In this document: positions 1-64,000 of the stretch, piece after piece | Layout of the letters: the number at the start of each line of letters is the position of its first letter | Position numbering within the stretch: position 1 is the first letter of the stretch | Source: Byssochlamys sp. IMV 00236 | Taxonomy: Eukaryota > Ascomycota > Eurotiomycetes > Eurotiales > Thermoascaceae | NCBI GenBank assembly: GCA_001931875.2 | Contig: MSJH02000798.1 | Span: forward strand, 108,989-172,988 | Direction: 5' to 3' | DNA length: 64,000 bases | Program-made: the position numbers and the translations under genes | Notes under the pieces: generated by a model | Database searches by the model: none | Seen by the model: the letters and a program-made list of their open reading frames with translations, nothing else | Told to the model about the DNA's origin: nothing

Positions 1-1794
1 ATGAAGATCTGCAGCCAACGGTGTTAGACTCGCCGTTTCTCCAGCTTCGGACAGTCCGCCGACAATAATCCTTATCGCAAACCAATCGCTTCAGAGTCCG
101 AATCCAATAACTGTTCTTCCAAAACACGCAATAAACAAGACAGCTCTTGAACATTCTGCGTCATGGTAATTTGGCTCTGAGCATCCTAATGGTGCTGCAT
201 TGGCCTTTTCCCTGTTTATCAGCCAAGTCAATCTGCATAGATAACAGGTTATCTGCTGCGTTAGTGCGGTTAGTACAAGACCGTTCCCCATCTTCAACTC
301 TCGTGTAGTAAGAATGTTATATATGTGAACTCCTCTTCTTGAATATTGCATGAAAATGGACCCCAGAATATACCGCAGGACATTCTGCTAACTAGTCAAC
401 ACATCCCCACTGTCCCAAAAGCAAATGAGCTAGTCGCTCGAGTGGGACAGCAGGATAAACTTCTGTTCTTGTTTAACGTACTCCGCCCGGAGAGTTAGGT
501 CTATTCGTGGACCACATGGTTATAGCCCTTCTGGCTCTTACCATTTCGAGCATCCAGCAATCAGCTGCCGGGGTACTTAAGTATGCTAGGCTACCTCGGG
601 ACATGGAATGCATACCCGCCATAATCTGCATCACGAAACTATATTATCACGGTAGAATGCATCATTTAGCATGTTGCTGGTGCTCGGAAGGAAACACTAG
701 ATGATAATTGTTTCTGCTATAACATGAATCTTGCTGAAATGTCGGTCGGAGCACCCTTCCCATAATATGTTTCTGTCTTCGAATAGCTGCACCCCTGGCG
801 AGCCCTTATTGTAGGCCATAGAAATTGGTCCATTCTAACCGAAGGCCATTTGAATCACATATGTTATACTACTGTACTTCCGTTCTCGACGGCCGTAAAC
901 AGCAGGGGCTCTTAACGTCACATTACATCACCACATACAGTAGTTACGATGAAGAATTATTGAGCATTAGCGCCTCTTAAGACAGTTCTTCTCGCCCTCG
1001 AATTGCAAAACACAAATGCAGTCTTACCATGGCAATTTCATGTAGGCCGAGATTGAGTTATAAGATGCAATATACCAAGTTGCAAAGAACAGCTTGCTTG
1101 TAGCGAGGGAGTTGGGTTGACAAAAGGTATGGAGGTAGCCCAAGCTGTCCGCTCCAGTAGCAATCATCTGGAGAACAGACTCTATCTAGACCTTGTCAAT
1201 CTGAAATACGTCCAAGCACATGCTGGAAGATTCCACGGCTGATTATTGCAAAGAATGACTGATTAATCGGCCACATATCATTGTCACAACACCTTCAGCA
1301 TAAGGTAGCAGTGACTGGGCAAAAATTGCGTCTTCCGACACATCATCGCTACTGCTGACTACCAGAATGCCTTTTCTCTTCTCCTACGTCGCCCCGTAGA
1401 GCGATTGCTGATTTTTTTCTTTTTCAAATAGCACTATAATCTCACCGTCTATCCGAACAATGTGGCATTGCAGCCATTAATCTGCTTGCCGGACTCCAAA
1501 CATTTTTAACGCCAATTGATTTGCGACACAATTTGTCTGTGATTCATAGTTGGACGGTTATATAACAATAGCTGCAGTCAACACAAACTAGATATAATAT
1601 GTCTTGTGCATGAAGCCATGTGCATTGCGAGTTTAATGGCAATTGACCAAAGAACAAAATAGCAGTATTGCTCAAGAGGTTGCCATGCGCAGACCAACAG
1701 TCTCACCGGCAGTTCTGTTGGAGTCTACCGATATGCAACAATATGGAACTCATTCAGTGCAAAGTATCCTTTGGAGATTAGCCTCTTGATGACT
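1..1794. other. Accessory stretch without a supported gene
   Basis: Only short reading frames with no recognisable domain occur here. On the minus strand around 1230-1390 one frame gives a plausible protein-like run, but it is interrupted and I cannot assign it to a family. The stretch may hold a decayed gene; nothing can be annotated safely. Confidence 0.4.
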
Positions 1795-2858
1795 TCAGAT
1801 TCCCATCCCCACTTTCTCCATCGCAGTGCTGAGTTCATCCACAGAATGACTCCTCATAAAATCCTCAAAAGTGACTCTTTTCACATGAGGATACCTCTGG
1901 TTTTCCATGTCAATATCGAGATAGGTCTGCCCATTCGTGCAATAATACTGGTAGAATCTGAAACAACTCAGTTGACTGAAATCTTCCCTAGGGTTGCGTT
2001 TCCGCACAACACTTACAAATTCAGGTAAGAAAGCACATTCGCCGGATCTTCGGCCATTTTCTGATGCATGAGCTTATACAAATCTTCGGAAGAGCCCAAC
2101 CGGTTCAGCCCAGGTCTCTTTCCGTATACCGATTCAAAGGTATCAGCGATCTCGACAATGCTCTTTCGATCCCCAAGAACTGTGTGATCGCAGCCATTTA
2201 GCATAAGCATTACAAAATCCAACTGGTTCCGATTAAGGGAAGACGTACACTTCTGCAGGCCAACCGCAGTTTCGTCGAGAGCCACCGCTGAGACAAATTC
2301 GGCTGCGTTGGCATAACTAGTCGACTCCCACACTTCGGTCCCGGTGCCCCAATAGGAAAGAGTATACTGCGCCGGATCCCAAATGCCAAACCAATGATAC
2401 CAAAACGTATCCATAAATGCACCGATCAGCACATGGACACCTGCAACGTCCTTGGACTCCAGATACTCTTTCACCAGTATCATCGGATCTTTCGATGGGA
2501 GTTGACCATATTGCAATTTGGTGAAGTCCACCGTATAGTCACTGGCGATGTAGCGTTGGACACCTTCTAATTCACAAGCGTCGATCAAGATCTTCTGACC
2601 GTCTGTCATAAGCTTGTTATCTCCCAGATAGCAGCAGATGACAACGCTGCAACTTCTTGCAAACGACCGTAATGCCTTCATATCATCCGATCCACCTTGA
2701 GTAATGTGGACGCGAGGGGACGTCTTGATGGAATCTGGGAGCTTTGCCGGGTCCCGGCAAAAACCACGTATGAAGACATGTTGTTGTTTGAGGAGTTCCC
2801 CAACAATGCAGCGCGCGAACTTCCCGGTAATTCCGGCGATGCCAACAATTGTACTCAT
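1795..2858 (-). CDS. NmrA-like NAD(P)-binding reductase, 2 exons
   Basis: Predicted 334-residue cytosolic protein of the NmrA/isoflavone-reductase-like branch of atypical short-chain dehydrogenases. It either reduces a small molecule with NADPH or senses the NAD(P) state; the substrate cannot be told. The dinucleotide fold starts at once with GIAGITG (residues 6-12), followed by the typical second strand ending in CRDPAKL. The exon-1 frame runs into a stop, but a GTAAGT donor at 2016 and a TTTCAG acceptor at 1958 define a 59-nt intron (1958-2016). Splicing restores the frame and adds about 54 residues (LFYQYYCTNGQTYLDI and on), the C-terminal part normal for the family. The start is the ATG at 2858. 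No premature stop or frameshift was seen. The neighbouring SDR at 3561 points the other way, so the pair could share a promoter, but a joint pathway is only a guess. Confidence 0.88.
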
Positions 2859-3560
2859 TGTGTATCAATAAAATTGAGGTCAATCACTTTCTCATGGAAC
2901 GCTGCAGATCAGGATAGCTACACATCATTATTGCTGATATGCATCGCTATTTAATGGCATATCTTTGAAACGGTGTAAGCGATATCGGAACCGAACTATT
3001 GTCCAAGACACTGGCAAAGTAAGTTTCTGGAAGTGATATCATTATTAATTCGAGCTCTACACGTCGGAGTTCGCTGTTTAACGAGAGTCCGAAGCGCGTA
3101 AGCAGCTTTCGGAGACCGAATTGTGATACATAGTATTATGCATGAAGCCCAATAAGCCCGTTATACTACTATATAGACTTTGACGATCGAATAATCTACA
3201 TTATTAGTCCATTTTTGGCGAACAATTTCTTGGATACCATCCCAATTTGGAAAACATTACGGCCGATATATCTTCCCCATTTGGTGGAAATTCATCGCGC
3301 ACAGGGGTCTTCTGGAGCGAAGTCCGAGGCTCCGGCCAAAAAAAAGGTCCGCTCCTCGGGAGACATATGCATTCCGAGTTTCCTGTATCCCCCCGTGCTT
3401 TAGGGCCTAGGTACTTTATATCCCGGTCACTGCTACAAGGAAATAATAATTCTCAATGTTTTCTCGATTATTTGCTTAAGCAATATTCCTTTGTCCTTTT
3501 TTTTTCTCTCTTCTGCCCTAGCGTCGTATAATCTTGCAACGGATTACGAGGCGACCAAAG
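2859..3560. other. Divergent intergenic region between NmrA-like gene and SDR
   Basis: About 700 bp lie between the starts of two divergently transcribed oxidoreductase genes. A pyrimidine-rich run (about 3490-3525) precedes the SDR start, as is common for fungal promoters. No conserved regulatory site could be named. Confidence 0.4.
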
Positions 3561-4643
3561 ATGGTTTCTCTAACTGATGTGAAAATATCCAACGGGCAGC
3601 TTACAGCTGCTACTGTTCCAAAGGTTGCAGTTTTTGTTGGTGCAACCTCCGGAATTGGCAGGGCGGCCTTGGAGAACCTAATCTCTAAAGGTTTTCCTGT
3701 GAGAGTGTATATAATAGGCCGTGATAAGGCCGCCTTTCAGCCCACTTTGAGTGAGCTGCAGGCTTCTAACCCCTCGGCTGATTTGATCTTTCTCGAGGGT
3801 CACATATCTCTGATGGCCGAGACAAGGCGTCTTGTCGATATGATCCTCATCCGAGAGGAGTATGTTGACTTGCTTTTCCTTTCGGCCGGTTTCCTCCCCT
3901 TTCTCGGACGCCGAGGTATGTGTATCAATGCAGCGAAGATACGGCTTCTCGATCACTTGCGCTAAAGAACAATAGAAACCACTGAAGGTATAGAGCTCTC
4001 AACGGCTGTTGCATTTTATAGCCGCCAGATCTTCATCAGACGTCTGCTTCCTTTGCTTCGAGCAGCGGTTAATCATGGCGCTCCGAATTTCTCACCCCGG
4101 ATAGTTAACGTCCTAGGCACGGGCGTTGAGACAGCAAATTTATATCTCGATGACTTAACACTGAGCGGGCCCGGACATTTCAACGTTGCCAGCTATGTTA
4201 GCCATGTGGCAACAATGACTTCCGTTAGCCTTAAGCGTTTGGCCGAACAACCAGAGAACAAAAATGTTGTGATCATTCATCATCATCCTGGCTTTGTGTC
4301 CACAGATTTATTGAAGAAAAGTTGGGGTGATCAATGGGACGAAGGTAAACGCAATATGGGCGCTACAGCTCCTGCAGACACTACGTTTTCAACCCCTGAG
4401 GAAGCAGGAGAGCGCTCACTATACGTGATCACTAGCGCAAAGTACGGCGGAAGTGGTGTCCCACTGCGGGAAGGACAGGGAGTCGGATTGACTGTGAAAG
4501 GGACAGGGAATGGCTCCCTTTTTTGCGTTGGTGATAAATTGGAGACTTTGAAACTTGGTGATCTGCTTGACTCTCTTGAAGACAATGGCAGTGCTGATTT
4601 GATTTGGACTCATGTTGACCGGATGATTGGAAAGTACTCGTAA
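3561..4643 (+). CDS. Short-chain dehydrogenase/reductase-like protein, 2 exons
   Basis: Predicted 340-residue NAD(P)-dependent oxidoreductase of a divergent fungal SDR family often found near secondary-metabolism genes. GATSGIG at residues 27-33 is the cofactor loop, and SAG at 108-110 stands where classical SDRs have NNAG. The canonical YxxxK catalytic pair is not evident: the expected region reads SYVSHVATMTSVSLKRLA, so activity may differ from classical members. A 60-nt intron (3916-3975, GTATGT...AATAG) joins GRR to ETTEGIEL in frame. I chose the ATG at 3561 over an upstream non-ATG extension. The C-terminal part carries HHHPGFVSTDL, equivalent to the PGxxxT segment after the active site. 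The coding frame looks intact. A transposase relic begins just downstream. Confidence 0.85.
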
Positions 4644-4689
4644 CGTCACTGGTAAATGTACCTGAACTAAACAGCAAGGATATTGCATT

Positions 4690-5540
4690 CTTATCTGGTG
4701 GTACGAGGATCCTAATATACCGAAGTATTGGAGAACCGAGATCAGCGATGACAGTTGGACTAAGGATCGAATGGACTACGCTGGCTTCAAAAGGTTTTCA
4801 TATCTCAAACAGTTCATCGTAGGACTGGGCGATATAGCCTTCTTATTATGGATGTGCACGGCAGACATTGACCTCTGAATTTGACAAGGTATGCTGTTAG
4901 AATAATATTTATTCTCCTCTGTATTTCAGCACGCTCGTCAGCTTATTGTCAACCTCTAGATGTCGGCTGCTTTGGACCTTTGAAAGGATCGCACGGTTGC
5001 CTACTTCAGGATAAGCAACGTCGAGGATTCAATCATATCGACAAGCTTGTTTTTGGAGCATCTATCCTATAGCTCGTATGCAGGAATTTACTTCGGAGAC
5101 TATTAAAACCAGATTCAAAGCTACTGGTCTATTTCCATTCGATCCAGAAGAAGTGCTTAAACGATTTACTATTCAATTAAATACACCTACGCCGCCAGGG
5201 AGTTGATCAACTAACTGAACTATTTCCATCTCTAAAATACCGCGAAATCGAAAAGAATTGGAGAAGCAAAAGACTATCATTCAAAGCTTGCTTGGAAGAC
5301 GAACCCAAAGTCCTCCGTCTTCTGATCGACGAGCCATAGATTATTTCGTTTAACGATATGAACCCTCATGGCACAGGATATCCGGAATCGACGCTCAACC
5401 AGCGAAGAACCCCAGCAGAAAAAACGACGATCTATTCATGAAATGAGCAATATAGAGCGTGTATCTGTTGGAGGGGGTCAAGCTCTTACAGAAAGGAATA
5501 ATCAGGCTAGTGAAACTCCTACTAGTACCCAGGGGGAATC
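4690..5540 (+). mobile_element. Relic of a pogo/Fot1-type DNA transposon (transposase C-terminal half)
   Basis: Broken frames on the plus strand keep clear pogo-family landmarks in the right order. A stretch near 4745-4800 resembles the region before the second catalytic Asp. A DVHGRH-type motif (normally DGHGSH) follows at about 4850, then PLDVGCFGPLK at about 4952-4985, ATGLFPFDPEEVL near 5118-5157 and TPTPPGS near 5188. A polar tail containing QQKKRRS lies near 5415. Several stops and frame changes separate these blocks, and the N-terminal DNA-binding half and terminal inverted repeats were not found. The element is therefore a dead 3' fragment. It abuts the end of the leucyl-tRNA synthetase relic on the opposite strand, so insertion may have disrupted that copy. 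Confidence 0.8.
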
Positions 5541-8096
5541 GGGAATTACAGAGGGTATCTGCACCTGTCCGGAGATTAGTTTCAATCGTCATCTCTTCAA
5601 TCCATTCCTTTAATTTGTGCAGCCTCAGAATGGCTGCATTTTCTCCCTTTTATTCGAAATTGGCATCCTCGACACCATCACCAGCATCGGCCAGCGCGAT
5701 CCTCGTTGCATCAGCACTAAATTTCTTGATTGCCTTGCTCAAAGTAAGGAAATTGCCTTCCAGTGCTCATCTTGCTGCCATTTAAGAATAGATGACCATT
5801 GGCTCAAATAGCTTAAGGCCAGAACCTCTTAGGGAAGAGTGCAAGGTGGATGTATAGAAAGAAGGTAAGATGATTTAGGATAAGGTCTTTACCGGATATC
5901 TGTATATCTAATGGATACCAGTATTCAAACTCGCGTCATACTTTTTAGAATGATTCCTTGCTGATCCCGATCTCTCTAAATAGGCCGTCGGAAATAGGGA
6001 TATTAGTAAAAATGCAATCCCATGCTTTGTCGGATATTTGCTCTGGCTTGATATTGAGAAGTCCCGGTTTCTGTGTATAGCGATCGCCGTAAAAAAAGTA
6101 AGAGACAGTATAATATAACCTATAGATTGTATTATCGCTTAAGCTCTTAACAAGGAATTTAGTATCCCAGGGTAACTTAGTTCCAAGACCATAATTGTGT
6201 GCGCAAGCCCATTAGTTTAACCACCCAATATTAGCTTTAAATTAGTTTTGTACTTCCGGCGTAAATATATTAAGGCCATTTATGATATAATCAAGAACTG
6301 TCTTCTGCTACTCAAGATCGCCCTCTCTATAATTAAGGAACTATTAACCCAAGTATGCTATAATATACTTGTCCCCGCTTTAGCTAATAATCTTGCCTGC
6401 TGGATTAGTAAAAGCAAAGGCATCTCCACTTTTAATTAAGGAGTGCCGAACTTTCTCCTTTACTTCTTAGACAGACTGGCCAGTAAACTCTCCAGTAAGC
6501 ATTTTGCCTTTATAGAAGCCTTTAGAGTAAGCTAATTTCTTCGCAATATCAAGCTGAGCTGTATCCTTTGGGGAGTTGATTTTCATATCTTGAATTAATT
6601 TCTTCGCCGTGAGGTTTCTATAAGTAGGTGTCTCAATCACAGGAATAATTTTAAGTTCGGCCCATTCCTTCTCAATGCTGTAGTACTCGGGTTTCTTGAT
6701 AAGCTCTTGAATCATGGTATAGTCGTCTGGACTATCGGATGGCACACACGTGACAACTCCAGTACCTTTTGTAGCCGATACGGAGTCCATGGGGAGTATT
6801 CTGATTCCTTCGGTATGAACGGAAAGAGGGGCGTTCACTAAGGTACCAACAAATGCTGACCCAGGGAGGTCAACGACTGGCTGAAGCTCGGACTGAACTC
6901 TGGGGAAATCCCCAAAGAATGTTCCTTGAAATGCCATATCCCAAGCAGCTCGCTTTGTGCAGACATAGTACTCTGTGTCGGAGACTTTAAATATCCCATA
7001 ACGTATATTAGGACCCACGAAACAACAGACCTGGCCATACATCGTTTCCGGCCTCAAAGTCGCTGGAATGAAATAGACGCTCGCATCCTGAGGTACTGTT
7101 CCCTCAATAACTTTTGCTACCACTGGTGACCATCTCCTGACTTTCAAATACTCAACCGGACCAAGTGTTTCTCCTTCAGACCGGGAATGGTCCATGCATG
7201 GTTGACCATATTTTGGGCTATAGATTGTATATCGGTTCCCATACTGGATCTTGTTCATTTGACGCAAGCGGTTCATCTGTCAGCGAACGAATGAGTCATA
7301 AAAAGGGTTCAGATCTATTGTGACAAACTGCCTTCGCCAGTCAATCCGTGCTCCGAAATCTTTTAATTCTCTGGCACAGAGCTCCGGGAAGAACTCCAGC
7401 CAGTATTTTCCGTCCGCAAACTTGTGGATATCTTCTAGAGGTATGCCTATGGACAGCATGATTAGAAATTGATACTTTGCCTTGATTGTTTTTGCTGCAG
7501 CTTTAGATTTCTTGCCGCTGAATTTTGTCATGTCCTTTCTAGTGACATCTTGTATCGGCGCAACTGCCATCCCACTCTCTTCTGATGATTCGGTTTCCTT
7601 TTTATAGCCCTCGAAGTATTTGCCGAACCTCCTTATTTTATTTATGAGCTTGTCTGCGCAAGCTTTGATCGCCATACCGGTGCCATGGAACCCGAGAGGG
7701 AACAAGGTTCTCTTGCCGATCATGCGCTGAAAACCCACGGTGAACTCAACTTTCGAGACCGTAAAGCTGTGTCCAGCATGAAGGATCCAGTTCATGTAGG
7801 GACAGGCGAATGTGGCATAGTATTTGGGATGTTGTTCGTGAAGTTCATCGTCAGATATTGAGCCATAGGCTACCTCGTCGATGGACGGCGCATTCGATTC
7901 GAATACATGGTCTTCTTGCCATTTTGCTTGGTATTTCTTCTCAATTTTGACGAGGGTGTCACGCTTCCCTGTCTGTGACGGAGAAATGTCAGCAAGCAAA
8001 GCATAGAAAAGGTGCAAGACTACTGACATTTTGAAGCTGCAGAGTTGCGGGAGAGCCAGCGCTCGGGTCGACCTTCTCGGTCGGTGCAGACCCCAT
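5540..8096 (-). pseudogene. Degenerate second copy of cytosolic leucyl-tRNA synthetase
   Basis: The minus strand reads as a class I cytosolic leucyl-tRNA synthetase from its start. Exon 1 (8028-8096) encodes 23 residues beginning MGSAPTEK. A 55-nt intron (7973-8027, GTCAGT...TCACAG) then leads in frame into GKRDTLVKIEKKYQAKW. PYMNWILHAGHS is the HIGH region, where the family expects a Gly near the Trp, and TLRPETMYGQVCCFV marks the editing domain. At 7280-7282 a TGA replaces the Trp codon of the conserved SFVRWQM segment; after it the frame stays open to 6467. Farther on the copy is AT-rich and broken by many stops, yet [15 protein letters not shown] and LKEWIEEM are still readable near 5590-5690. 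A normal synthetase has about 1,100 residues, so this spans most of it. It cannot encode a working enzyme unless the TGA is bypassed; a functional copy must exist elsewhere. Confidence 0.87.
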
Positions 8097-8803
8097 GACT
8101 TAGGTACAGTGTTTCACTTGAGAATTCGGGAGATTTCTTCTTCTGTCTGCACCGTACTGCTCTCCTGGCAAGGTGTCAGCCTGATGGAATCAGTGACTTA
8201 CTGCAACTCACACAATAATGAGTCCAGGAGGAGAAGTGGGGGATAGATATAGCGGTATACTCTGGACTGACTTACCGCATACCGATTATCTAGTTATGAC
8301 CAAGGCACCATCAAAACTTCTCAACCCAATTCCTGCGGAAATGGCTACTTCTCTGGCATGTGCGAATAACCTACTTTAGAAATCGAGCATAAGTAGGTAA
8401 GACTGGCTATCCAATATCCTTTCTCTTTTGGTCATCACTAGAAACGGTCATATGGCAACTGGGACAATAAATGGGGGTATTTGTTTAGTGATTATCAATA
8501 GAATTAGGTCTGCATGCAAAAATGGAGATTTCACATGAATCTCAATACTATATGGCATTGTGGGCTATTGTATGAAGAACTTATGGATATTCCGGCGTAT
8601 TTCGATTTTATTTGAACGATATTAGGTAGTCATTCTACTTGAAACTTAAACACATGGATATAGTCTGTTGGTTTTGCGTATATTACAGCATGTCAGATCT
8701 AGGACCAACCTCTAAGGAGTTCTCCTTTTTGATCTAGTTGTCTAGTCGACTTCCGTCACAGCACAAACCGAAGAATTACCCCTTGCCTTGCAATTTATCT
8801 TCA
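8097..8803. other. Intergenic, no gene seen
   Basis: AT-rich sequence upstream of the synthetase relic and downstream of the zinc alcohol dehydrogenase. No frame with a recognisable domain was found. Confidence 0.45.
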
Positions 8804-10144
8804 TTATTTCAGGCTGCGACCAAACTCAGTGACGAGGCAGACTTTTAGACCTCCCGGGATCCTGTGCTCTGAGAACTTTTCGTAGTCCTCACTTATATTT
8901 TCAAACTCATCTAGGATCAATGAAGAGTCAGCGTATTCCGAGAAATTATGAGTTTTTGATGACTTTACCCTCATAAGTGAACATCCAAGAAGGGTCATAC
9001 TTCCCTTCGGTAACCAAATCTAGTAGGAACGGATGATACTAGCAATAGTCAGCATTGCCCATGAAGCCTATATCTTCTATCTTGTACTTACCTTCTGTGC
9101 AGTCAGTTGCCCTCCACGAATCGTGATCGACTTCTCCATCAAAGTACCAATCGGGAAATCATTCGTGCTGCAGAAAAAGTCCCCTATGAGGGCGATATTT
9201 CCACACTTACGAGTTGCTTTCAAGATGTCTGTTATGGTATCTCCGCTATCCCTCTCTAGACCCAACGCTCTCATCACCTCGTGATCTGGTTTATTCGTAC
9301 TGCGAAACCCACTCGCTTCGATGGAACGATCAAGCCCATTTGGCTGGATCGAGAGAATATAGTCCGCTACCTCTTGATGCTCAGCAGCATTTATAGGAAT
9401 CATTCCGAACTCCTCTGCTATCTTAAGACGGTGAGGGTCTTTGTCCACAGCATATACCTTTGCGGCTCCACGGAGCTTTGCCAGCTTTTGTATTGAGAGA
9501 CCGACCGGTCCGCAACCCCAGACGCCAACAATATCTCCTTTGCCAACCTCAGCTAATTCGCATCCGTGCCAAGCGGTGGTGGTCACGTCTGCAAGACCGA
9601 GTAACTTCTTAGCGTCGACATCTTTTGGCGCTTTAAGACATGTTAGGTCTGCATTAGGAACTCGACAGTACTCTGCTTGATCACCGGCATAACCGCCTGT
9701 GATATGCGAGTAGCCGAAGATCCCAGAAATCCGATGTCCGTACAGAGCCTCCATTTCCTTAGATGGATTTGTCATATCGCAGAGTGAATATTCTTGACGT
9801 TGACAGTATTGACAAGTTCCACAGGCGATGATTGGCAAAATGATAACTCTGTCGCCAACCTTCAGGTTCTTGACCTGGTCCCCAATTTCCTCAACGATCC
9901 CAATAGCTTCATGCCCCAGAATATCTCCCTCTGACATGGCCTCATCCAGCTCGCCTTCGTATATGTGCAGATCTGAACCGCAAATTGTGCAGTGTGTGAT
10001 ATGCACAATGGCATCGGCAGGATCGGTCAGCGTAGGTTTGGGAACATTGCCGAGCTTTATGTTTCTCTTGCCCATCCACATTGCAGCCTTCATCCTTTCG
10101 GTCGGATGAGGTTTATATGATGTACTAGGTACATTTCTACACAT
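8804..10144 (-). CDS. Zinc-containing alcohol dehydrogenase (MDR family), 3 or 4 exons
   Basis: Medium-chain dehydrogenase/reductase, about 409 residues with the ATG at 10144. The GroES-like part has CTICGSDLH (catalytic zinc Cys), GHEAIGIVEEIG and four structural-zinc cysteines in CGTCQYCQRQEYSLC. The nucleotide-binding part has GVWGCGPVGLS followed by the acidic AVDKD, which favours NAD. Two introns, 9039-9091 (GTAAGT...GCTAG) and 8911-8968 (GTAAAG...CCTAG), join TAQK to YHPFLLDLV and TYE to DEFENI. Both are needed to reach the normal C-terminus ending FGRSLK. The N-terminus is uncertain: MKAAMW at 10093 is the family-like start. Alternatively a small first exon (10195-10211) could be spliced over 58 nt (10137-10194), which has a good CTGAC branch point but a weak GTCTGT donor. 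The substrate is probably an alcohol or aldehyde; glutathione-dependent formaldehyde dehydrogenase is less likely. Confidence 0.88.
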
Positions 10145-11197
10145 TGTCAGTTAATATTGCTTGGTATAGATCAGGTATAATTTCTCGGACAGACCTCGCT
10201 ACGGCAGTCATTTCGCAATCGAACGAGTGAATTTATCAGATTACTGTGGAAAGCGAGTTAAAATATAGGTATATCGACGTGTTTATGAGAGCTGATCGGG
10301 ATTCTGTATCTGTGTACACATATGGGAGGAAGCACATGATTGATACGCAGTAATGCACGAGACCTTCGATATTATCAAAGTATTCTGATCTCATAATGAT
10401 GACACGTGAACATATTTGTCGGAATCAAAGTCGTGAAACTACTTATATCTGGCTCAGCGAATACGGCCATGCCTACCACCGGCTAAGCGCGATCGAGCTT
10501 GTGGTACTGAAACTTAAGTAAAGCTTAACTAAATGCTTAGAAGTAATACATGATGAGGCTTAGGTTTCAAGGAATAAGCTGAAATGAGGCATATAATCCA
10601 CGAATTCTGGGTCTTTTAGACATCGATACGCGTTTTCCACGACGGATCTATCGGCTATTGTATCAAAAACTTCAAGATAGGAGCTATATAACAGAAGTAG
10701 AGTTTGATATTAGCTAGGTGGGGCTCCCAGACGCAGCGACAGAATTTCGGTTCCACTAAATCAATCTCATTGCGACAAACCTGAGATCAAGTTAGGACGG
10801 ACTGAAAGGATGGAACAGTTTTTAGGTGATGACATTTCGATGAGGGGGTCCCCTGAAAATTCGCATTTCTTACTTACTCGTCACCGCTCATCGGCTGAGG
10901 CTGGATTGATCGATTTTAACACTTCGAGGGGCTGGCCAAAGCGCTCGTCCAAGGCTGGTATGGCGTACTTAAGTATAACCCCAGATTCGACGGACTGATA
11001 GTCTATCTACCTCGCAGTGTCATTTGCACCCACCACGCACTCGACGCGCAGGCCGCGACGGAAACGCTGCAAGTGCCTTCTTTGGCTGACAAGATCGCTG
11101 GGGAGGATAACTAAGACTGTTCTAACTTCTGCGTCTGATTAGCGCGGAGACTCAAGCCTCTTTGGTCCGAGATAAGAGATATGGATGACGTCTTGGC
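10145..11197. other. Intergenic, no gene recognised
   Basis: About 1 kb upstream of the zinc alcohol dehydrogenase. It contains a 62-codon open frame at 10810-10998 that resembles nothing I know. No RNA gene or repeat was seen. Confidence 0.4.
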
Positions 11198-11578
11198 ATG
11201 CTCTACTGTATGGTCGAAATGCCTCGCGTTTCACGACAGCTGATAACAAACCGCGAGGCTGAAATGCGCCTCTCTCTGCGAGGAATGAGCTGGAAAAACG
11301 TCAATCCTACTGAGAATCATCTTCTCAAGGCAGCCCATGAACGGCACCCGGAATACTTACATGGCAAGACAGAACTGGAAAAGGTTCTGTATTTCGAATA
11401 TCTGAAGCCTTTGTCACAGCCTGCAGGACGATACGGATGTTGGCTCATGGGGAACAGTTCTAGAATGGTTACCGAATCACCCACTACCACTCCAGAAGCG
11501 AAGCAATGCCTGCAATCTCTACGAACAGTGGTGCTCGAGCCGCTGGAGTGGCTTGCTCTTACCCTCTCACGAGGCTGA
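11198..11578 (+). CDS. Unrecognised short open frame, possibly a gene fragment
   Basis: An open frame of 126 codons with a polar, protein-like composition (for example HLLKAAHERHPEYLHGKTEL). I do not recognise a family, signal peptide or membrane segment. It lies about 250 bp upstream of the amino-acid permease on the same strand and could be a leftover of a decayed gene, part of the permease leader region, or chance. No splice signals extending it were convincing. Confidence 0.2.
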   Translation: MLYCMVEMPRVSRQLITNREAEMRLSLRGMSWKNVNPTENHLLKAAHERHPEYLHGKTELEKVLYFEYLKPLSQPAGRYGCWLMGNSSRMVTESPTTTPEAKQCLQSLRTVVLEPLEWLALTLSRG

Positions 11579-11830
11579 ACCACTGATTGCCAGGTTGCAC
11601 TCGCTAGTTTCACAGAGAGATAAGGCGATATGATAACGGTATTGGTGGCAAGGTCATAGTTGACTCCCAGAGTCGCTCCCCAGGGAGGTCTTTAAATATT
11701 CGGATAATGACTCCCTGAGGCTTGCTCTTAGAATGCTAGACCACTTTTTCCTATCGGCTCGTCGCAGTCAGTCCTGCACGGTCTCAAATCAGCGTCTGCA
11801 AGGCCTATTCATCCTGTACCCCGATTGACG

Positions 11831-13471
11831 ATGGAGGATAAGACTACCCAGCAACAGATAGGTGAAGAGCCTATCAAGGACAATGCCGTCGAAGGAGAGG
11901 TGCTCGCCTACAATGGAGACGAATATGGCCCTGATTCGCAGTTGTCGCGGACGCTGGGTTCGCGCCATTTGCTCATGTTCTCAGTGGGTTCCTCCATTGG
12001 CATGGGTCTATGGTTAGGATCTGGCACTTCTCTCGTCGACGGCGGACCGGCTGGTATCTTCATAGGATACTGTATCGCAGGTTCCATCGCCTGGGCTCTG
12101 AATCAGTCCATCGGCGAGCTGGCGATCATGTATCCTATGGCCTCTGCATTTCCTCAATGGGCTCGCAAGTTTATCGATACCGCACCTGCTTTCACCGTTG
12201 GCTGGGCATATTGGTTCTCCGCGGCTATTACTCTCGCTAACGAACTCCAAGGTGTTGTCACGGTGCTCAGTTTCTGGACAGATAAAGTTCCTACGGCAGC
12301 TTGGCTCTCAATTTTCCTCGTCCTTATTTTCCTCATCAACATCAGCGCCGTCAAAGTCTTCGGTGAAGCGGAGGTCATCATGTCCACGATCAAGCTGTTT
12401 TGGATAGTTGTGGTTATCATAAGCTGCATTATCATCAGTGCTGGAGGAGGACCAACCCATGAGAAGATAGGTTTCCGGTACTGGAACTCTGATCCATTCA
12501 CGCATGGCTTCAAAGGGTTCCTGTCGGTTATGGGAACGTGTATCTTCGCCATGTCCGGTTCCGAGATGGGCGGCATCGTCGCCGCAGAGGCCAGTAACCC
12601 CAAAAGAGCTGTTCCGAAGGCTGTCAATTCCATCTGGCTTCGTCTCAGTCTCTTCTATGTCATCGGGGCTCTCATGGTCACGATCACAGTCTCACCAAAG
12701 GATCCAAACCTCTTTGGTGGGACTGGTATCAACGCCAGTCCCTTCGTCATCGCTTTCCGTAACGGCGGAATACCCGGTCTTGCCCACGCCATGAACGCCA
12801 TCATATTTATCAGTGTGTTCTCCTCTGGAAACGCGCAAGGCTACGCAGGTTCTCGCACACCCATTGGCCTGGCCAATATCGGAATGGCCCCGGCCATCTT
12901 CAAGAAATGCGACCGCCAGGGACGCCCATGGGCCGGTATTGCCATTACTTTCCTCATCGGAGGAGGCCTGTGCTATCTCAACGTTAGCAACTCCGGTGCG
13001 ACCGTCTTCACCTGGTTCTCTAACCTCACTTCCCTCTGCACTTTGTACACTTGGGGTATCATCTTCCTGGCCCACATCCGATTCCGTCGCGCCTGGAAGG
13101 TACAAGGCCACAGCCCGGAGGAACTGCCCTGGAAGACATGGACCTACCCTCTTGGTGCTTACTGGGGACTTGCCTGGTGTATTATCTTGATTATCGTAGA
13201 GTTCTACATCGCTGTGTGGCCACTTGGTGAGAAGAGCTCCGCCAAAAACTTCTTCGCGAATTACATTTCAATCGTGGCGATGTTGGTCGTGTATATCGGT
13301 GCCAAGATCTACTACCGGGGACCCTTCTGGATCAAGGCTGAACATATCGATCTCAACACAGGCAGAAGGTACTACCCCACCGAGGATATGGAAAAGGAAG
13401 CTGGAAACCGCACCAAAAGGTTCGGTCTCGCAAGTATCACCGGATTCCTCACCGGAGAGTCCAAGATATAA
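11831..13471 (+). CDS. Amino-acid/GABA-type permease (APC superfamily)
   Basis: Uninterrupted gene of 546 residues for a plasma-membrane amino-acid transporter of the fungal AAT/YAT family. After a hydrophilic cytosolic N-terminus of about 45 residues, SRHLLMFSVGSSIGMGLWLG gives the first membrane helix with the unwound GxG substrate-binding turn. About twelve hydrophobic helices follow. The SGSEMGGIVAAEASNPKRAV segment matches the signature in the family's sixth helix and following loop. The C-terminus (about 60 residues) is charged and cytosolic. The true start is the ATG at 11831; the frame is open slightly farther upstream only through non-ATG codons. No intron is needed, which is somewhat unusual for the family. 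The exact substrate (GABA, proline or a neutral amino acid) cannot be told. Confidence 0.93.
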   Translation: MEDKTTQQQIGEEPIKDNAVEGEVLAYNGDEYGPDSQLSRTLGSRHLLMFSVGSSIGMGLWLGSGTSLVDGGPAGIFIGYCIAGSIAWALNQSIGELAIMYPMASAFPQWARKFIDTAPAFTVGWAYWFSAAITLANELQGVVTVLSFWTDKVPTAAWLSIFLVLIFLINISAVKVFGEAEVIMSTIKLFWIVVVIISCIIISAGGGPTHEKIGFRYWNSDPFTHGFKGFLSVMGTCIFAMSGSEMGGIVAAEASNPKRAVPKAVNSIWLRLSLFYVIGALMVTITVSPKDPNLFGGTGINASPFVIAFRNGGIPGLAHAMNAIIFISVFSSGNAQGYAGSRTPIGLANIGMAPAIFKKCDRQGRPWAGIAITFLIGGGLCYLNVSNSGATVFTWFSNLTSLCTLYTWGIIFLAHIRFRRAWKVQGHSPEELPWKTWTYPLGAYWGLAWCIILIIVEFYIAVWPLGEKSSAKNFFANYISIVAMLVVYIGAKIYYRGPFWIKAEHIDLNTGRRYYPTEDMEKEAGNRTKRFGLASITGFLTGESKI

Positions 13472-14047
13472 GATAACTTATAAAGCATCACTTATGTCCG
13501 CAGCTAGGAAATAAAAAAGAAGCCAGTTGCAGTTGAAATTTGTACCAAGTCCGTGTTATCGTCGTGTACTATGTATTTCCATATCTTAGTTGAGCCTTTT
13601 AGCTATGGCACTATTTTCATAAACTTTGACAGCTTTTGACGTGTATATTAAGACCTTCAAGAGCTTGAAAGCAATCATGCTGTGAAGGATAGATGAAATC
13701 GGACACGAGAACTCGCAACCAGGCGATAAGCCGACCATGTGTATCCATATATACAGAAATATGAAAATTTAAGATGTGTCTGCAGAGTGCTCATTCCCGC
13801 TATCTAGATTGCAATCTACCTAGGTACATGTACCTAGGTAGATAGTTGATTTATCCGCCTGTTACTAATTCGCTTGACGGTAACCGCGTATTTGGTAACT
13901 TGGTTACTTACCTACCTAGGTAGTTACCGCTAATCTTGGCAGGCAGCAGCGACGTACAGTGCGGCTAGTACAATTTATTTTTCCTTGCCCAAGTCGCTGG
14001 AGTGTGAAAATCAACCATAACATAGACATTCACTTGAGAGATAAACC
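13472..14047. other. Permease 3' flank and F-box gene upstream region
   Basis: No gene. The part next to the F-box gene is rich in CCTAGG-centred palindromes, described separately at 13814-13843. Another partial copy is at about 13905-13928. Confidence 0.5.
13814..13843. promoter_or_regulatory. 30-bp perfect palindrome of ACCTAGGT units
   Basis: The 30 bases read the same on both strands. They consist of two inverted ACCTAGGT octamers (each itself a palindrome) around a central ACATGT. A further TACCTACCTAGGTAG stretch follows at about 13908-13923, and a TACCTAGGTAG copy occurs at about 37261-37272. Position about 200 bp before the F-box start suggests a protein-binding site or a hairpin in the leader, but this is inference. 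Confidence 0.45.
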
Positions 14048-15691
14048 ATGTGTATTGTCAAACTCCCTCTGGAGATCCTCCATGAAGTCGTTAAGTTTTG
14101 CATTCCTGAAGAAATCGACCAATTGTCAGAGACCTGTAGGACTCTCTACCATGCGACACAACGGTTCCGTGCGGACCACTTGTTGAAGCGCCGCCAGTAT
14201 ACCGTTTTCCGATATCATAATGGGATGAATGACGATGACGAAGAAGAAGAAGAAGGAAAGGACGGCAACGATGACCATAGTGATGGTGGCAGCAGCGGCA
14301 ACAATTCCGAGAATCACCAATTGCGCATATCCCACTGTGTCGAATTACTGCTAAAAATTGCTCAAGAACCGCTTATTGCGCGTTATATCCAAATTGCAGA
14401 TCTTCGCGGGGATTTTGAACCGTATTGCAGGCCCGACGAAGAATATCACATTGCATATGACGAACTAGTTTCACGGAAGACAACTATCATGGAACTGATC
14501 GAGGCGTGTCCCTTGTTGCGAGAGGCGGAAGCCGATGCAACTACATTCTGGGAGCATATGGTCGATGAAGACACCAAGACATTTTCACCATCATATGTCA
14601 CGTTACTTATTCTGTCCTTCATGACCAATGTCAGAAAATTAGCGCTTCCCATGCACATGTCAAAGACAAGCAGTGCTGAGGATGCTCTGTTCAGGAAGGT
14701 GGCTGATACCATGGTCAGGATAGCACAGACCACGAACACAAAAACTGGAAGCCGAGACATAGCTCTAGCTAAACTAAGAACTTTACTTCCCATGACTGGG
14801 GCTGACTATGAGGACAAGGTCGCTCTGCAGACTTTGGTACCTTTTATGTCTATTCCTTCAGTGGTTGAAGTTCTAGGCAGTAGCTGTGTTGCCCTCGACG
14901 ATGGTTACACTGGCTACCCTTTCAATCCTGACTACGAAAGCTTTGGGAGAAGCCTCGAGCGATTGGAACTGATGAGTAGCACTGTGGGCGCCCGCGAAAT
15001 AAGAACACTGCTGCAACAATGTTCGAAAGTCAAGGTGTTCAAGCTTGACTACACAGTCAAATGGCATGGGTGTGGGTGGAATTGGAATGCAGGTCATTTT
15101 ATGCGTGCTATCGAGGATACCTGCAGTGATACTCTAGAAGATTTAGGTATCGATATCGGTGGGGATGTCAATGACATAGGTACGGGTATTGTCTCTATGA
15201 AACGGTTCAGAAGCCTCAAGCGGATCGAGCTCGATGTGCAAGTGTTTCTAGGCGTCCCTTGTGGGGGAGCTATTGACCAAGCCTGGGATTATGACACCAC
15301 CGATGAGGCTCCCATGGGTGATCCGGAGATTCCCAAAGTTACGGATTTGTTGCCTGCATCTGCGGAAAAGCTATTGCTTTTTGCACAAGATTATGATGAA
15401 CATGCGGAATGCCTTGAAGCGTTGTTTGCCGGTGTAACACAGGCGGAACGCGAGAAACATCTACCAAACCTCAAAACCGTCGCAGTCAAGGTCCGAACGC
15501 ATAGTCGTCTAAGCCTAAGTTCTCCTGCAGACCGGGCTTCAGACTCGGAGGAGGCCAGGACATTCGCTTCTAAAATTCGAAATAAATTCGAGGTCGCTAC
15601 GAGCGCAATCAATCGCTTTGGAGGCCGCATGAGTTACGTCCGGCATTCGAATATGGTCAGCTTTACTCCTGAAATATTCAGTTATCTTTAG
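14048..15691 (+). CDS. F-box protein, intronless
   Basis: Intact 547-residue protein beginning directly with an F-box: CIVKLPLEILHEVVKFCIP, then LSETCRTLYH, within residues 2-45. The F-box binds Skp1 in SCF ubiquitin ligases. A strongly acidic low-complexity segment (DDDEEEEEG and an Asn/Ser/Gly run) occupies about residues 60-92. The rest is a helical/leucine-rich fold with weak LRR character (SLERLELMSS, SLKRIELDVQ), as in many fungal F-box proteins of unknown substrate. Such genes are greatly expanded in Eurotiales. The start ATG at 14048 lies immediately before the domain, and no intron or disruption was found. Confidence 0.82.
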   Translation: MCIVKLPLEILHEVVKFCIPEEIDQLSETCRTLYHATQRFRADHLLKRRQYTVFRYHNGMNDDDEEEEEGKDGNDDHSDGGSSGNNSENHQLRISHCVELLLKIAQEPLIARYIQIADLRGDFEPYCRPDEEYHIAYDELVSRKTTIMELIEACPLLREAEADATTFWEHMVDEDTKTFSPSYVTLLILSFMTNVRKLALPMHMSKTSSAEDALFRKVADTMVRIAQTTNTKTGSRDIALAKLRTLLPMTGADYEDKVALQTLVPFMSIPSVVEVLGSSCVALDDGYTGYPFNPDYESFGRSLERLELMSSTVGAREIRTLLQQCSKVKVFKLDYTVKWHGCGWNWNAGHFMRAIEDTCSDTLEDLGIDIGGDVNDIGTGIVSMKRFRSLKRIELDVQVFLGVPCGGAIDQAWDYDTTDEAPMGDPEIPKVTDLLPASAEKLLLFAQDYDEHAECLEALFAGVTQAEREKHLPNLKTVAVKVRTHSRLSLSSPADRASDSEEARTFASKIRNKFEVATSAINRFGGRMSYVRHSNMVSFTPEIFSYL

Positions 15692-17358
15692 TAGCAGGAG
15701 AACTATCTGTATTAGACCTATACGGAGGATATACATATGAGCATCAAAAACGTTTCATTCCTCGACTATGGCTTGACAAGAGCATTCGCGGCATATTTAC
15801 AGCATCTAACTCTTTTCTATTCAAATTTGGATTTGATTGAAGTGCTGCATTATCACTGCTTGAAAATGAAATCTTCGGGGTTAGCCAAAATCGCCTCGCC
15901 TCTTATATCTTTCCACAAATTATTCACCTGATCGACAGCTTCCTGGCATAATGGTCCCTTCTCAAGCTACCTATCTAAGAGTTGCAGCAAATTCAATCCC
16001 GTCCCAGACCCAGAAAAAATGTTTAGCGTTGCAGGGGTGATGTAGAAACTGTACATCTTTCAAGATAACTAATCCAATCTCTTTGTTGAATCGCCCTTTG
16101 CCATGAAGAATAATCTCCTCGGGGTCTTGCTATTTTTTAGTCATATATTACGCTCGAAATTATGACTTCAGCTTCGCTAACAGTACGACGGGATTGCTAA
16201 ATTAGACAGACCATAAAACCCTAAGACTGGTTAGTTCCAAGAAATCTTCAATGAATTATTGATCCGTCTCTCAAAATGTGAATTTATAAGTATATGTCAG
16301 CACTTGTGAGAACTCATTTATTTATGGCTGAGCTGCTCGTGTGATCTAACGCGATAAAAATACCTCGAACCTTTAGTCAACGTGCATAGAGTAATTATCC
16401 CGTCTACTCGCCTACCATTACTCCGGGGCAGTTATTCGTTGTAGGGCGTGGTCATCTGCAGATCCCGCCTTCATCCGTTAACAAGCACAGCGTGATCCTG
16501 TATCCGTCCGGAAGGTTTCTGTCCTTGCCGAAAGCATCGGAAAGTCGATCTTACTAGGCCACAAGAAGACCAAGATCACCAAAATGTCTGAGACTTTGAG
16601 ATTCTTGGCCTCAGACTTGGCACTGTCGGTTTCCGTTTGGAGCAGTCGACCTATGATTATTATCGGCACGGGCAGCAAAAATAGATGGCGCAGCATCATG
16701 GCTGTTCCTATTCCGCCATGGATCGATCTCCGCGTTACTCCACAGCAGATTCTAGCAGTCATACAGTACCTGATCCTCAATGTAACCCTCGCCATCTGGT
16801 AGAGAAGCTACCTGATTGCAATGTCCACCTCTAATGCAGTAGTCTATGGTACAGTCTCAAAAGTTTATGTGCTCAACCGAGTAACAAGACTCCACATGCA
16901 TGTCTTACCTGCAAAAGATTGACCTTATATTCTATTTTTAAACATCTTCAGCCTTCGCGACAACTTACCTTGACACAGTAAGAACCTGTGAAACTCTGTT
17001 ACTGACACCCTTCCACTTGCAACAGTGGGCGATGTGGTGTAATTCTGTAACTTTGTCTCACATTCTTGTTCTCTCCTCTCCGCGACTCACCGCTAGAGAG
17101 TGTAGCGGCGATATATAGAGTAGAGTCTCTGCTACTTTCTTTACTTGCTATTATTTTCCTATTCATAAAAGTATATTATAACAAAATCTCCTCGCAAGTT
17201 AGTAGATAACATTCTCCTCACGAATCTTTTTAACAGCCCTCGCCTGCAATATTCTCTGTTATCGAGTCCACGTCGCTTCTGCGTTCCGGAATATATCACC
17301 ACGAGTGCACTAAACATACTATCTGTCAAAGACTTCAACAATAACATCTGGAATCAAG
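15692..17358. other. Intergenic, possible gene traces
   Basis: No gene can be modelled. On the minus strand near 15960-16130 one frame reads protein-like (for example ILKDVQFLHHPCNAKHFFWV) and ends before 15930. It has no start or family I recognise and may be a relic. Near 17105-17122 a TATATA-containing stretch lies about 240 bp before the cerato-platanin start. Confidence 0.35.
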
Positions 17359-17793
17359 ATGAAGACCTTTATCGTCTCCGCTCTTGCGGCCCTCGCCCCA
17401 ATTGCTGCTTTTGCCGCGCCAGCTAATACAAGCGTGACCGTCTCCTACGACACGAAATACGACAATGCTGGTCTGGATCTTGACACAACTTCTTGCTCAG
17501 ACGGCCAATACGGACTCGTAACAAAGGGCTACAAGACTGCTGGCGCGCTACCCTCTTTCCCAAATATCGGCGGTGCCTTTACTGTTCCCGGATGGAACAG
17601 TCCAAACTGCGGCAAATGCTACCAGCTCAGCTGGGAGGGCAAGAGCATCTATGTTACAGCAGTGGATCACACAGCGGAGGGATTCAACATCGGACAGAAG
17701 GCCTTGGATACCCTGACCGGTGGACTTGCGGTGCAGGTCGGAAGAGTGACTGCCACTTATTCTGAGGCGGATCCTTCGAGCTGCGGCCTGTAA
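17359..17793 (+). CDS. Cerato-platanin family secreted protein
   Basis: Intact 144-residue secreted protein. Residues 1-19 form a signal peptide (MKTFIVSALAALAPIAAFA, cleavage before APA). The mature part, about 125 residues, has the family signatures: VSYDTKYDN, the first Cys in TTSC, GWNSPNCGKCYQL with two Cys, IYVTAVDHT, GFNIGQKALDTL and the last Cys in PSSCGL. The four cysteines should form two disulfides in a double-psi beta-barrel, related to expansins. Members are small wall- or medium-released proteins that bind chitin oligomers; they act as elicitors in plants and include the Aspergillus allergen Asp f 13/15 group. The length matches the family. A long upstream region and a pyrimidine-rich 3' flank suggest a stand-alone gene. 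Confidence 0.93.
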   Translation: MKTFIVSALAALAPIAAFAAPANTSVTVSYDTKYDNAGLDLDTTSCSDGQYGLVTKGYKTAGALPSFPNIGGAFTVPGWNSPNCGKCYQLSWEGKSIYVTAVDHTAEGFNIGQKALDTLTGGLAVQVGRVTATYSEADPSSCGL

Positions 17794-19296
17794 AACGGTC
17801 GGAAGTACGACGAAGAGACTAGATGGGAAGTGGTATAACGGAGGCGTAAATAGTTTTAGAAGATGGAAGCTCAGGGTGCATCATTTCTGGCTTCTTTTCT
17901 TTTTTATTCTTTTCTCTTCCTTTTCTTCCTTTTTTTTTCCTTCCCGAGATTCTATGGCAAGGAGATTTTGCATACCCTTTCTTGTCATATCCATTCCTTG
18001 TATAATGCGGCGAGAAACCAATTGTTGCATGATGCATGATCTAGGATCTTAATTTGATGTTTTTTTACTGATTCTTAACCCTGGATAAAAGAACGTAATG
18101 CCTCGTAGATCAAGACAGGAAGTTTTCGACGAAAAGTCCACAGGTAAGCTGTCCATTCGAGCATAAGAGGTTTTTAGTGGCTCTTCTCATAGATCTTGTA
18201 ACGGTTTTTATAAAGTTAGAGATTCATATCAGTGAAGCGGATCATGTGTCTTAATATGGCTTTCAATAGTTATCAAATCGCGACTCCCAACATAAACCTC
18301 ACGCATTTCAATTCATACTCACAGACCTCTAATTATCCTCATTGTTGAATTATCGTATCAAGCTTAAGTATCTTTGACACTCTTATGTTGTCGATTAGCA
18401 GTACTTCCTCGGGAACTAAACCTCGACATAAGCTTCGTCGCAAGTCACGAGTGAAGATATAGTACGAGATAGACCCCGTTACATAGTAACCAACGGTCCG
18501 GGGTCGAAACAGATCGGGAAATAAAATACGAACCCTCAAATCTATTCTTGTGGCCTTAGGAATACAGCTTTCGGCCCGGACAATTGATGATTCAGCCAAG
18601 CATGATTATTAACTATATTTCAAGGTCCTGGCTGATTTATATCCCTTACCTATTATAGACGTTATTCCTTTCAACCTTTCAACATGGTGAACAAAATGTG
18701 CGGCTATTTCATTTGGCGGGCGTCCCAGCAGATGATACTGTACCTAAGAAGCTATGGACAGAGTCTCGAAGGGTCGATCAAACAAGGATTATCATTTAAT
18801 CTACGTCAATTCTTTTTTCTGCAACCGGTTGCACATATGCCGATCTAAGTATGCAACGCGTACTTACGCTTCTCGAGCCCAGACGCATAGGAGAAATTAA
18901 AAGGTCCTTTTTGCCGACACTCGTCGCCATTTTATAAAAATTACGTACTGGCTCCCTCCGTTTAACGTAGTGAGAGCACCCTGGTAAAAAATCTTAGTAC
19001 AGTGAGCGCAGGTTCTGGACTAGCCATGGAGCATTATACGATTGGCCGAAAAACATTTGCCATAAATTTTTCCAAATCGTAGGCAGCCAATGAAGCCATT
19101 ATGGACGACCTTATAACGAACTTTCAACTAGTTGGACCGAACAGACATGGACAGGCTAACAACGTCTGAAGCGTGCAGGGCGCATGTACATACACATATA
19201 TTACAAAGTGACCCAAACTTCGAGTCATCAAATCTGAATAATACAAGACTCGTCGTTTCATTCGAAAATGTCTCCAATATCGTAATCCATACCGGC
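17794..19296. other. Intergenic, no gene seen
   Basis: The first 150 bp downstream of the cerato-platanin gene contain a long T/C-rich tract (about 17880-17945), probably 3' UTR or downstream sequence. The remaining AT-rich sequence has no frame with a recognisable domain. It marks the boundary between the accessory left part and the housekeeping block. Confidence 0.45.
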
Positions 19297-22200
19297 TTAC
19301 TTCGCCCTCTTAATCACCTTTCTGATCTTCGTAGCGCTGCCCGTAGGAAGGATATCTCCGCGATCTTCGTCGCTACTGCCAGTGTCGTCTCCGCTATCAC
19401 TATCACTTTCGCTTTCAGAACTGCCGGATGGGGAGAAGATGTCCTTCCTCGCGGGACGGTTATTCTGGTTTGAGAAAACGCGCTGTTTGGAGTTCTTTGC
19501 TCTTTCGGCTTGTAAGGACTTTTGCTCAGCTAGCATACCTTTCAGGCTCGCACGGATGCGTTTGCCGGCTGAATCGGGTTGGGATGAAGTAAAGGATCCG
19601 AGTGAAGATTGCGCGGACGGAGGTAGCGCAGGACTATGTCCATTTGGGAGGATCCCTGTACCATTCAATCGTGCTGGGGCGGTTGATGGAGGCGGAGCAC
19701 TGTTTCTGCCCGGTGGAATGGTGTCATCATCCGACTCGTCTTCAGATTCGGATTCGGACTCTGAGCTCGACGTCGATTCTGATGCCGAGGACTCTTTTTC
19801 ACTGGCCGCCTTGGGAGGCGAGGCCTTACTGGGCTCCTCGGCCTTCTCAATGGGTTCGGCAGTCGGGTTCTCATGAACTTCGCCAGCACGTCTCTCTATG
19901 GCATGGCTCGGTGACTTCAATGGTGAACCTGTCCAAGCAGGAACAGAACCAGAGCGCGACCGGGCCGGTGATCTGACCCTCTCAAGCATTTCCGCCTTGG
20001 CCATTTCAGGACCTTCATCCTCGTCATCTTCATCCCCATGCTGCTCTTTGGCGGCAGAAGTGTTATCTTCCGAGGCCACTGCTGGCTCCGCCACAGCAGA
20101 CTCAGAATCCGCTTCATGATACGAGTCCTTCTCTTCGGACGCCGACTTGTTTTCAGGTTCATCTTCGTCATCTTCCGACTCAGAGGTATCTTCCGGCGAT
20201 ATATCTGCCTTCGTAATTTGTCGTTTGGCGACAGTGCTAGTTTGTTTGGGGGCCTTGCTGGTAAGCTTGGTCTCCTCTGTAGAACGTATCTTAGGAACTG
20301 TGGGCAAGTTGATATCATCTGAATCGAGCGAGGAGTGTGGAAGCCCGTTGGCATTTGTTGCCTGAGTCACCTTCGGCTGCTCAGGAAGTGCTGCTGCACT
20401 TGTCTCTTTGGCCACAGGTGATTTGGACTTTGTGGCAGATTTAGACTTCGATGAAGCTCGAGAACTTAGACGATCTCCAGGATCAGCTTTTGGTTCTGAT
20501 CTCTTGGCAGAGAGGGTCATGGGTTCTTCTTTCTCTAGAAGGAGCTTCTCTTTGTTTCGAAGTTTGGCTCGGAGACGATTGAGACGACTGCGCTCGTCTC
20601 TCTTGTTGCTCTTTTCTAGCTCCACGACTTCTTTCCAGGTGAAGAAGACATCCCGGAGTAAGCGCACATGTTCATGATTGCCACTCTCCTCGGCAGCCTT
20701 TATCTTCCTCTCGTATTCTGCCGACTTCTCCGCTCGAATGGCCTCTTCCTTCTTGGTTTTCTCAGCTGCCTCATTTATATATTGCTCCAGGCGTTCCCGG
20801 GGTACGTTGGCAGGGAAGACCATGGTCTGGCTGGAAGAAAGCGGCGTAGACCTCGGAGTTGATTGGTCTGCTTTAGAGCCTGTTCGCGGAGTCGATCTTG
20901 GTACAGATCGTGGTGCAGGTGCAGCCGGTGTGGTGACTATGTCCGCTTCCTCTGCAAAGGACACAGAGCGCCGTTCTTGGCTTCTTTCCAGGGGCGAATC
21001 TTTTCGCATGGCTGACCTCTTTATATGTTCTACGCCAGGACTCTGAGCCTTCGAGGGCGTGACATCAGCCTGCTGACCGAACGAAAGACGGCGAGCCACA
21101 CTACTGGGAAACAATGGGGTTGTAGATACAGGATCCCGGTTGGGAAGTCTGTCATTAGTTTCAGCAACTGGCTGCTTCCGTGGTGGGCTCTTAGTGATTC
21201 CCAGACCTAGGCCAGGTTTCACTGAGTGATCAGTGAGGCTTGGCCGCCTCTGTGGACCCGAGAACGAAGGTGCCTTCTCACGTCTCCGTACAGGCGAAGA
21301 CGCATCTGTGAGCTCGATGCAGTCTTGTGTCATCCTAGGTTCTTTGCTCTTTGACCTGGTTTCGGACGGGCTGCTCGTTAGCTGTAGACGAGGCCCCTTT
21401 TGGGGAGGTAGCTGTTCGCTACTCTTCTTCCTCTTCCGCGTTGCCGCTCCCTGGGGCTTCTTCTCTACTATGGTCTGGAGAACAGGGTTGTCTATCACAA
21501 CGACGGGAGACGCAACACGTTGCTTCTCCCGCGGTGATTCAGGCTCCACGTCTGTCATGTCAACATCATCCTGGGCTGTTGCATATGTAGTAGCGGCTTT
21601 TAAGTTGGTTTCTGGCTTCTGTTGCTCAAACGCAGACGCTGTCTCAATCTCGTGCGCAGACTCAGGTCGCAAGCCTGGTAGCTGGAATCGTGTTTCGACC
21701 TCTGGAATCTCTGGGCGGGCGAAAGGGTCAGGGGCAAGCTCGGGAGCCAGCTGACGAACGGGTGTCGGTGATTCTCCCAATTCTTTGCTCTCCATCCTTC
21801 TGGCTTGCGGAGTAGCCGCGACCTCGTCAGCTTGCTCTTGTTCTTGAGACGGAGGAGCCAGGGCAGGCGACTCGCGTCCCCAACGCGGAGGCGTCAGCAG
21901 AGGCTCGTCTCTCTCCACAGAGCGTACCGGAACATCGCTCTGCCTGCGACTGCCATTCGAACTGTATGGACCCTGAGAGAAACGGGACGATACCGGGGTG
22001 GTCTCCTCCTCGATGGTCTCGAATTTAGGAACCTTTGGTTTGTTCTTCGCTTCCTCCTCCTTCATGCGTTCATAGTGCTGTGCAGCCGCGTCCCAGTCCT
22101 GGACGACAGAGCTGAATCGAGTAGGGGCATATGGCGCGGGTTTCTGAATAACGCGCACGGTTCCGCGCTGGTCAAGGCCGTCAGAGCGCGCCTTGCCATT

Positions 22201-22648
22201 GTCGACGAAAACGTCCGCCACGGTCATATCAGGATCGAGATCCTCCGAATCATGTGCATCATCCACGAGTTTCTTGATCTCCAGGGGCCTGAGATAATCC
22301 GCCGGTTAGTGTATATCTTCCCTTGAGACTCACTCCGCAATATGTCAAATGCCTTGGAGACTTGTTCGAGTATGGCAGTCGTATCCTCACTAGCACAGGA
22401 GGGACTTACTCCGCATCTGGCCTCAATTTCTTCCACTTGGCCTGGATCATGCCCGCCAAACCACCCAGTGTAACCTCGTCAGGATGCTCCAGGACGAGCA
22501 AAAAGCTCGCTGGCTTCCCGTTGGCACCTCCATTGCCATTCCTGTCCGAATCGTCTTTTCGCTCGGGAAGAAGACTGCGGAATAACGATAGGGCTGGTTG
22601 TATCTGCTCGCGAGGAAGGATCTTCACGGTGAGGCGAAGGAACACCAT
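19297..22648 (-). CDS. Net1/Tof2/Dnt1-like nucleolar protein, 2 exons
   Basis: Large, mostly disordered protein of 1,076 residues. Exon 1 (22410-22648) encodes MVFLRLTVKILPREQIQPAL; a 121-nt intron (22289-22409, GTAAGT...CTCAG) joins RPDAE to PLEIKKLVDDAHD. The assembled first 110 residues, including LDPDMTVADVFVDNG, match the N-terminal domain shared by yeast Net1/Tof2 and fission-yeast Dnt1, nucleolar factors that bind Cdc14-type phosphatase and control mitotic exit and rDNA silencing. The rest is rich in Ser, Glu, Lys and Pro with many SP/TP sites. A Lys/Arg/Glu-rich coiled segment lies in the middle and acidic serine runs near the C-terminus, which ends in basic KIRKVIKRAK. Role by analogy: nucleolar scaffold regulated by phosphorylation. 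It shares its orientation with the Ire1 gene upstream. Confidence 0.8.
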
Positions 22649-23446
22649 GATGGATAATCAGAGTTGTCATGCGGGGGTATCAATAGCTTCGAACGAGGGA
22701 GAACTAAGGTATCAGTGTGGGACAGTAAGAAGAAAAGACATTGGCATAATCAGTAATGAGGAATGTAGATGCTGGCGTAGTATGTCTGGGCGACAGCTTC
22801 GTAGCTATCGGTTTGCAGTTTGTTGGAGAAACAGAGAAAGGAAGAGGTTGAGATGGAAGTGAGCTGGAAGAGAACGGGATTGATTGTGTTGCTCCCAGCA
22901 CTGGATGGCAGGATATGAGCACTGTGCCCCAGCTCTGTCACGCTGCAGAAGATGCAGGCTGGCTGAGCTGCCTGTGAATACGCAGAGACAAGCAAGAAAG
23001 AAAGAAAGTGGTAATATTGAAACACCGCTCGATGCTGCTCCAGCTTTCCCGCTCTCGGCCTCCACACCCACGCGGAACCGACGCGTCGGGCGCGGAAGAG
23101 TCTCGCTCAGGAGAAAAAGGATGGTCCGTCGCGACTCGGACAAAGCGCCACACTCGCACAGACCGAGCTTACAGAGATCAAGTGTGAGACAGATAACTAA
23201 TAATAACAATAATGATAATTAATAATAATAATAATAATTAATTATAATAGAGAAGGCCTATAACTGCAAAATAAGATCTCTAGTGTGTTTTATAAAAGAA
23301 AGGGCTTAGTGGTGGTATATACGCGCTGTGCCTGACAGCACATTGTAACTGTCGCAAAACTACATGGCAGATGCTATAATCATCACATTTCCGTAACACA
23401 TAGTACTGAAATAAATCACTAATCGGGCACAATATCCACACGGGAT
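22649..23446. other. Upstream region of the nucleolar-protein gene and 3' flank of Ire1
   Basis: No gene. The antisense frames here are short and featureless. It contains the AAT-type microsatellite at about 23198-23245. Confidence 0.5.
23198..23245. repeat. AAT/TAA microsatellite
   Basis: An imperfect run of AAT units, broken by single substitutions, in the non-coding gap between two minus-strand genes. A shorter clean (AAT)n run occurs at about 30212-30232. Confidence 0.8.
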
Positions 23447-26400
23447 TCAGTCCGGAGGAGCGAAGTATCGAGTGAATCGCTCCTTCTTCGTAAGCCCCAG
23501 CTCGGCCACCACCCAGTGGCAGCTCATGAGAAGACTTGGAAACCGGACCGTCCAGAATTGGAGATAGCCCACCGGAAGGCCGCCGATGTGGGCCTTGAGG
23601 TGCTCTGACATATCATTGTAATGGTGCTTCTTATTGCGGAGAGCCCGTAGCAAGTCCAGCATCTTAGAGCCGGTGTACTTGCGTTGTTTTCCAAGACTGT
23701 CCTTGAACTCCTTAGGAAGAGCTTTCAGGAAGTCCATCTCGGGACCCATAACGTTCAGCGCAACGGATTCAAGACACTGCAGAGCGGGGGACGGCGGGTC
23801 TCGAGGCTCAAATTCGAAGTGATCCGAGACATCGCAGAGAAAGTTGAGGCGTTCTGCAGCGGACCAGAAGAATGGATGCATCATAACGGCAGTTGCATCG
23901 GGTCTGGCGGATATGAATCAGTTTATCGATCATGATAGGTGGGGTGAGTAAAGTACTTACCGACGACGAGGGTCAAGTGAAAGCATCGACCCGATGAGAT
24001 CGTCCGCTTCAAACGCATACTCCCCCAGGCGCTGAAGATCGTCCAGGTTGTGATTACCCTTGACAATATTGGCTTCACGCATGAACTTGCCATCCTTATC
24101 GAAGGGGTGCCCCCCACGCGTCAGGACATAGTAAAAGACACAACCAAGAGAGAAAATATCAATGGCCCGCGTGGCTCGTCGATTCGTCTGAGGATCGACA
24201 ACTGCGGGCTCCGAGGACTCTGTATTTTGGGACTCTGCCGCCGCAAAGTTAGGGGCGTTACTGTTTTGATCATCGTCCACCAGCAGCTCGGGCGCCCGCC
24301 AACCAGAAGTGCCAGCTGCGTGCGCCGTTGTTGCCCTGAACGAGCTCTGGTTGTCCTCCAATTTCTTGCAGAGCCCAAAATCCGAGATGAGGAGTCGCAA
24401 AGAGTGAGACCCCATCCGACCACGAGGAGCAGCTACAAGGATGTTCTGCGGTTTGAGATCCCGATGGACTATTTTCAATGAGTGAAGGTATCGCACGCCA
24501 GCCGTGATCTGACGCAGGATGTCCGGGACATCCAGGCCGCCGTTAACCAGCTGCGGATAATCAGAAGGCCTTTCAACGAGCTCCTGCAGGGACGCAGGGC
24601 ATAGTTCTAATGCGATGTATAGGAATCCCGCTGCTTGCTCACGGCAGAAGTATCGGATCACGTTGCCATGATCGTCACTCTCCTGCAGAAGACCCACTTC
24701 ATGGGAAGCGATGTCGTAGAACTCGACCAGCATCCGCTTGACAGCCACATCTCTACCGTCGAAAGAACCTTTGTAGACAACAGTACCGTGGCTACCATGC
24801 CCCAGTACCTTGTCAGTGTAAACTTTCAGCTGGCCAATGCGAATTGCACCGTCCATCTCGACTATTTCGTTGGATACAGTCCTTGACAACTGAATGTCGG
24901 GTTCCAGTCTTGGCTGCGGTTGGAGATTCTTGACAGTCTCCACAACCTGGTCCGCTTGGCTCTTTGTGGCTTCTGTTCCTGGCTTCGCTTTGCGTTTATG
25001 AGCCTGGCCGCCGCGGCGGCCTCGTCGAGCTTTCCTCTTCTTTTCGGGCTCTTGTAGCTGTATGTCGTCCACATCGTCATCTCCATCCGGGCCACGAGAC
25101 GGCTCACGAATCCGAACCTTGGGTGTCGCGTCAGGCGCTGGGACACTGGTATCCCTTTTGCGCCTAGGAGTGGCATTGCCGTCATTCTGTTCATGGGCGA
25201 AGTCGACGTCGATCGTCATATTCTGCGCGGATGCCCCGGGGCTGGCATCTCTGCTGAACGAGGTACCGACAACGGGTGTAGGGGGGGTCGATAGAGGTTG
25301 TCCATAGGATGAAATAATGTTCTTGAGGTCAAGTTTCTGTTTTGCCAGCTCCTGCAGATTGTGAGAGTTGAAATAGACGAACGCGCCGATGAAAAGGAAA
25401 AGCAAGGTCACGAAGATGTCAATGGCATTATCCCAGCCCTTCCGAATTATCACACTCCTTCTCAAACCGGGGGAGTACATGGGATCTGACGGGGATCGCA
25501 TCAATTCGCGGGGAGTGTCATTCGACAATTCCGAGGCAGAGGGGCCAGAGATACTGGGGATGGTGCGGCGAACACTACGAGGTTCATTCAGCAAATGAAC
25601 ACCGGCAAGCGCAGCCTTCTGCTGAGCCAGATTAAGACTCGAAAGTGGCTGCCCGTCACGGAAATAGTCCTTCTCGTAGCATTGGGCCATCTTGGCGCGT
25701 CCTGTAACTAGTGGGTACGTAGTTTCGGACATGGCGTACCAACCGCCGCCTTCCGTGCAATCGATGAATACACGCGAATCCCTCTCTTCCAAACCGGTCG
25801 AGCCGTAATCGGGATCTGGGGGTTGCAGTGGCTGTGATAGCAAGACGAGTGGAGTTCGTGCGTCTGGGTTCTCCACACTGACAGGGCGTGCGATATCGAA
25901 GACACGGACAACGGGAGAAGAGAACCGCTGGGTGTACCGGGGACGCTCCATGCGCGAGTGATCAAAGCCTAGCACGACACCATCGTGCATACTATAGATG
26001 TGACTTTGATCCATAGTTTGATAATACTGACTTTGCAGGTCGATGTCCCTGTTGTTTGCGACCCACTCGGAGTATCTCAGCGTGCAAATGGGTGTACCAG
26101 TTTCCGTGTTCTGGATTGCAACCGCATATTCGATCCGACCCAGCGTCAGGGTACCGGTCGATTCACAATCCTCCTCGTCCGTCTCTAAACCATCCACTTT
26201 CCGACAACTCTCCTCCGGTGTAATCGGCCCGCGGGAACTGAAAACACGCAATATCGTGCCAGTACGGGCATCCACTGTATACAGGGTAGTCTCCTTTCTG
26301 GCCGTATACGTAACGGCCGGATCTGTTCCAGAGTAAGGAGTCTCGTCAACCAATTCCCTGACCGTCAATCCCAACTTCTGGAGCCCCGCATTGGGGCCGG

Positions 26401-26962
26401 GACTATAGATGTACAGGCTGCCATCCCGGCTGGGCTCGACAATCCAGAGGAAGTCGTCTTCTGGTTGTGAATCATCGAACTGGGTGCGGTTGGCACGGTG
26501 GTAGATACTCTCGACCATGGGACTGCTGGGCACCTCGAGAGCCCATCGGGGCGCCCCTGTCTTGCGGTCTCGCGCGTGGATGGTGCCGTCAACGGTCGCC
26601 AGAAGGACAAAGTCCTCTACCTCCCAATCCTGCAAGGACCGCGCGTGAAGCTGCGGAGCCAAACCAGCGGATGGGCTGGTCTGGGCAGGAGGGGCTCGAA
26701 CGGCGCGGCCGGAGCCCGCCAGAGCCAGGGTTGCCAGGGCGCTCACATCGTCGGATGCCACTTTTACATCGAGAATAGGATGAGTGTGTCGAAATTGAGC
26801 ATGAGGAGAATCAACGGCGTGGCCGGTCGGCCCTACAGGGACCGAGATGCTCGAGGGTCCCTCATTAATAGCTGACAGCTGCTGCGGAGCTGCGAAGAGA
26901 GGGAGGAGCAGGAGGGCGACGCTGGCAGGGAGGGTCGGGAGGGCGCCAGGCCGCCACTTCAT
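23447..26962 (-). CDS. ireA: Ire1-type ER stress sensor, kinase and endoribonuclease, 2 exons
   Basis: Type I ER membrane protein of 1,152 residues that triggers the unfolded protein response by splicing the HAC1/hacA mRNA. A signal peptide (about 1-25) leads a lumenal beta-rich sensor with TVDGTIHARDRKTGAPRW near 123-140. One membrane helix (about 513-531) follows, then a basic linker (KKRKARRGRRGG). The kinase domain starts near 719: GHGSHG loop, Lys742 in VAVKRM, HRDLKPQN at 833-840, DFG at 861-863, then AGTSGWRAPELL. A 57-nt intron (23904-23960, GTAAGT...GCCAG) joins DPRRR to PDATAVMMHPFFW. The C-terminal KEN RNase domain keeps the catalytic-looking cluster LLRALRNKKHHYNDM. All key residues seem present, so the gene should be functional. 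The gene symbol follows Aspergillus usage. Confidence 0.95.
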
Positions 26963-28037
26963 CGTGGGAAGACTTCAAAATCAGTCGCCTCGAGTGTGGA
27001 AAAATAGATGGCTATGATGGTGATCGTGTCGAGGTCGGCCGTCGCAGCGTGTCATATATGGTAATCGTTTGGGGTTCAACTAGAGTAATCGATGGAGTCT
27101 AGTGAACGGACGCCATCCTGGGTCGAGTAACAGTGAAATTGAATTAACCAGGCCTATAACAGAAAACGACAAAAATTGTCCGTCAAAAAAAATAAGTCGT
27201 GTGAGAAGAGCAGGATAGTCGCGGGAGAGATTGTGGGATGGGATGGGGAAAGGGAGTAAGACGGAGAGAATGTGAGCGAAGGAGGTCGAGAGGGCGTTTG
27301 TCGCCTGAGGCTGCGCTGACTTGTCTCCAGCCGCTCTGGACTGACACGCTTAACCTCACCAAGAATAGAACGGTTCTTTAAGCACAAGTCTATCCCCACA
27401 TCAAAAGATAGAAAAGGATGATGAGTAAGTTGCGTTCTTTTGCTTTCTTTGAGAAAGTCCATATTGGATACCTCTGTCCCTTTTTCTTTCGCCTTTGCTT
27501 TCTCTTTCCATGAATTATTGTCCCGTCTGCTTTGTTCCTTTGTTGCTTCCTGACCGACCAGGCCGGGGATACCGGGTGACAATACGTGACGCTTCCTGCT
27601 TACGACTCCACGTTTCATCCGGATGGGTCGTCGGCGGGGCCGTCGCCTGGTGTCCGGTATCGCTGTATTTCCTGGTAAATAATACCCAAGTAATCTGATG
27701 CTGCATCTTCCGTGAGCTTACGCAATGCGCGCACAGAATCCATACTAGCATGATACCGAATATCGTTTAAAAAGGACGCGCCTCCCCCGAGATGCCGCTG
27801 TGGTACTATTGCCAGTGTTATAGACATCGGAAAGGGACAAGGGTATATGGAGCGTATAGAGGTACAAGCCAGTGCAAAACCCTCAACGTCAGACAGATAT
27901 CCGGGAGGACAATCGAAGCGCCCTATGAGAAACAATAACCATATACAGATACCTGTCAAGAGCACCCAAAAGAAAAAGAAGAATCCAAATGGAAATGGAA
28001 ATGAAAAAGGAAAAGGGAAAGTGACCTCCACCGCAAC
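26963..28037. other. Upstream region of Ire1 and 3' flank of the GH76 gene
   Basis: More than 1 kb with no supported gene. The apparent minus-strand frames (27154-27618 and 27615-28031) are compositionally biased (runs of Phe/Pro/Lys from polypurine-polypyrimidine tracts) and look like UTR sequence. Such a long leader could carry upstream open frames controlling Ire1, but this is not shown. Confidence 0.45.
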
Positions 28038-29639
28038 TCAACCGCCACGGATCATCCAGGTCATCATCCCGACCCATCCGGTCAAGAATATTGCTGTTAC
28101 AATGCCCGCGCCGGCTCTATCACCCGTTGTGATCTTTATTCCTAATCCATCACCCTTCGGGGTCTGGTTGTCGTCCAAACCGGCATTGGGGTCACCCTTA
28201 CTCTTGCCGCCAGTGTCAGCGGTGAGTGGAGCCTGGTTCTTCTGCGAAAGGAGTTGGACCGAAAATATACTCGTCGCGCTCATCTGCGTCTCCAATGACT
28301 GAGTACCATCAAAAGTACTCTGCCACCAACGACGACCGCAGTGCTTGCCATCAGAACCTCCCGAACACTGTTTTGCGGCGGCTAGGGCCGATGCTTGCAG
28401 CTTCGGCATAATCACGTCCGTCTTGTAAGGTGCAACAGTGGTCAAGAAGGCAAGCCAGCTCGAAAGGAAGCCTTTGAAGCAGTCTTGGTTGCGGTCACAC
28501 ATCATGTTTGGCTCACAAGCGACCTCCGACATGATATTGCCGCCATACTGCTGTGGGAAGAAGGTCTTGAAGGTGGTGTTGAGCAGACCGTCAATGCCCT
28601 CTTGCCATTTCTGTGCGCCTTTGGTCTATTTTCCCAACTAGTCAGTGGGCCGAGGAAATTCTTCAATGCAGGTTTGGTAGGTCGCTTACAAAATTATACA
28701 TGTATCCTGCGCCACTGATGTACGTGCCATAGTTATAGGTCCACTGCAGGTCACCCTGATCCTTACACTGCGTGTCCACGTTCGTTGTATCGGCGACATT
28801 CCACGTCTTGTTGTTCATCAGCGGTGTCGTCAGCGTCCAGTCCCAGATCTTTTCCGCCCAGTCGGCGTAGGTCTGGTTGTTGGTGTATCGCGCCAGGCGT
28901 GCTGATAACTGGAATAGACCTCCGTTCGAGATTGAGTTCTTTGTGGTCCATCCGGCCTGGTAAGAGTTCTGCTGCCAGCGCAGACCACCGCCACAACTGC
29001 CCGTGTCCCACCGCGGCACCTGCGTGTTGAAGACACCCTGCGCGAGAGCTAACCACGAGACCTGGTTCGGTTGCTCGGGGAAATTCAATTCGGCCGCCGT
29101 CATTGCGGCCAACCCCCAGAAGACTTGGTCATCGTTGCCCTGTCATGATGCCAGTCAGAATTGAAAATGCGGAGAGGAAGCGCCCTTTATCTCCTTACCA
29201 GCCACTGGGTCCAGTTCGAGGGCAAGTAGTCGTTACCGTCGCCCTTCTGCCAGAGCATACCCTGGGTGGTTACGTTGTTGTAGGAATCATCACCGGTAAA
29301 GTACCAGTATTCGATCAACGTCATGAACATAGCACCTCCTTCCCACCAGGTGCCGGGCAGCTTTCCGGGAATCTGCCCGGTCTTGTTGCCATCATAGTAA
29401 CTCATCATATCATAGGCAGCGGTTGCTGCCGCGTTTTTGATCTGTTCTATAATTAACGTCGCAAGGACCTCAGTCAGTCAAGGGATTCTCAGCAATATCC
29501 GCCACCCTGTACGCGATTCTGGACACCCACCTGGATCATTGATATTGGTCAGGCCGATATCTGCGACCGCTACCTGACCCGCAAGTAGAGCGGTCCAGAG
29601 AGCGCCCGTGAGACCGCAAAGCCGGCCGAAGAAGTGCAT
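28038..29639 (-). CDS. Dfg5/Dcw1-type GPI-anchored GH76 mannosidase-like wall enzyme, 4 exons
   Basis: Predicted 464-residue enzyme of glycoside hydrolase family 76 (Dfg5/Dcw1). These cell-surface proteins cut GPI-glycan mannan and transfer GPI-proteins to the wall glucan. Four exons (29531-29639, 29199-29446, 28690-29139, 28038-28625) are joined through introns 29447-29530, 29140-29198 and 28626-28689, all GT-AG and in frame. A signal peptide ends near residue 26 (LLAGQVAVA). YDMMSYYDGNKTG, then GNDDQVFWGLAA (the Asp pair at about 122-123 is the catalytic motif), the repeated helical hairpins and CGGGLRWQQ are all family signatures. Several NxT/NxS sites suggest N-glycosylation. The C-terminus is a polar stretch followed by a hydrophobic tail (GIVTAIFLTGWVGMMTWMI), consistent with a GPI-attachment signal. 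It is intact. Confidence 0.93.
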
Positions 29640-30936
29640 GGTATGGGGCGACAGACGAGAATAAAAACGAGCGACACACCCTCTTAAGGACTCATCGAAA
29701 CGAGGGTTGGGCGGAGGAAAGATCAGACTAGGCAGTAAGCGAGAGTGATAAGAACGCGGTCCAAAAACTCGCTGAGATGGCTGATAATGACGGGAGGGGG
29801 GGAAACGAGAGATGAGCAGTTGGAGAGAGCGCGACTGTAGAGTTACAACCGTAGAGTAGAGCAGAAGGCGGCTCGTGTCTCACAGCAGGGAGAGGGACGA
29901 TTAGGACTGTTTCCGTCATTCCCCAGCCAAGGACGCAGGATGTACTCTTGTTGGCTGGAGGCGAACAACAGATCTTCTGGCACAGGCACGCATCCCAAGA
30001 ATGGAGGGTGGATCAGGGGCGCATTTTCCCTTGTCTTCCCTTTTCGAGTACTCCGTGCCATTCGCTTTTCTTCCGCGTCGCCCATCTTCGTCTTCGTCGT
30101 TTGTCCGATCGACTGGCAACGGGGCCGACGATCGTATGCTTCCATCCAACATCACTGGTGGCTGCGGGGGAAGACCCAGCGATTGTCCTTGGCGCTTCCA
30201 CGCAAGCTCCAAAATAATAATAATAATAATAAGCTGACTTGATCCCCAAGCGCCTCCAGCTGGGCCAGACCCCTTCCGTCATATGACACTACTCTAGATG
30301 GACGACACGGTTTGTCGCGATCGGGAGAAATTGCATAGTATGTAGCGCATATATTTAGTCGAGCAAGTCTCTTATCGTGATCCAATGCGATACAATAATA
30401 ATCATAGAAACTCTTCAGCGCCAAGAACCCAGCGAATTGGTGCGATCCGTGCACGTCTCCACCACGGAAGAGCCTTCAGGGGAGCGGGCCTCTTGGCAAC
30501 ATGGCGATCTGACATGGATATATATAGATTGACATGTACAGAGTGGAAGGTTTACCAGAGCGGTAGCCTGCAAGCACGATTATATATAACACAACAAGGC
30601 GACGAAACAAAATACTTCCTCCGTACATAGAGAAAAGGAGAAGAAACAAAACAAGTCGGCGCGAGAGTTACATCTACATGTTCTTCTTTCTTTCTCTAAT
30701 CCTCAGTCCAGACATAAAATAAGATATCATACCGAGTTAAGATGCAGGAATAAGATAGGTCGCTCTTTCTTTAGTTGCAGGATTTTTCTTTTTTCCTCTA
30801 AACTTCATATGAAGACTCTTCGTGATAGATATTAGATCGTTTTTTTCCTCCACTCTTCATCCAGTGGTTTCATCTTTCCCAATGCGAGTTCCCTACTGGA
30901 CAACTGCGTGATTCATCAGAGAAGATTGTATGTCGT
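29640..30936. other. Intergenic, upstream of the GH76 gene and downstream of CCT-beta
   Basis: Overlapping short frames on both strands have no recognisable domain. The 250 bp after the CCT-beta stop are T/A-rich and probably 3' UTR. The (AAT)n run at 30212-30232 is the only repeat noticed. Confidence 0.5.
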
Positions 30937-32746
30937 CTACATACGTTCACGTCGGCGTGGGGCGCTGCGGATAATGTTGTCGACCCGGAGAAGGAGCTGC
31001 GTCACTGTTAGCATGTGTGCCATAGGTGGTTACAGCAAGTAAGGAGGATCGAAAGTCAAGGGGACGGTCTTACCTCGGCAGCCTCAGAGGCCGACGACAC
31101 AACGGCCCGTTTGAGCTTGTAGCTTTCCACGACACCGAGTTCCCGCATATCGGCGATTCCACCACCGGGGGTCAGCAGGTCAAGTCCAGAGCTCGTCATG
31201 CCGTTGTTGATAGCTTGACGTAGTCGTGTCACGAGGTCGCTCGAGTCCAAACCGGCGTTGTCAGCCAGAATGGTCGGTAGCTGCTTTAGAGCCTGCGCGA
31301 AGGCATCGACAGCCAGCTGTTTCTTGCCTGTCGTGTTCTGTGCAGCGTGCTCGACAGCCTTGGACATCACCATCTCCGCACAACCACCGCCAAGAGTCAC
31401 CTTGGGCTCCTTCACCGTCTGTGAGAGCACTGCCAGAGCATCATGAAGAGATCGCTCCGCCTCATCCAGGAGCTGCTCGGTGGCACCACGAAGCACAATC
31501 GTGCAGGCTTGGCCGGCAGCAACGCCGGAGAACTTGATCAAGGTATCCTCACCAATAATGACCTCCTCAATTAGGTCACAGTGACCCAGCTTGACCTGGT
31601 CCGGGTGGTCGAATGTAGAAGCGATTTCACCACCAGTAACCAACGCCAACCGTTCGATGCCGTCGAAATCGGCGTGCTCAATAGAGACGATGCCTGCCTC
31701 CGTGAATAGCTGCTCGGGCCAGTTGTAGATGAGCTGTCGGTTGACGAAGCAGTTGATTCCGTGTGCCTTGATCTTCTCGACCTTGGCACGCATCTTCTCG
31801 CGCTCTGCCTTCTCCAGCTCTGCCAGCTTACCCGTCGATTCCACCTTGACCCGGGCACCGAAGATCTTGACCTTGTCCGTATCCATTGCGGTGTTGGCGA
31901 CGAGGATCTTGGCGTTCTCCAGGCGCTTGGGCTGGTTGACACCGATCTTCTTGTCCAAAATGAAGCCCTCGTCGAGGTAGGAGTCGCTTAGCTTGCCACC
32001 AGCTTTCTTGATGATCTGAATATGGCTCAGATCGGTCGAGCCCTTCAGGCGGAGAACTGCTTCACACGCAAGAGTAGCGAACTGATCCCGGTCCTGGGCT
32101 AGAACCTTGGAGCTGAGAGTGGTACGGGCAATGGCCCGGAGGTCATTCCGGAATGCCTCTGGATCCTGACTGCGGTCCACAGCAGATTTCTCGAGAGCAG
32201 CTAGAGCAGCCTTGCTAGCTATCCGATATCCTTCGATAATCGTTTGGGGATGGATCTTCTTCTCGACAAGCTTCTCAGCCTCTCGCAACAATTCCGCGGC
32301 CAGCACCGTAACGGATGTTGTTCCATCACCAACTTCGTCATCTTGCACCTTTGAGATATTCACCAGAACCTTTGCAGCAGCATTATCAAGAGCAATAGCT
32401 TTCAGAATGGTCGCTCCGTCGTTCGTGACCAAGATCTCTCCAGTCGACCTATGATAAGGATATGTCATCAGTAGCGGTCCTCAACCCGACCCCGCAGACT
32501 CAAATTTCATGGACATACGCAGACTGCAGGATTTTATCCATTCCTTTAGGTCCAAGAGTGCTCTTCACGAGGTCGCCCACAGCGATAGCGCCCACGAAGG
32601 CGGACAATCTCGCATTCTCACCCTTCTCCTCGGTGACATCGTCGGCAAAGATCTGTGTGGGGTTGTTGAAAGAGGCAGCCTGTAGAAGAAAAAAACAGGT
32701 CAGTGTCTATTGTTAGATGTCCTCACTGTTGAGAGTGACAAACCAT
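30937..32746 (-). CDS. cct2: CCT/TRiC chaperonin subunit beta, 4 exons
   Basis: Beta subunit (532 residues) of the cytosolic group II chaperonin TRiC, which folds actin, tubulin and WD40 proteins with ATP. Exon 1 is just the ATG at 32744-32746. Intron 32680-32743 leads to [14 protein letters not shown]; intron 32449-32518 joins LQSA to STGEILV; intron 30997-31073 joins SEAAE to [10 protein letters not shown], ending RRRERM. ATP-site motifs are complete: [26 protein letters not shown], and near the end [23 protein letters not shown] and the family-typical [14 protein letters not shown] in the apical domain agree with the beta paralogue. Total length equals the yeast and animal proteins. Only about 230 bp separate its start from the divergent cyclophilin gene. 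Confidence 0.96.
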
Positions 32747-32976
32747 GATGATTAAATCCGGGGTATAAACTGGCGGCCGTCGTGTCTGCGAGAGAGATAT
32801 GGAGGTTCAAGCAGCACCGCACGTCCTGATGATGGTGGACTGCGGGACGGCGACCACCAAAAAAGTTCGCGATGTGGCCCGAGCTTCCTGCTCCGGACAG
32901 CGCTTGTATCACAACGTGTCTTGAGGTCCTTTCCGCTTAAGGCCGCTTTATTTCTGCTTGACGCACAACTATAGGT
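32747..32976. promoter_or_regulatory. Short bidirectional promoter between CCT-beta and WD40-cyclophilin
   Basis: Two folding-related genes start back to back 230 bp apart, so both promoters and leaders must lie here. No TATA box was obvious. Co-regulation is inferred from layout only. Confidence 0.55.
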
Positions 32977-34989
32977 ATGGCAGAGACCGAGGAAGTGAAG
33001 AGTCCAGCTTCGAACAAACGTCCGCTATCGGATGTTGAAGGCGAAGCACATGCCAACGGTAAGTTCTTGGAAGTCCCCATCATGCGACAGCTGATCCCAA
33101 GCTTGATACTGACCATATCGAATAGGCGATGAATCCTCCTCAGACGATGATTTCGGCCCTGCTCTTCCCTCTGCAGCAGCGCCAAAAAAGAAGCGACGCA
33201 AGCTTGCGTTCGAAAAGGTCTACGTGAATTCCCTTCCAGCGTCCTCCCGCTACTCGAAGTCGCTCATGCACAAGGACCAACTGTCCTTCATCACAATTAC
33301 GCCTCATACAGACTTTCTGATTACAAGCTCTGTGGATGGATTTGTCAAGTTCTGGAAGAAGCTGGCTGTGGGTGTCGAGTTCGTAAAGGAGTTTCGCGCG
33401 CATACCACGGAGATCACGAGCGTGAGTGTCAGCGCCGATGGGAGGAGCTTCGCGACAGCTGGGGCAGATAAGACTGTGAAGATATTTGACGTGATCACAT
33501 TCGGTACGTCTGCTTGGTTAGTTTTGGAATTGCGAGTTCATGCTGATGGGGCTTAGATCTCCTCTCAATGTTGCAGCTCGACTTTACACCACGTTGTTTA
33601 TGCTGGGTGCACCGACGGGGGGCGTCTCTACCTATGCTCGCTGTCACAGATGAATCAAGTAATAAGATTCTGCTCTACGATGGACGAGGCGAGAATACTC
33701 AGCCTCTACATACTCTCACCAACATCCACAGGAAGCCTGTGGTTGCGATTGCCTTCAACGACGCCTACGGCTGCGTTATATCGGCGGATGAGTCGGGGAT
33801 GATTGAGTACTGGCGATCCGGGGACGGGTCATTTGAGAAACCAGACAACGTGTTTGAACTGAAATCCTCGACGGACTTGTTTGAATTCAAGAAATCCAAA
33901 TCCGTGCCTGCGTCTATCACGATATCGCCTTCGGGCCAGCAATTCTCGACCTTCTCCTTCCCTGATCGCCAGGTCCGCGTATTTGACTTTCCCACTGGAA
34001 AGCTCTACAGGAAATACGATGAGTCGCTTCCTACCATTATCGAGATGCAGCAGGCTGGCACAGCATTGCAGAAGCTAGATGAAATCGAATTTGGTCGACG
34101 ACTGGCCGTCGAACGGGAACTCGAGAACCCTGTCACGCAACCCAAGGTGAATGTGATTTTCGATGAATCAGGACATTTCATTCTCTATGGCTCTGTGTTG
34201 GGTATCAAATGCATTAACACCTTTACGAACCGGGTTGTCCGGGTGTATGGCAAAGACGAGCCGTTCCGTGCGCTCAATCTTGCCATTTATCAAGGCCAAC
34301 CACAGAAAAAAGGCCTCGTAACTGTCAGCATGGCCGCTAGCTCAAATCCGCTACTTCAAGAAGCCGAAGTGCGCGATCCGATGCTGGTCAGCACTGGTTT
34401 CGGTAAAGTCCGCTTCTACATCTTCACGAACGAAACCGAGATTTCCAAATCATCTCGTGATGTTCAGAACGAAAAGCCTCGTCAGGGAGGCGACCGCGAA
34501 GCTACGGTCCAGAAGCATACAGAGACTGGTACTTCGGCCATCCTTCACACTACCATGGGTGATATCCATCTCCGCCTCTTCCCGACCGCAGCCCCCAAGG
34601 CAGTCGAGAATTTTGTCACCCATGCCCGTAATGGATATTACAACAACACTATATTCCACCGTGTGATACGCAAATTCATGATCCAGGGTGGAGACCCGAA
34701 CGGTGATGGTACAGGGGGCGAGTCCATCTGGGGTGGTGAGTTTGAAGATGAATTCTCAAGTCTAAAGCATGATAAGCCATACACGCTCAGTATGGCCAAT
34801 GCCGGACCCAACACAAACGGTAGTCAGTTCTTTATCACGACAGAGAAAACGCCGTGGTTGGACGGCAAACATACGATCTTTGGCCGGGCGGTTGCGGGGC
34901 TGGATGTGGTGCATAAAATCGAGAATACGAAGGTATACAAGGAGAAACCAGAAGTGGATATCAAAATCGTCAGTATCAGCGTCTCTTGA
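32977..34989 (+). CDS. WD40-repeat peptidyl-prolyl isomerase (PPWD1-type cyclophilin), 3 exons
   Basis: 630-residue nuclear cyclophilin with N-terminal WD40 repeats, orthologue type of human PPWD1, a spliceosome-associated prolyl isomerase. Exons 32977-33058, 33126-33503 and 33557-34989 join in frame through introns 33059-33125 (GTAAGT...AATAG) and 33504-33556 (GTACGT...CTTAG). An acidic/basic N-terminus with PKKKRRK (a likely nuclear signal) precedes a WD40 propeller (about 65-380; [24 protein letters not shown]). The cyclophilin domain covers about 476-630 and keeps the active-site residues: [22 protein letters not shown] and [10 protein letters not shown]. The start ATG is the first in frame and matches the usual short acidic beginning. 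No defects were seen. Confidence 0.95.
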
Positions 34990-35836
34990 GATGCGTTTGG
35001 ACATTTTTCTTTTTCTTATTAGTCAAGCGGCTGCTATTTACTCTCAATACGGTCAACTGGGAAATGTATTGTAGGCAATCTCACGTGGAACTTTGTACGC
35101 GGCGTAATTTATATATGTTGCAACATATTCTAAATTGAATAGAGATGCTAATATGATACAACGGAACCCAAATATCTGGATATTGAAGTAATTATGTATT
35201 TAATTAGCGGATGCAATGTGAATAAATATATATCACTACGATGTGCGAAAAACATATCAGGACCATTTCTATTCAACTGAGTAGCTTCGCATAAAAATAT
35301 AAGCTCTGGCGTCTACTTGAAGATAAAGCATATGCATATATATAAAATATTTGCGGTCCTTTGAGAGCAAAGCAGGCAGGCAAGATAGTGCCATGTATTA
35401 GTATAGCGAAAGATACCGCTTGATATAACTATGTGACGTATTAATGCAGGCCATGACGGAGAAAAAGTGTATACATATGTATGTATGGCACCTGTTTGTC
35501 CATAATAGCATGGCCAATTCATTTCTGGCTCCAGTATAGTATACTGTTCGATGCCGAACACGGGTAGTAATGCCAACAAGTGCCGCTCCACGCTTTCCTA
35601 TAAGAGTTTCAATGCCGACTCTTTTTCTTCTGGTTCTGCCAGAATATAATGCAATGGATACACCGGTACGCCGCCTTTCAGAGACCACATCCAAAAAGAT
35701 AAATAGAAAATGCAAGACAATTAGAAGATGCAGATCCGCTGCAAAAATGATGGGAATCCAACATGCGATGCATGAACATTAGATGGCACAGCGCAACTGA
35801 GAGCGCGAAAGAAAGAAAATGATATCAAAGACCATT
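34990..35836. other. Intergenic between convergent genes
   Basis: AT-rich 3' flanks of the cyclophilin and the membrane-protein genes. The short frames on the minus strand (35313-35715) show no recognised domain and look like chance. Confidence 0.5.
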
Positions 35837-36800
35837 TCAGACCTCATGGATATCGATGTCTCCTTCCTGCGAGGGACCGGCAACTTTCTGTAACCGCGTG
35901 GACAGCCGGCTGTTTCTACTCGAATTCGGACCGTTACGCGTATCAGGCGTGCTGGTCCCAGAGAACTCCGATTTTGAACCCGCTAATGCGACTGCTGAGT
36001 CCATATTGACGAAGTCAACGCTACGGGTTTGCGGCGGACCCCATACCTCCGATTTCGGGTAGGGAACGCCAGCGACGCCTTCGGCATTGGGCGGAGGTGC
36101 TGTGCCGTCTGCAGTTGAGGTATCTCCATGGTAGAGTCCGGGGCGCTTCGCGTCGTAACGGCGCTTGAGCCACATGCCAGCAAGGGCGATTCCCGTGAGT
36201 CCCACGGCCAGGACGATAATCATGATAACCCACTGGTAATGGGTCGAGATCCTACATAAAGAATGACCACGTTAGCGGGATCCCTATCCCAAAACGGGCG
36301 GCCGTTGACAGCTGATATAGCAGGGCACCCTGAACATACCATGACGGAGGGCTGGGATAACTCTTCACATGAGTCGCAGCGGTTGTTGTAGCAGCAGCAT
36401 TGGTGGCAGTGGTCGAGGTGGAAGTCGTGGTCGTCTGGACGTCTCCTCCCGTAGCACAGAAATTATTATACCATTGCTCCAATGTCTGGGCATCGGCGGC
36501 CGAGCAAGCAGTACAGACACTAGCGGGAGATGAGCGCAATTGCGTGAGAAGGGTGGACTGGCAGAAGCAAGAGACGTAGGTCGCCTTGTTCGTCACTGGA
36601 GCTGCTGGTGGTACACAGGAACCCTGAGCCTGCTCAAGGGTCTGGCAAGTGAGAGCACAGGCGGGGAAGGTGTCGGAGGCGGCGGAAGGCAGCAGAGTGA
36701 CACTCTGTGCAGCGGTCGAAGAGGCAAAGAGGGCTGGGACGAAGACGCAGAGCAGGGAGATGGCGTCGATCCACAGCAAGGAGGGGAGCCACGCTCCCAT
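35837..36800 (-). CDS. Cys-rich single-pass membrane protein of unknown function, 2 exons
   Basis: 291-residue predicted plasma-membrane or secretory-pathway protein. A signal peptide (to about residue 31, ending ASSTAAQS) is followed by a Cys-rich ectodomain (about 35-118) with eight or so cysteines, CALTCQTLEQAQGSC through CTACSAADAQTLEQWYNNFC. A Thr/Ala-rich, probably O-glycosylated stalk comes next. One 88-nt intron (36252-36339, GTATGT...TGTAG) then joins PPSW to ISTHYQW. The transmembrane helix VIMIIVLAVGLTGIALAGMW is followed by KRRY and a cytosolic tail of about 100 residues ending GDIDIHEV. This layout recalls fungal wall sensors and CFEM-like proteins, but the Cys spacing is not classical CFEM; I call it uncharacterised. 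The ATG at 36800 directly precedes the signal peptide. Confidence 0.75.
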
Positions 36801-38399
36801 GATGTCGTAGCGAAAGGCGCGAGGGGGCTACAGATGGGAGTCTGGGACGGACAGAAGAGAAAGGAGACGAGGACGTGAGAGGATTTAGAGACTGACAACC
36901 ATGCCTCCCACAGCAACGAGAGACAGGGCCCAAAAGAGGCCGGGTTGGAGGCGTTTGCAGGAAACAAGACGGAAGGTTGGCGGCGGCGGAGGAGAAAAGT
37001 TGGAACGGGATGATTGACGTCTGATCTCAACCGGCCGCTCCGGGCACCCGAGCAAAGATGGCAGAGGACGAGGTTATCAAGACAATAGTAGAATGAATAA
37101 TAATAATCCCAAAAGGCCGTCCATTCTCTTCTGACTCTATCTACTATGATATGGACTTCTTAGGACGACCCTCGAGGAATGCACCGTCATTTCTCGTCAC
37201 GCATTCTTCCTTCTCTCCTATTTCCCTTCACGCCTTTCCGCTTCCGTTCTAACTGACTACGTACCTAGGTAGTAGTTATCCAGAAGGACCAGAACAACCC
37301 GGGCTGAGCCAGCGCTCAGTGCGCCACATTGAAAGGACTCCGTTGTCAGAAGAATCCTAATTCCTCGACGGGATTCCTGCCCGGAGATCCAGAGATCGTG
37401 TGGGGGAGATCCGTGGGTTCATCTCTGCCTGACCCGCGCGGCTGGTCGGATCTAACCTCCTGCAGGACTAAGATCTTACAGTCCCGACACGCGTGAGGAA
37501 CGATAATATACCATGGCCGTCCATTATTCTGTGCGAATCGGTCACATTCCCTTCTTCGACGTCACGCCCAGCCTGGCCTTCAGGGAACATCTAGGAGAAC
37601 GCGAACCCGGAATGTTCCAAGACCTGCTGGTTCAACCTCACCGGATGACACTGCCCCAAAAGTGTCTAAGAATGATAGCCACGGAGTGCAATGGGGTGCG
37701 GGAGTTGATTATTTGACTCAATCTCCCGCTTTCTCTAAATCAATAATCTTGATGTTGTGGCGCAGGGTGCTTTACACGGCCGTACATTTCTACTCCGTAG
37801 GCTACTTTTTAACTTCTGTAGGTTCACTCTACGGGCTGGGAATGATACCCCTGACCAACCAGGAAGTGGCTGTGTGATGCTGGTCGAATAACTAGGGGAG
37901 ACATGCTCTAACTAAGTCTTTAACCTTAACTATATATCGTAGCCGAATCGGTATTCTGGGCCTTGTCCTTCTGAAGTATATGCGACGAATACGAGTTTCG
38001 ATAATCTAACCAGATAAGTATGCAAAAATAGTGATAGCCGTGTCAATACTAGGGAATCTTTTACTTTTCACTCACATCGTCTCGATTTATCCTGTAATTA
38101 TTCTTAGCTAGTCATTACTTCTATATTGCCAATGTCTGCCGTCGCTCCCTTCTCAAGCTAGTCTTCGCCTCAGTACGCCGCTGGACCAGAGTACCGGAAG
38201 AAAATTTCGCAAGAGTTTTCCAATGGCTAAGTACGCGTTTGCTCCCACTCTTCTCGAAATTACTTGCGGACCTGTGTTCAATGATTGTCACAAAACCGAT
38301 GCTAATAGGGTTGTGCCCTTTCTCGTTTATCAGATAGAATATGTTGCTTTTTTTCCAATCCTCAGCCTTCAAAATGTCTATGATCTGTCATATCTGCAT
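36801..38399. other. Intergenic, end of the housekeeping block
   Basis: No gene could be modelled. The first 250 bp are the T/C-rich upstream region of the membrane-protein gene on its coding strand. A TACCTAGGTAG motif like those at 13.8 kb occurs at about 37261-37272. From about 37.7 kb the sequence becomes AT-rich. Confidence 0.45.
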
Positions 38400-39563
38400 C
38401 TATCTCTTCTCAACGACTGGCTTGCCAGTCAATTTCTGCTCAGAAACCAAAACACCCCGATAGCGCATTCTGCCTTCTTCGAGAGTCTTGAACGCGGCCT
38501 CAATGCCCCCTTTATTCAAGGGAAACTTCACGATGATGGGGCGCATTCCATGCAGCACGACAAATCTAAGCATCTTGCGGATTGCGAGTCGAGATGCGAC
38601 AGCGGAGCCTTGGATCTTGATCCCATTGGCAACTAGCGTGAGGATAGGGACACTGGCAGGCTCGAAGCTGATGGTTAAGGGGTAGACTGATCCATCATTG
38701 GCGACAATACTGAGAATTCTGGGCATCTAATGGTCAGTATACGGTGATTTTTGCACTCTGTATGTATAAAGGAGATCCACTGACTTTGAATAATCAGGCC
38801 AAGAACTACCGCACCAGAACAAATGGTTGACCTTTTTGATCGGGTACTCTGGGATGTCTCCTTTCGTTACGTGGAACTCCTTCGCGCCCAGCTGCATGGC
38901 CTCATCTTTCTTCGCGGGATTACTTGACAATGCCACAACGTCACATCCGAGAGCTGATGCGAACTGAATGGCCATATGTCCCAGACCACCAATTCCTGAA
39001 ATAGCAACGCGATCACCAGGCTTCAGGTCGTACGTTGTTAGAGCGCCCCAGACAGTTGCACCCCCGCACATCAACGGAGCAGCATATTCAGGTTCCAGCC
39101 CGTCCGGTAGTTTGATTAACATGCTCTCATGCCAAACGGCATGACTGGCGAAAGAACCGATTTCAAAGCTATGTGTACCGTATTGCTCGCGCTCATCGCA
39201 GTATTGGTCCTTGTCTGTCGCTTCATCGTCAATATCTATCTCCCCGGGGCCCACGAGTACGAATTATAGCATACCACTGACACAGTAGTCGCAGTGCCCG
39301 CAGACCTTCTGAATCCACCCAAAGCCCACTCTGTCCCCGGGCTGCAGTGAAGTTACCGAGCCCCCAATCTGACGGACAATACCGGCGCCTTCATGACCTA
39401 ATGCTATATCTTTGTTCTTGAAGTGTCGGTCTGTTCCGCAAAGACCGGCATGAGTGATCTCGACGAAAGCGTCGAATGGACCTAGAGTACATCGCGAGGT
39501 TTGAGGGATGATCTCACCCGACTCCGAGCCATGGAAGACGTTGAATTCGACGCTCTTAGACAT
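38400..39563 (-). CDS. Cinnamyl-alcohol-type zinc dehydrogenase (NADPH MDR), 3 exons
   Basis: 345-residue medium-chain dehydrogenase of the cinnamyl/aryl alcohol dehydrogenase (CAD, yeast Adh6/7-like) family, which reduces aldehydes with NADPH. Exons 39275-39563, 38785-39214 and 38400-38718 join through introns 39215-39274 (GTATGC...GACAG) and 38719-38784 (GTCAGT...CCCAG). The joins give YCVS-DKDQYC and DYSK-ILSIVANDG, exactly the family pattern. Catalytic zinc ligands are in HAGLCGTDRH and GHEGAGIV; the four structural cysteines are in CGHCDYCVSDKDQYC. The Rossmann motif is SGIGGLGHMAIQ. The ATG at 39563 is chosen; the upstream extension begins at a non-ATG codon. It is intact although its left neighbour is a pseudogene. 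Confidence 0.9.
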
Positions 39564-40280
39564 TTTTGGCAATATGCAAAATTTGACGCGAGTACCTTCA
39601 AGTTCTCAAAATTGATGAATCGCGGCTGTATATACGTGGACTTGGGACACCTTTAAGGTTTTACAGACCCTATTGAATGAGATCATCTTCACGCACCAAA
39701 GGTCAGACAGGAATTCTTATCACAGGTGGACCTGGAATGGCCAGCGCGCATCGTCTATGGTAGATATGGGGCGTTCGGCAATTGTTAATGATGTCGGTAC
39801 CAGCAATGGAACCACGGGAGTCGTGGTGACGTGGACCGTGGGCCCAGCGTACTGGTATACCATACTTTCAGAAGTAGCGGGACAACCGTTCCACTAGATG
39901 CCGCGAGGAAATGTTCTCCGATAATGACCGGTGGTGTGATCTTGCCATCTGGCTGTAAGCGATAGCAACTATTTGGCTGAGGAGCCGCTTCCGAAAGACA
40001 AGTTGCTCTGGGAGAGCGCGACATTGACTGGAGAAATTGCTAAAGCAAGAATAGTATGATCTATCACGGTGAGATATATTTATCTACCATATGAAGAACC
40101 TAGATTATTTAGTTTTCTGGAACCATTTCCGAGACAAGAAAAACGAGTCTAAGATTAAAACTAGGTATACACCGTCTGCTAGCGTATGGGATAGAAGGGC
40201 CTACCTATCTCCATCTTCTATCCGATGCGTTGTCGATTTCTAATCATCTCAAGATCAATTGGCGCATGCCCCACTACTGG
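39564..40280. other. Intergenic, no gene recognised
   Basis: Short frames on both strands around 39670-40024 have no family resemblance I can name. This may be upstream DNA of the dehydrogenase and decayed sequence. Confidence 0.4.
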
Positions 40281-41290
40281 TCAAAGATCGTGCTTCTGGC
40301 GACCTCTTCTTATCTCTTCCGTTTCATCCAAGTTCTTGCTGAATTCTCCGACTTCGGCCCTTGCACGCAGCAGGCAATCTGGCCCTAAGTAGCGGCAGAC
40401 GCAGAAGATGCTCCTTGTCAGCACCTATGCCAGTCCCATTATTCACAACCTCGATAACGCGAGCAGCGGCCTTGACAGAGTCTCCGGGCTGCTTTCCATT
40501 AGAACCATTGGGATATTTCAGCATACCTTCAACGACAGTGCATTCGTAATCTTTTGTCAGACCAGCTGCCAGGGTAACAAAGGCACCTAGGATGTTTTTT
40601 GTTCTGAATCCGCCAGGCTCCACGAGTAGGACATGAATGTTGCATGGAGCGACTTCCGCCTGGAGCGCTTTCGAGAAACCTATAAACATCCTACATATGA
40701 GTATATTCATCCCCTAAGAATGTCATAATGTAGATGGAGATTTTTTAGAGAACTGCCTCCCAGGGCAAACTTGCTCGACGCGTACAACGCTGACAAAGGT
40801 CGACCGGTGAGGCCAGCGATACTACTAACGTTGATGATAGTACCAGACTTCTGCGAATGCAGGTATGGAAGAGCGGCTTTAATGACGCGCATAGGTCCGT
40901 ACATGTTCGTGTTAAACTGGTGATGTATTTCCTCTTCACTATAGAAAGCAGTCAGACGGTGTCTTTCTCAATATCTGCCAAGAGCCGCGTACCTCATGTC
41001 CTCAACACTTTTCAGGATCGAGTAACCAGCATTGCTAACTACCACATCGATGCGCCCGGCTTCTTTGATAGCTGCCTCCCCGTTTTGCTTCGTTTCTGGA
41101 AAGTCCAAATCGAGCTGCAACCATTGTCCTGCTAGAGCTTCGATTTGGGGGGTGATCATGAGCTGCCCTGGCTGGATTTCGGGCGGTTGCAATGGCTTTG
41201 TAACCCCGTTTGAGAGCCTTCTCCGCTAATGCTTCAAGTACTAAAGCCGGAAGAAGCACCAGTGATCAGCCAGACTTGCTGCGGTGCCAT
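40281..41290 (-). pseudogene. Frameshifted short-chain dehydrogenase pseudogene
   Basis: The minus strand reads as a classical SDR of about 300 residues, but in pieces. The start MAPQQVWLITGASSGF keeps the cofactor loop; within a few bases the frame shifts to LEALAEKALKRGYKAIATAR. It shifts again before IEALAGQWLQLDLDF, which continues to VVVSNAGYSILKSVEDM. A normal intron follows (GTACGC...CTATAG) to EEEIHHQFNTNMYGPM and the catalytic YASSK. The next intron would need a GC donor (GCAGTT...TTATAG) to reach GFSKALQAEVAP. Near the end a few extra bases (CTTA) shift the frame before GPDCLLRAR; the last frame ends at 40281. At least three frameshifts with catalytic residues retained mean recent loss, or sequencing error. 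It lies close to the scaffold gap, so assembly quality matters. Confidence 0.82.
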
Positions 41291-42475
41291 GGTTGGCAAC
41301 TGTTGGTTGCCCTTCCTTGTCCTGGTTCGTATTTATGACGGATAGTTTCCTGCCAGCGAGAAAGTGACTGATAAAGGCTCGGAATGCAAATCCAGAAGAC
41401 TGATATATTACGTTGCTCCTCCTTCTGCGACCGCTAGTTTCGGAGAGATAGACTTGATAGCTCTCGATACATAAGTGCCATATCTCCACTCGCCCCCACA
41501 TGTTGGCCACAAGGCGGTAGCGGGGTTTCTTCCGCAGATCTTGGATCGGATTCCACCACGGTCCTTACCAGTTTTATGGCTTCGCTGTGAGGATTAAAAA
41601 AAAAAANNNNNNNNNNNNNNNNNNNNNNNNNNNNAAAAAAACGGGGATGACGTTTCTTTCTTTCTTTCTTTCTTTTTGTCAGGTACTAGTCTTTAACAGA
41701 GATAAAACCTAGCCGGGAACTGCTCTGGAGCTCTAACGTGACTGCCTTGACGACTGTATGATGGCAAGGATAAGAGGAATAATATGGACTACTTGGTGAA
41801 GGTATAATTGGTACCACGGAAAGACGGTAATCAGATGATGACATGACGAGAGGTGGCACCATTGTATCGTTCTGGTCATACTTGCCCACTAACTTGGCTC
41901 TTCTACTTTGGAGCTGCCGAGCAAACACCTGATAATTTATCTCTATGAAAGCCCAAGTTTTATTCATTAGTTAAGCCAGACATAATTCATTCTAGCACCT
42001 CTGTTACGGCACTCGCTTTGGACTCTAAACTGTCGGTCTCAAACTCTAAACCGATCGTCAAAATATCAATAACTGCTAGACTCTGTCACTCCTCACGTGA
42101 AGGCAGACATGCAAGGAACTTGGGTAGCCGGGCCGAGAACAAGGCTATGAGAACTAGGGAGCATTTCAATTACAGAGTAGAAGGCTCACCGCACTCTATC
42201 TATACAACAAGCTAAGAAATCCGAGCAGTGTATTACTATGAATTAAGGAAAGAAGTAAAACAATGCGACTGTATATATACGTTACATTAAGTCATTAATT
42301 TTGTAGAGTATAGCTCTCCACAGAGTAGCTATCTGCAAAACTTAAATAAGCGCCTTGGCTGGAGCCTAGGAAAAGCATTATATACGTGACTGTTTGCGAG
42401 TCTTCAATGCGCCCATTATCGATGTCGTGCAGTAATTTAGAAAATCATTGCTCATGAAATGAAATAACGCTTCCC
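41291..42475. other. Intergenic with assembly gap and TTTC microsatellite
   Basis: No gene. The gap (41607-41634) sits inside an A-homopolymer, and a (TTTC)n run follows at about 41653-41675. The remaining frames are short and featureless. Confidence 0.5.
41607..41634. other. Run of 28 N (assembly gap)
   Basis: Unknown bases flanked on both sides by A-runs, so a homopolymer probably stopped the assembly. The true gap length is not given by the N count. Confidence 0.98.
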
Positions 42476-45400
42476 TTACAGACGTCCTAGCAACTCCTCG
42501 ACGACCGGAAGCAACTGTAATATTATGTTAGCATGGTTTTCTTCGAGGGAATTCAAAGACCGGGAATGCTTACGTCAGACACGTCGTCAATGATCATGGT
42601 GGTCTCATTGACGAACTTGGGCGTCAGTAGCGTGTTGGCGTTCTTCAGGAGAGGACCAAGTCCCTTGAGGATGTCGGGAGTGACCGTGCTCGAGAGGCTT
42701 TCGACGAGTGGAGTGGCGTCGCTCAGCAACTTGGTAATTTCCTGGGCAGTCTGGTTGTTCAGGAGGCCGTTGGCATTCGTCAACAGACTATTGATCTCTT
42801 TCGTGGTCTCGGGGGTCAGCAGGTCGTTGGCATTCGTAACAAGACCATTAATATCCTTAACAGAATTAGGCGTCAGCAAGTCGTTGGCGTTATTCACCAA
42901 GCTAACGATCTTGTCTGTGCCATTAAGCAGTTGAGTCAGCTCCTTAGTGACTTGAGGAGTCAACAAGCCGTTGGCACTGCTCAATAAGCTGGTAATCTCT
43001 TTTGTAGTCTCGGGCGTCAGCAGATCGTTGGCATTCGTGACAAGACCATTGATCTCCTTAACAGAGTTAGGCGTTAGAAGGTCATTGGCATTGGTTAGGA
43101 GACTGTCGATTTCCTTGACAGAGTTAGGCGTGAGCAGGTCGTTGGCGTTGTTCACTAGGCTGACGATCTTGTCTGTACCGTTGAGCAAGCTAGTCAGATC
43201 CTTGGTTACCTGAGGAGTCAACAAGCCATTGGCGCTATCCAACAAGCTGGTAATTTCCTTAGTGGTCTGAGGAGTCAACAGATCATTGGCATTGTCCAAT
43301 AAGCTGACAATCTTGCCGGTGCCATTGAGTAACTGAGTCAGCTCCTTGGTAACCTCAGGAGTCAACAAGCCATTGGCGCTATCCAACAAGCTGGTAATCT
43401 CCTTAGTAGTCTGAGGAGTCAACAGATCATTGGCATTGTCCACTAAGCTGACGATCTTGCCAGTGCCGTTAAGTAACTGAGTCAGCTCCTTGGTGACTCC
43501 AGGAGTCAATAGACCATTGGCGCTGCCCAATAGGCTAGTAATCTCCTTCGTGGTCTGAGGAGTCAACAGATCATTGGCATTGTCCACCAAGCTGACAATC
43601 TTGCCAGTGCCATTGAGCAATTGCGTTAGTTCCTTAGTGACTTCAGGAGTCAACAAGCCATTGGCACTGGTCAATAAGCTAGTGATCTCCTTAGTGGTCT
43701 GAGGAGTCAATAGGTCGTTAGCGTTGCCCAGAAGTCCAGTGATCTCCTTGGTGGTTTGTGGCGTGAGAAGACCGTTGGCATTGTTAATAAGAGCCTCGAT
43801 CTCCTTTGTGTTCTGCGGCGTGAGCAGACCATTGGCATTGTTGATAAGAGCCTCGATCTCCTTTGTATTCTGCGGAGTGAGGAGACCGCTGGCAGCATTG
43901 ACAAGACCGATGACTTGGGGCAGGTCCGAGAGCAAAGTGCTAAGCGACTTGATATTCTTCGCAGTAAGCAGAGTGTTGGCATTGTTAAGCAAGGTAACAA
44001 TCTGCTGGGCGTTGTTCTTGGTAAGCAGGAAGTTTGCGTTATCAAGTAGATCCTCGATCTCCTTGGTGTTCTGCGCGGTAAGAAGACCATTTGCATTGTT
44101 GATAAGGGTGACGATCTTGGGCACATCTCCCAGCAAGTTACTAAGAGCATTGGTGTTTCTCGTAGTGAGAAGACCATTGGCATTGTTGATAAGATTCTCG
44201 ATATCCTTAGTATTCTGCGGCGTAAGTAGACCATTGGCGTTTTGGAGCAGCTCCTCGATCTCCTTGGTGTTCTGGGCGGATAACAGGCCGTTGGCGTTGT
44301 CGATGAGCGTAACAATCTTGGGCACGTCCTGTAATAGAATCTCGAGTTCTTTGGTATTCTGAGCAGTGAGGAGGCCGTTGGCATTGTTAACAAGGTCGAC
44401 AATCTTAGACGTGCTCTGGAGCAGAGTGCTGAGCTCGTTGGTGTTTTGCTTGGTGAGCAGGGCGTTGGCGTTGTTAAGCAGGTTCTCGATCTCCTGGGTG
44501 TTCTGTGCGGTGAGCAGACCGTTGGCATTGTTAATAAGGGTAACGATCTTGGGCACGTCCTGCAGCAGAGTCTCGAGTTCCTTGGTATTCGAGTCAGACA
44601 GAAGGCCATTGGCGTTGTTGACAAGGTCAATGATCTTAGGAGTGCTTTGAAGCAAGGTGCTGAGCTCATCGGTGTTCTGCTTGTCAAGCAGCGTGTTGGC
44701 GTTGTTGATGAGCGTGACGATCTGTGGAACGTCTTGCAGGAGTTTGACGATCTGTGCAGTGTTCTGATCGCTGAGGAGCTGGTTGGCGTTCTTGACCAGA
44801 TCGAGGATATTGGGCACGTCTTGCAGGAGCTTGACGATCTCCGCGGTGTTTTGGTCACTAAGCAGCTGGTTGGCGTTGTCAATAAGGGTGTTGACCTTGT
44901 TGGCAAAATCCTTGGTGAGCAGCCCACCAGCAACGTCGATAATACCGTTGAGGACAGGGATGTGCGCATCAGTCAGCACCTGCACAACGCGAGTGAAGAA
45001 GTGGACAAAGTCCTCCAAGAAATTAGGGGTGAGCACGGCTTCAATACTACCGAGGTAGCCCTTGAGGGCACTACCAAGGCTGTCAGCGATGGCATTGCCG
45101 ATCGCGTTTCCAAGATTGTTGCCATTGCTGCCGCTCAGAAGGCTGGCCAGGTCGATGCCGCCGGTACTCGACGAAGCAGTCGAAGTGGGTGAGCCGGTTT
45201 CCGCGGGAGACGAAGCAGCAGAGGCCGCACTGGAGGTGATATCAGGGAGGATGCCGGAGAGGAGCCCGCCCTTGGAGTTAGAGTCCGCGCTCGCGCCGGC
45301 GGCGGAAGACGCAGAAATGGCCGGGCTGGCGGCGGGCAAACTGTTGGCGGAAGCTTGGCTGGCAGCGGCAGCGGCAGCGGGAACCGGACTAGCAGCGGGC

Positions 45401-45720
45401 GACGCAGCAGCAGCAGGACTGGAGGAGGTTTCTGGTGCTCCTGCTGCGGAGGAGGCAGACGACTGGCCAGCGCTTATAACGGAACTGAGTGGATTGTTGT
45501 CGTTATTATCGTTATTGTCGTTGTTGATGTTATGGTTATTGTTGCTGGTGTCGGCCGCAGCAGCGGGCGAGCCAGCCGGCGCCTGCTGCTCGGCGGAAGA
45601 CGCCCGGACAGCGGGCGCTGAACCAGCCACCGCAGCAGAGCTGGGCGTGCCGGCCGGACTAGCCAGGACGCCCGCGCCGTGCAACAGCAGGACGGGGAGG
45701 AGAGTGGTGGAGGCACGCAT
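42476..45720 (-). CDS. Secreted protein of about 32 tandem 19-residue helical repeats, 2 exons
   Basis: 1,061 residues; I do not recognise a named family. A signal peptide (about 1-20, MRASTTLLPVLLLHGAGVLA) is followed by about 170 residues of Ala/Ser/Pro low complexity with an Asn/Asp run, probably O-glycosylated. A short unique domain (GIDLASLLSGSNGNN to VLNGIIDVAGG) comes next. The rest is tandem modules of 19 residues with consensus xNANxLLTPQxTKEIxxLL, about 32 copies. Fourteen of these are followed by a 10-residue module (QDVPKIVTLI early, NGTGKIVSLV late). Both modules are amphipathic, so a helical solenoid is likely. In the middle the 19+19+10 unit (48 residues, 144 bp) repeats almost identically, which indicates recent expansion. 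An intron (42515-42573, GTAAGC...TTACAG) adds the C-terminal LLPVVEELLGRL. No membrane segment or GPI signal was seen. A wall-associated or surface role is inferred only. Confidence 0.85.
43240..43690 (-). repeat. 144-bp tandem repeat block inside the repeat protein gene
   Basis: Three near-identical 144-bp units (48 codons: two 19-residue modules plus one 10-residue module). For example, the string CTGGTAAT.TCC recurs about 144 bp apart near 43252, 43396 and 43540. Differences between units are few and mostly silent. The frame is kept, so copy number can change without breaking the protein. Confidence 0.8.
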
Positions 45721-47889
45721 CTTTGCTTAACTCGCGCGCGCGCTCGATCGGGTCCTTCTGCGTCTCGTCTACTCAACTACTTACCTCGACGAGCTGACGA
45801 CAAGAAGGCTGCGCGGTCTGGGACGAGCTTTTATGTCTCTTATGCACCAGTGCTATCTACCCCGGATCGTCCCTTTCTCCGCACCTTTTCCTCCAGATAC
45901 TGCGCAGGAGAGCTCAATCCGACTAACTCGACCGAGGACTAACCGGGTCCACATGTGAGCAGCGCAAGATTTCATTTTGGCGTGATGTCAGTGGCCGCGG
46001 ACAATGTCCCCAAAGTGTTTAAGCTGAGCACGCTTAGGCCTGGGACTATTGACGGTGGTGGACGCGATGGCCGCGATGCCTGCGGTGCAGCGGTAGTCGA
46101 ATCGTCGACTGGCCCGGTTCCTGTCCTGCGAGTTCAACTGAGCCGCGCCGGTCAGGCACTGCGAGCCGTGCGGGTCAGGAACTGCGCACCATAACACGGA
46201 AGCCCGCCTATTATTATCGATCAGGTATTGTTAGTCTGCTGGAGTCTGGTGGCCGTGCGGGGGGAAGCATTAACTAGCAGCTTTTCCCTGATCGGCCGTT
46301 CTAACTCGGAAACACAATAAGCATAAGTATTGGGACAGCACATGAAAAGCTGTAACTACGGAGTAAACCTCGGACATTGCAAGGTCAATGCGTCCCTAGA
46401 GTGCGGGGTCCGTTTCTCGAGCATTTGTCCTCTTCTTTTTGCGAACTTGACCGTCAAACATCGCCTTTCACTGCAGCAGTGGTACGTGCACACGGGGCAT
46501 ATTGGTTCTCGGGTAGCTACTCACAATGCCGTTCTTCTTTCTTTCTTTCTTTCTTTTTCGCCTTCTTTTTGCATCTAGTGTACAGACTTCGGATCTCACT
46601 AACTGCCCTAGTATGTGCACATGGGATGACACCACGACCGCTATGAATTGATCTGAAATACCGATCAAAGATTGGTACTTCTCCACTGGCCACTTATCCC
46701 GTCTCGAATATCCGGAAATAGCAACCGTGGAGCTCATCTGCTGTCCTCGTGGCTGTCTATGACTGATGGCCCGACACTTGCCAATTCATTGGTGTATGCA
46801 TATACGTCGAACTAGCTAGCCAGCCGGAGCAGTAGACGTGCGAGATGAGAACTGAGATAGCGTAATAGCTTTATCCGTTATTAACAGCATGAGCTGCAAT
46901 ATTGTGTCCCTTATAACTAAGACAGGCGATTGTTCTATAGACTATTACCTTGATTCGAACTCGTACAACAGACAACTACCGTGTACTGCCGTTTCGTACC
47001 GCATTCAGAAGTTTATTTTACTGGTTAATTCCAGGTTTATTTCAAGTCTATAGACTCAAAATTATAAAAGGCTTTCATTATACTCAGTAAACATCAAAGT
47101 ATCTTCATTTTTATCCATACCCGCCTAATGATTTAATGGCTTAAGAGATCTGTTGCCAATTTCCGCCAAACAACCGACTGCCACCTCCCCAATTTTTCCT
47201 CTAGTATAATCGCTATATGGCATCAAAGGAAGCGAATATTCCGCGGTGTTGAGCTCGCACATTGGACGAAGAGCATGCACCCATGGCGTCCAACAGAATC
47301 CCAAAAAAAATCACAGTAATCGTACTCGCAGGCATGCGTGCGTGACCATGAAAAGCGGGACGTGCTGCGAGATCAGCGCGATCTGCGAGCTCTAGAGCAG
47401 CAAAGCGGGGGAGGTTGGGGGAAGACCGAGGGCACCCGCCAGGAGTTGACTATCGTAGCCGCAGCTTGACTTCGTCCGTTTTCTCTATATATGGCTGGCT
47501 CGCGGATATTTGATCTCGTTCGCTGACTCGATTCTGCCAGGGTTCCCTAGCTGCGCTGTGCTCCCCTGAGATAGGCAGCTATACGATACATCCTTGAACG
47601 CGGGTAAGCGACGGCGATTTCCCGCGCCTTCGAGTATTCTTGGGATCCCATCGAAGCTTTATGTGAGAAAAGCAGGATGGACAGATTCAAGAAACCTCTT
47701 TTTCAGGTTTCCAGAATGCGTCGGCCAGTGCAAAGTTTGTTCTCGAACAATATGATACACCTTGCTCCAGGAGCTCGTTATCCCAAAGGGGTCACCCTCA
47801 TCTACTGCTCGGATCGATCCTTTTTCAGCAGATCCAAGAGGTACTTTGCGAAACTACCGTGTCTTCTATTGGATTACGACTGACATATC
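45721..47889. other. Intergenic, no gene recognised
   Basis: Upstream of the repeat protein; the first part is probably its promoter. A (TTTC)n microsatellite is at about 46537-46557. A 68-codon frame at 47677-47883 precedes the kinase relic but shows no domain. From about 46.8 kb the sequence becomes AT-rich. Confidence 0.4.
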
Positions 47890-49320
47890 TAGTAGGCGAT
47901 CCTAACTGGTATACACATGGTCGCTGGCTCAACCAAGATGCACGATGCACTACACCGGAAATTCCAAATCATGAACTTTGATTTCCCTCAGCTATGCGAG
48001 ACGGTCATCGGTCTTTTGCCTGACACGACTAAGATTATGAACTGCAGGGGGGTTCAATAGAGTGTTTATTGTCACTTTAGACTCTGGGCGCCGTGTAGTT
48101 GCCAGGCTTCCGACAAAGATTGCTGGCCCACCACGGTTGGCAACCGATCCGAGGATACAACAATGGAATACTGTATGAGAATCGATGACCATGATCGAAA
48201 CTTTGCTGATTATGTCTACAGTGCGCCCGAAGACATCAATCCCGATCCCAAAGATTTTGTCATAGAATCATAACCCCTCAAACAGAGCAGGATGGGAGTA
48301 CATCTTGAAAAAAACATGTTGAGGGTATTTCATTGGACGAGAAATGGCCCATTATGGACATGCGTTTTATGTACGAAAGCTGTTTCGTTGTAAGTCAAGG
48401 AGATGGTATCCTCATACTTCCCGGCTTATGGCAGTCTGTAGTCTCCAGATGTGTTCTTTGACGAATCTAAAAAGGCAGCCCTCGATGATAGGTTCTATAT
48501 AGATCCGCACTGCAGTTAACTTATTTAGAATTGCAGCCCCGGTGAATCAGAGCTATATGATGGACCAAGTCCTAATTGTCGCCCGTGTAAGCAGATGGGG
48601 AATTCATACGCACTCTGTCACTAACAAACTCCTAGGGAAAGAAATTTCTTACTGCTCAGACTGGACAGAAACTGGCCGCGCACGAATCCATAAGCGAAGA
48701 GAGAGCGAGGTGGGTTTACTGCCTTATCGGGGATCAATTAAGCATCATACTCGCTTATTAGACATCTGTCAAGATGCCTTGCGAGTCTTGACTAATGATC
48801 CTCGTATCCAAGAAGCCACTCTATACGGACTCGCACAAGCGAAATATATACGCCTCTGTAAGTGACACTGCAGTCATCGTTGGGATTATCGATTGGTAAT
48901 CTACAAGCACCGAGACCTCGTTTGTGTATTCCAATGAAATACCTACTGACGTCGCTTCTCTCCACAGCGAGAAGACTGCCCCAAGGACGATGCATCGGCC
49001 ACTCCACAGTATGAACGGAGGGTTAAAGATGCTTCCATTTGTTATCAGACCTATGACGTTGCCATGAAAGGTTTCGTAACAAAGCTGCGTCTTGCGAGGA
49101 ATTCGGACCCTTGATTCTACCCGTTCCTCTACTGTTATACATTGCGACTGCTCTCTGCCAGGAGCTGATAGACCTTTCAGCGCGATGGACAGAGTTTGAA
49201 GTACCAGAACCCAGCCCTTATTTCCCCAGTCAAGCGGGATTGATGGAACATTCCCGCCTATATAATGATTTTGAGATTAGCGACTTGTCTCACAGGTGCT
49301 GCTTGAGTCGCTCTACATGA
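47890..49320 (+). pseudogene. Relic of an Aim9-like / aminoglycoside-phosphotransferase-fold kinase
   Basis: Consecutive frames on the plus strand follow the fungal APH/Aim9 family from start to end. HGRWLNQDAR lies near 47920 and FNRVFIVTLDSGRRVVARLP at 48053-48112. A piece like SEYI-type lobe sequence lies near 48290, and ALDDRFYIDPHC near 48480-48510. RGSIKHHTRLLDICQDALRV lies near 48729-48790, then the damaged catalytic-loop segment LYTDSHKRNIYAS, then VIVGIIDW. The last is followed by TAA at 48897-48899, where the family has Gln (CAA to TAA, a CpA-to-TpA change). The C-terminal ELIDLSARWTEFEVPEP lies near 49160-49215. Many stops and frameshifts separate the blocks, and the HxD of the catalytic loop is not intact. 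This is a dead copy of a family usually present in several copies in these genomes. Confidence 0.8.
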
Positions 49321-49693
49321 CATCACGGGTCTTGGCAGTCCCTATGCCCTAATCCAGGAACGGAAATGTGCATCAATTTTGGGAAAAAAGAACATGTGTA
49401 AGTGCCCAAACTTCTTCTTAAGAACCCGCAGATGGTGAATGTCTTGAGGCTTGTATGGTATCCTGGCCAGTAGGCCTATATATCCCTTGTCCCTAGTTCT
49501 CCACATGTAATTCCAGATCTCGGGTTGACCGCCGCGCGGCCGGAATGGCGGGCGATTTTCGTAGTTATTGAGAAAGGGGTAGACATAAGAATCATTTTTT
49601 AAGGGATCAAAATAACCAATGACTGCAGTTGGATAACTTCGAGACTGCCTAGTAACAGGTTACCCGAGGCCGTCCTCCTATAGACTGCTCAAC
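49321..49693. other. Intergenic between two relics
   Basis: No gene; it probably contains the former upstream region of the carboxylesterase fragment. Confidence 0.4.
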
Positions 49694-50161
49694 ATGAAGT
49701 TCACACTTCTTTCAGTTGTCGCTTTGGCGGCCCACACCGTTTTCAGCACCGACGATCGACTCATCGTCAGAACAACCACGGGAAGATACACTGGCTTGAT
49801 CGATCCCAAGTACTCCAAGACACGCCAATTCCGCTCTATCGCCTTTGCGGAACCACCAGTCCTCTCACGCCGCTGGTTGCCACCTCAAAAGCTCTCCCCG
49901 TCCACCGAGCACCATGATTCGTAACACTTCCCGCCATTATGTCCACAATTCGTAGCGAAGATTCTGTTATTGAAGAACAAGTACTTTACAGGAGGCACCC
50001 TCGTCAACAATGGCAACCAATATGACACATCTGGGCTTATGGGAGCGGACACGTCAGAGGACTGTTTGTACCTGGCCGTGTGGACGCCCGCGAACGCGCC
50101 GTTTCAGTCGAAATTACCCGTTCTCTTCTTCATGCCTGGAGGATGCTTCACCGCTGCGTAG
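49694..50161 (+). pseudogene. N-terminal fragment of a secreted type-B carboxylesterase
   Basis: MKFTLLSVVALAAHTVFS is a signal peptide, followed by VRTTTGRYTGLIDP, RQFRSIAFAEPPV and RRWLPPQ, the usual start of carboxylesterase/lipase type B proteins. A TAA at 49922-49924 interrupts the frame, which then reads on as HFPPLCPQF. After more frame changes come SEDCLYLAVWTPAN and LPVLFFMPGGCFTAA, just after the SEDCL signature and at the oxyanion-hole HGGG-like segment, here MPGGC. The sequence then stops abruptly at TAG. The catalytic Ser (GESAG), Glu and His parts are absent, about three quarters of the normal 550 residues. This is a truncated pseudogene joined to unrelated AT-rich DNA. Confidence 0.82.
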
Positions 50162-51144
50162 CTAGGAGGTTAAAATCATATTTTTGCTTCCGTGCCTTCG
50201 AGGATCTAACGCAGGTTATCTGTTGTTAATTGCATTTGTTGCTAAGTTAATATGCTAAATATATCCATTTAAATTTCCCGAGCCGTCGCAATAGGGCATC
50301 GAGATATAGCTCGATAGCGAGGTATAGCATTAGTTAGCATTCTGCATATGTAATCTTCCTGAATCGAAAGCTTTCCTTTTTCTTCTCGCTAACTCTAATT
50401 AAAACGGTGAGCTTATAACTGCTCCGGTACGCATTTATTTCTATATGTATCCTACTTCTACTGTAAGCGCCCCTAAATTTATATTAAGACGTATTACCCA
50501 GCGTCTTAGCGGTAAGGCGGCCGCAGGTCCGTAGATAGTGCACTATGCGAGAATGGGAGGAAAATGCATAAGCATTGTTCGTAATCGATACTATAAAAAT
50601 CTTGAGTTCAGATGAGTGGAGTAGCTACATCATCGTGTCTATATGCACCGCACGAATCACAATGTCACCGTAACTCACGAGCAGGCTTTGGTAAAAGAGA
50701 AAGATGGCATTAGTATGGTCTTATCGCGAATATGCCAAGATGCCAAGATGCCAAGTCGCAGTATATCGTTGATCTACGTTGATCTACCCGATACATGCCG
50801 ACTACTAAGTTTGCAGGGTGGTCATCGATGACCCGGACAGATTTGCTTGCAGGAGATTCCACAATGGACCCTTCTGTCGATCTTTACATAGCTGGCGATC
50901 AAGGGATCCTATTTGAATTGTATTATCCCTATCACCGTTTTAGATGCCCAACCGACAGATATATGGTAGAGTATGTGGGGCGACAGTGACCCAGTTACTT
51001 ATAATACTGAGGCAACGACCTCGTATCACTCTATTCTTATTTTTCTGCCCTTTCTCGTATATTACCTTGAGTTCTGTTATCGGTCTGGCTAAGCACGCCG
51101 CTTCGTTATCAATAATATTATTTCGAAAGAAGTCCTGCACACCG
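50162..51144. other. AT-rich region, no gene recognised
   Basis: Right after the broken esterase the composition changes to AT-rich. Around 50460-50540 a less AT-rich patch (GCGCCCCTAAAT, GCGGCCGCAGGTCC) may be a transposon fragment, but no ends or protein could be named. Short frames at 50643-50989 have no domain. Confidence 0.35.
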
Positions 51145-52070
51145 ATGGCCCCTAAGTTTGATAGTATGCAAATACAGCTTCATACCTGCTATTCTCCAAG
51201 GGAGAATACTGTGTTTTCAGGATTAGAATCATGCGTTGTCTCGGACGGAAGTCGACCGCCGCGATTTGGCTTGAAGCGGTATTTATTTTCTGAGATCGAG
51301 ACGAAATGGGCAGATATCCCTTTAATTGTATGCTCTTTTATCGGTGGCCTTGTTGACGGTCTCTCGTACAACTACTGGGGGAACTTTTCCAATATGCAGA
51401 CAGGTATTTGTGGAATCTATTTCTATGGACAATGAAAGGACTAATTAATTATTTTTTGAGTTTGATAGGAAATGTTATCTTTATTGCCCTCGGAGTGGCT
51501 GGGAAGCCAGAGCAGCCAGACATGCTCTGGGCTAAATCCCTCACAGCTATCTTCGCTTTTCTGACAGGCATCATTATTTACGTTTACGGATCTCGAGTAT
51601 TGGGACCAAAACGACGCATAACCCTGGTCCTATCATTCGCCCTTCAGACTTCTACTCTCTTTGGTGCGGCTCTTCTTACACAACTGGTACCTCCAATGCC
51701 GGACGACCCAACAGCGTTGGAATGGCGGAAAGCCGTCGCGATCTCGTTACTTTCCTTCCAGTCAGCAGGCCAGATTGCTGCATCCCGGTTCTTAGGCTAC
51801 CCCGAGATCCCCACCACTGTCTTGACAATTTTAGTGTGTGACCTATTTATCGATGCGAATCTCTTCCAACGGCCATGGAGCGCCAACCCCAAACGAAATC
51901 GGCGAATTGCTGCCCTGTTAGCACATTTCCTGGGAGCGATGACTGCGGGCGGAATGGCGAAAGATATTGGTCTGTCCGGAGGACTATGGCTTGCCGGATC
52001 TCTTAAGGGAGCCCTTGCACTAGCATGGTGTGCATGGACTGAAAAGAAGCATACCAAAGAGATAGGGTAA
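51145..52070 (+). CDS. DUF1275 (YoaK-like) membrane protein, 2 exons
   Basis: 286-residue multi-pass membrane protein of the DUF1275 family, function unknown. Exon 1 (51145-51403) ends SNMQTG; a 65-nt intron (51404-51468, GTATTT...GATAG) joins to NVIFIALG. This gives the family hallmark in which a Gly/Asp-rich first helix (GGLVDGLSY) and NMQTGN precede the second helix. About six hydrophobic helices follow (AIFAFLTGIIIYVYG, LSFALQTSTLFGAALL, FLGAMTAGGMA and others). The hydrophilic N-terminus of about 55 residues is typical of the fungal members. QSAGQIAASR and LTILVCDLF match the conserved interior motifs. It looks intact although it stands between relics. Confidence 0.87.
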
Positions 52071-52665
52071 AGCATAAGCTTCTCTTTATTATAACAGATG
52101 ATTATGGAAACGAAATTTCTGAGCAGAACAGTGGATTATTATCTTATTACATAGAACAGCTAGAATTCTTACTATTAATATAGAGAATATAGATTTAGTC
52201 GCTACCCTTATGACTTATTACACTAGGAAGTTTTTTATTTACTACGAACTAAAATAGCATCCCCGCTAGCAACTAAGCTCTGCTAATTACTGACCGATAA
52301 AAGTAGAATAATAACCGTCTCCGACATAAGTATATTGAGGGCTCATAGCTGGTCATCCTCGCTGTCGGCGTTTTGATATGCGGTCCCAGCCCATTTGCCC
52401 TCCGCGGACTGTTCTAGGCTTTAAGATTTAAAGGCTTATCACCGAAGCCACTTACCTTGTAGCTTTACGATTTTGCGGACTGGACTTCTACTGGTACTAG
52501 AAATACACGCTACATTGCCTTTATTATTGACGTTAACACTACAATTTAGATATTTTAAACCTCCATCGACTGTATATGGATAAAGGAGCCATCTACAAGA
52601 GTGGTAATTTATTTATATAGCTGTCCTAGACTGAGCTATTAGAACACAAACGACTTTTCCAGATC
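52071..52665. other. AT-rich spacer with possible gene trace
   Basis: The minus strand at about 52360-52560 contains a coding-like stretch with plausible splice signals, but it has no start or family I can recognise. The first 200 bp are plain AT-rich. Confidence 0.35.
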
Positions 52666-53187
52666 TCACATTGTAGGCCACCCCATATCAATTGGTTCCA
52701 AATTTCCAGCGCCCCTGAAATCCTCTATTATATCTGCCTGTTCGCTTAAAAGTACCCGGTCTGCCTGATTTGCGCCTATTCTGGCCAATTCCCTCCACCG
52801 TGCAAGATCCTGCGGGCGACGCTTATCACCGTGAGCTGCTTCATTCTGGGTCCAATGACCCTTTGAGAACCCGAGTAAAGATGTCATGCGTTTGTTCGGA
52901 ATGTCGTAGACGAGCGAACAGATTGTACCCGTCTCCTCGAGCCAATTACATTGCCACAACTCTCCGGGGCGAATGCATTGATATGTTGCCGCCTGATAAT
53001 TTTTTCGGCCCGCCATTGGGCCTCCATGGATTTCGTAGACAATGCGGTCTTCGTTATAGAACCACATCTCGTATCGCCACTTTTGGGGTTTCCCTTGAGC
53101 GTCATGGGCTGCATAGTCGTAGATTAAGTGGCGATCCCGGATGTCGGTATCGAAGGTTGAGCCTTTAAGAGACGGGAGGACAGGCAT
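52666..53187 (-). CDS. Phenolic acid decarboxylase
   Basis: Intact, intronless 173-residue cytosolic enzyme of the phenolic acid decarboxylase family (lipocalin-like beta-barrel). It converts ferulic, p-coumaric or caffeic acid to the vinyl phenol without cofactor, a detoxification step in plant-material degradation. Family signatures are present in order: DRHLIYDY near residue 18, WRYEMWFYNEDRIVYEIHGG (about 37-56), GPMAGR, CNWLEETGTICSLVYD and FSKGHW. The Tyr pair and the Glu in WLEETGT correspond to the proton-transfer residues of bacterial enzymes. Residues after about 125 form the longer C-terminal tail typical of fungal members, ending in EPIDMGWPTM. The ATG at 53187 is the natural start. 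It is flanked by AT-rich, decayed DNA yet shows no damage. Confidence 0.92.
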   Translation of the reverse strand: MPVLPSLKGSTFDTDIRDRHLIYDYAAHDAQGKPQKWRYEMWFYNEDRIVYEIHGGPMAGRKNYQAATYQCIRPGELWQCNWLEETGTICSLVYDIPNKRMTSLLGFSKGHWTQNEAAHGDKRRPQDLARWRELARIGANQADRVLLSEQADIIEDFRGAGNLEPIDMGWPTM

Positions 53188-54130
53188 TTTGATTATTTAT
53201 TTGCTGCTAGCTAATTCGTCGAGGGAATTAAAGGGAATGAATTAGTTACATAAATGCGAATTAGGAGGAGAAATAACAGGACTTTATAGAGTTTGTGTCC
53301 CTATTCTTGCAATCCCGAAATTAACCATGTCGTCTACCTGATTCTGGAAATTTTAGAGACTATCAAAGATGATGATATAAATGCTGTCTCTATTAACCTA
53401 TCGGATCGCCTCGGGTCTATGACGGCACGATATCAGCGCTGCCGAGAATCGGTGCCGATCTGCTAAAACTACCGCATTACAATACTGTCACGCTTCCTTT
53501 CAAGTATAAAGCGAGGCTTAACTTTAGTGTCGTTACATTATCTGAAGGCCCAGTTAGTTATAACATGTATAGTGGGAACTTACGCAGTAATGTAGGCAAT
53601 CGGTACCCAGGAATATATTTTCACAATACTGACCCTAAAAATACGAAGATAAATGTTCGGCATGCGGATATCCCGCATGTTAACGCCACATCGAATAGAG
53701 GCAGATTACAGGATAGCTTAGAACCGTTCTGTAGACGTAAAGACAGCGAAAACACCGGGATAATTTACATTATCCTTTCGAGTCTTTCTAATTGTGTACA
53801 GTTATAAGAAGTATTTAGGTATTGTAGTAAGCAGTAGTATTGCATTAAGACTAATCGCTAGTTTTCCCTAGATGCGCCTCCGGTGCGCTATTAACGTATA
53901 ATAGGACGCGGCGAGAAGCTTGCTTAATTAGTGGGAATCTAGGATTACGGAAGCAAAAGTTCTGAAGGAGCATTTGAAACTAGAATAATCTCTTGATTGC
54001 TTAAATAATAACTAAAGAGGACTAAAATCTATCAGCTATTTATGCTCAACGACTCTATCCTGACTTTACTGTGGCCCGGAGCTAAACTGAACACTGTCTT
54101 AGATGTTATATAGTTCCTGTTCCGTTTTCT
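53188..54130. other. AT-rich region with an unrecognised decayed frame
   Basis: Around 53325-53806 the plus strand has protein-like pieces (for example IKDDDINAVSINLSDRLGS, then an 80-codon frame at 53565-53807) separated by a frame change. They look like one decayed gene, but I cannot name the family. Confidence 0.35.
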
Positions 54131-55201
54131 TTAATCTCGTAAGGTGGATATAGGTATCTGTCCATTGCAGCTAATACCCAGATTGTATAGGATGTAAGCA
54201 GCGGCTTGCAGCAAGTTTGCAGCGTATTTCCACAGAAGCTGTGAGTGCCGACAAAAAGTAACATTAAGTAGCCCCATGATCGAAGCTTGCAACCTTTTCG
54301 CGGAATCCTGATTGCAGATATAATAAACCCGGGATTTTGCAGAATAGCTCAGGAATTTCAAGTTATCGGAGCGCGCCATAAGCTCTTTCGAGCTATTACA
54401 CGGCTTCGGTATCAGACCCTTCAGCCCGAGATATCTCACAGACATTTGTGCAATGTCGAAATGCGACGTCTCGGGGGATATAGAAGCGTAGACATACTTG
54501 TAAGCTGATGTATGGACCAGACCAAAAGTGCTGTCGTCTCGATTGAAAACAACCATGCCAATGCAGATATAAAGAAGAATTTCAGGAGTAGGCATATTCT
54601 CATAATGTAGCCCATCCTCATCTATCGCAAATTCAGTTTGAATCTCTTCGACTCTGAGTCTTCTTTTGGCATAGAGGATCCAGGAAATTAATCGTCGTGC
54701 CATTGAGCTTCTCGCTTTTGACTGGTTATCAATGCGTTGTATGGTTAAATCGAACATTTCTTTTGCAAGCCAAGAGCCCCCTTTTCAATGTCTTTCTTAT
54801 CTGACCGACCGTGGCAAGATCAAGTAGCTCATCAAGGGTAAGCCGAGCAAGAAGAAATCGTGAAATAATCAGCAGGTGCAATCGGGAGTCTAGACTGTTT
54901 ATTGTATATCACATACAGATTCCCGCTCTTAGACACAATAATATCAACCATCGCGTCGTCTTCGGCAAGCTCATCGTCGAAACCACCTTCTTGTAGTCTA
55001 ATAAATATAAGTCTTCAGGTCCTTCGTGCTCCCTGTAATTTCCAGCTGACTGGCCGTAATCATCTTCTGGATATGCGGAAGCTTTCGACTTATTACAAGT
55101 ACATGGATCCTAGATGTAGTAAGAACCAAGCAGTGGTCCAAAAGCTCATCAGGAGCTTTTATCTCGTCAACAGCATCGAGCACTAAGTATATCGGCTGCA
55201 C
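54131..55201 (-). pseudogene. Relic of a NACHT-domain (NLR/STAND) protein
   Basis: Minus-strand frames carry, in order, IYLVLDAVDEI (Walker-B/DE motif of NACHT, about 55160-55195) and VLTTSRIHVLVISRKLP (sensor-like strand). Then come LAEDDAMVDIIV-like residues, SRFLLARLTLDELLD near 54815-54860 and RRLISWILYAKRRLRVEEIQ (54131-54757 frame). The last is the winged-helix-like segment that follows NACHT in fungal ankyrin/TPR-type STAND proteins. FGLVHTSAYKYVY agrees with this. Frameshifts and stops divide the pieces, and the P-loop and the repeat domain are missing. Intact relatives act in heterokaryon incompatibility and innate-type recognition; this copy is dead. Confidence 0.75.
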
Positions 55202-55719
55202 CGAGCCAGCCTGCGAGGCATATCAGATCTTGTGCAGGTTTCACATGATTAGTCATCTAATATAGATGCGATTGACGCAGATGTAAAGGCTGAGAGGATA
55301 TAAACTGAAATCTGGAAGCTAGAAAGGCGGCTCGCCATGTGTATCAAAGAGACGGGATATTTCTGGAATCGGTCTTGGTTAGAAGGACAAGGCAACTCTA
55401 TCATGATATCAGCAACAAAATTGTATAATAAGTCTGAGGAATGTCTTAAGACATTTCCCAGGATTTAGGGTTGGGACTGTGATAATGTTCTTAAGGAAGA
55501 GTGCTCCATAGCCTATTCTGGAGACGAAAAGGTCAGGAGAATCCTAGCGGGAACGAGCCCACATTGCAATTTGCTAGACCTAAGTATTACGGTCCTTGAA
55601 TATCAGGATGCCTATTATGAAGTTGCTAGAACCACAAGTATCGCGTCAGATATTATCTCATATACTACCCAAGTGAACGATGGCGGAGTTACATATTCTA
55701 TCTGAAGTAGAAGTAGATG
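55202..55719. other. Spacer between NACHT relic and methyltransferase relic
   Basis: The plus strand has a coding-like run (EIWKLERRLAMCIKETGYFW and following) with several stops that I cannot assign. It could be the decayed N-terminal part of another gene. Confidence 0.35.
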
Positions 55720-56600
55720 CCGTAGATCGCGCGCCTTTCATACGAGGAATTCTCATAGGATCTAGGTGACAGAGAATGATTCAAGTTATGGAGACGAGCT
55801 CTTGTTGTCTTTCATCCTCTCATCACTGTAGCATGGCACTAATATCACTACAGATCAGGCCGCACTACCTCCTTAAGTTCCTCGATACACCGACATAGAC
55901 ATGAGAAAGACAGACGCTATCATGCCTTCCGCGATGGCAATTATCTTCTCCCAAACGATGACGACGGATATGACCACCTGACATCGGCCAATCACCTGAC
56001 GTCGAAGTTCATGAACGGGAGATCATACCATGCACCTATTGAGAAGCCGTCAAGGGTCTATGATATAGGTACAGGTACCGGAATATGGGCCATAGACTTC
56101 GGTACGTTCTTTCAGTTCCGTGTCTCTACTGGTTATTAATAAATAATTGGATTTAGCGGACTAATTTCCTTCTGCAAGGTATCATATCATCTCCTGATAC
56201 GCTATGCAATTCAACAGGAGATATACCAACGATTTACGTTTAGGTTATCGGCTCCGATCTAACTCCAATACAGCCGAAATTAGTTCCTCCAAACGTCAGA
56301 TAGATCGTAGAAGATGTGGAAGACTCGTGGATGGATCTAAACCAACCATTGACTTCGTCCACGATCGTTATCTAGCTTCGTCGGTCAGAAAGATAACCCG
56401 AGGCTATTTCGCCAAAGTTACGAGTCGATTGTATCTTATCCACGATATCGATTATTTGTCTAATCAATGATTCTGATCAGGAACATGAGAACCTGTGGCT
56501 AGATTGAATCTCAGCACTGCTATACTTTACCCCTTCAGCCACGAGTTCCTCACCAAGGCCTCGATGCGTCATCAACGAAGTGCATGGCGTGTGCAGACCT
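55720..56600 (+). pseudogene. Relic of a LaeA-like / UMTA-type SAM methyltransferase
   Basis: Pieces match the fungal LaeA-like methyltransferase family in order. A weak NDSSYGDEL-type acidic start lies near 55780, then RRYHAFRDGNYLLPNDDDGY (about 55910-55970). VYDIGTGTGIWAIDF (56056-56100), the SAM-binding motif I, ends at a GTACGT donor. After a possible intron come VIGSDLTPIQPKLVPPNV (56244-56297), then VEDVEDSW-like residues. A segment equivalent to FIHARYL (here FVHDRYLASSVR) lies near 56355. Stops and frame changes lie between all blocks. The SAM motif itself is preserved, but no continuous protein can be read. Intact relatives include the secondary-metabolism regulator LaeA; this copy is most likely a paralogue, not the regulator. 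Confidence 0.77.
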
Positions 56601-57703
56601 GCGTATGACGACTCACAGAAGCCCTGCTACTATCAAAATGGAGTAAAACTCTGGACAATAGGAATTTACATCTTGCAGGTCTAAAATCCATTTTTAGTCT
56701 TTTGGATATAAAAATATACACAGGAAGACAGAATGCTTAAAAGAGCGGAGATATCATTCGTTTATTTTGGAGTTCAGTTATTCTTTTATGCATAGATAGC
56801 CATTATTTATAAGAATAGAGAATTTATATTTAGAAGAATTCTCAGTGAGAAGATTATATTGTAAGAATATTGAGGTCTATAAGACCTACCTACGTCTATA
56901 AATTTTGAGACAAGTTTATGCATTATGCCCTAGTCCTGTTATGTAGTAATTCAAGTTACGGCCGTGGCGGCCGCCCTCAAGCAAGACCTTCACGGATAGA
57001 AATAGCACATCGTTTTAAACATGATTATCAATATGTCGAATCCGAAGTACCGAAGCAGGGTTATATTTAAACCACTTAGCCTGTACATTTACACTGCTTG
57101 CTTAACTAGTTCGAGGGAGGACTTCATCCCACGTTTATCTCCTAATCATATAAAAAGCCTACATTCCATCTATAACAGGACTTGATGAAACGGATAATAT
57201 GACAGGTAGCCTGAACATACGATTTGTGTGGCGACAAAATGATTCAATAGGACACTTCATCGTCTCTAACAATCCCGCCTTAATACGCCTCAGGCCCTCA
57301 GCAACCCGTTCAGTATTGCTTAATATGACATCGGCAATACCGCTTCTAACGGAACGGCCGGCGCGAAAAGATATGGACTGTTCTTCCGTGCCATGATATG
57401 ATGTATACTGAATGCCTATAGTTTATAGGTTGATTTGCTCGATACCTGGGCAAGGATCCTGCTCAGTCTACTTTAGAGCGTTCGAATTCCAGGCGGAACT
57501 GGTGACTAAATCATGGCATTCGAACGGCACGATCCAATATTCCTGATATCATGATATCTAGTGTTATTTTTATAAGGATTTGTATTTCTGCAACTTATCC
57601 ATTCATCCAGGAAGGTCTCTGTTCGATTTTACTACCCCGATTCTTGTGAATACTAGACACTATCAACTCCTATGATTCTATCTGCTATCTGTACATATCC
57701 AGT
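56601..57703. other. AT-rich intergenic region, no gene seen
   Basis: Contains the upstream region of the HPP-family gene and a strongly AT-rich part at about 56690-56900. A 65-codon frame at 57199-57396 has no recognised domain. Confidence 0.4.
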
Positions 57704-58809
57704 ATGGGTCACACCGAAGAAAAGAACGCCGCCGCAAACGATAACAGACCAAAACACCGATATTCGCCACCCCGGATCTGCCTATCCCATCTTAAATTCC
57801 GTCGTGACTGGCGCGAGAAACTCCCTCGCAGCGTCTCCCGCTTTACAGGTTACCGTCCTTTGGACGAGAACCCTCCATACCCACCCCTCCCCTTCCCGCC
57901 GTTCACCTGGCTGGCGAAACTCCCCCTCTGCTTCGAAACATGGCTCCTAGCCTGGATTGGCGCCTTCATCGGCATCCTCCTCATCGAAGCCATAATGTCC
58001 ACCAGCACCGCTTTCCGCGACGTCTACCACGCCCCGACGATAATCACCTCCTTCGGCGCGTCTGCCGTGCTCCTCTTCGGCGTGATCGAGTCCCCCGTGG
58101 CGCAGCCACGCAATTTCGTCCTGGGTCATTTCCTCTCCGCGCTGGTGGGGACGGCGATCACGAGGCTGTTTGTGCTTAATGGAAGCTATCATGGGTATTT
58201 GGATAACGTGGCTTTCCATCCGTCGACGTTTATTAATGGAGGTGTGTCGATGGCGACCTCCTTATTGGTCATGCTTATTACGGGAACGGCGCATCCGCCG
58301 TATGTCCTTTGTGTTTTCCTTTTTCTCTTTTTCCTCTATGTCGAATTCACATTCATGGGATCGGAAAAGAAAGTAGACTAATAGAACGCAGAGCCGGCGC
58401 AACAGGCCTCAACGCCGCGGTCCAATCCCAGATCGTCACTCTATCCTGGCGCTACCTCCCGACGGTCCTTGCTTCATCGCTAATCATGCTCGGATGGGCT
58501 CTGGTTATCAATAATGTCGGGCGACGCCGGTACCCTCTGCACTGGTGGGCTCCAGGACCGGTATTCGTTATTCCCCCGGAAGAGCAGCCGGACGCGCAAC
58601 TCGGCGCGCAGGAGGAAGCGCAAGAGGAAGTGGATATTCAGAGGGAAGTTACGGAGGAGGGGAGTTTGAGGGCTGAGAGTGACCCGTCGGAGACAATTAC
58701 TATGGAGCGTGACGGGCGAAGGGAGGGGAGTGTGTATTCGGAGCGGAGGGCGAGTTTACATGAGCAGAGAAGAGGGAGTGTGGGGAGTGCAGCGGATGGG
58801 ATGGTTTGA
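57704..58809 (+). CDS. HPP-family integral membrane protein, 2 exons
   Basis: 337-residue membrane protein of the HPP family (bacterial and plastid relatives include nitrite transporters). Exon 1 (57704-58299) has a cytosolic N-terminus of about 75 residues, then helices ETWLLAWIGAFIGILLIEA, FGASAVLLFGVIESP and FVLGHFLSALVGTAITRLF. It ends at AHP of ITGTAHPP. A 92-nt intron (58300-58391, GTATGT...CGCAG) completes HPPAGATGLNAA, the signature that names the family (normally HPPAGA). Exon 2 adds a final helix (LASSLIMLGWALVINNVG), the family's WW...PG end and a charged C-tail with Glu- and Arg/Ser-rich runs. The ATG at 57704 gives the normal length. The role in fungi is not established; anion transport is a guess. 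Confidence 0.9.
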
Positions 58810-59201
58810 GTTTCCATTTTGATTTAAGGATTAGATATTGGATATTGACTTGTGGACTTGGTCTGGAGAGAGAGAAATTGGAGAAGTGGTCTCTTACGTA
58901 TGTTGTTCTATGTGAATAATGTTTGTTGAATACAGAGTTGTCGGATGGATAAGTTTGTAGTATATATGTCTGTTTGTATGACGGTAGGGTCATATAAGCT
59001 ATACCCACTCTTTTCTTTATGAATCTACCCGTTTGTATAAATACTCAGATATGGTCTTCGGATACAGGCTAGTTTCTTGGCTGTTGCCAATATAGATCAA
59101 TAGAGTCTCCGTAATCCAAACAATTCACATATACTCAACACCCGATAAAAGCAACCGATAAACACTAGAATTAACTATAATGGACCCGCATATGCCCCTG
59201 G
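58810..59201. other. Short intergenic stretch between convergent genes
   Basis: 3' flanks of the HPP and RING genes. No gene, no repeat noticed. Confidence 0.5.
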
Positions 59202-59740
59202 TCAACTCTCCGAATGAACCTCTTCTTCTGTGTCCGCCGTCCTCTCTTCCCTTCTTTTCTTCTTCGCCCACTTCTTCACGGACTCGATCATACTCCTCAC
59301 ATAATGTGTCTCTGGCTGCCCTCTTCTCAATCCAACCGTCGTACCCGGTCGCGTAATCGATAACGAAGACTGCGAATACATTATCCGCGGCCCTCGGAGA
59401 TGATAGAACCTCTCCCGACATAACGGACAACTAGCATCCCTGTTGCATAACCAGTCATCGATGCAGGGCAAGTGGAATATATGGCTGCAGCGAAGTTGGC
59501 GGTAGGACGACGACGGAGATGTTTTGTCCAGGCGTTCGAAGCAGAGTATGCAGACTTCGGGTAGGGAGTCTGTGCGGAGTTAATATTCTTATTTATTTCT
59601 CTTTACATGAGAACTGATAACATACCAGGATCAGAGAAAGATGAGCCAGAGAAGGCCGACATCCCCGCAACGTAGAGGTCACGGAGATTCAGCGTCCCCT
59701 GCTCCGATGGAGACGGGACGTATAGATAATAGTGTGGCAT
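59202..59740 (-). CDS. Small RING-H2 finger protein, 2 exons
   Basis: 160-residue protein, probably an E3 ubiquitin ligase. Exon 1 (59626-59740) starts MPHYYLYVPSPSEQGTLNL; a 56-nt intron (59570-59625, GTATGT...CACAG) joins SDPG/D to SLPEVCILCFERL. The RING-H2 domain has the full ligand set, C-x2-C then CSHIFHLPC and CPLC (residues about 46-88): CILC, Cys-Ser-His-x2-Phe-His-x2-Cys and Cys-Pro-Leu-Cys. The C-terminal 70 residues are basic then acidic (KKWAKKKRREE ... DTEEEVHSES), without a membrane segment. The start ATG at 59740 is the only good one upstream of the domain. The target is unknown. Confidence 0.82.
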
Positions 59741-60987
59741 TGTTATCTTGCAAGTATTGGAGTTAGTGATAGTTATTATGTAAGGGAAGATATGGTTAGT
59801 GATAAAGCCTCTGTAAGAAGTGCCGATATGACCTAGCTGAGCTGGATGGAGAAAGAAGCATTATATCTGTTCTATATGTCTAGCAAGTGTATCTATAGCC
59901 CTAAAGCCGGACGGTCCGTGCTGTACTGCCAAGTATCAGTTCTATTATGTCATATTGCTGTTTTTATTTGCTTTACGCTTTAATGGACGCAAAAGGTTCT
60001 AAATCACGAGCGTATCTAGGTGGGCGGGATCGGGTCTGTACGCAACTTTCGCAGATCCTGCGCCGAGGGCTGGAGTGCAGGCGGTATTAGAACTGAAGGT
60101 TGGCGTTCGAAGATTACATGACGAGACGAAGAAAATAAAAGAAAAGAAAGATCTTAAAATTCGATTTTCAGGGCTCTGGATCAGTGTAATCCGGTTCTTG
60201 TGACCGAATCCTGGAAAGAGATAACCGTGCCAGTGCTTAAACCTTGACCGGGATAGCAGATAGTGATATGTTCAACAAGCATTCCTGTATGAGCTCCATG
60301 GCAATCATCCCCTGATGCGCCAGATATTTTACGCCTATTGCTTTCTTGGAATTCGAGTGCAAGTGCTGGGATACCGGCAAAACCGGCAAAACTAGGAAGC
60401 CAGAAATTGTGAAGTTTTTTAAACTAGATAGATAATCTCATAAAATAGTATATGATCAGCAGAATGATTCTTGAATGAGTATTATTACAGAGGAACCTAT
60501 TCTATCTATTAGCCCTTGTAGACACGCTATTACGCATCTACCGTTTAAGTTAGTATACTATAGATTATTGAGAGTAAGAAGGTACAGTTTAATAAATTAA
60601 TCTAGAGAAAAGAGAAGGATATAGACTTCCTCCTAATATCGTTCCAATTATAACTTTAGGTATTTTTATTGTTTAACAGTCCTCCTAAGTCTATAAGATT
60701 CTGTAGGGCTAGTGCAAAGCCGGCCAAATCTGCAGAACATTAATCGCAATGTAGATCCCCATATAGACGAAGAAGCCTACTTCGGCTGGTGTTCCCGCGT
60801 GTTAGAGTAGCAGGGCGTGGCGATATTAATGCCGGTAGAGAAGTATCTGTAAGCTTATTATGCGCGGACAGAGCTAAGAGTAGTAGAGTTGGATAGGATA
60901 ACGCAAGTGCGAAGGACGTTAGTTTCTCTTTATTTAGGCGGAGATACTTAATAATAGCATATAGAATAGCATATAAACAGCATTACC
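59741..60987. other. Transition into AT-rich DNA, no gene
   Basis: The first 600 bp are ordinary non-coding DNA. From about 60.4 kb the AT content rises sharply, with a less degraded patch at about 60700-60930. No gene was seen. Confidence 0.45.
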
Positions 60988-61719
60988 TGTTAAGGTACAG
61001 GCTTAGGAAGTAGGTTAGAACAAATAGAATAAGGTAGTTAATACTAGGACTAGCTACAGGATCTCTATCTAGCTAGTTCAGACTAGAACAGGCTATTGCA
61101 GGCAGGCTTAATAAATAAAATATAATTTAAAAAGCTTAAATTCAGATTAAGCTATATGCTAAAAATATCTTTATAAAATTATATAATTTCTTATATAAGT
61201 ATTAGCTAGTAAATCTCTTTAAATAATTTATTTCTTATATTAATATTATAATAATATTTCTCTTCTTAAAGTTAAGCTTTATTAAAACTATTTCTTAGCT
61301 TTAGCTTATTTAAATAATAATATTAAAAGTTAATAATAATCTCTTAAATATATTATAAGTAATATATAGATTTTTTATTAAATTATTATAATCTATTTAT
61401 TTAATAATATATTATAATTTATTATAGTACTAGTATAGAGAATAAGATAATTAACCCGCTGGCTAATACTTATCTAATTTAGAAGAGTAAGGATTATACT
61501 TTTTTAAATTATATAAGAAGTTATATAACCTTATAAAGATATCTTTAGTATATAGCTTAATTTAAATTTAAGCTCCTTAAGCTATATCTTATTTATTAAG
61601 CCTGCTTATAATAGCCTATTTTAATTTAAATTAGCTAGATAGAGATTTTATAGCTAATCTTAATATTAACTATCTTATTCTATTTATTCTAACCTATTCC
61701 CTAAGCCTATATCTTAATA
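60988..61719. repeat. RIP-altered inverted repeat with about 220-bp arms
   Basis: The arm 60988-61205 reappears as its reverse complement at about 61505-61719. Matching blocks include GGCTTAATAAATAA, AGCTAGATAGAGAT-type and TTCTATTTxTTCTAACCTA segments. The differences are almost all C-to-T or G-to-A; the right arm is more degraded. The outer ends read TG... and ...TA (an altered CA), as in LTR ends. This is either a foldback/MITE-like element of about 730 bp or two LTR pieces in opposite orientation. Confidence 0.7.
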
Positions 61720-61899
61720 CTATATAACTTCTATTTAAAAGTTAATACTATTAATAATACTTATTCTAATTCCCTTATTTTTACTAACTATTTTAAAAGA
61801 GTTTATTAAGCATATTACTACTAGCTATAGGCTAAAATAATATAATTACTATTACCTAATATATAAATATATTATTAGGGCTAAATTATCTATAAATAA

Positions 61900-64000
61900 A
61901 GCTAGCTAATATATTAAATAAACTAAAGTAAAATTCTAAAAACTTTAGCAAGAATTTGCAGCTATATAATAAAGGCTTAAATAAAAAAATATTAACCTTA
62001 AGACTGTTTAATAATATTAAGAGATATAGTTTAATAAAAAGGAATAATAATATATTTAGATTATTCTTAAGAGGGATTAAGCTTACTATATAATTACCCT
62101 TACTATAAATATACTTATATTTATATTTAAGCTTAAGCCTAATATTAAGAGACTTATAGCTATTTTAGTAAAAGTATTTAAAATATCTATTATTATACTT
62201 TTTTTTATTCTTAAATTTTTAAAAAAACTCCTTAATCTAAATAAGTTTAAAGGTAACTAAAAAGACCTTTAGTATTTTATAGCCTAGATTTAAAAAAAAT
62301 AATAATTAATTAAGATTAATTTCTAACTCCTTAGAGCTATATAACCTATATAACTAATTACTTAAAAAATATATCCTATACTTAAATATTACTATATATT
62401 AAAAATAGGACTTATATTTTTAGCAACTACTAAGAGATTTTAAATATCTTAAAGTATATATTTAGTAATCTTAATTATATAAATAATATATATAATAAAC
62501 TATTTAACCTCTATTAGATTAATAAAAAATTTAAAATCTTTTTTATTAAATTCTAGTACTTAATATTAAAAAGAGAAATATTTAAAAGAATATTATTTAC
62601 TTTACTTAAGCAAGTTATTAGTTAAGAACTTTAAAGAATATTATTATATAGTTAGCCCCTAAATTATAAATATTACTAATTTACTAAATTCTTATAAGAT
62701 TTTAAGAATTATTATTGCTAATATACTATAAACTAACTTTTTATTATAAAGATTTATATTGCTATTTTAAAACCTATTTAATATACTTAATTCTCTTTAT
62801 CTATTTTAAGTCTTACTCTAGCTATAAAATATAATAATTAGCCCTAGAAAAGCCCTATATAGAAGAGTAAACTAGCCTTAATATAGCTATATAATTTAAT
62901 AAATTTAAATACTTTTAAATACCTAGATAGGAGAAAGTATAACTTATTATATTATAAAACTAGCGCCTATTTCTATTATAGCTCCCTAAAATATTATATT
63001 AAAAATTGCTTATACTTAAATAATTATTAGAAAATTTAGACTATAGCTATATATAAACTCTATCTCTAAACTCCCTAGATAATCTAGTTCTTAGACTTAT
63101 ATAATTTATTCCTTAGCTAGTCTTTAGTAAAAAGAGTAAGCCTAGAATAAATTATAGCTAAACTTAAGAACTATATATTATTTAAATCTTTGCTACCGCT
63201 ATTTATAGAATTAACCTTAAGGAATACTTATAATAATTAAAATTAATAATATTGCCTATAATATTAAAAAGGAAAAAAAAAGATTTACTTACTAATTTAT
63301 GCCTTATTTAATACTAAAGCTAAAAAATAAGAATTTATAAACTAAAGATAGGCTAAAAACTAGGAATTAGAGCTTATTCCCTTAAAAAGCCTAATTATTC
63401 TGCATATATTTAATAGAAGAGAACTAGAAGATAAAAAGATTATATATTATATTTAAATAGATATAAGAATTAAGAACTATTTTAAAAAAGATACTAAATT
63501 CTATATTATTTAATTAGCGTATTACCTTATTATCTTAAGACTCCCCTAATTAAAGTACTATAACCTATACTTATAATTTACTGCTTATAATATTACTTTT
63601 AATAATAATTATTATTAAAAAAATTATAATATATTCTTAAAGCTAATTAAAATATTTGCCCTATATAATATTTCTCTAAAAACTTTATTCTAATACTTAC
63701 CTCTAAGATCTAAAAGATTAGAAAAGAAAAATATAGCCTTTATTTCCCTAGCTGCCTATTTTACCTATACTTAAAAAAATATTTAAATATTTATAATTAT
63801 CTTAGAGGACCTAAATACTGCTTTAAAGATTAAATAAGTTTAAGAAAAAGACCTTATCTACTTATTGCCTAAAAAGTTTAAGAATTATATTAATATCTTT
63901 TCCCCTAAAAAGGCTAAGCACCTATTATTATATTATTCTTATAATTATAATATTAAGCTATTAGAGAAAAAATTACTTTCCTTTAAACCTCTATATATTA
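61900..64000 (+). mobile_element. RIP-degraded Ty3/gypsy LTR retrotransposon (gag-pol relic, runs off the window)
   Basis: Extremely AT-rich sequence with hardly any CA or TG dinucleotides left. On the plus strand a gag-like stretch can be traced from about 62240 (KF..N..KDLQYFIAQI). A zinc-knuckle-like stretch near 62950-63020 has Cys/His positions mostly changed to Tyr, as C-to-T/G-to-A would do, and ends IKNCLYL. From about 63862 LPKKFKNYINIFSPKKAK leads to KLLEKKLLSF-PLY, the start of the gypsy reverse transcriptase region. Frames are destroyed by many TAA/TAG codons. The RT core, RNase H and integrase would lie beyond the window end. No intact LTR was identified. Confidence 0.78.

Follow-up and report, generated by a model that had tools for sequence, protein, structure and literature searches.

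A likely secreted helical-repeat protein and its apparently undescribed ascomycete family

The window, by which we mean the whole stretch of 64,000 nucleotides analysed here, holds on its minus strand (45720..42476) a gene for a protein that consists largely of short helical modules. The gene raises three questions: to which family, if any, its product belongs, whether its array of similar repeats is a recent expansion or an old structure, and what such a protein may do outside the cell. An initial annotation had suggested a secreted surface or wall protein that matched no named family and had an expanding array; the data point to a different history of the repeats and, tentatively, to the role of an extracellular spacer.

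Gene structure and anatomy of the protein

An uninterrupted open reading frame on the minus strand starts with an ATG at 45720 and reaches its stop at 42553; to judge from the structure of a paralogous gene of this genome, the window gene probably ends beyond this stop. In both genes, the codons for ...DDVSD precede a GT...AG intron and a short last exon (Table 1), the window intron being predicted from the DNA and from the comparison with the paralog. The spliced product has 1061 amino acids, and the end coordinate given at the outset, 42476, is the stop of the spliced gene. Two relatives, P0001 and P0003, carry in-frame inserts of 16 and 20 residues at the intron position, each with V as the first and Q as the last residue. 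To judge from these protein sequences (the introns of the window gene and the paralog were read from DNA), the inserts seem to be the same intron left in, and both proteins were apparently translated with it. Retention of the intron in the window gene (42553..42573, minus strand) would give a protein that ends in VSIPGL and has lost the final helix; the paralog with a retained intron would also have a different tail. Downstream of the gene, a run of N at 41607..41634 is an assembly gap or a masked stretch.

Table 1. Features of the helical-repeat gene and its product (positions in the window; residues of the spliced product)
Feature	Position	Strand	Basis
Exon 1	45720..42574	-	Gene prediction from DNA
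Likely signal peptide, residues 1-20, cut likely after VLA	45661..45720	-	By eye; hydrophobic core by hydropathy; start aligns with that of the paralog
Ser/Thr/Ala/Pro-rich low-complexity stretch, residues 21-204	45109..45660	-	Composition
Head before the array, ~60 residues (205-263)	44932..45108	-	Alignment to relatives
Array of 19- and 29-residue modules, residues 264-982	42775..44931	-	Module spacing, autocorrelation, profile versus shuffles
Four 48-residue (19+29) units, residues 667-858	43147..43722	-	TRF; pS/pN
C-terminal tail, exon 1 part, residues 983-1049, with 45-residue module and NET sequon	42574..42774	-	Alignment to relatives; sequon position
Predicted intron, 59 bp (GTAAGC...ACAG)	42573..42515	-	GT...AG; 55-bp GT...AG intron of the paralog at the same protein position
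Last exon, 12 residues LLPVVEELLGRL plus stop	42514..42476	-	Paralog ends LLPTVVKLLGSL; P0001 ends LLPIAMKLLDSL

Secretion, as proposed by the initial annotation, is supported by the look and the hydropathy of the N-terminus, and the low-complexity region noted there is indeed rich in Ser, Thr and Ala: residues 21-200 contain 29% S+T, 27% A and 9% P, with 10% large hydrophobics. Similar stretches with hand-chosen bounds in the paralog and in P0001-P0005 contain 26-39% S+T. The placement at the surface or in the wall fared less well, since there is no anchor behind it. By hydropathy alone, the C-terminus is not of the hydrophobic GPI type (the last 15 residues average 0.92), the highest 19-residue average after the signal peptide is 1.31 across seven proteins (P0005 without its C-terminus), and the window protein has no wall-binding domain. 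In P0002 and P0004, the C-terminus itself is the most hydrophobic stretch (1.23 and 1.22). A sequence scan found no cysteine in the window protein or the paralog.

A likely secreted protein with many near-identical repeats could be a precursor that is processed by Kex2 and releases one peptide per repeat. Putative precursors of this kind (KEPs), which are secreted and repetitive as well, are reported from nearly all fungi (PMC6339444). However, the dibasic sites that lie between the repeats of KEPs are absent here: neither the window protein nor the paralog contains a single dibasic pair, and the relatives have a few KK, KR or RK pairs. We regard processing by Kex2 as extremely improbable.

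The array of about 32 modules described at first was borne out in its essentials. The module split gave 33 module starts between residues 264 and 1028, and 31 of the 32 spacings measure 19 or 29 residues (18 of 19, 13 of 29 and one of 45). A typical module reads A-N-x-L-L-T-P-x-x-T-K-E-I-x-x-L-L-x-x, with the proline mostly missing from early modules. In the long modules, an insert of ten residues reads QDVPKIVTLI in the early part of the array and NGTGKIVSLV in the late part, as first described. Self-match of residues peaks at lags 48, 19 and 67 (0.41, 0.37 and 0.36; maximum of 300 shuffles, 0.144), and lag 38 (0.205) stays below these and below lag 29. Module identity is equal one and two steps apart (0.64), so that no period of two is seen at the module level in the window protein. 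A 19-position module profile matched 7/7 family proteins and 0/35 shuffled sequences; it was built from the window protein and the paralog, both of which match by construction, and it fits P0002-P0004 poorly (2, 6 and 3 matches).

The modules are amphipathic: their mean hydrophobic moment over 19 residues was matched by 12/1000 column permutations in the window protein and by 5/1000 in the paralog. Values for amphipathicity and module lags of P0001 were excluded because the module pattern gave just one spacing of 19 there.

Relatives and comparison with known families

The genome (47.4 Mb in 840 contigs) encodes one paralog of 715 amino acids (G000:C481, exon 1 at 191380-193488). In the protein database, the window protein as the query gave 0 matches among 7989 scored candidates, despite existing relatives; the paralog gave four among 7997 (P0001-P0004), and a six-sequence alignment gave five among 7993, one of them new (P0005). 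The relatives include N7492_001098 of Penicillium capsulatum (P0001), BDW47DRAFT_131618 of Aspergillus candidus, BDW42DRAFT_193973 of A. taichungensis and the partial P0005 from Elasticomyces. The last, from the Dothideomycetes, lies on a contig of 1482 bases and could be a contaminant. The named relatives are annotated solely as hypothetical or uncharacterized, and a literature search that included their locus tags found no work on this protein family among the papers listed. A tblastn search against plasmids gave no match, and of 17 pattern matches of alignment A2 in viral contigs, 0 were confirmed.

The relationship extends to both ends of the array. With 200 shuffles for each pair, heads align in 15/15 pairs of six proteins (window protein, paralog, P0001-P0003 and P0005; z 4.9-32.7) and tails in 10/10 pairs of five proteins (window protein, paralog, P0001, P0002 and P0004; z 6.9-42.5), whereby the aligned stretches are not free of repeats, as they contain some modules (in the head, the first one). 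The head of the window protein (residues 205-290) gave z values of 11.1, 9.0, 4.9, 5.0 and 7.2 with the paralog, P0001, P0002, P0003 and P0005, and its tail gave 16.8, 12.0, 8.0 and 8.2 with the paralog, P0001, P0002 and P0004. Furthermore, the window protein and the paralog have an NxT sequon equally far from the C-terminus. Its position is the same in 6/6 proteins with a C-terminus if one disregards the residues of the retained intron in P0001 and P0003 and the two or three residues that trail in P0004 and P0002.

The relatives from Penicillium and Aspergillus share with the window protein a signal-peptide-like start, a Ser/Thr-rich stretch, a head or tail that can be aligned, self-match at lags of 19 and 38 and the sequon near the C-terminus. 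They differ from it in being shorter (named relatives, 590-677 amino acids; the whole range runs from 590 in P0001 to 1061 in the window protein) and in their strongest period, which is 38 in P. capsulatum P0001 (0.43), as in the paralog (0.48), and 52 in P0002-P0004, compared to 48 in the window protein. In the partial P0005, lag 19 (0.39) exceeds lag 38 (0.36). The 29-residue modules, of which the window protein has 13, are missing from the module split of the paralog. Apparently, the gene belongs to an unnamed and undescribed ascomycete family of secreted proteins, and its named relatives suggest a source near the Eurotiales among the ascomycetes.

Could the protein instead have a known repeat fold in a diverged form, either a leucine-rich repeat with a 29-residue period or an ARM repeat? 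Several scores seem to favor this. The full protein exceeded the Pfam cut-offs of ARM_CPL3 (PF25505; 43.2 bits, cut-off 26) and YfdX (32.0 bits, cut-off 26.6), residues 283-580 exceeded those of YfdX (32.9 bits, E 8e-8) and GhoS (21.6 bits, cut-off 21), and a leucine-rich repeat chain in the PDB, 3goz, was matched with E values of 5.7e-6 (whole protein) and 6.8e-8 (residues 283-580). The match of residues 283-580 is better than those of the two permuted controls compared, out of five made, one of which matched another chain with an E of 0.023 and the other nothing. However, the matched families are unrelated to one another. ARM_CPL3 was not listed for residues 283-580, although its match lies inside (E<=0.01), and ARM_CPL3, YfdX and GhoS were all unlisted for the paralog (E<=1) and for P0001-P0004 (E<=0.1). 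One of the five column-permuted controls also beat a curated Pfam cut-off (PF10924, E 6.1e-6), more weakly than the native YfdX match. The leucine-rich repeat motif, LxxLxLxxN, occurs in 0/13 long modules, and 18/32 spacings measure just 19 residues. A known repeat fold is, in our view, very unlikely. Filing the protein under LRR, ARM, YfdX or GhoS was rejected, as these matches contradict one another and fail in follow-up tests.

NCBIfam gave nothing near its cut-offs, the paralog found nothing better than an E of 0.23 in the PDB, and P0002 and P0003 scored above the cut-off of the short DUF7887 model. The A2 profile had four weak matches in the PDB (sc-apCC-6-LLIA, dAIT17, dAID23.4S and "Three helix bundle"; best E 0.0011), which we take as a sign of helical composition alone. 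The HsbA model of Pfam (PF12296) is absent from the families reported at E<=10 for the window protein and at E<=1 for the paralog, in searches in which the HMMER filters drop most weak matches. No Pfam or PDB match to a named family survived testing, in agreement with the initial annotation, which could match the protein to none.

AlphaFold2, run on seven-sequence alignments, gave a mean pLDDT of 37.4 and a pTM of 0.23 for residues 205-1049 of the window protein, and 34.4 and 0.19 for the paralog. Both models contain short helices alone; in that of the paralog, helices of roughly 12-17 residues recur, with low confidence, at a spacing of ~19 residues over most of the length. Helices as described in the initial annotation are predicted with low confidence, and at a mean pLDDT of 34-37, nothing beyond them, such as stacked pairs or a rod, can be taken from the models.

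Low tertiary confidence is also what loosely tied helices would give, as in a surface-active protein or one that binds lipids or hydrophobic compounds, in which each proline-capped amphipathic helix would attach to a hydrophobic surface. Amphipathic helices bind hydrophobic surfaces in apolipoproteins, and many modules here have TP at the start of the helix, recurring at ~19 residues. The protein would then work like HsbA without belonging to the HsbA family. HsbA of A. oryzae is reported to attach to the surface of the polyester PBSA with Ca2+ and to recruit the enzyme CutL1, HsbA and HsbA-like proteins are secreted and, like the window protein, have no hydrophobin cysteine pattern, and HsbA is a protein of 14.4 kDa (PMC9394342). 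However, no Pfam row for HsbA was obtained here, and the hydrophobic face looks narrow, with a mean helix hydrophobicity of 0.055 in the window protein and 0.184 in the paralog. We consider this main rival possible but not probable.

Age of the repeat units

The near identity of the central units had been taken as evidence that the array is expanding. TRF placed a repeat with a period of 144, 4.0 copies and 86% matches at 43135..43710. In protein sequence, the four 48-residue units are indeed nearly identical (0.875-0.958 in 6/6 pairs), but this does not apply to their DNA (0.785-0.875, or 79-88%). In all six pairs, pS is 0.31-0.66, compared to a pN of 0.03-0.08, and Fisher tests with rounded counts for four of the pairs gave p values from 4e-13 to 1e-3. 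No exact direct repeat in exon 1 is longer than 42 bp, and even the youngest-looking pair of units, 763/811, has a pS of 0.31. Fresh duplication or gene conversion would leave the synonymous sites alike too, and therefore, the similarity is best explained by selection at the protein level. The central units appear to be old duplicates that selection at the protein level has kept similar, and an expanding array is not supported.

The synonymous sites of the central units are not saturated, because 171 of 263 codons are identical, with 104 expected for independent draws. Between modules eight or more apart, codon identity is 0.380, compared to an expected 0.369, and saturation is nearly reached. 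The paralog has two pairs of 57-residue units with the same pattern (314/371: protein 0.89, pS 0.59, pN 0.05; 295/352: protein 0.91, pS 0.44, pN 0.04) and three other pairs that are more diverged at both kinds of sites (pN 0.18-0.31).

These values bear on the idea of a fast-varying adhesin or another surface protein facing a host or competitors, whose repeats would grow and shrink between strains. In A. fumigatus, surface-protein genes with hypervariable repeats in exons are reported, such as those of the CspA and MP-2 type, the arrays of which vary between strains (PMC5049851). Tandem repeats in an exon are shared with the window gene, its relatives differ in length, which indicates that the number of repeats changes over evolutionary time, and units 763/811, with a pS of 0.31 and an exact run of 42 bp, are closer to each other than the other pairs. 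However, in the one genome that was read, the units of the window gene combine high synonymous with low protein divergence, two pairs in the paralog do the same, and no anchor is recognisable. A fast-varying adhesin is now less likely than before, and we regard it as unlikely.

Selection against identical DNA, for example as an escape from RIP, could be another source of the raised pS. The substitutions between units comprise 86 transitions and 12 transversions overall, and 32 and 12 at fourfold sites; A-ending codons are a minority. These base changes bear no clear RIP signature and make it less likely that the synonymous differences arose through RIP.

A possible extracellular rod

Our best reading of the protein, which we hold with a confidence slightly short of even, is a rod or spacer outside the cell that consists of helical hairpins and has no evident anchor; we infer helix pairing, rod shape, location and spacer role alike. 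Once the signal peptide is cleaved off, the chain would begin with a flexible stretch rich in Ser and Thr, which is probably O-glycosylated, and continue with the head, many short amphipathic helices in a row and the tail with its conserved N-glycosylation sequon. The lag of 38 in the paralog and P. capsulatum looks as if helices pair into two-helix hairpins. To judge from the alignment, a 29-residue module could be a 38-residue pair shortened by nine residues. In the window protein, where 48-residue (19+29) units predominate, the second helix may have lost nine residues. Outside the cell, the rod would most likely serve the wall or matrix as a spacer or coat component that is held non-covalently, and its length would be set by the number of modules.

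In favor of this reading, we count the gene model and intron shared with the paralog, the paralog itself and the relatives, the alignment of heads and tails, lag 38 in the paralog and P0001, the helices predicted for the paralog, amphipathicity, the lack of cysteines, dibasic sites and strongly hydrophobic stretches, the sequon and the constraint on the units. Against it stand the low fold confidence, the weak lag 38 and the equal module identity at one and two steps in the window protein, the excess of lag 19 over lag 38 in P0005, the position of the most hydrophobic stretch at the C-terminus of P0002 and P0004, and the lack of a wall-binding domain. A bolder version is a helical rod new to the PDB, with TP-capped hairpins of 19+19 residues that changed in one lineage to 19+29 and gave a longer, length-tunable spacer; we consider it doubtful.

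In any case, an apparently undescribed secreted repeat family of moulds can now be searched for and tested by its head, tail, module and intron, and the case illustrates how synonymous divergence tells an old array under selection apart from one in recent expansion. If the rod exists, an extracellular protein would be as long as its number of modules dictates, a relation that can be measured directly.

Three further features of the window were seen. At 36252..36800 (minus strand), a cysteine-containing protein of 182 residues with a signal-peptide-like start and a hydrophobic end looks CFEM-like by eye, with no Pfam match at E<=1. At 8029..6467 (minus strand) lies a copy of a tRNA synthetase gene, which we take to be leucyl, that looks decayed, as a TGA near 7280 interrupts its reading frame. 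The upstream piece matches a class I synthetase in Pfam, the downstream piece nothing at E<=0.001. In 60001..64000, G+C falls to 30% and then to 19%, and TpA/ApT is 1.36, compared to 0.63-0.91 in the other 4-kb stretches, a pattern as in the RIP-affected AT-rich blocks of fungal genomes.
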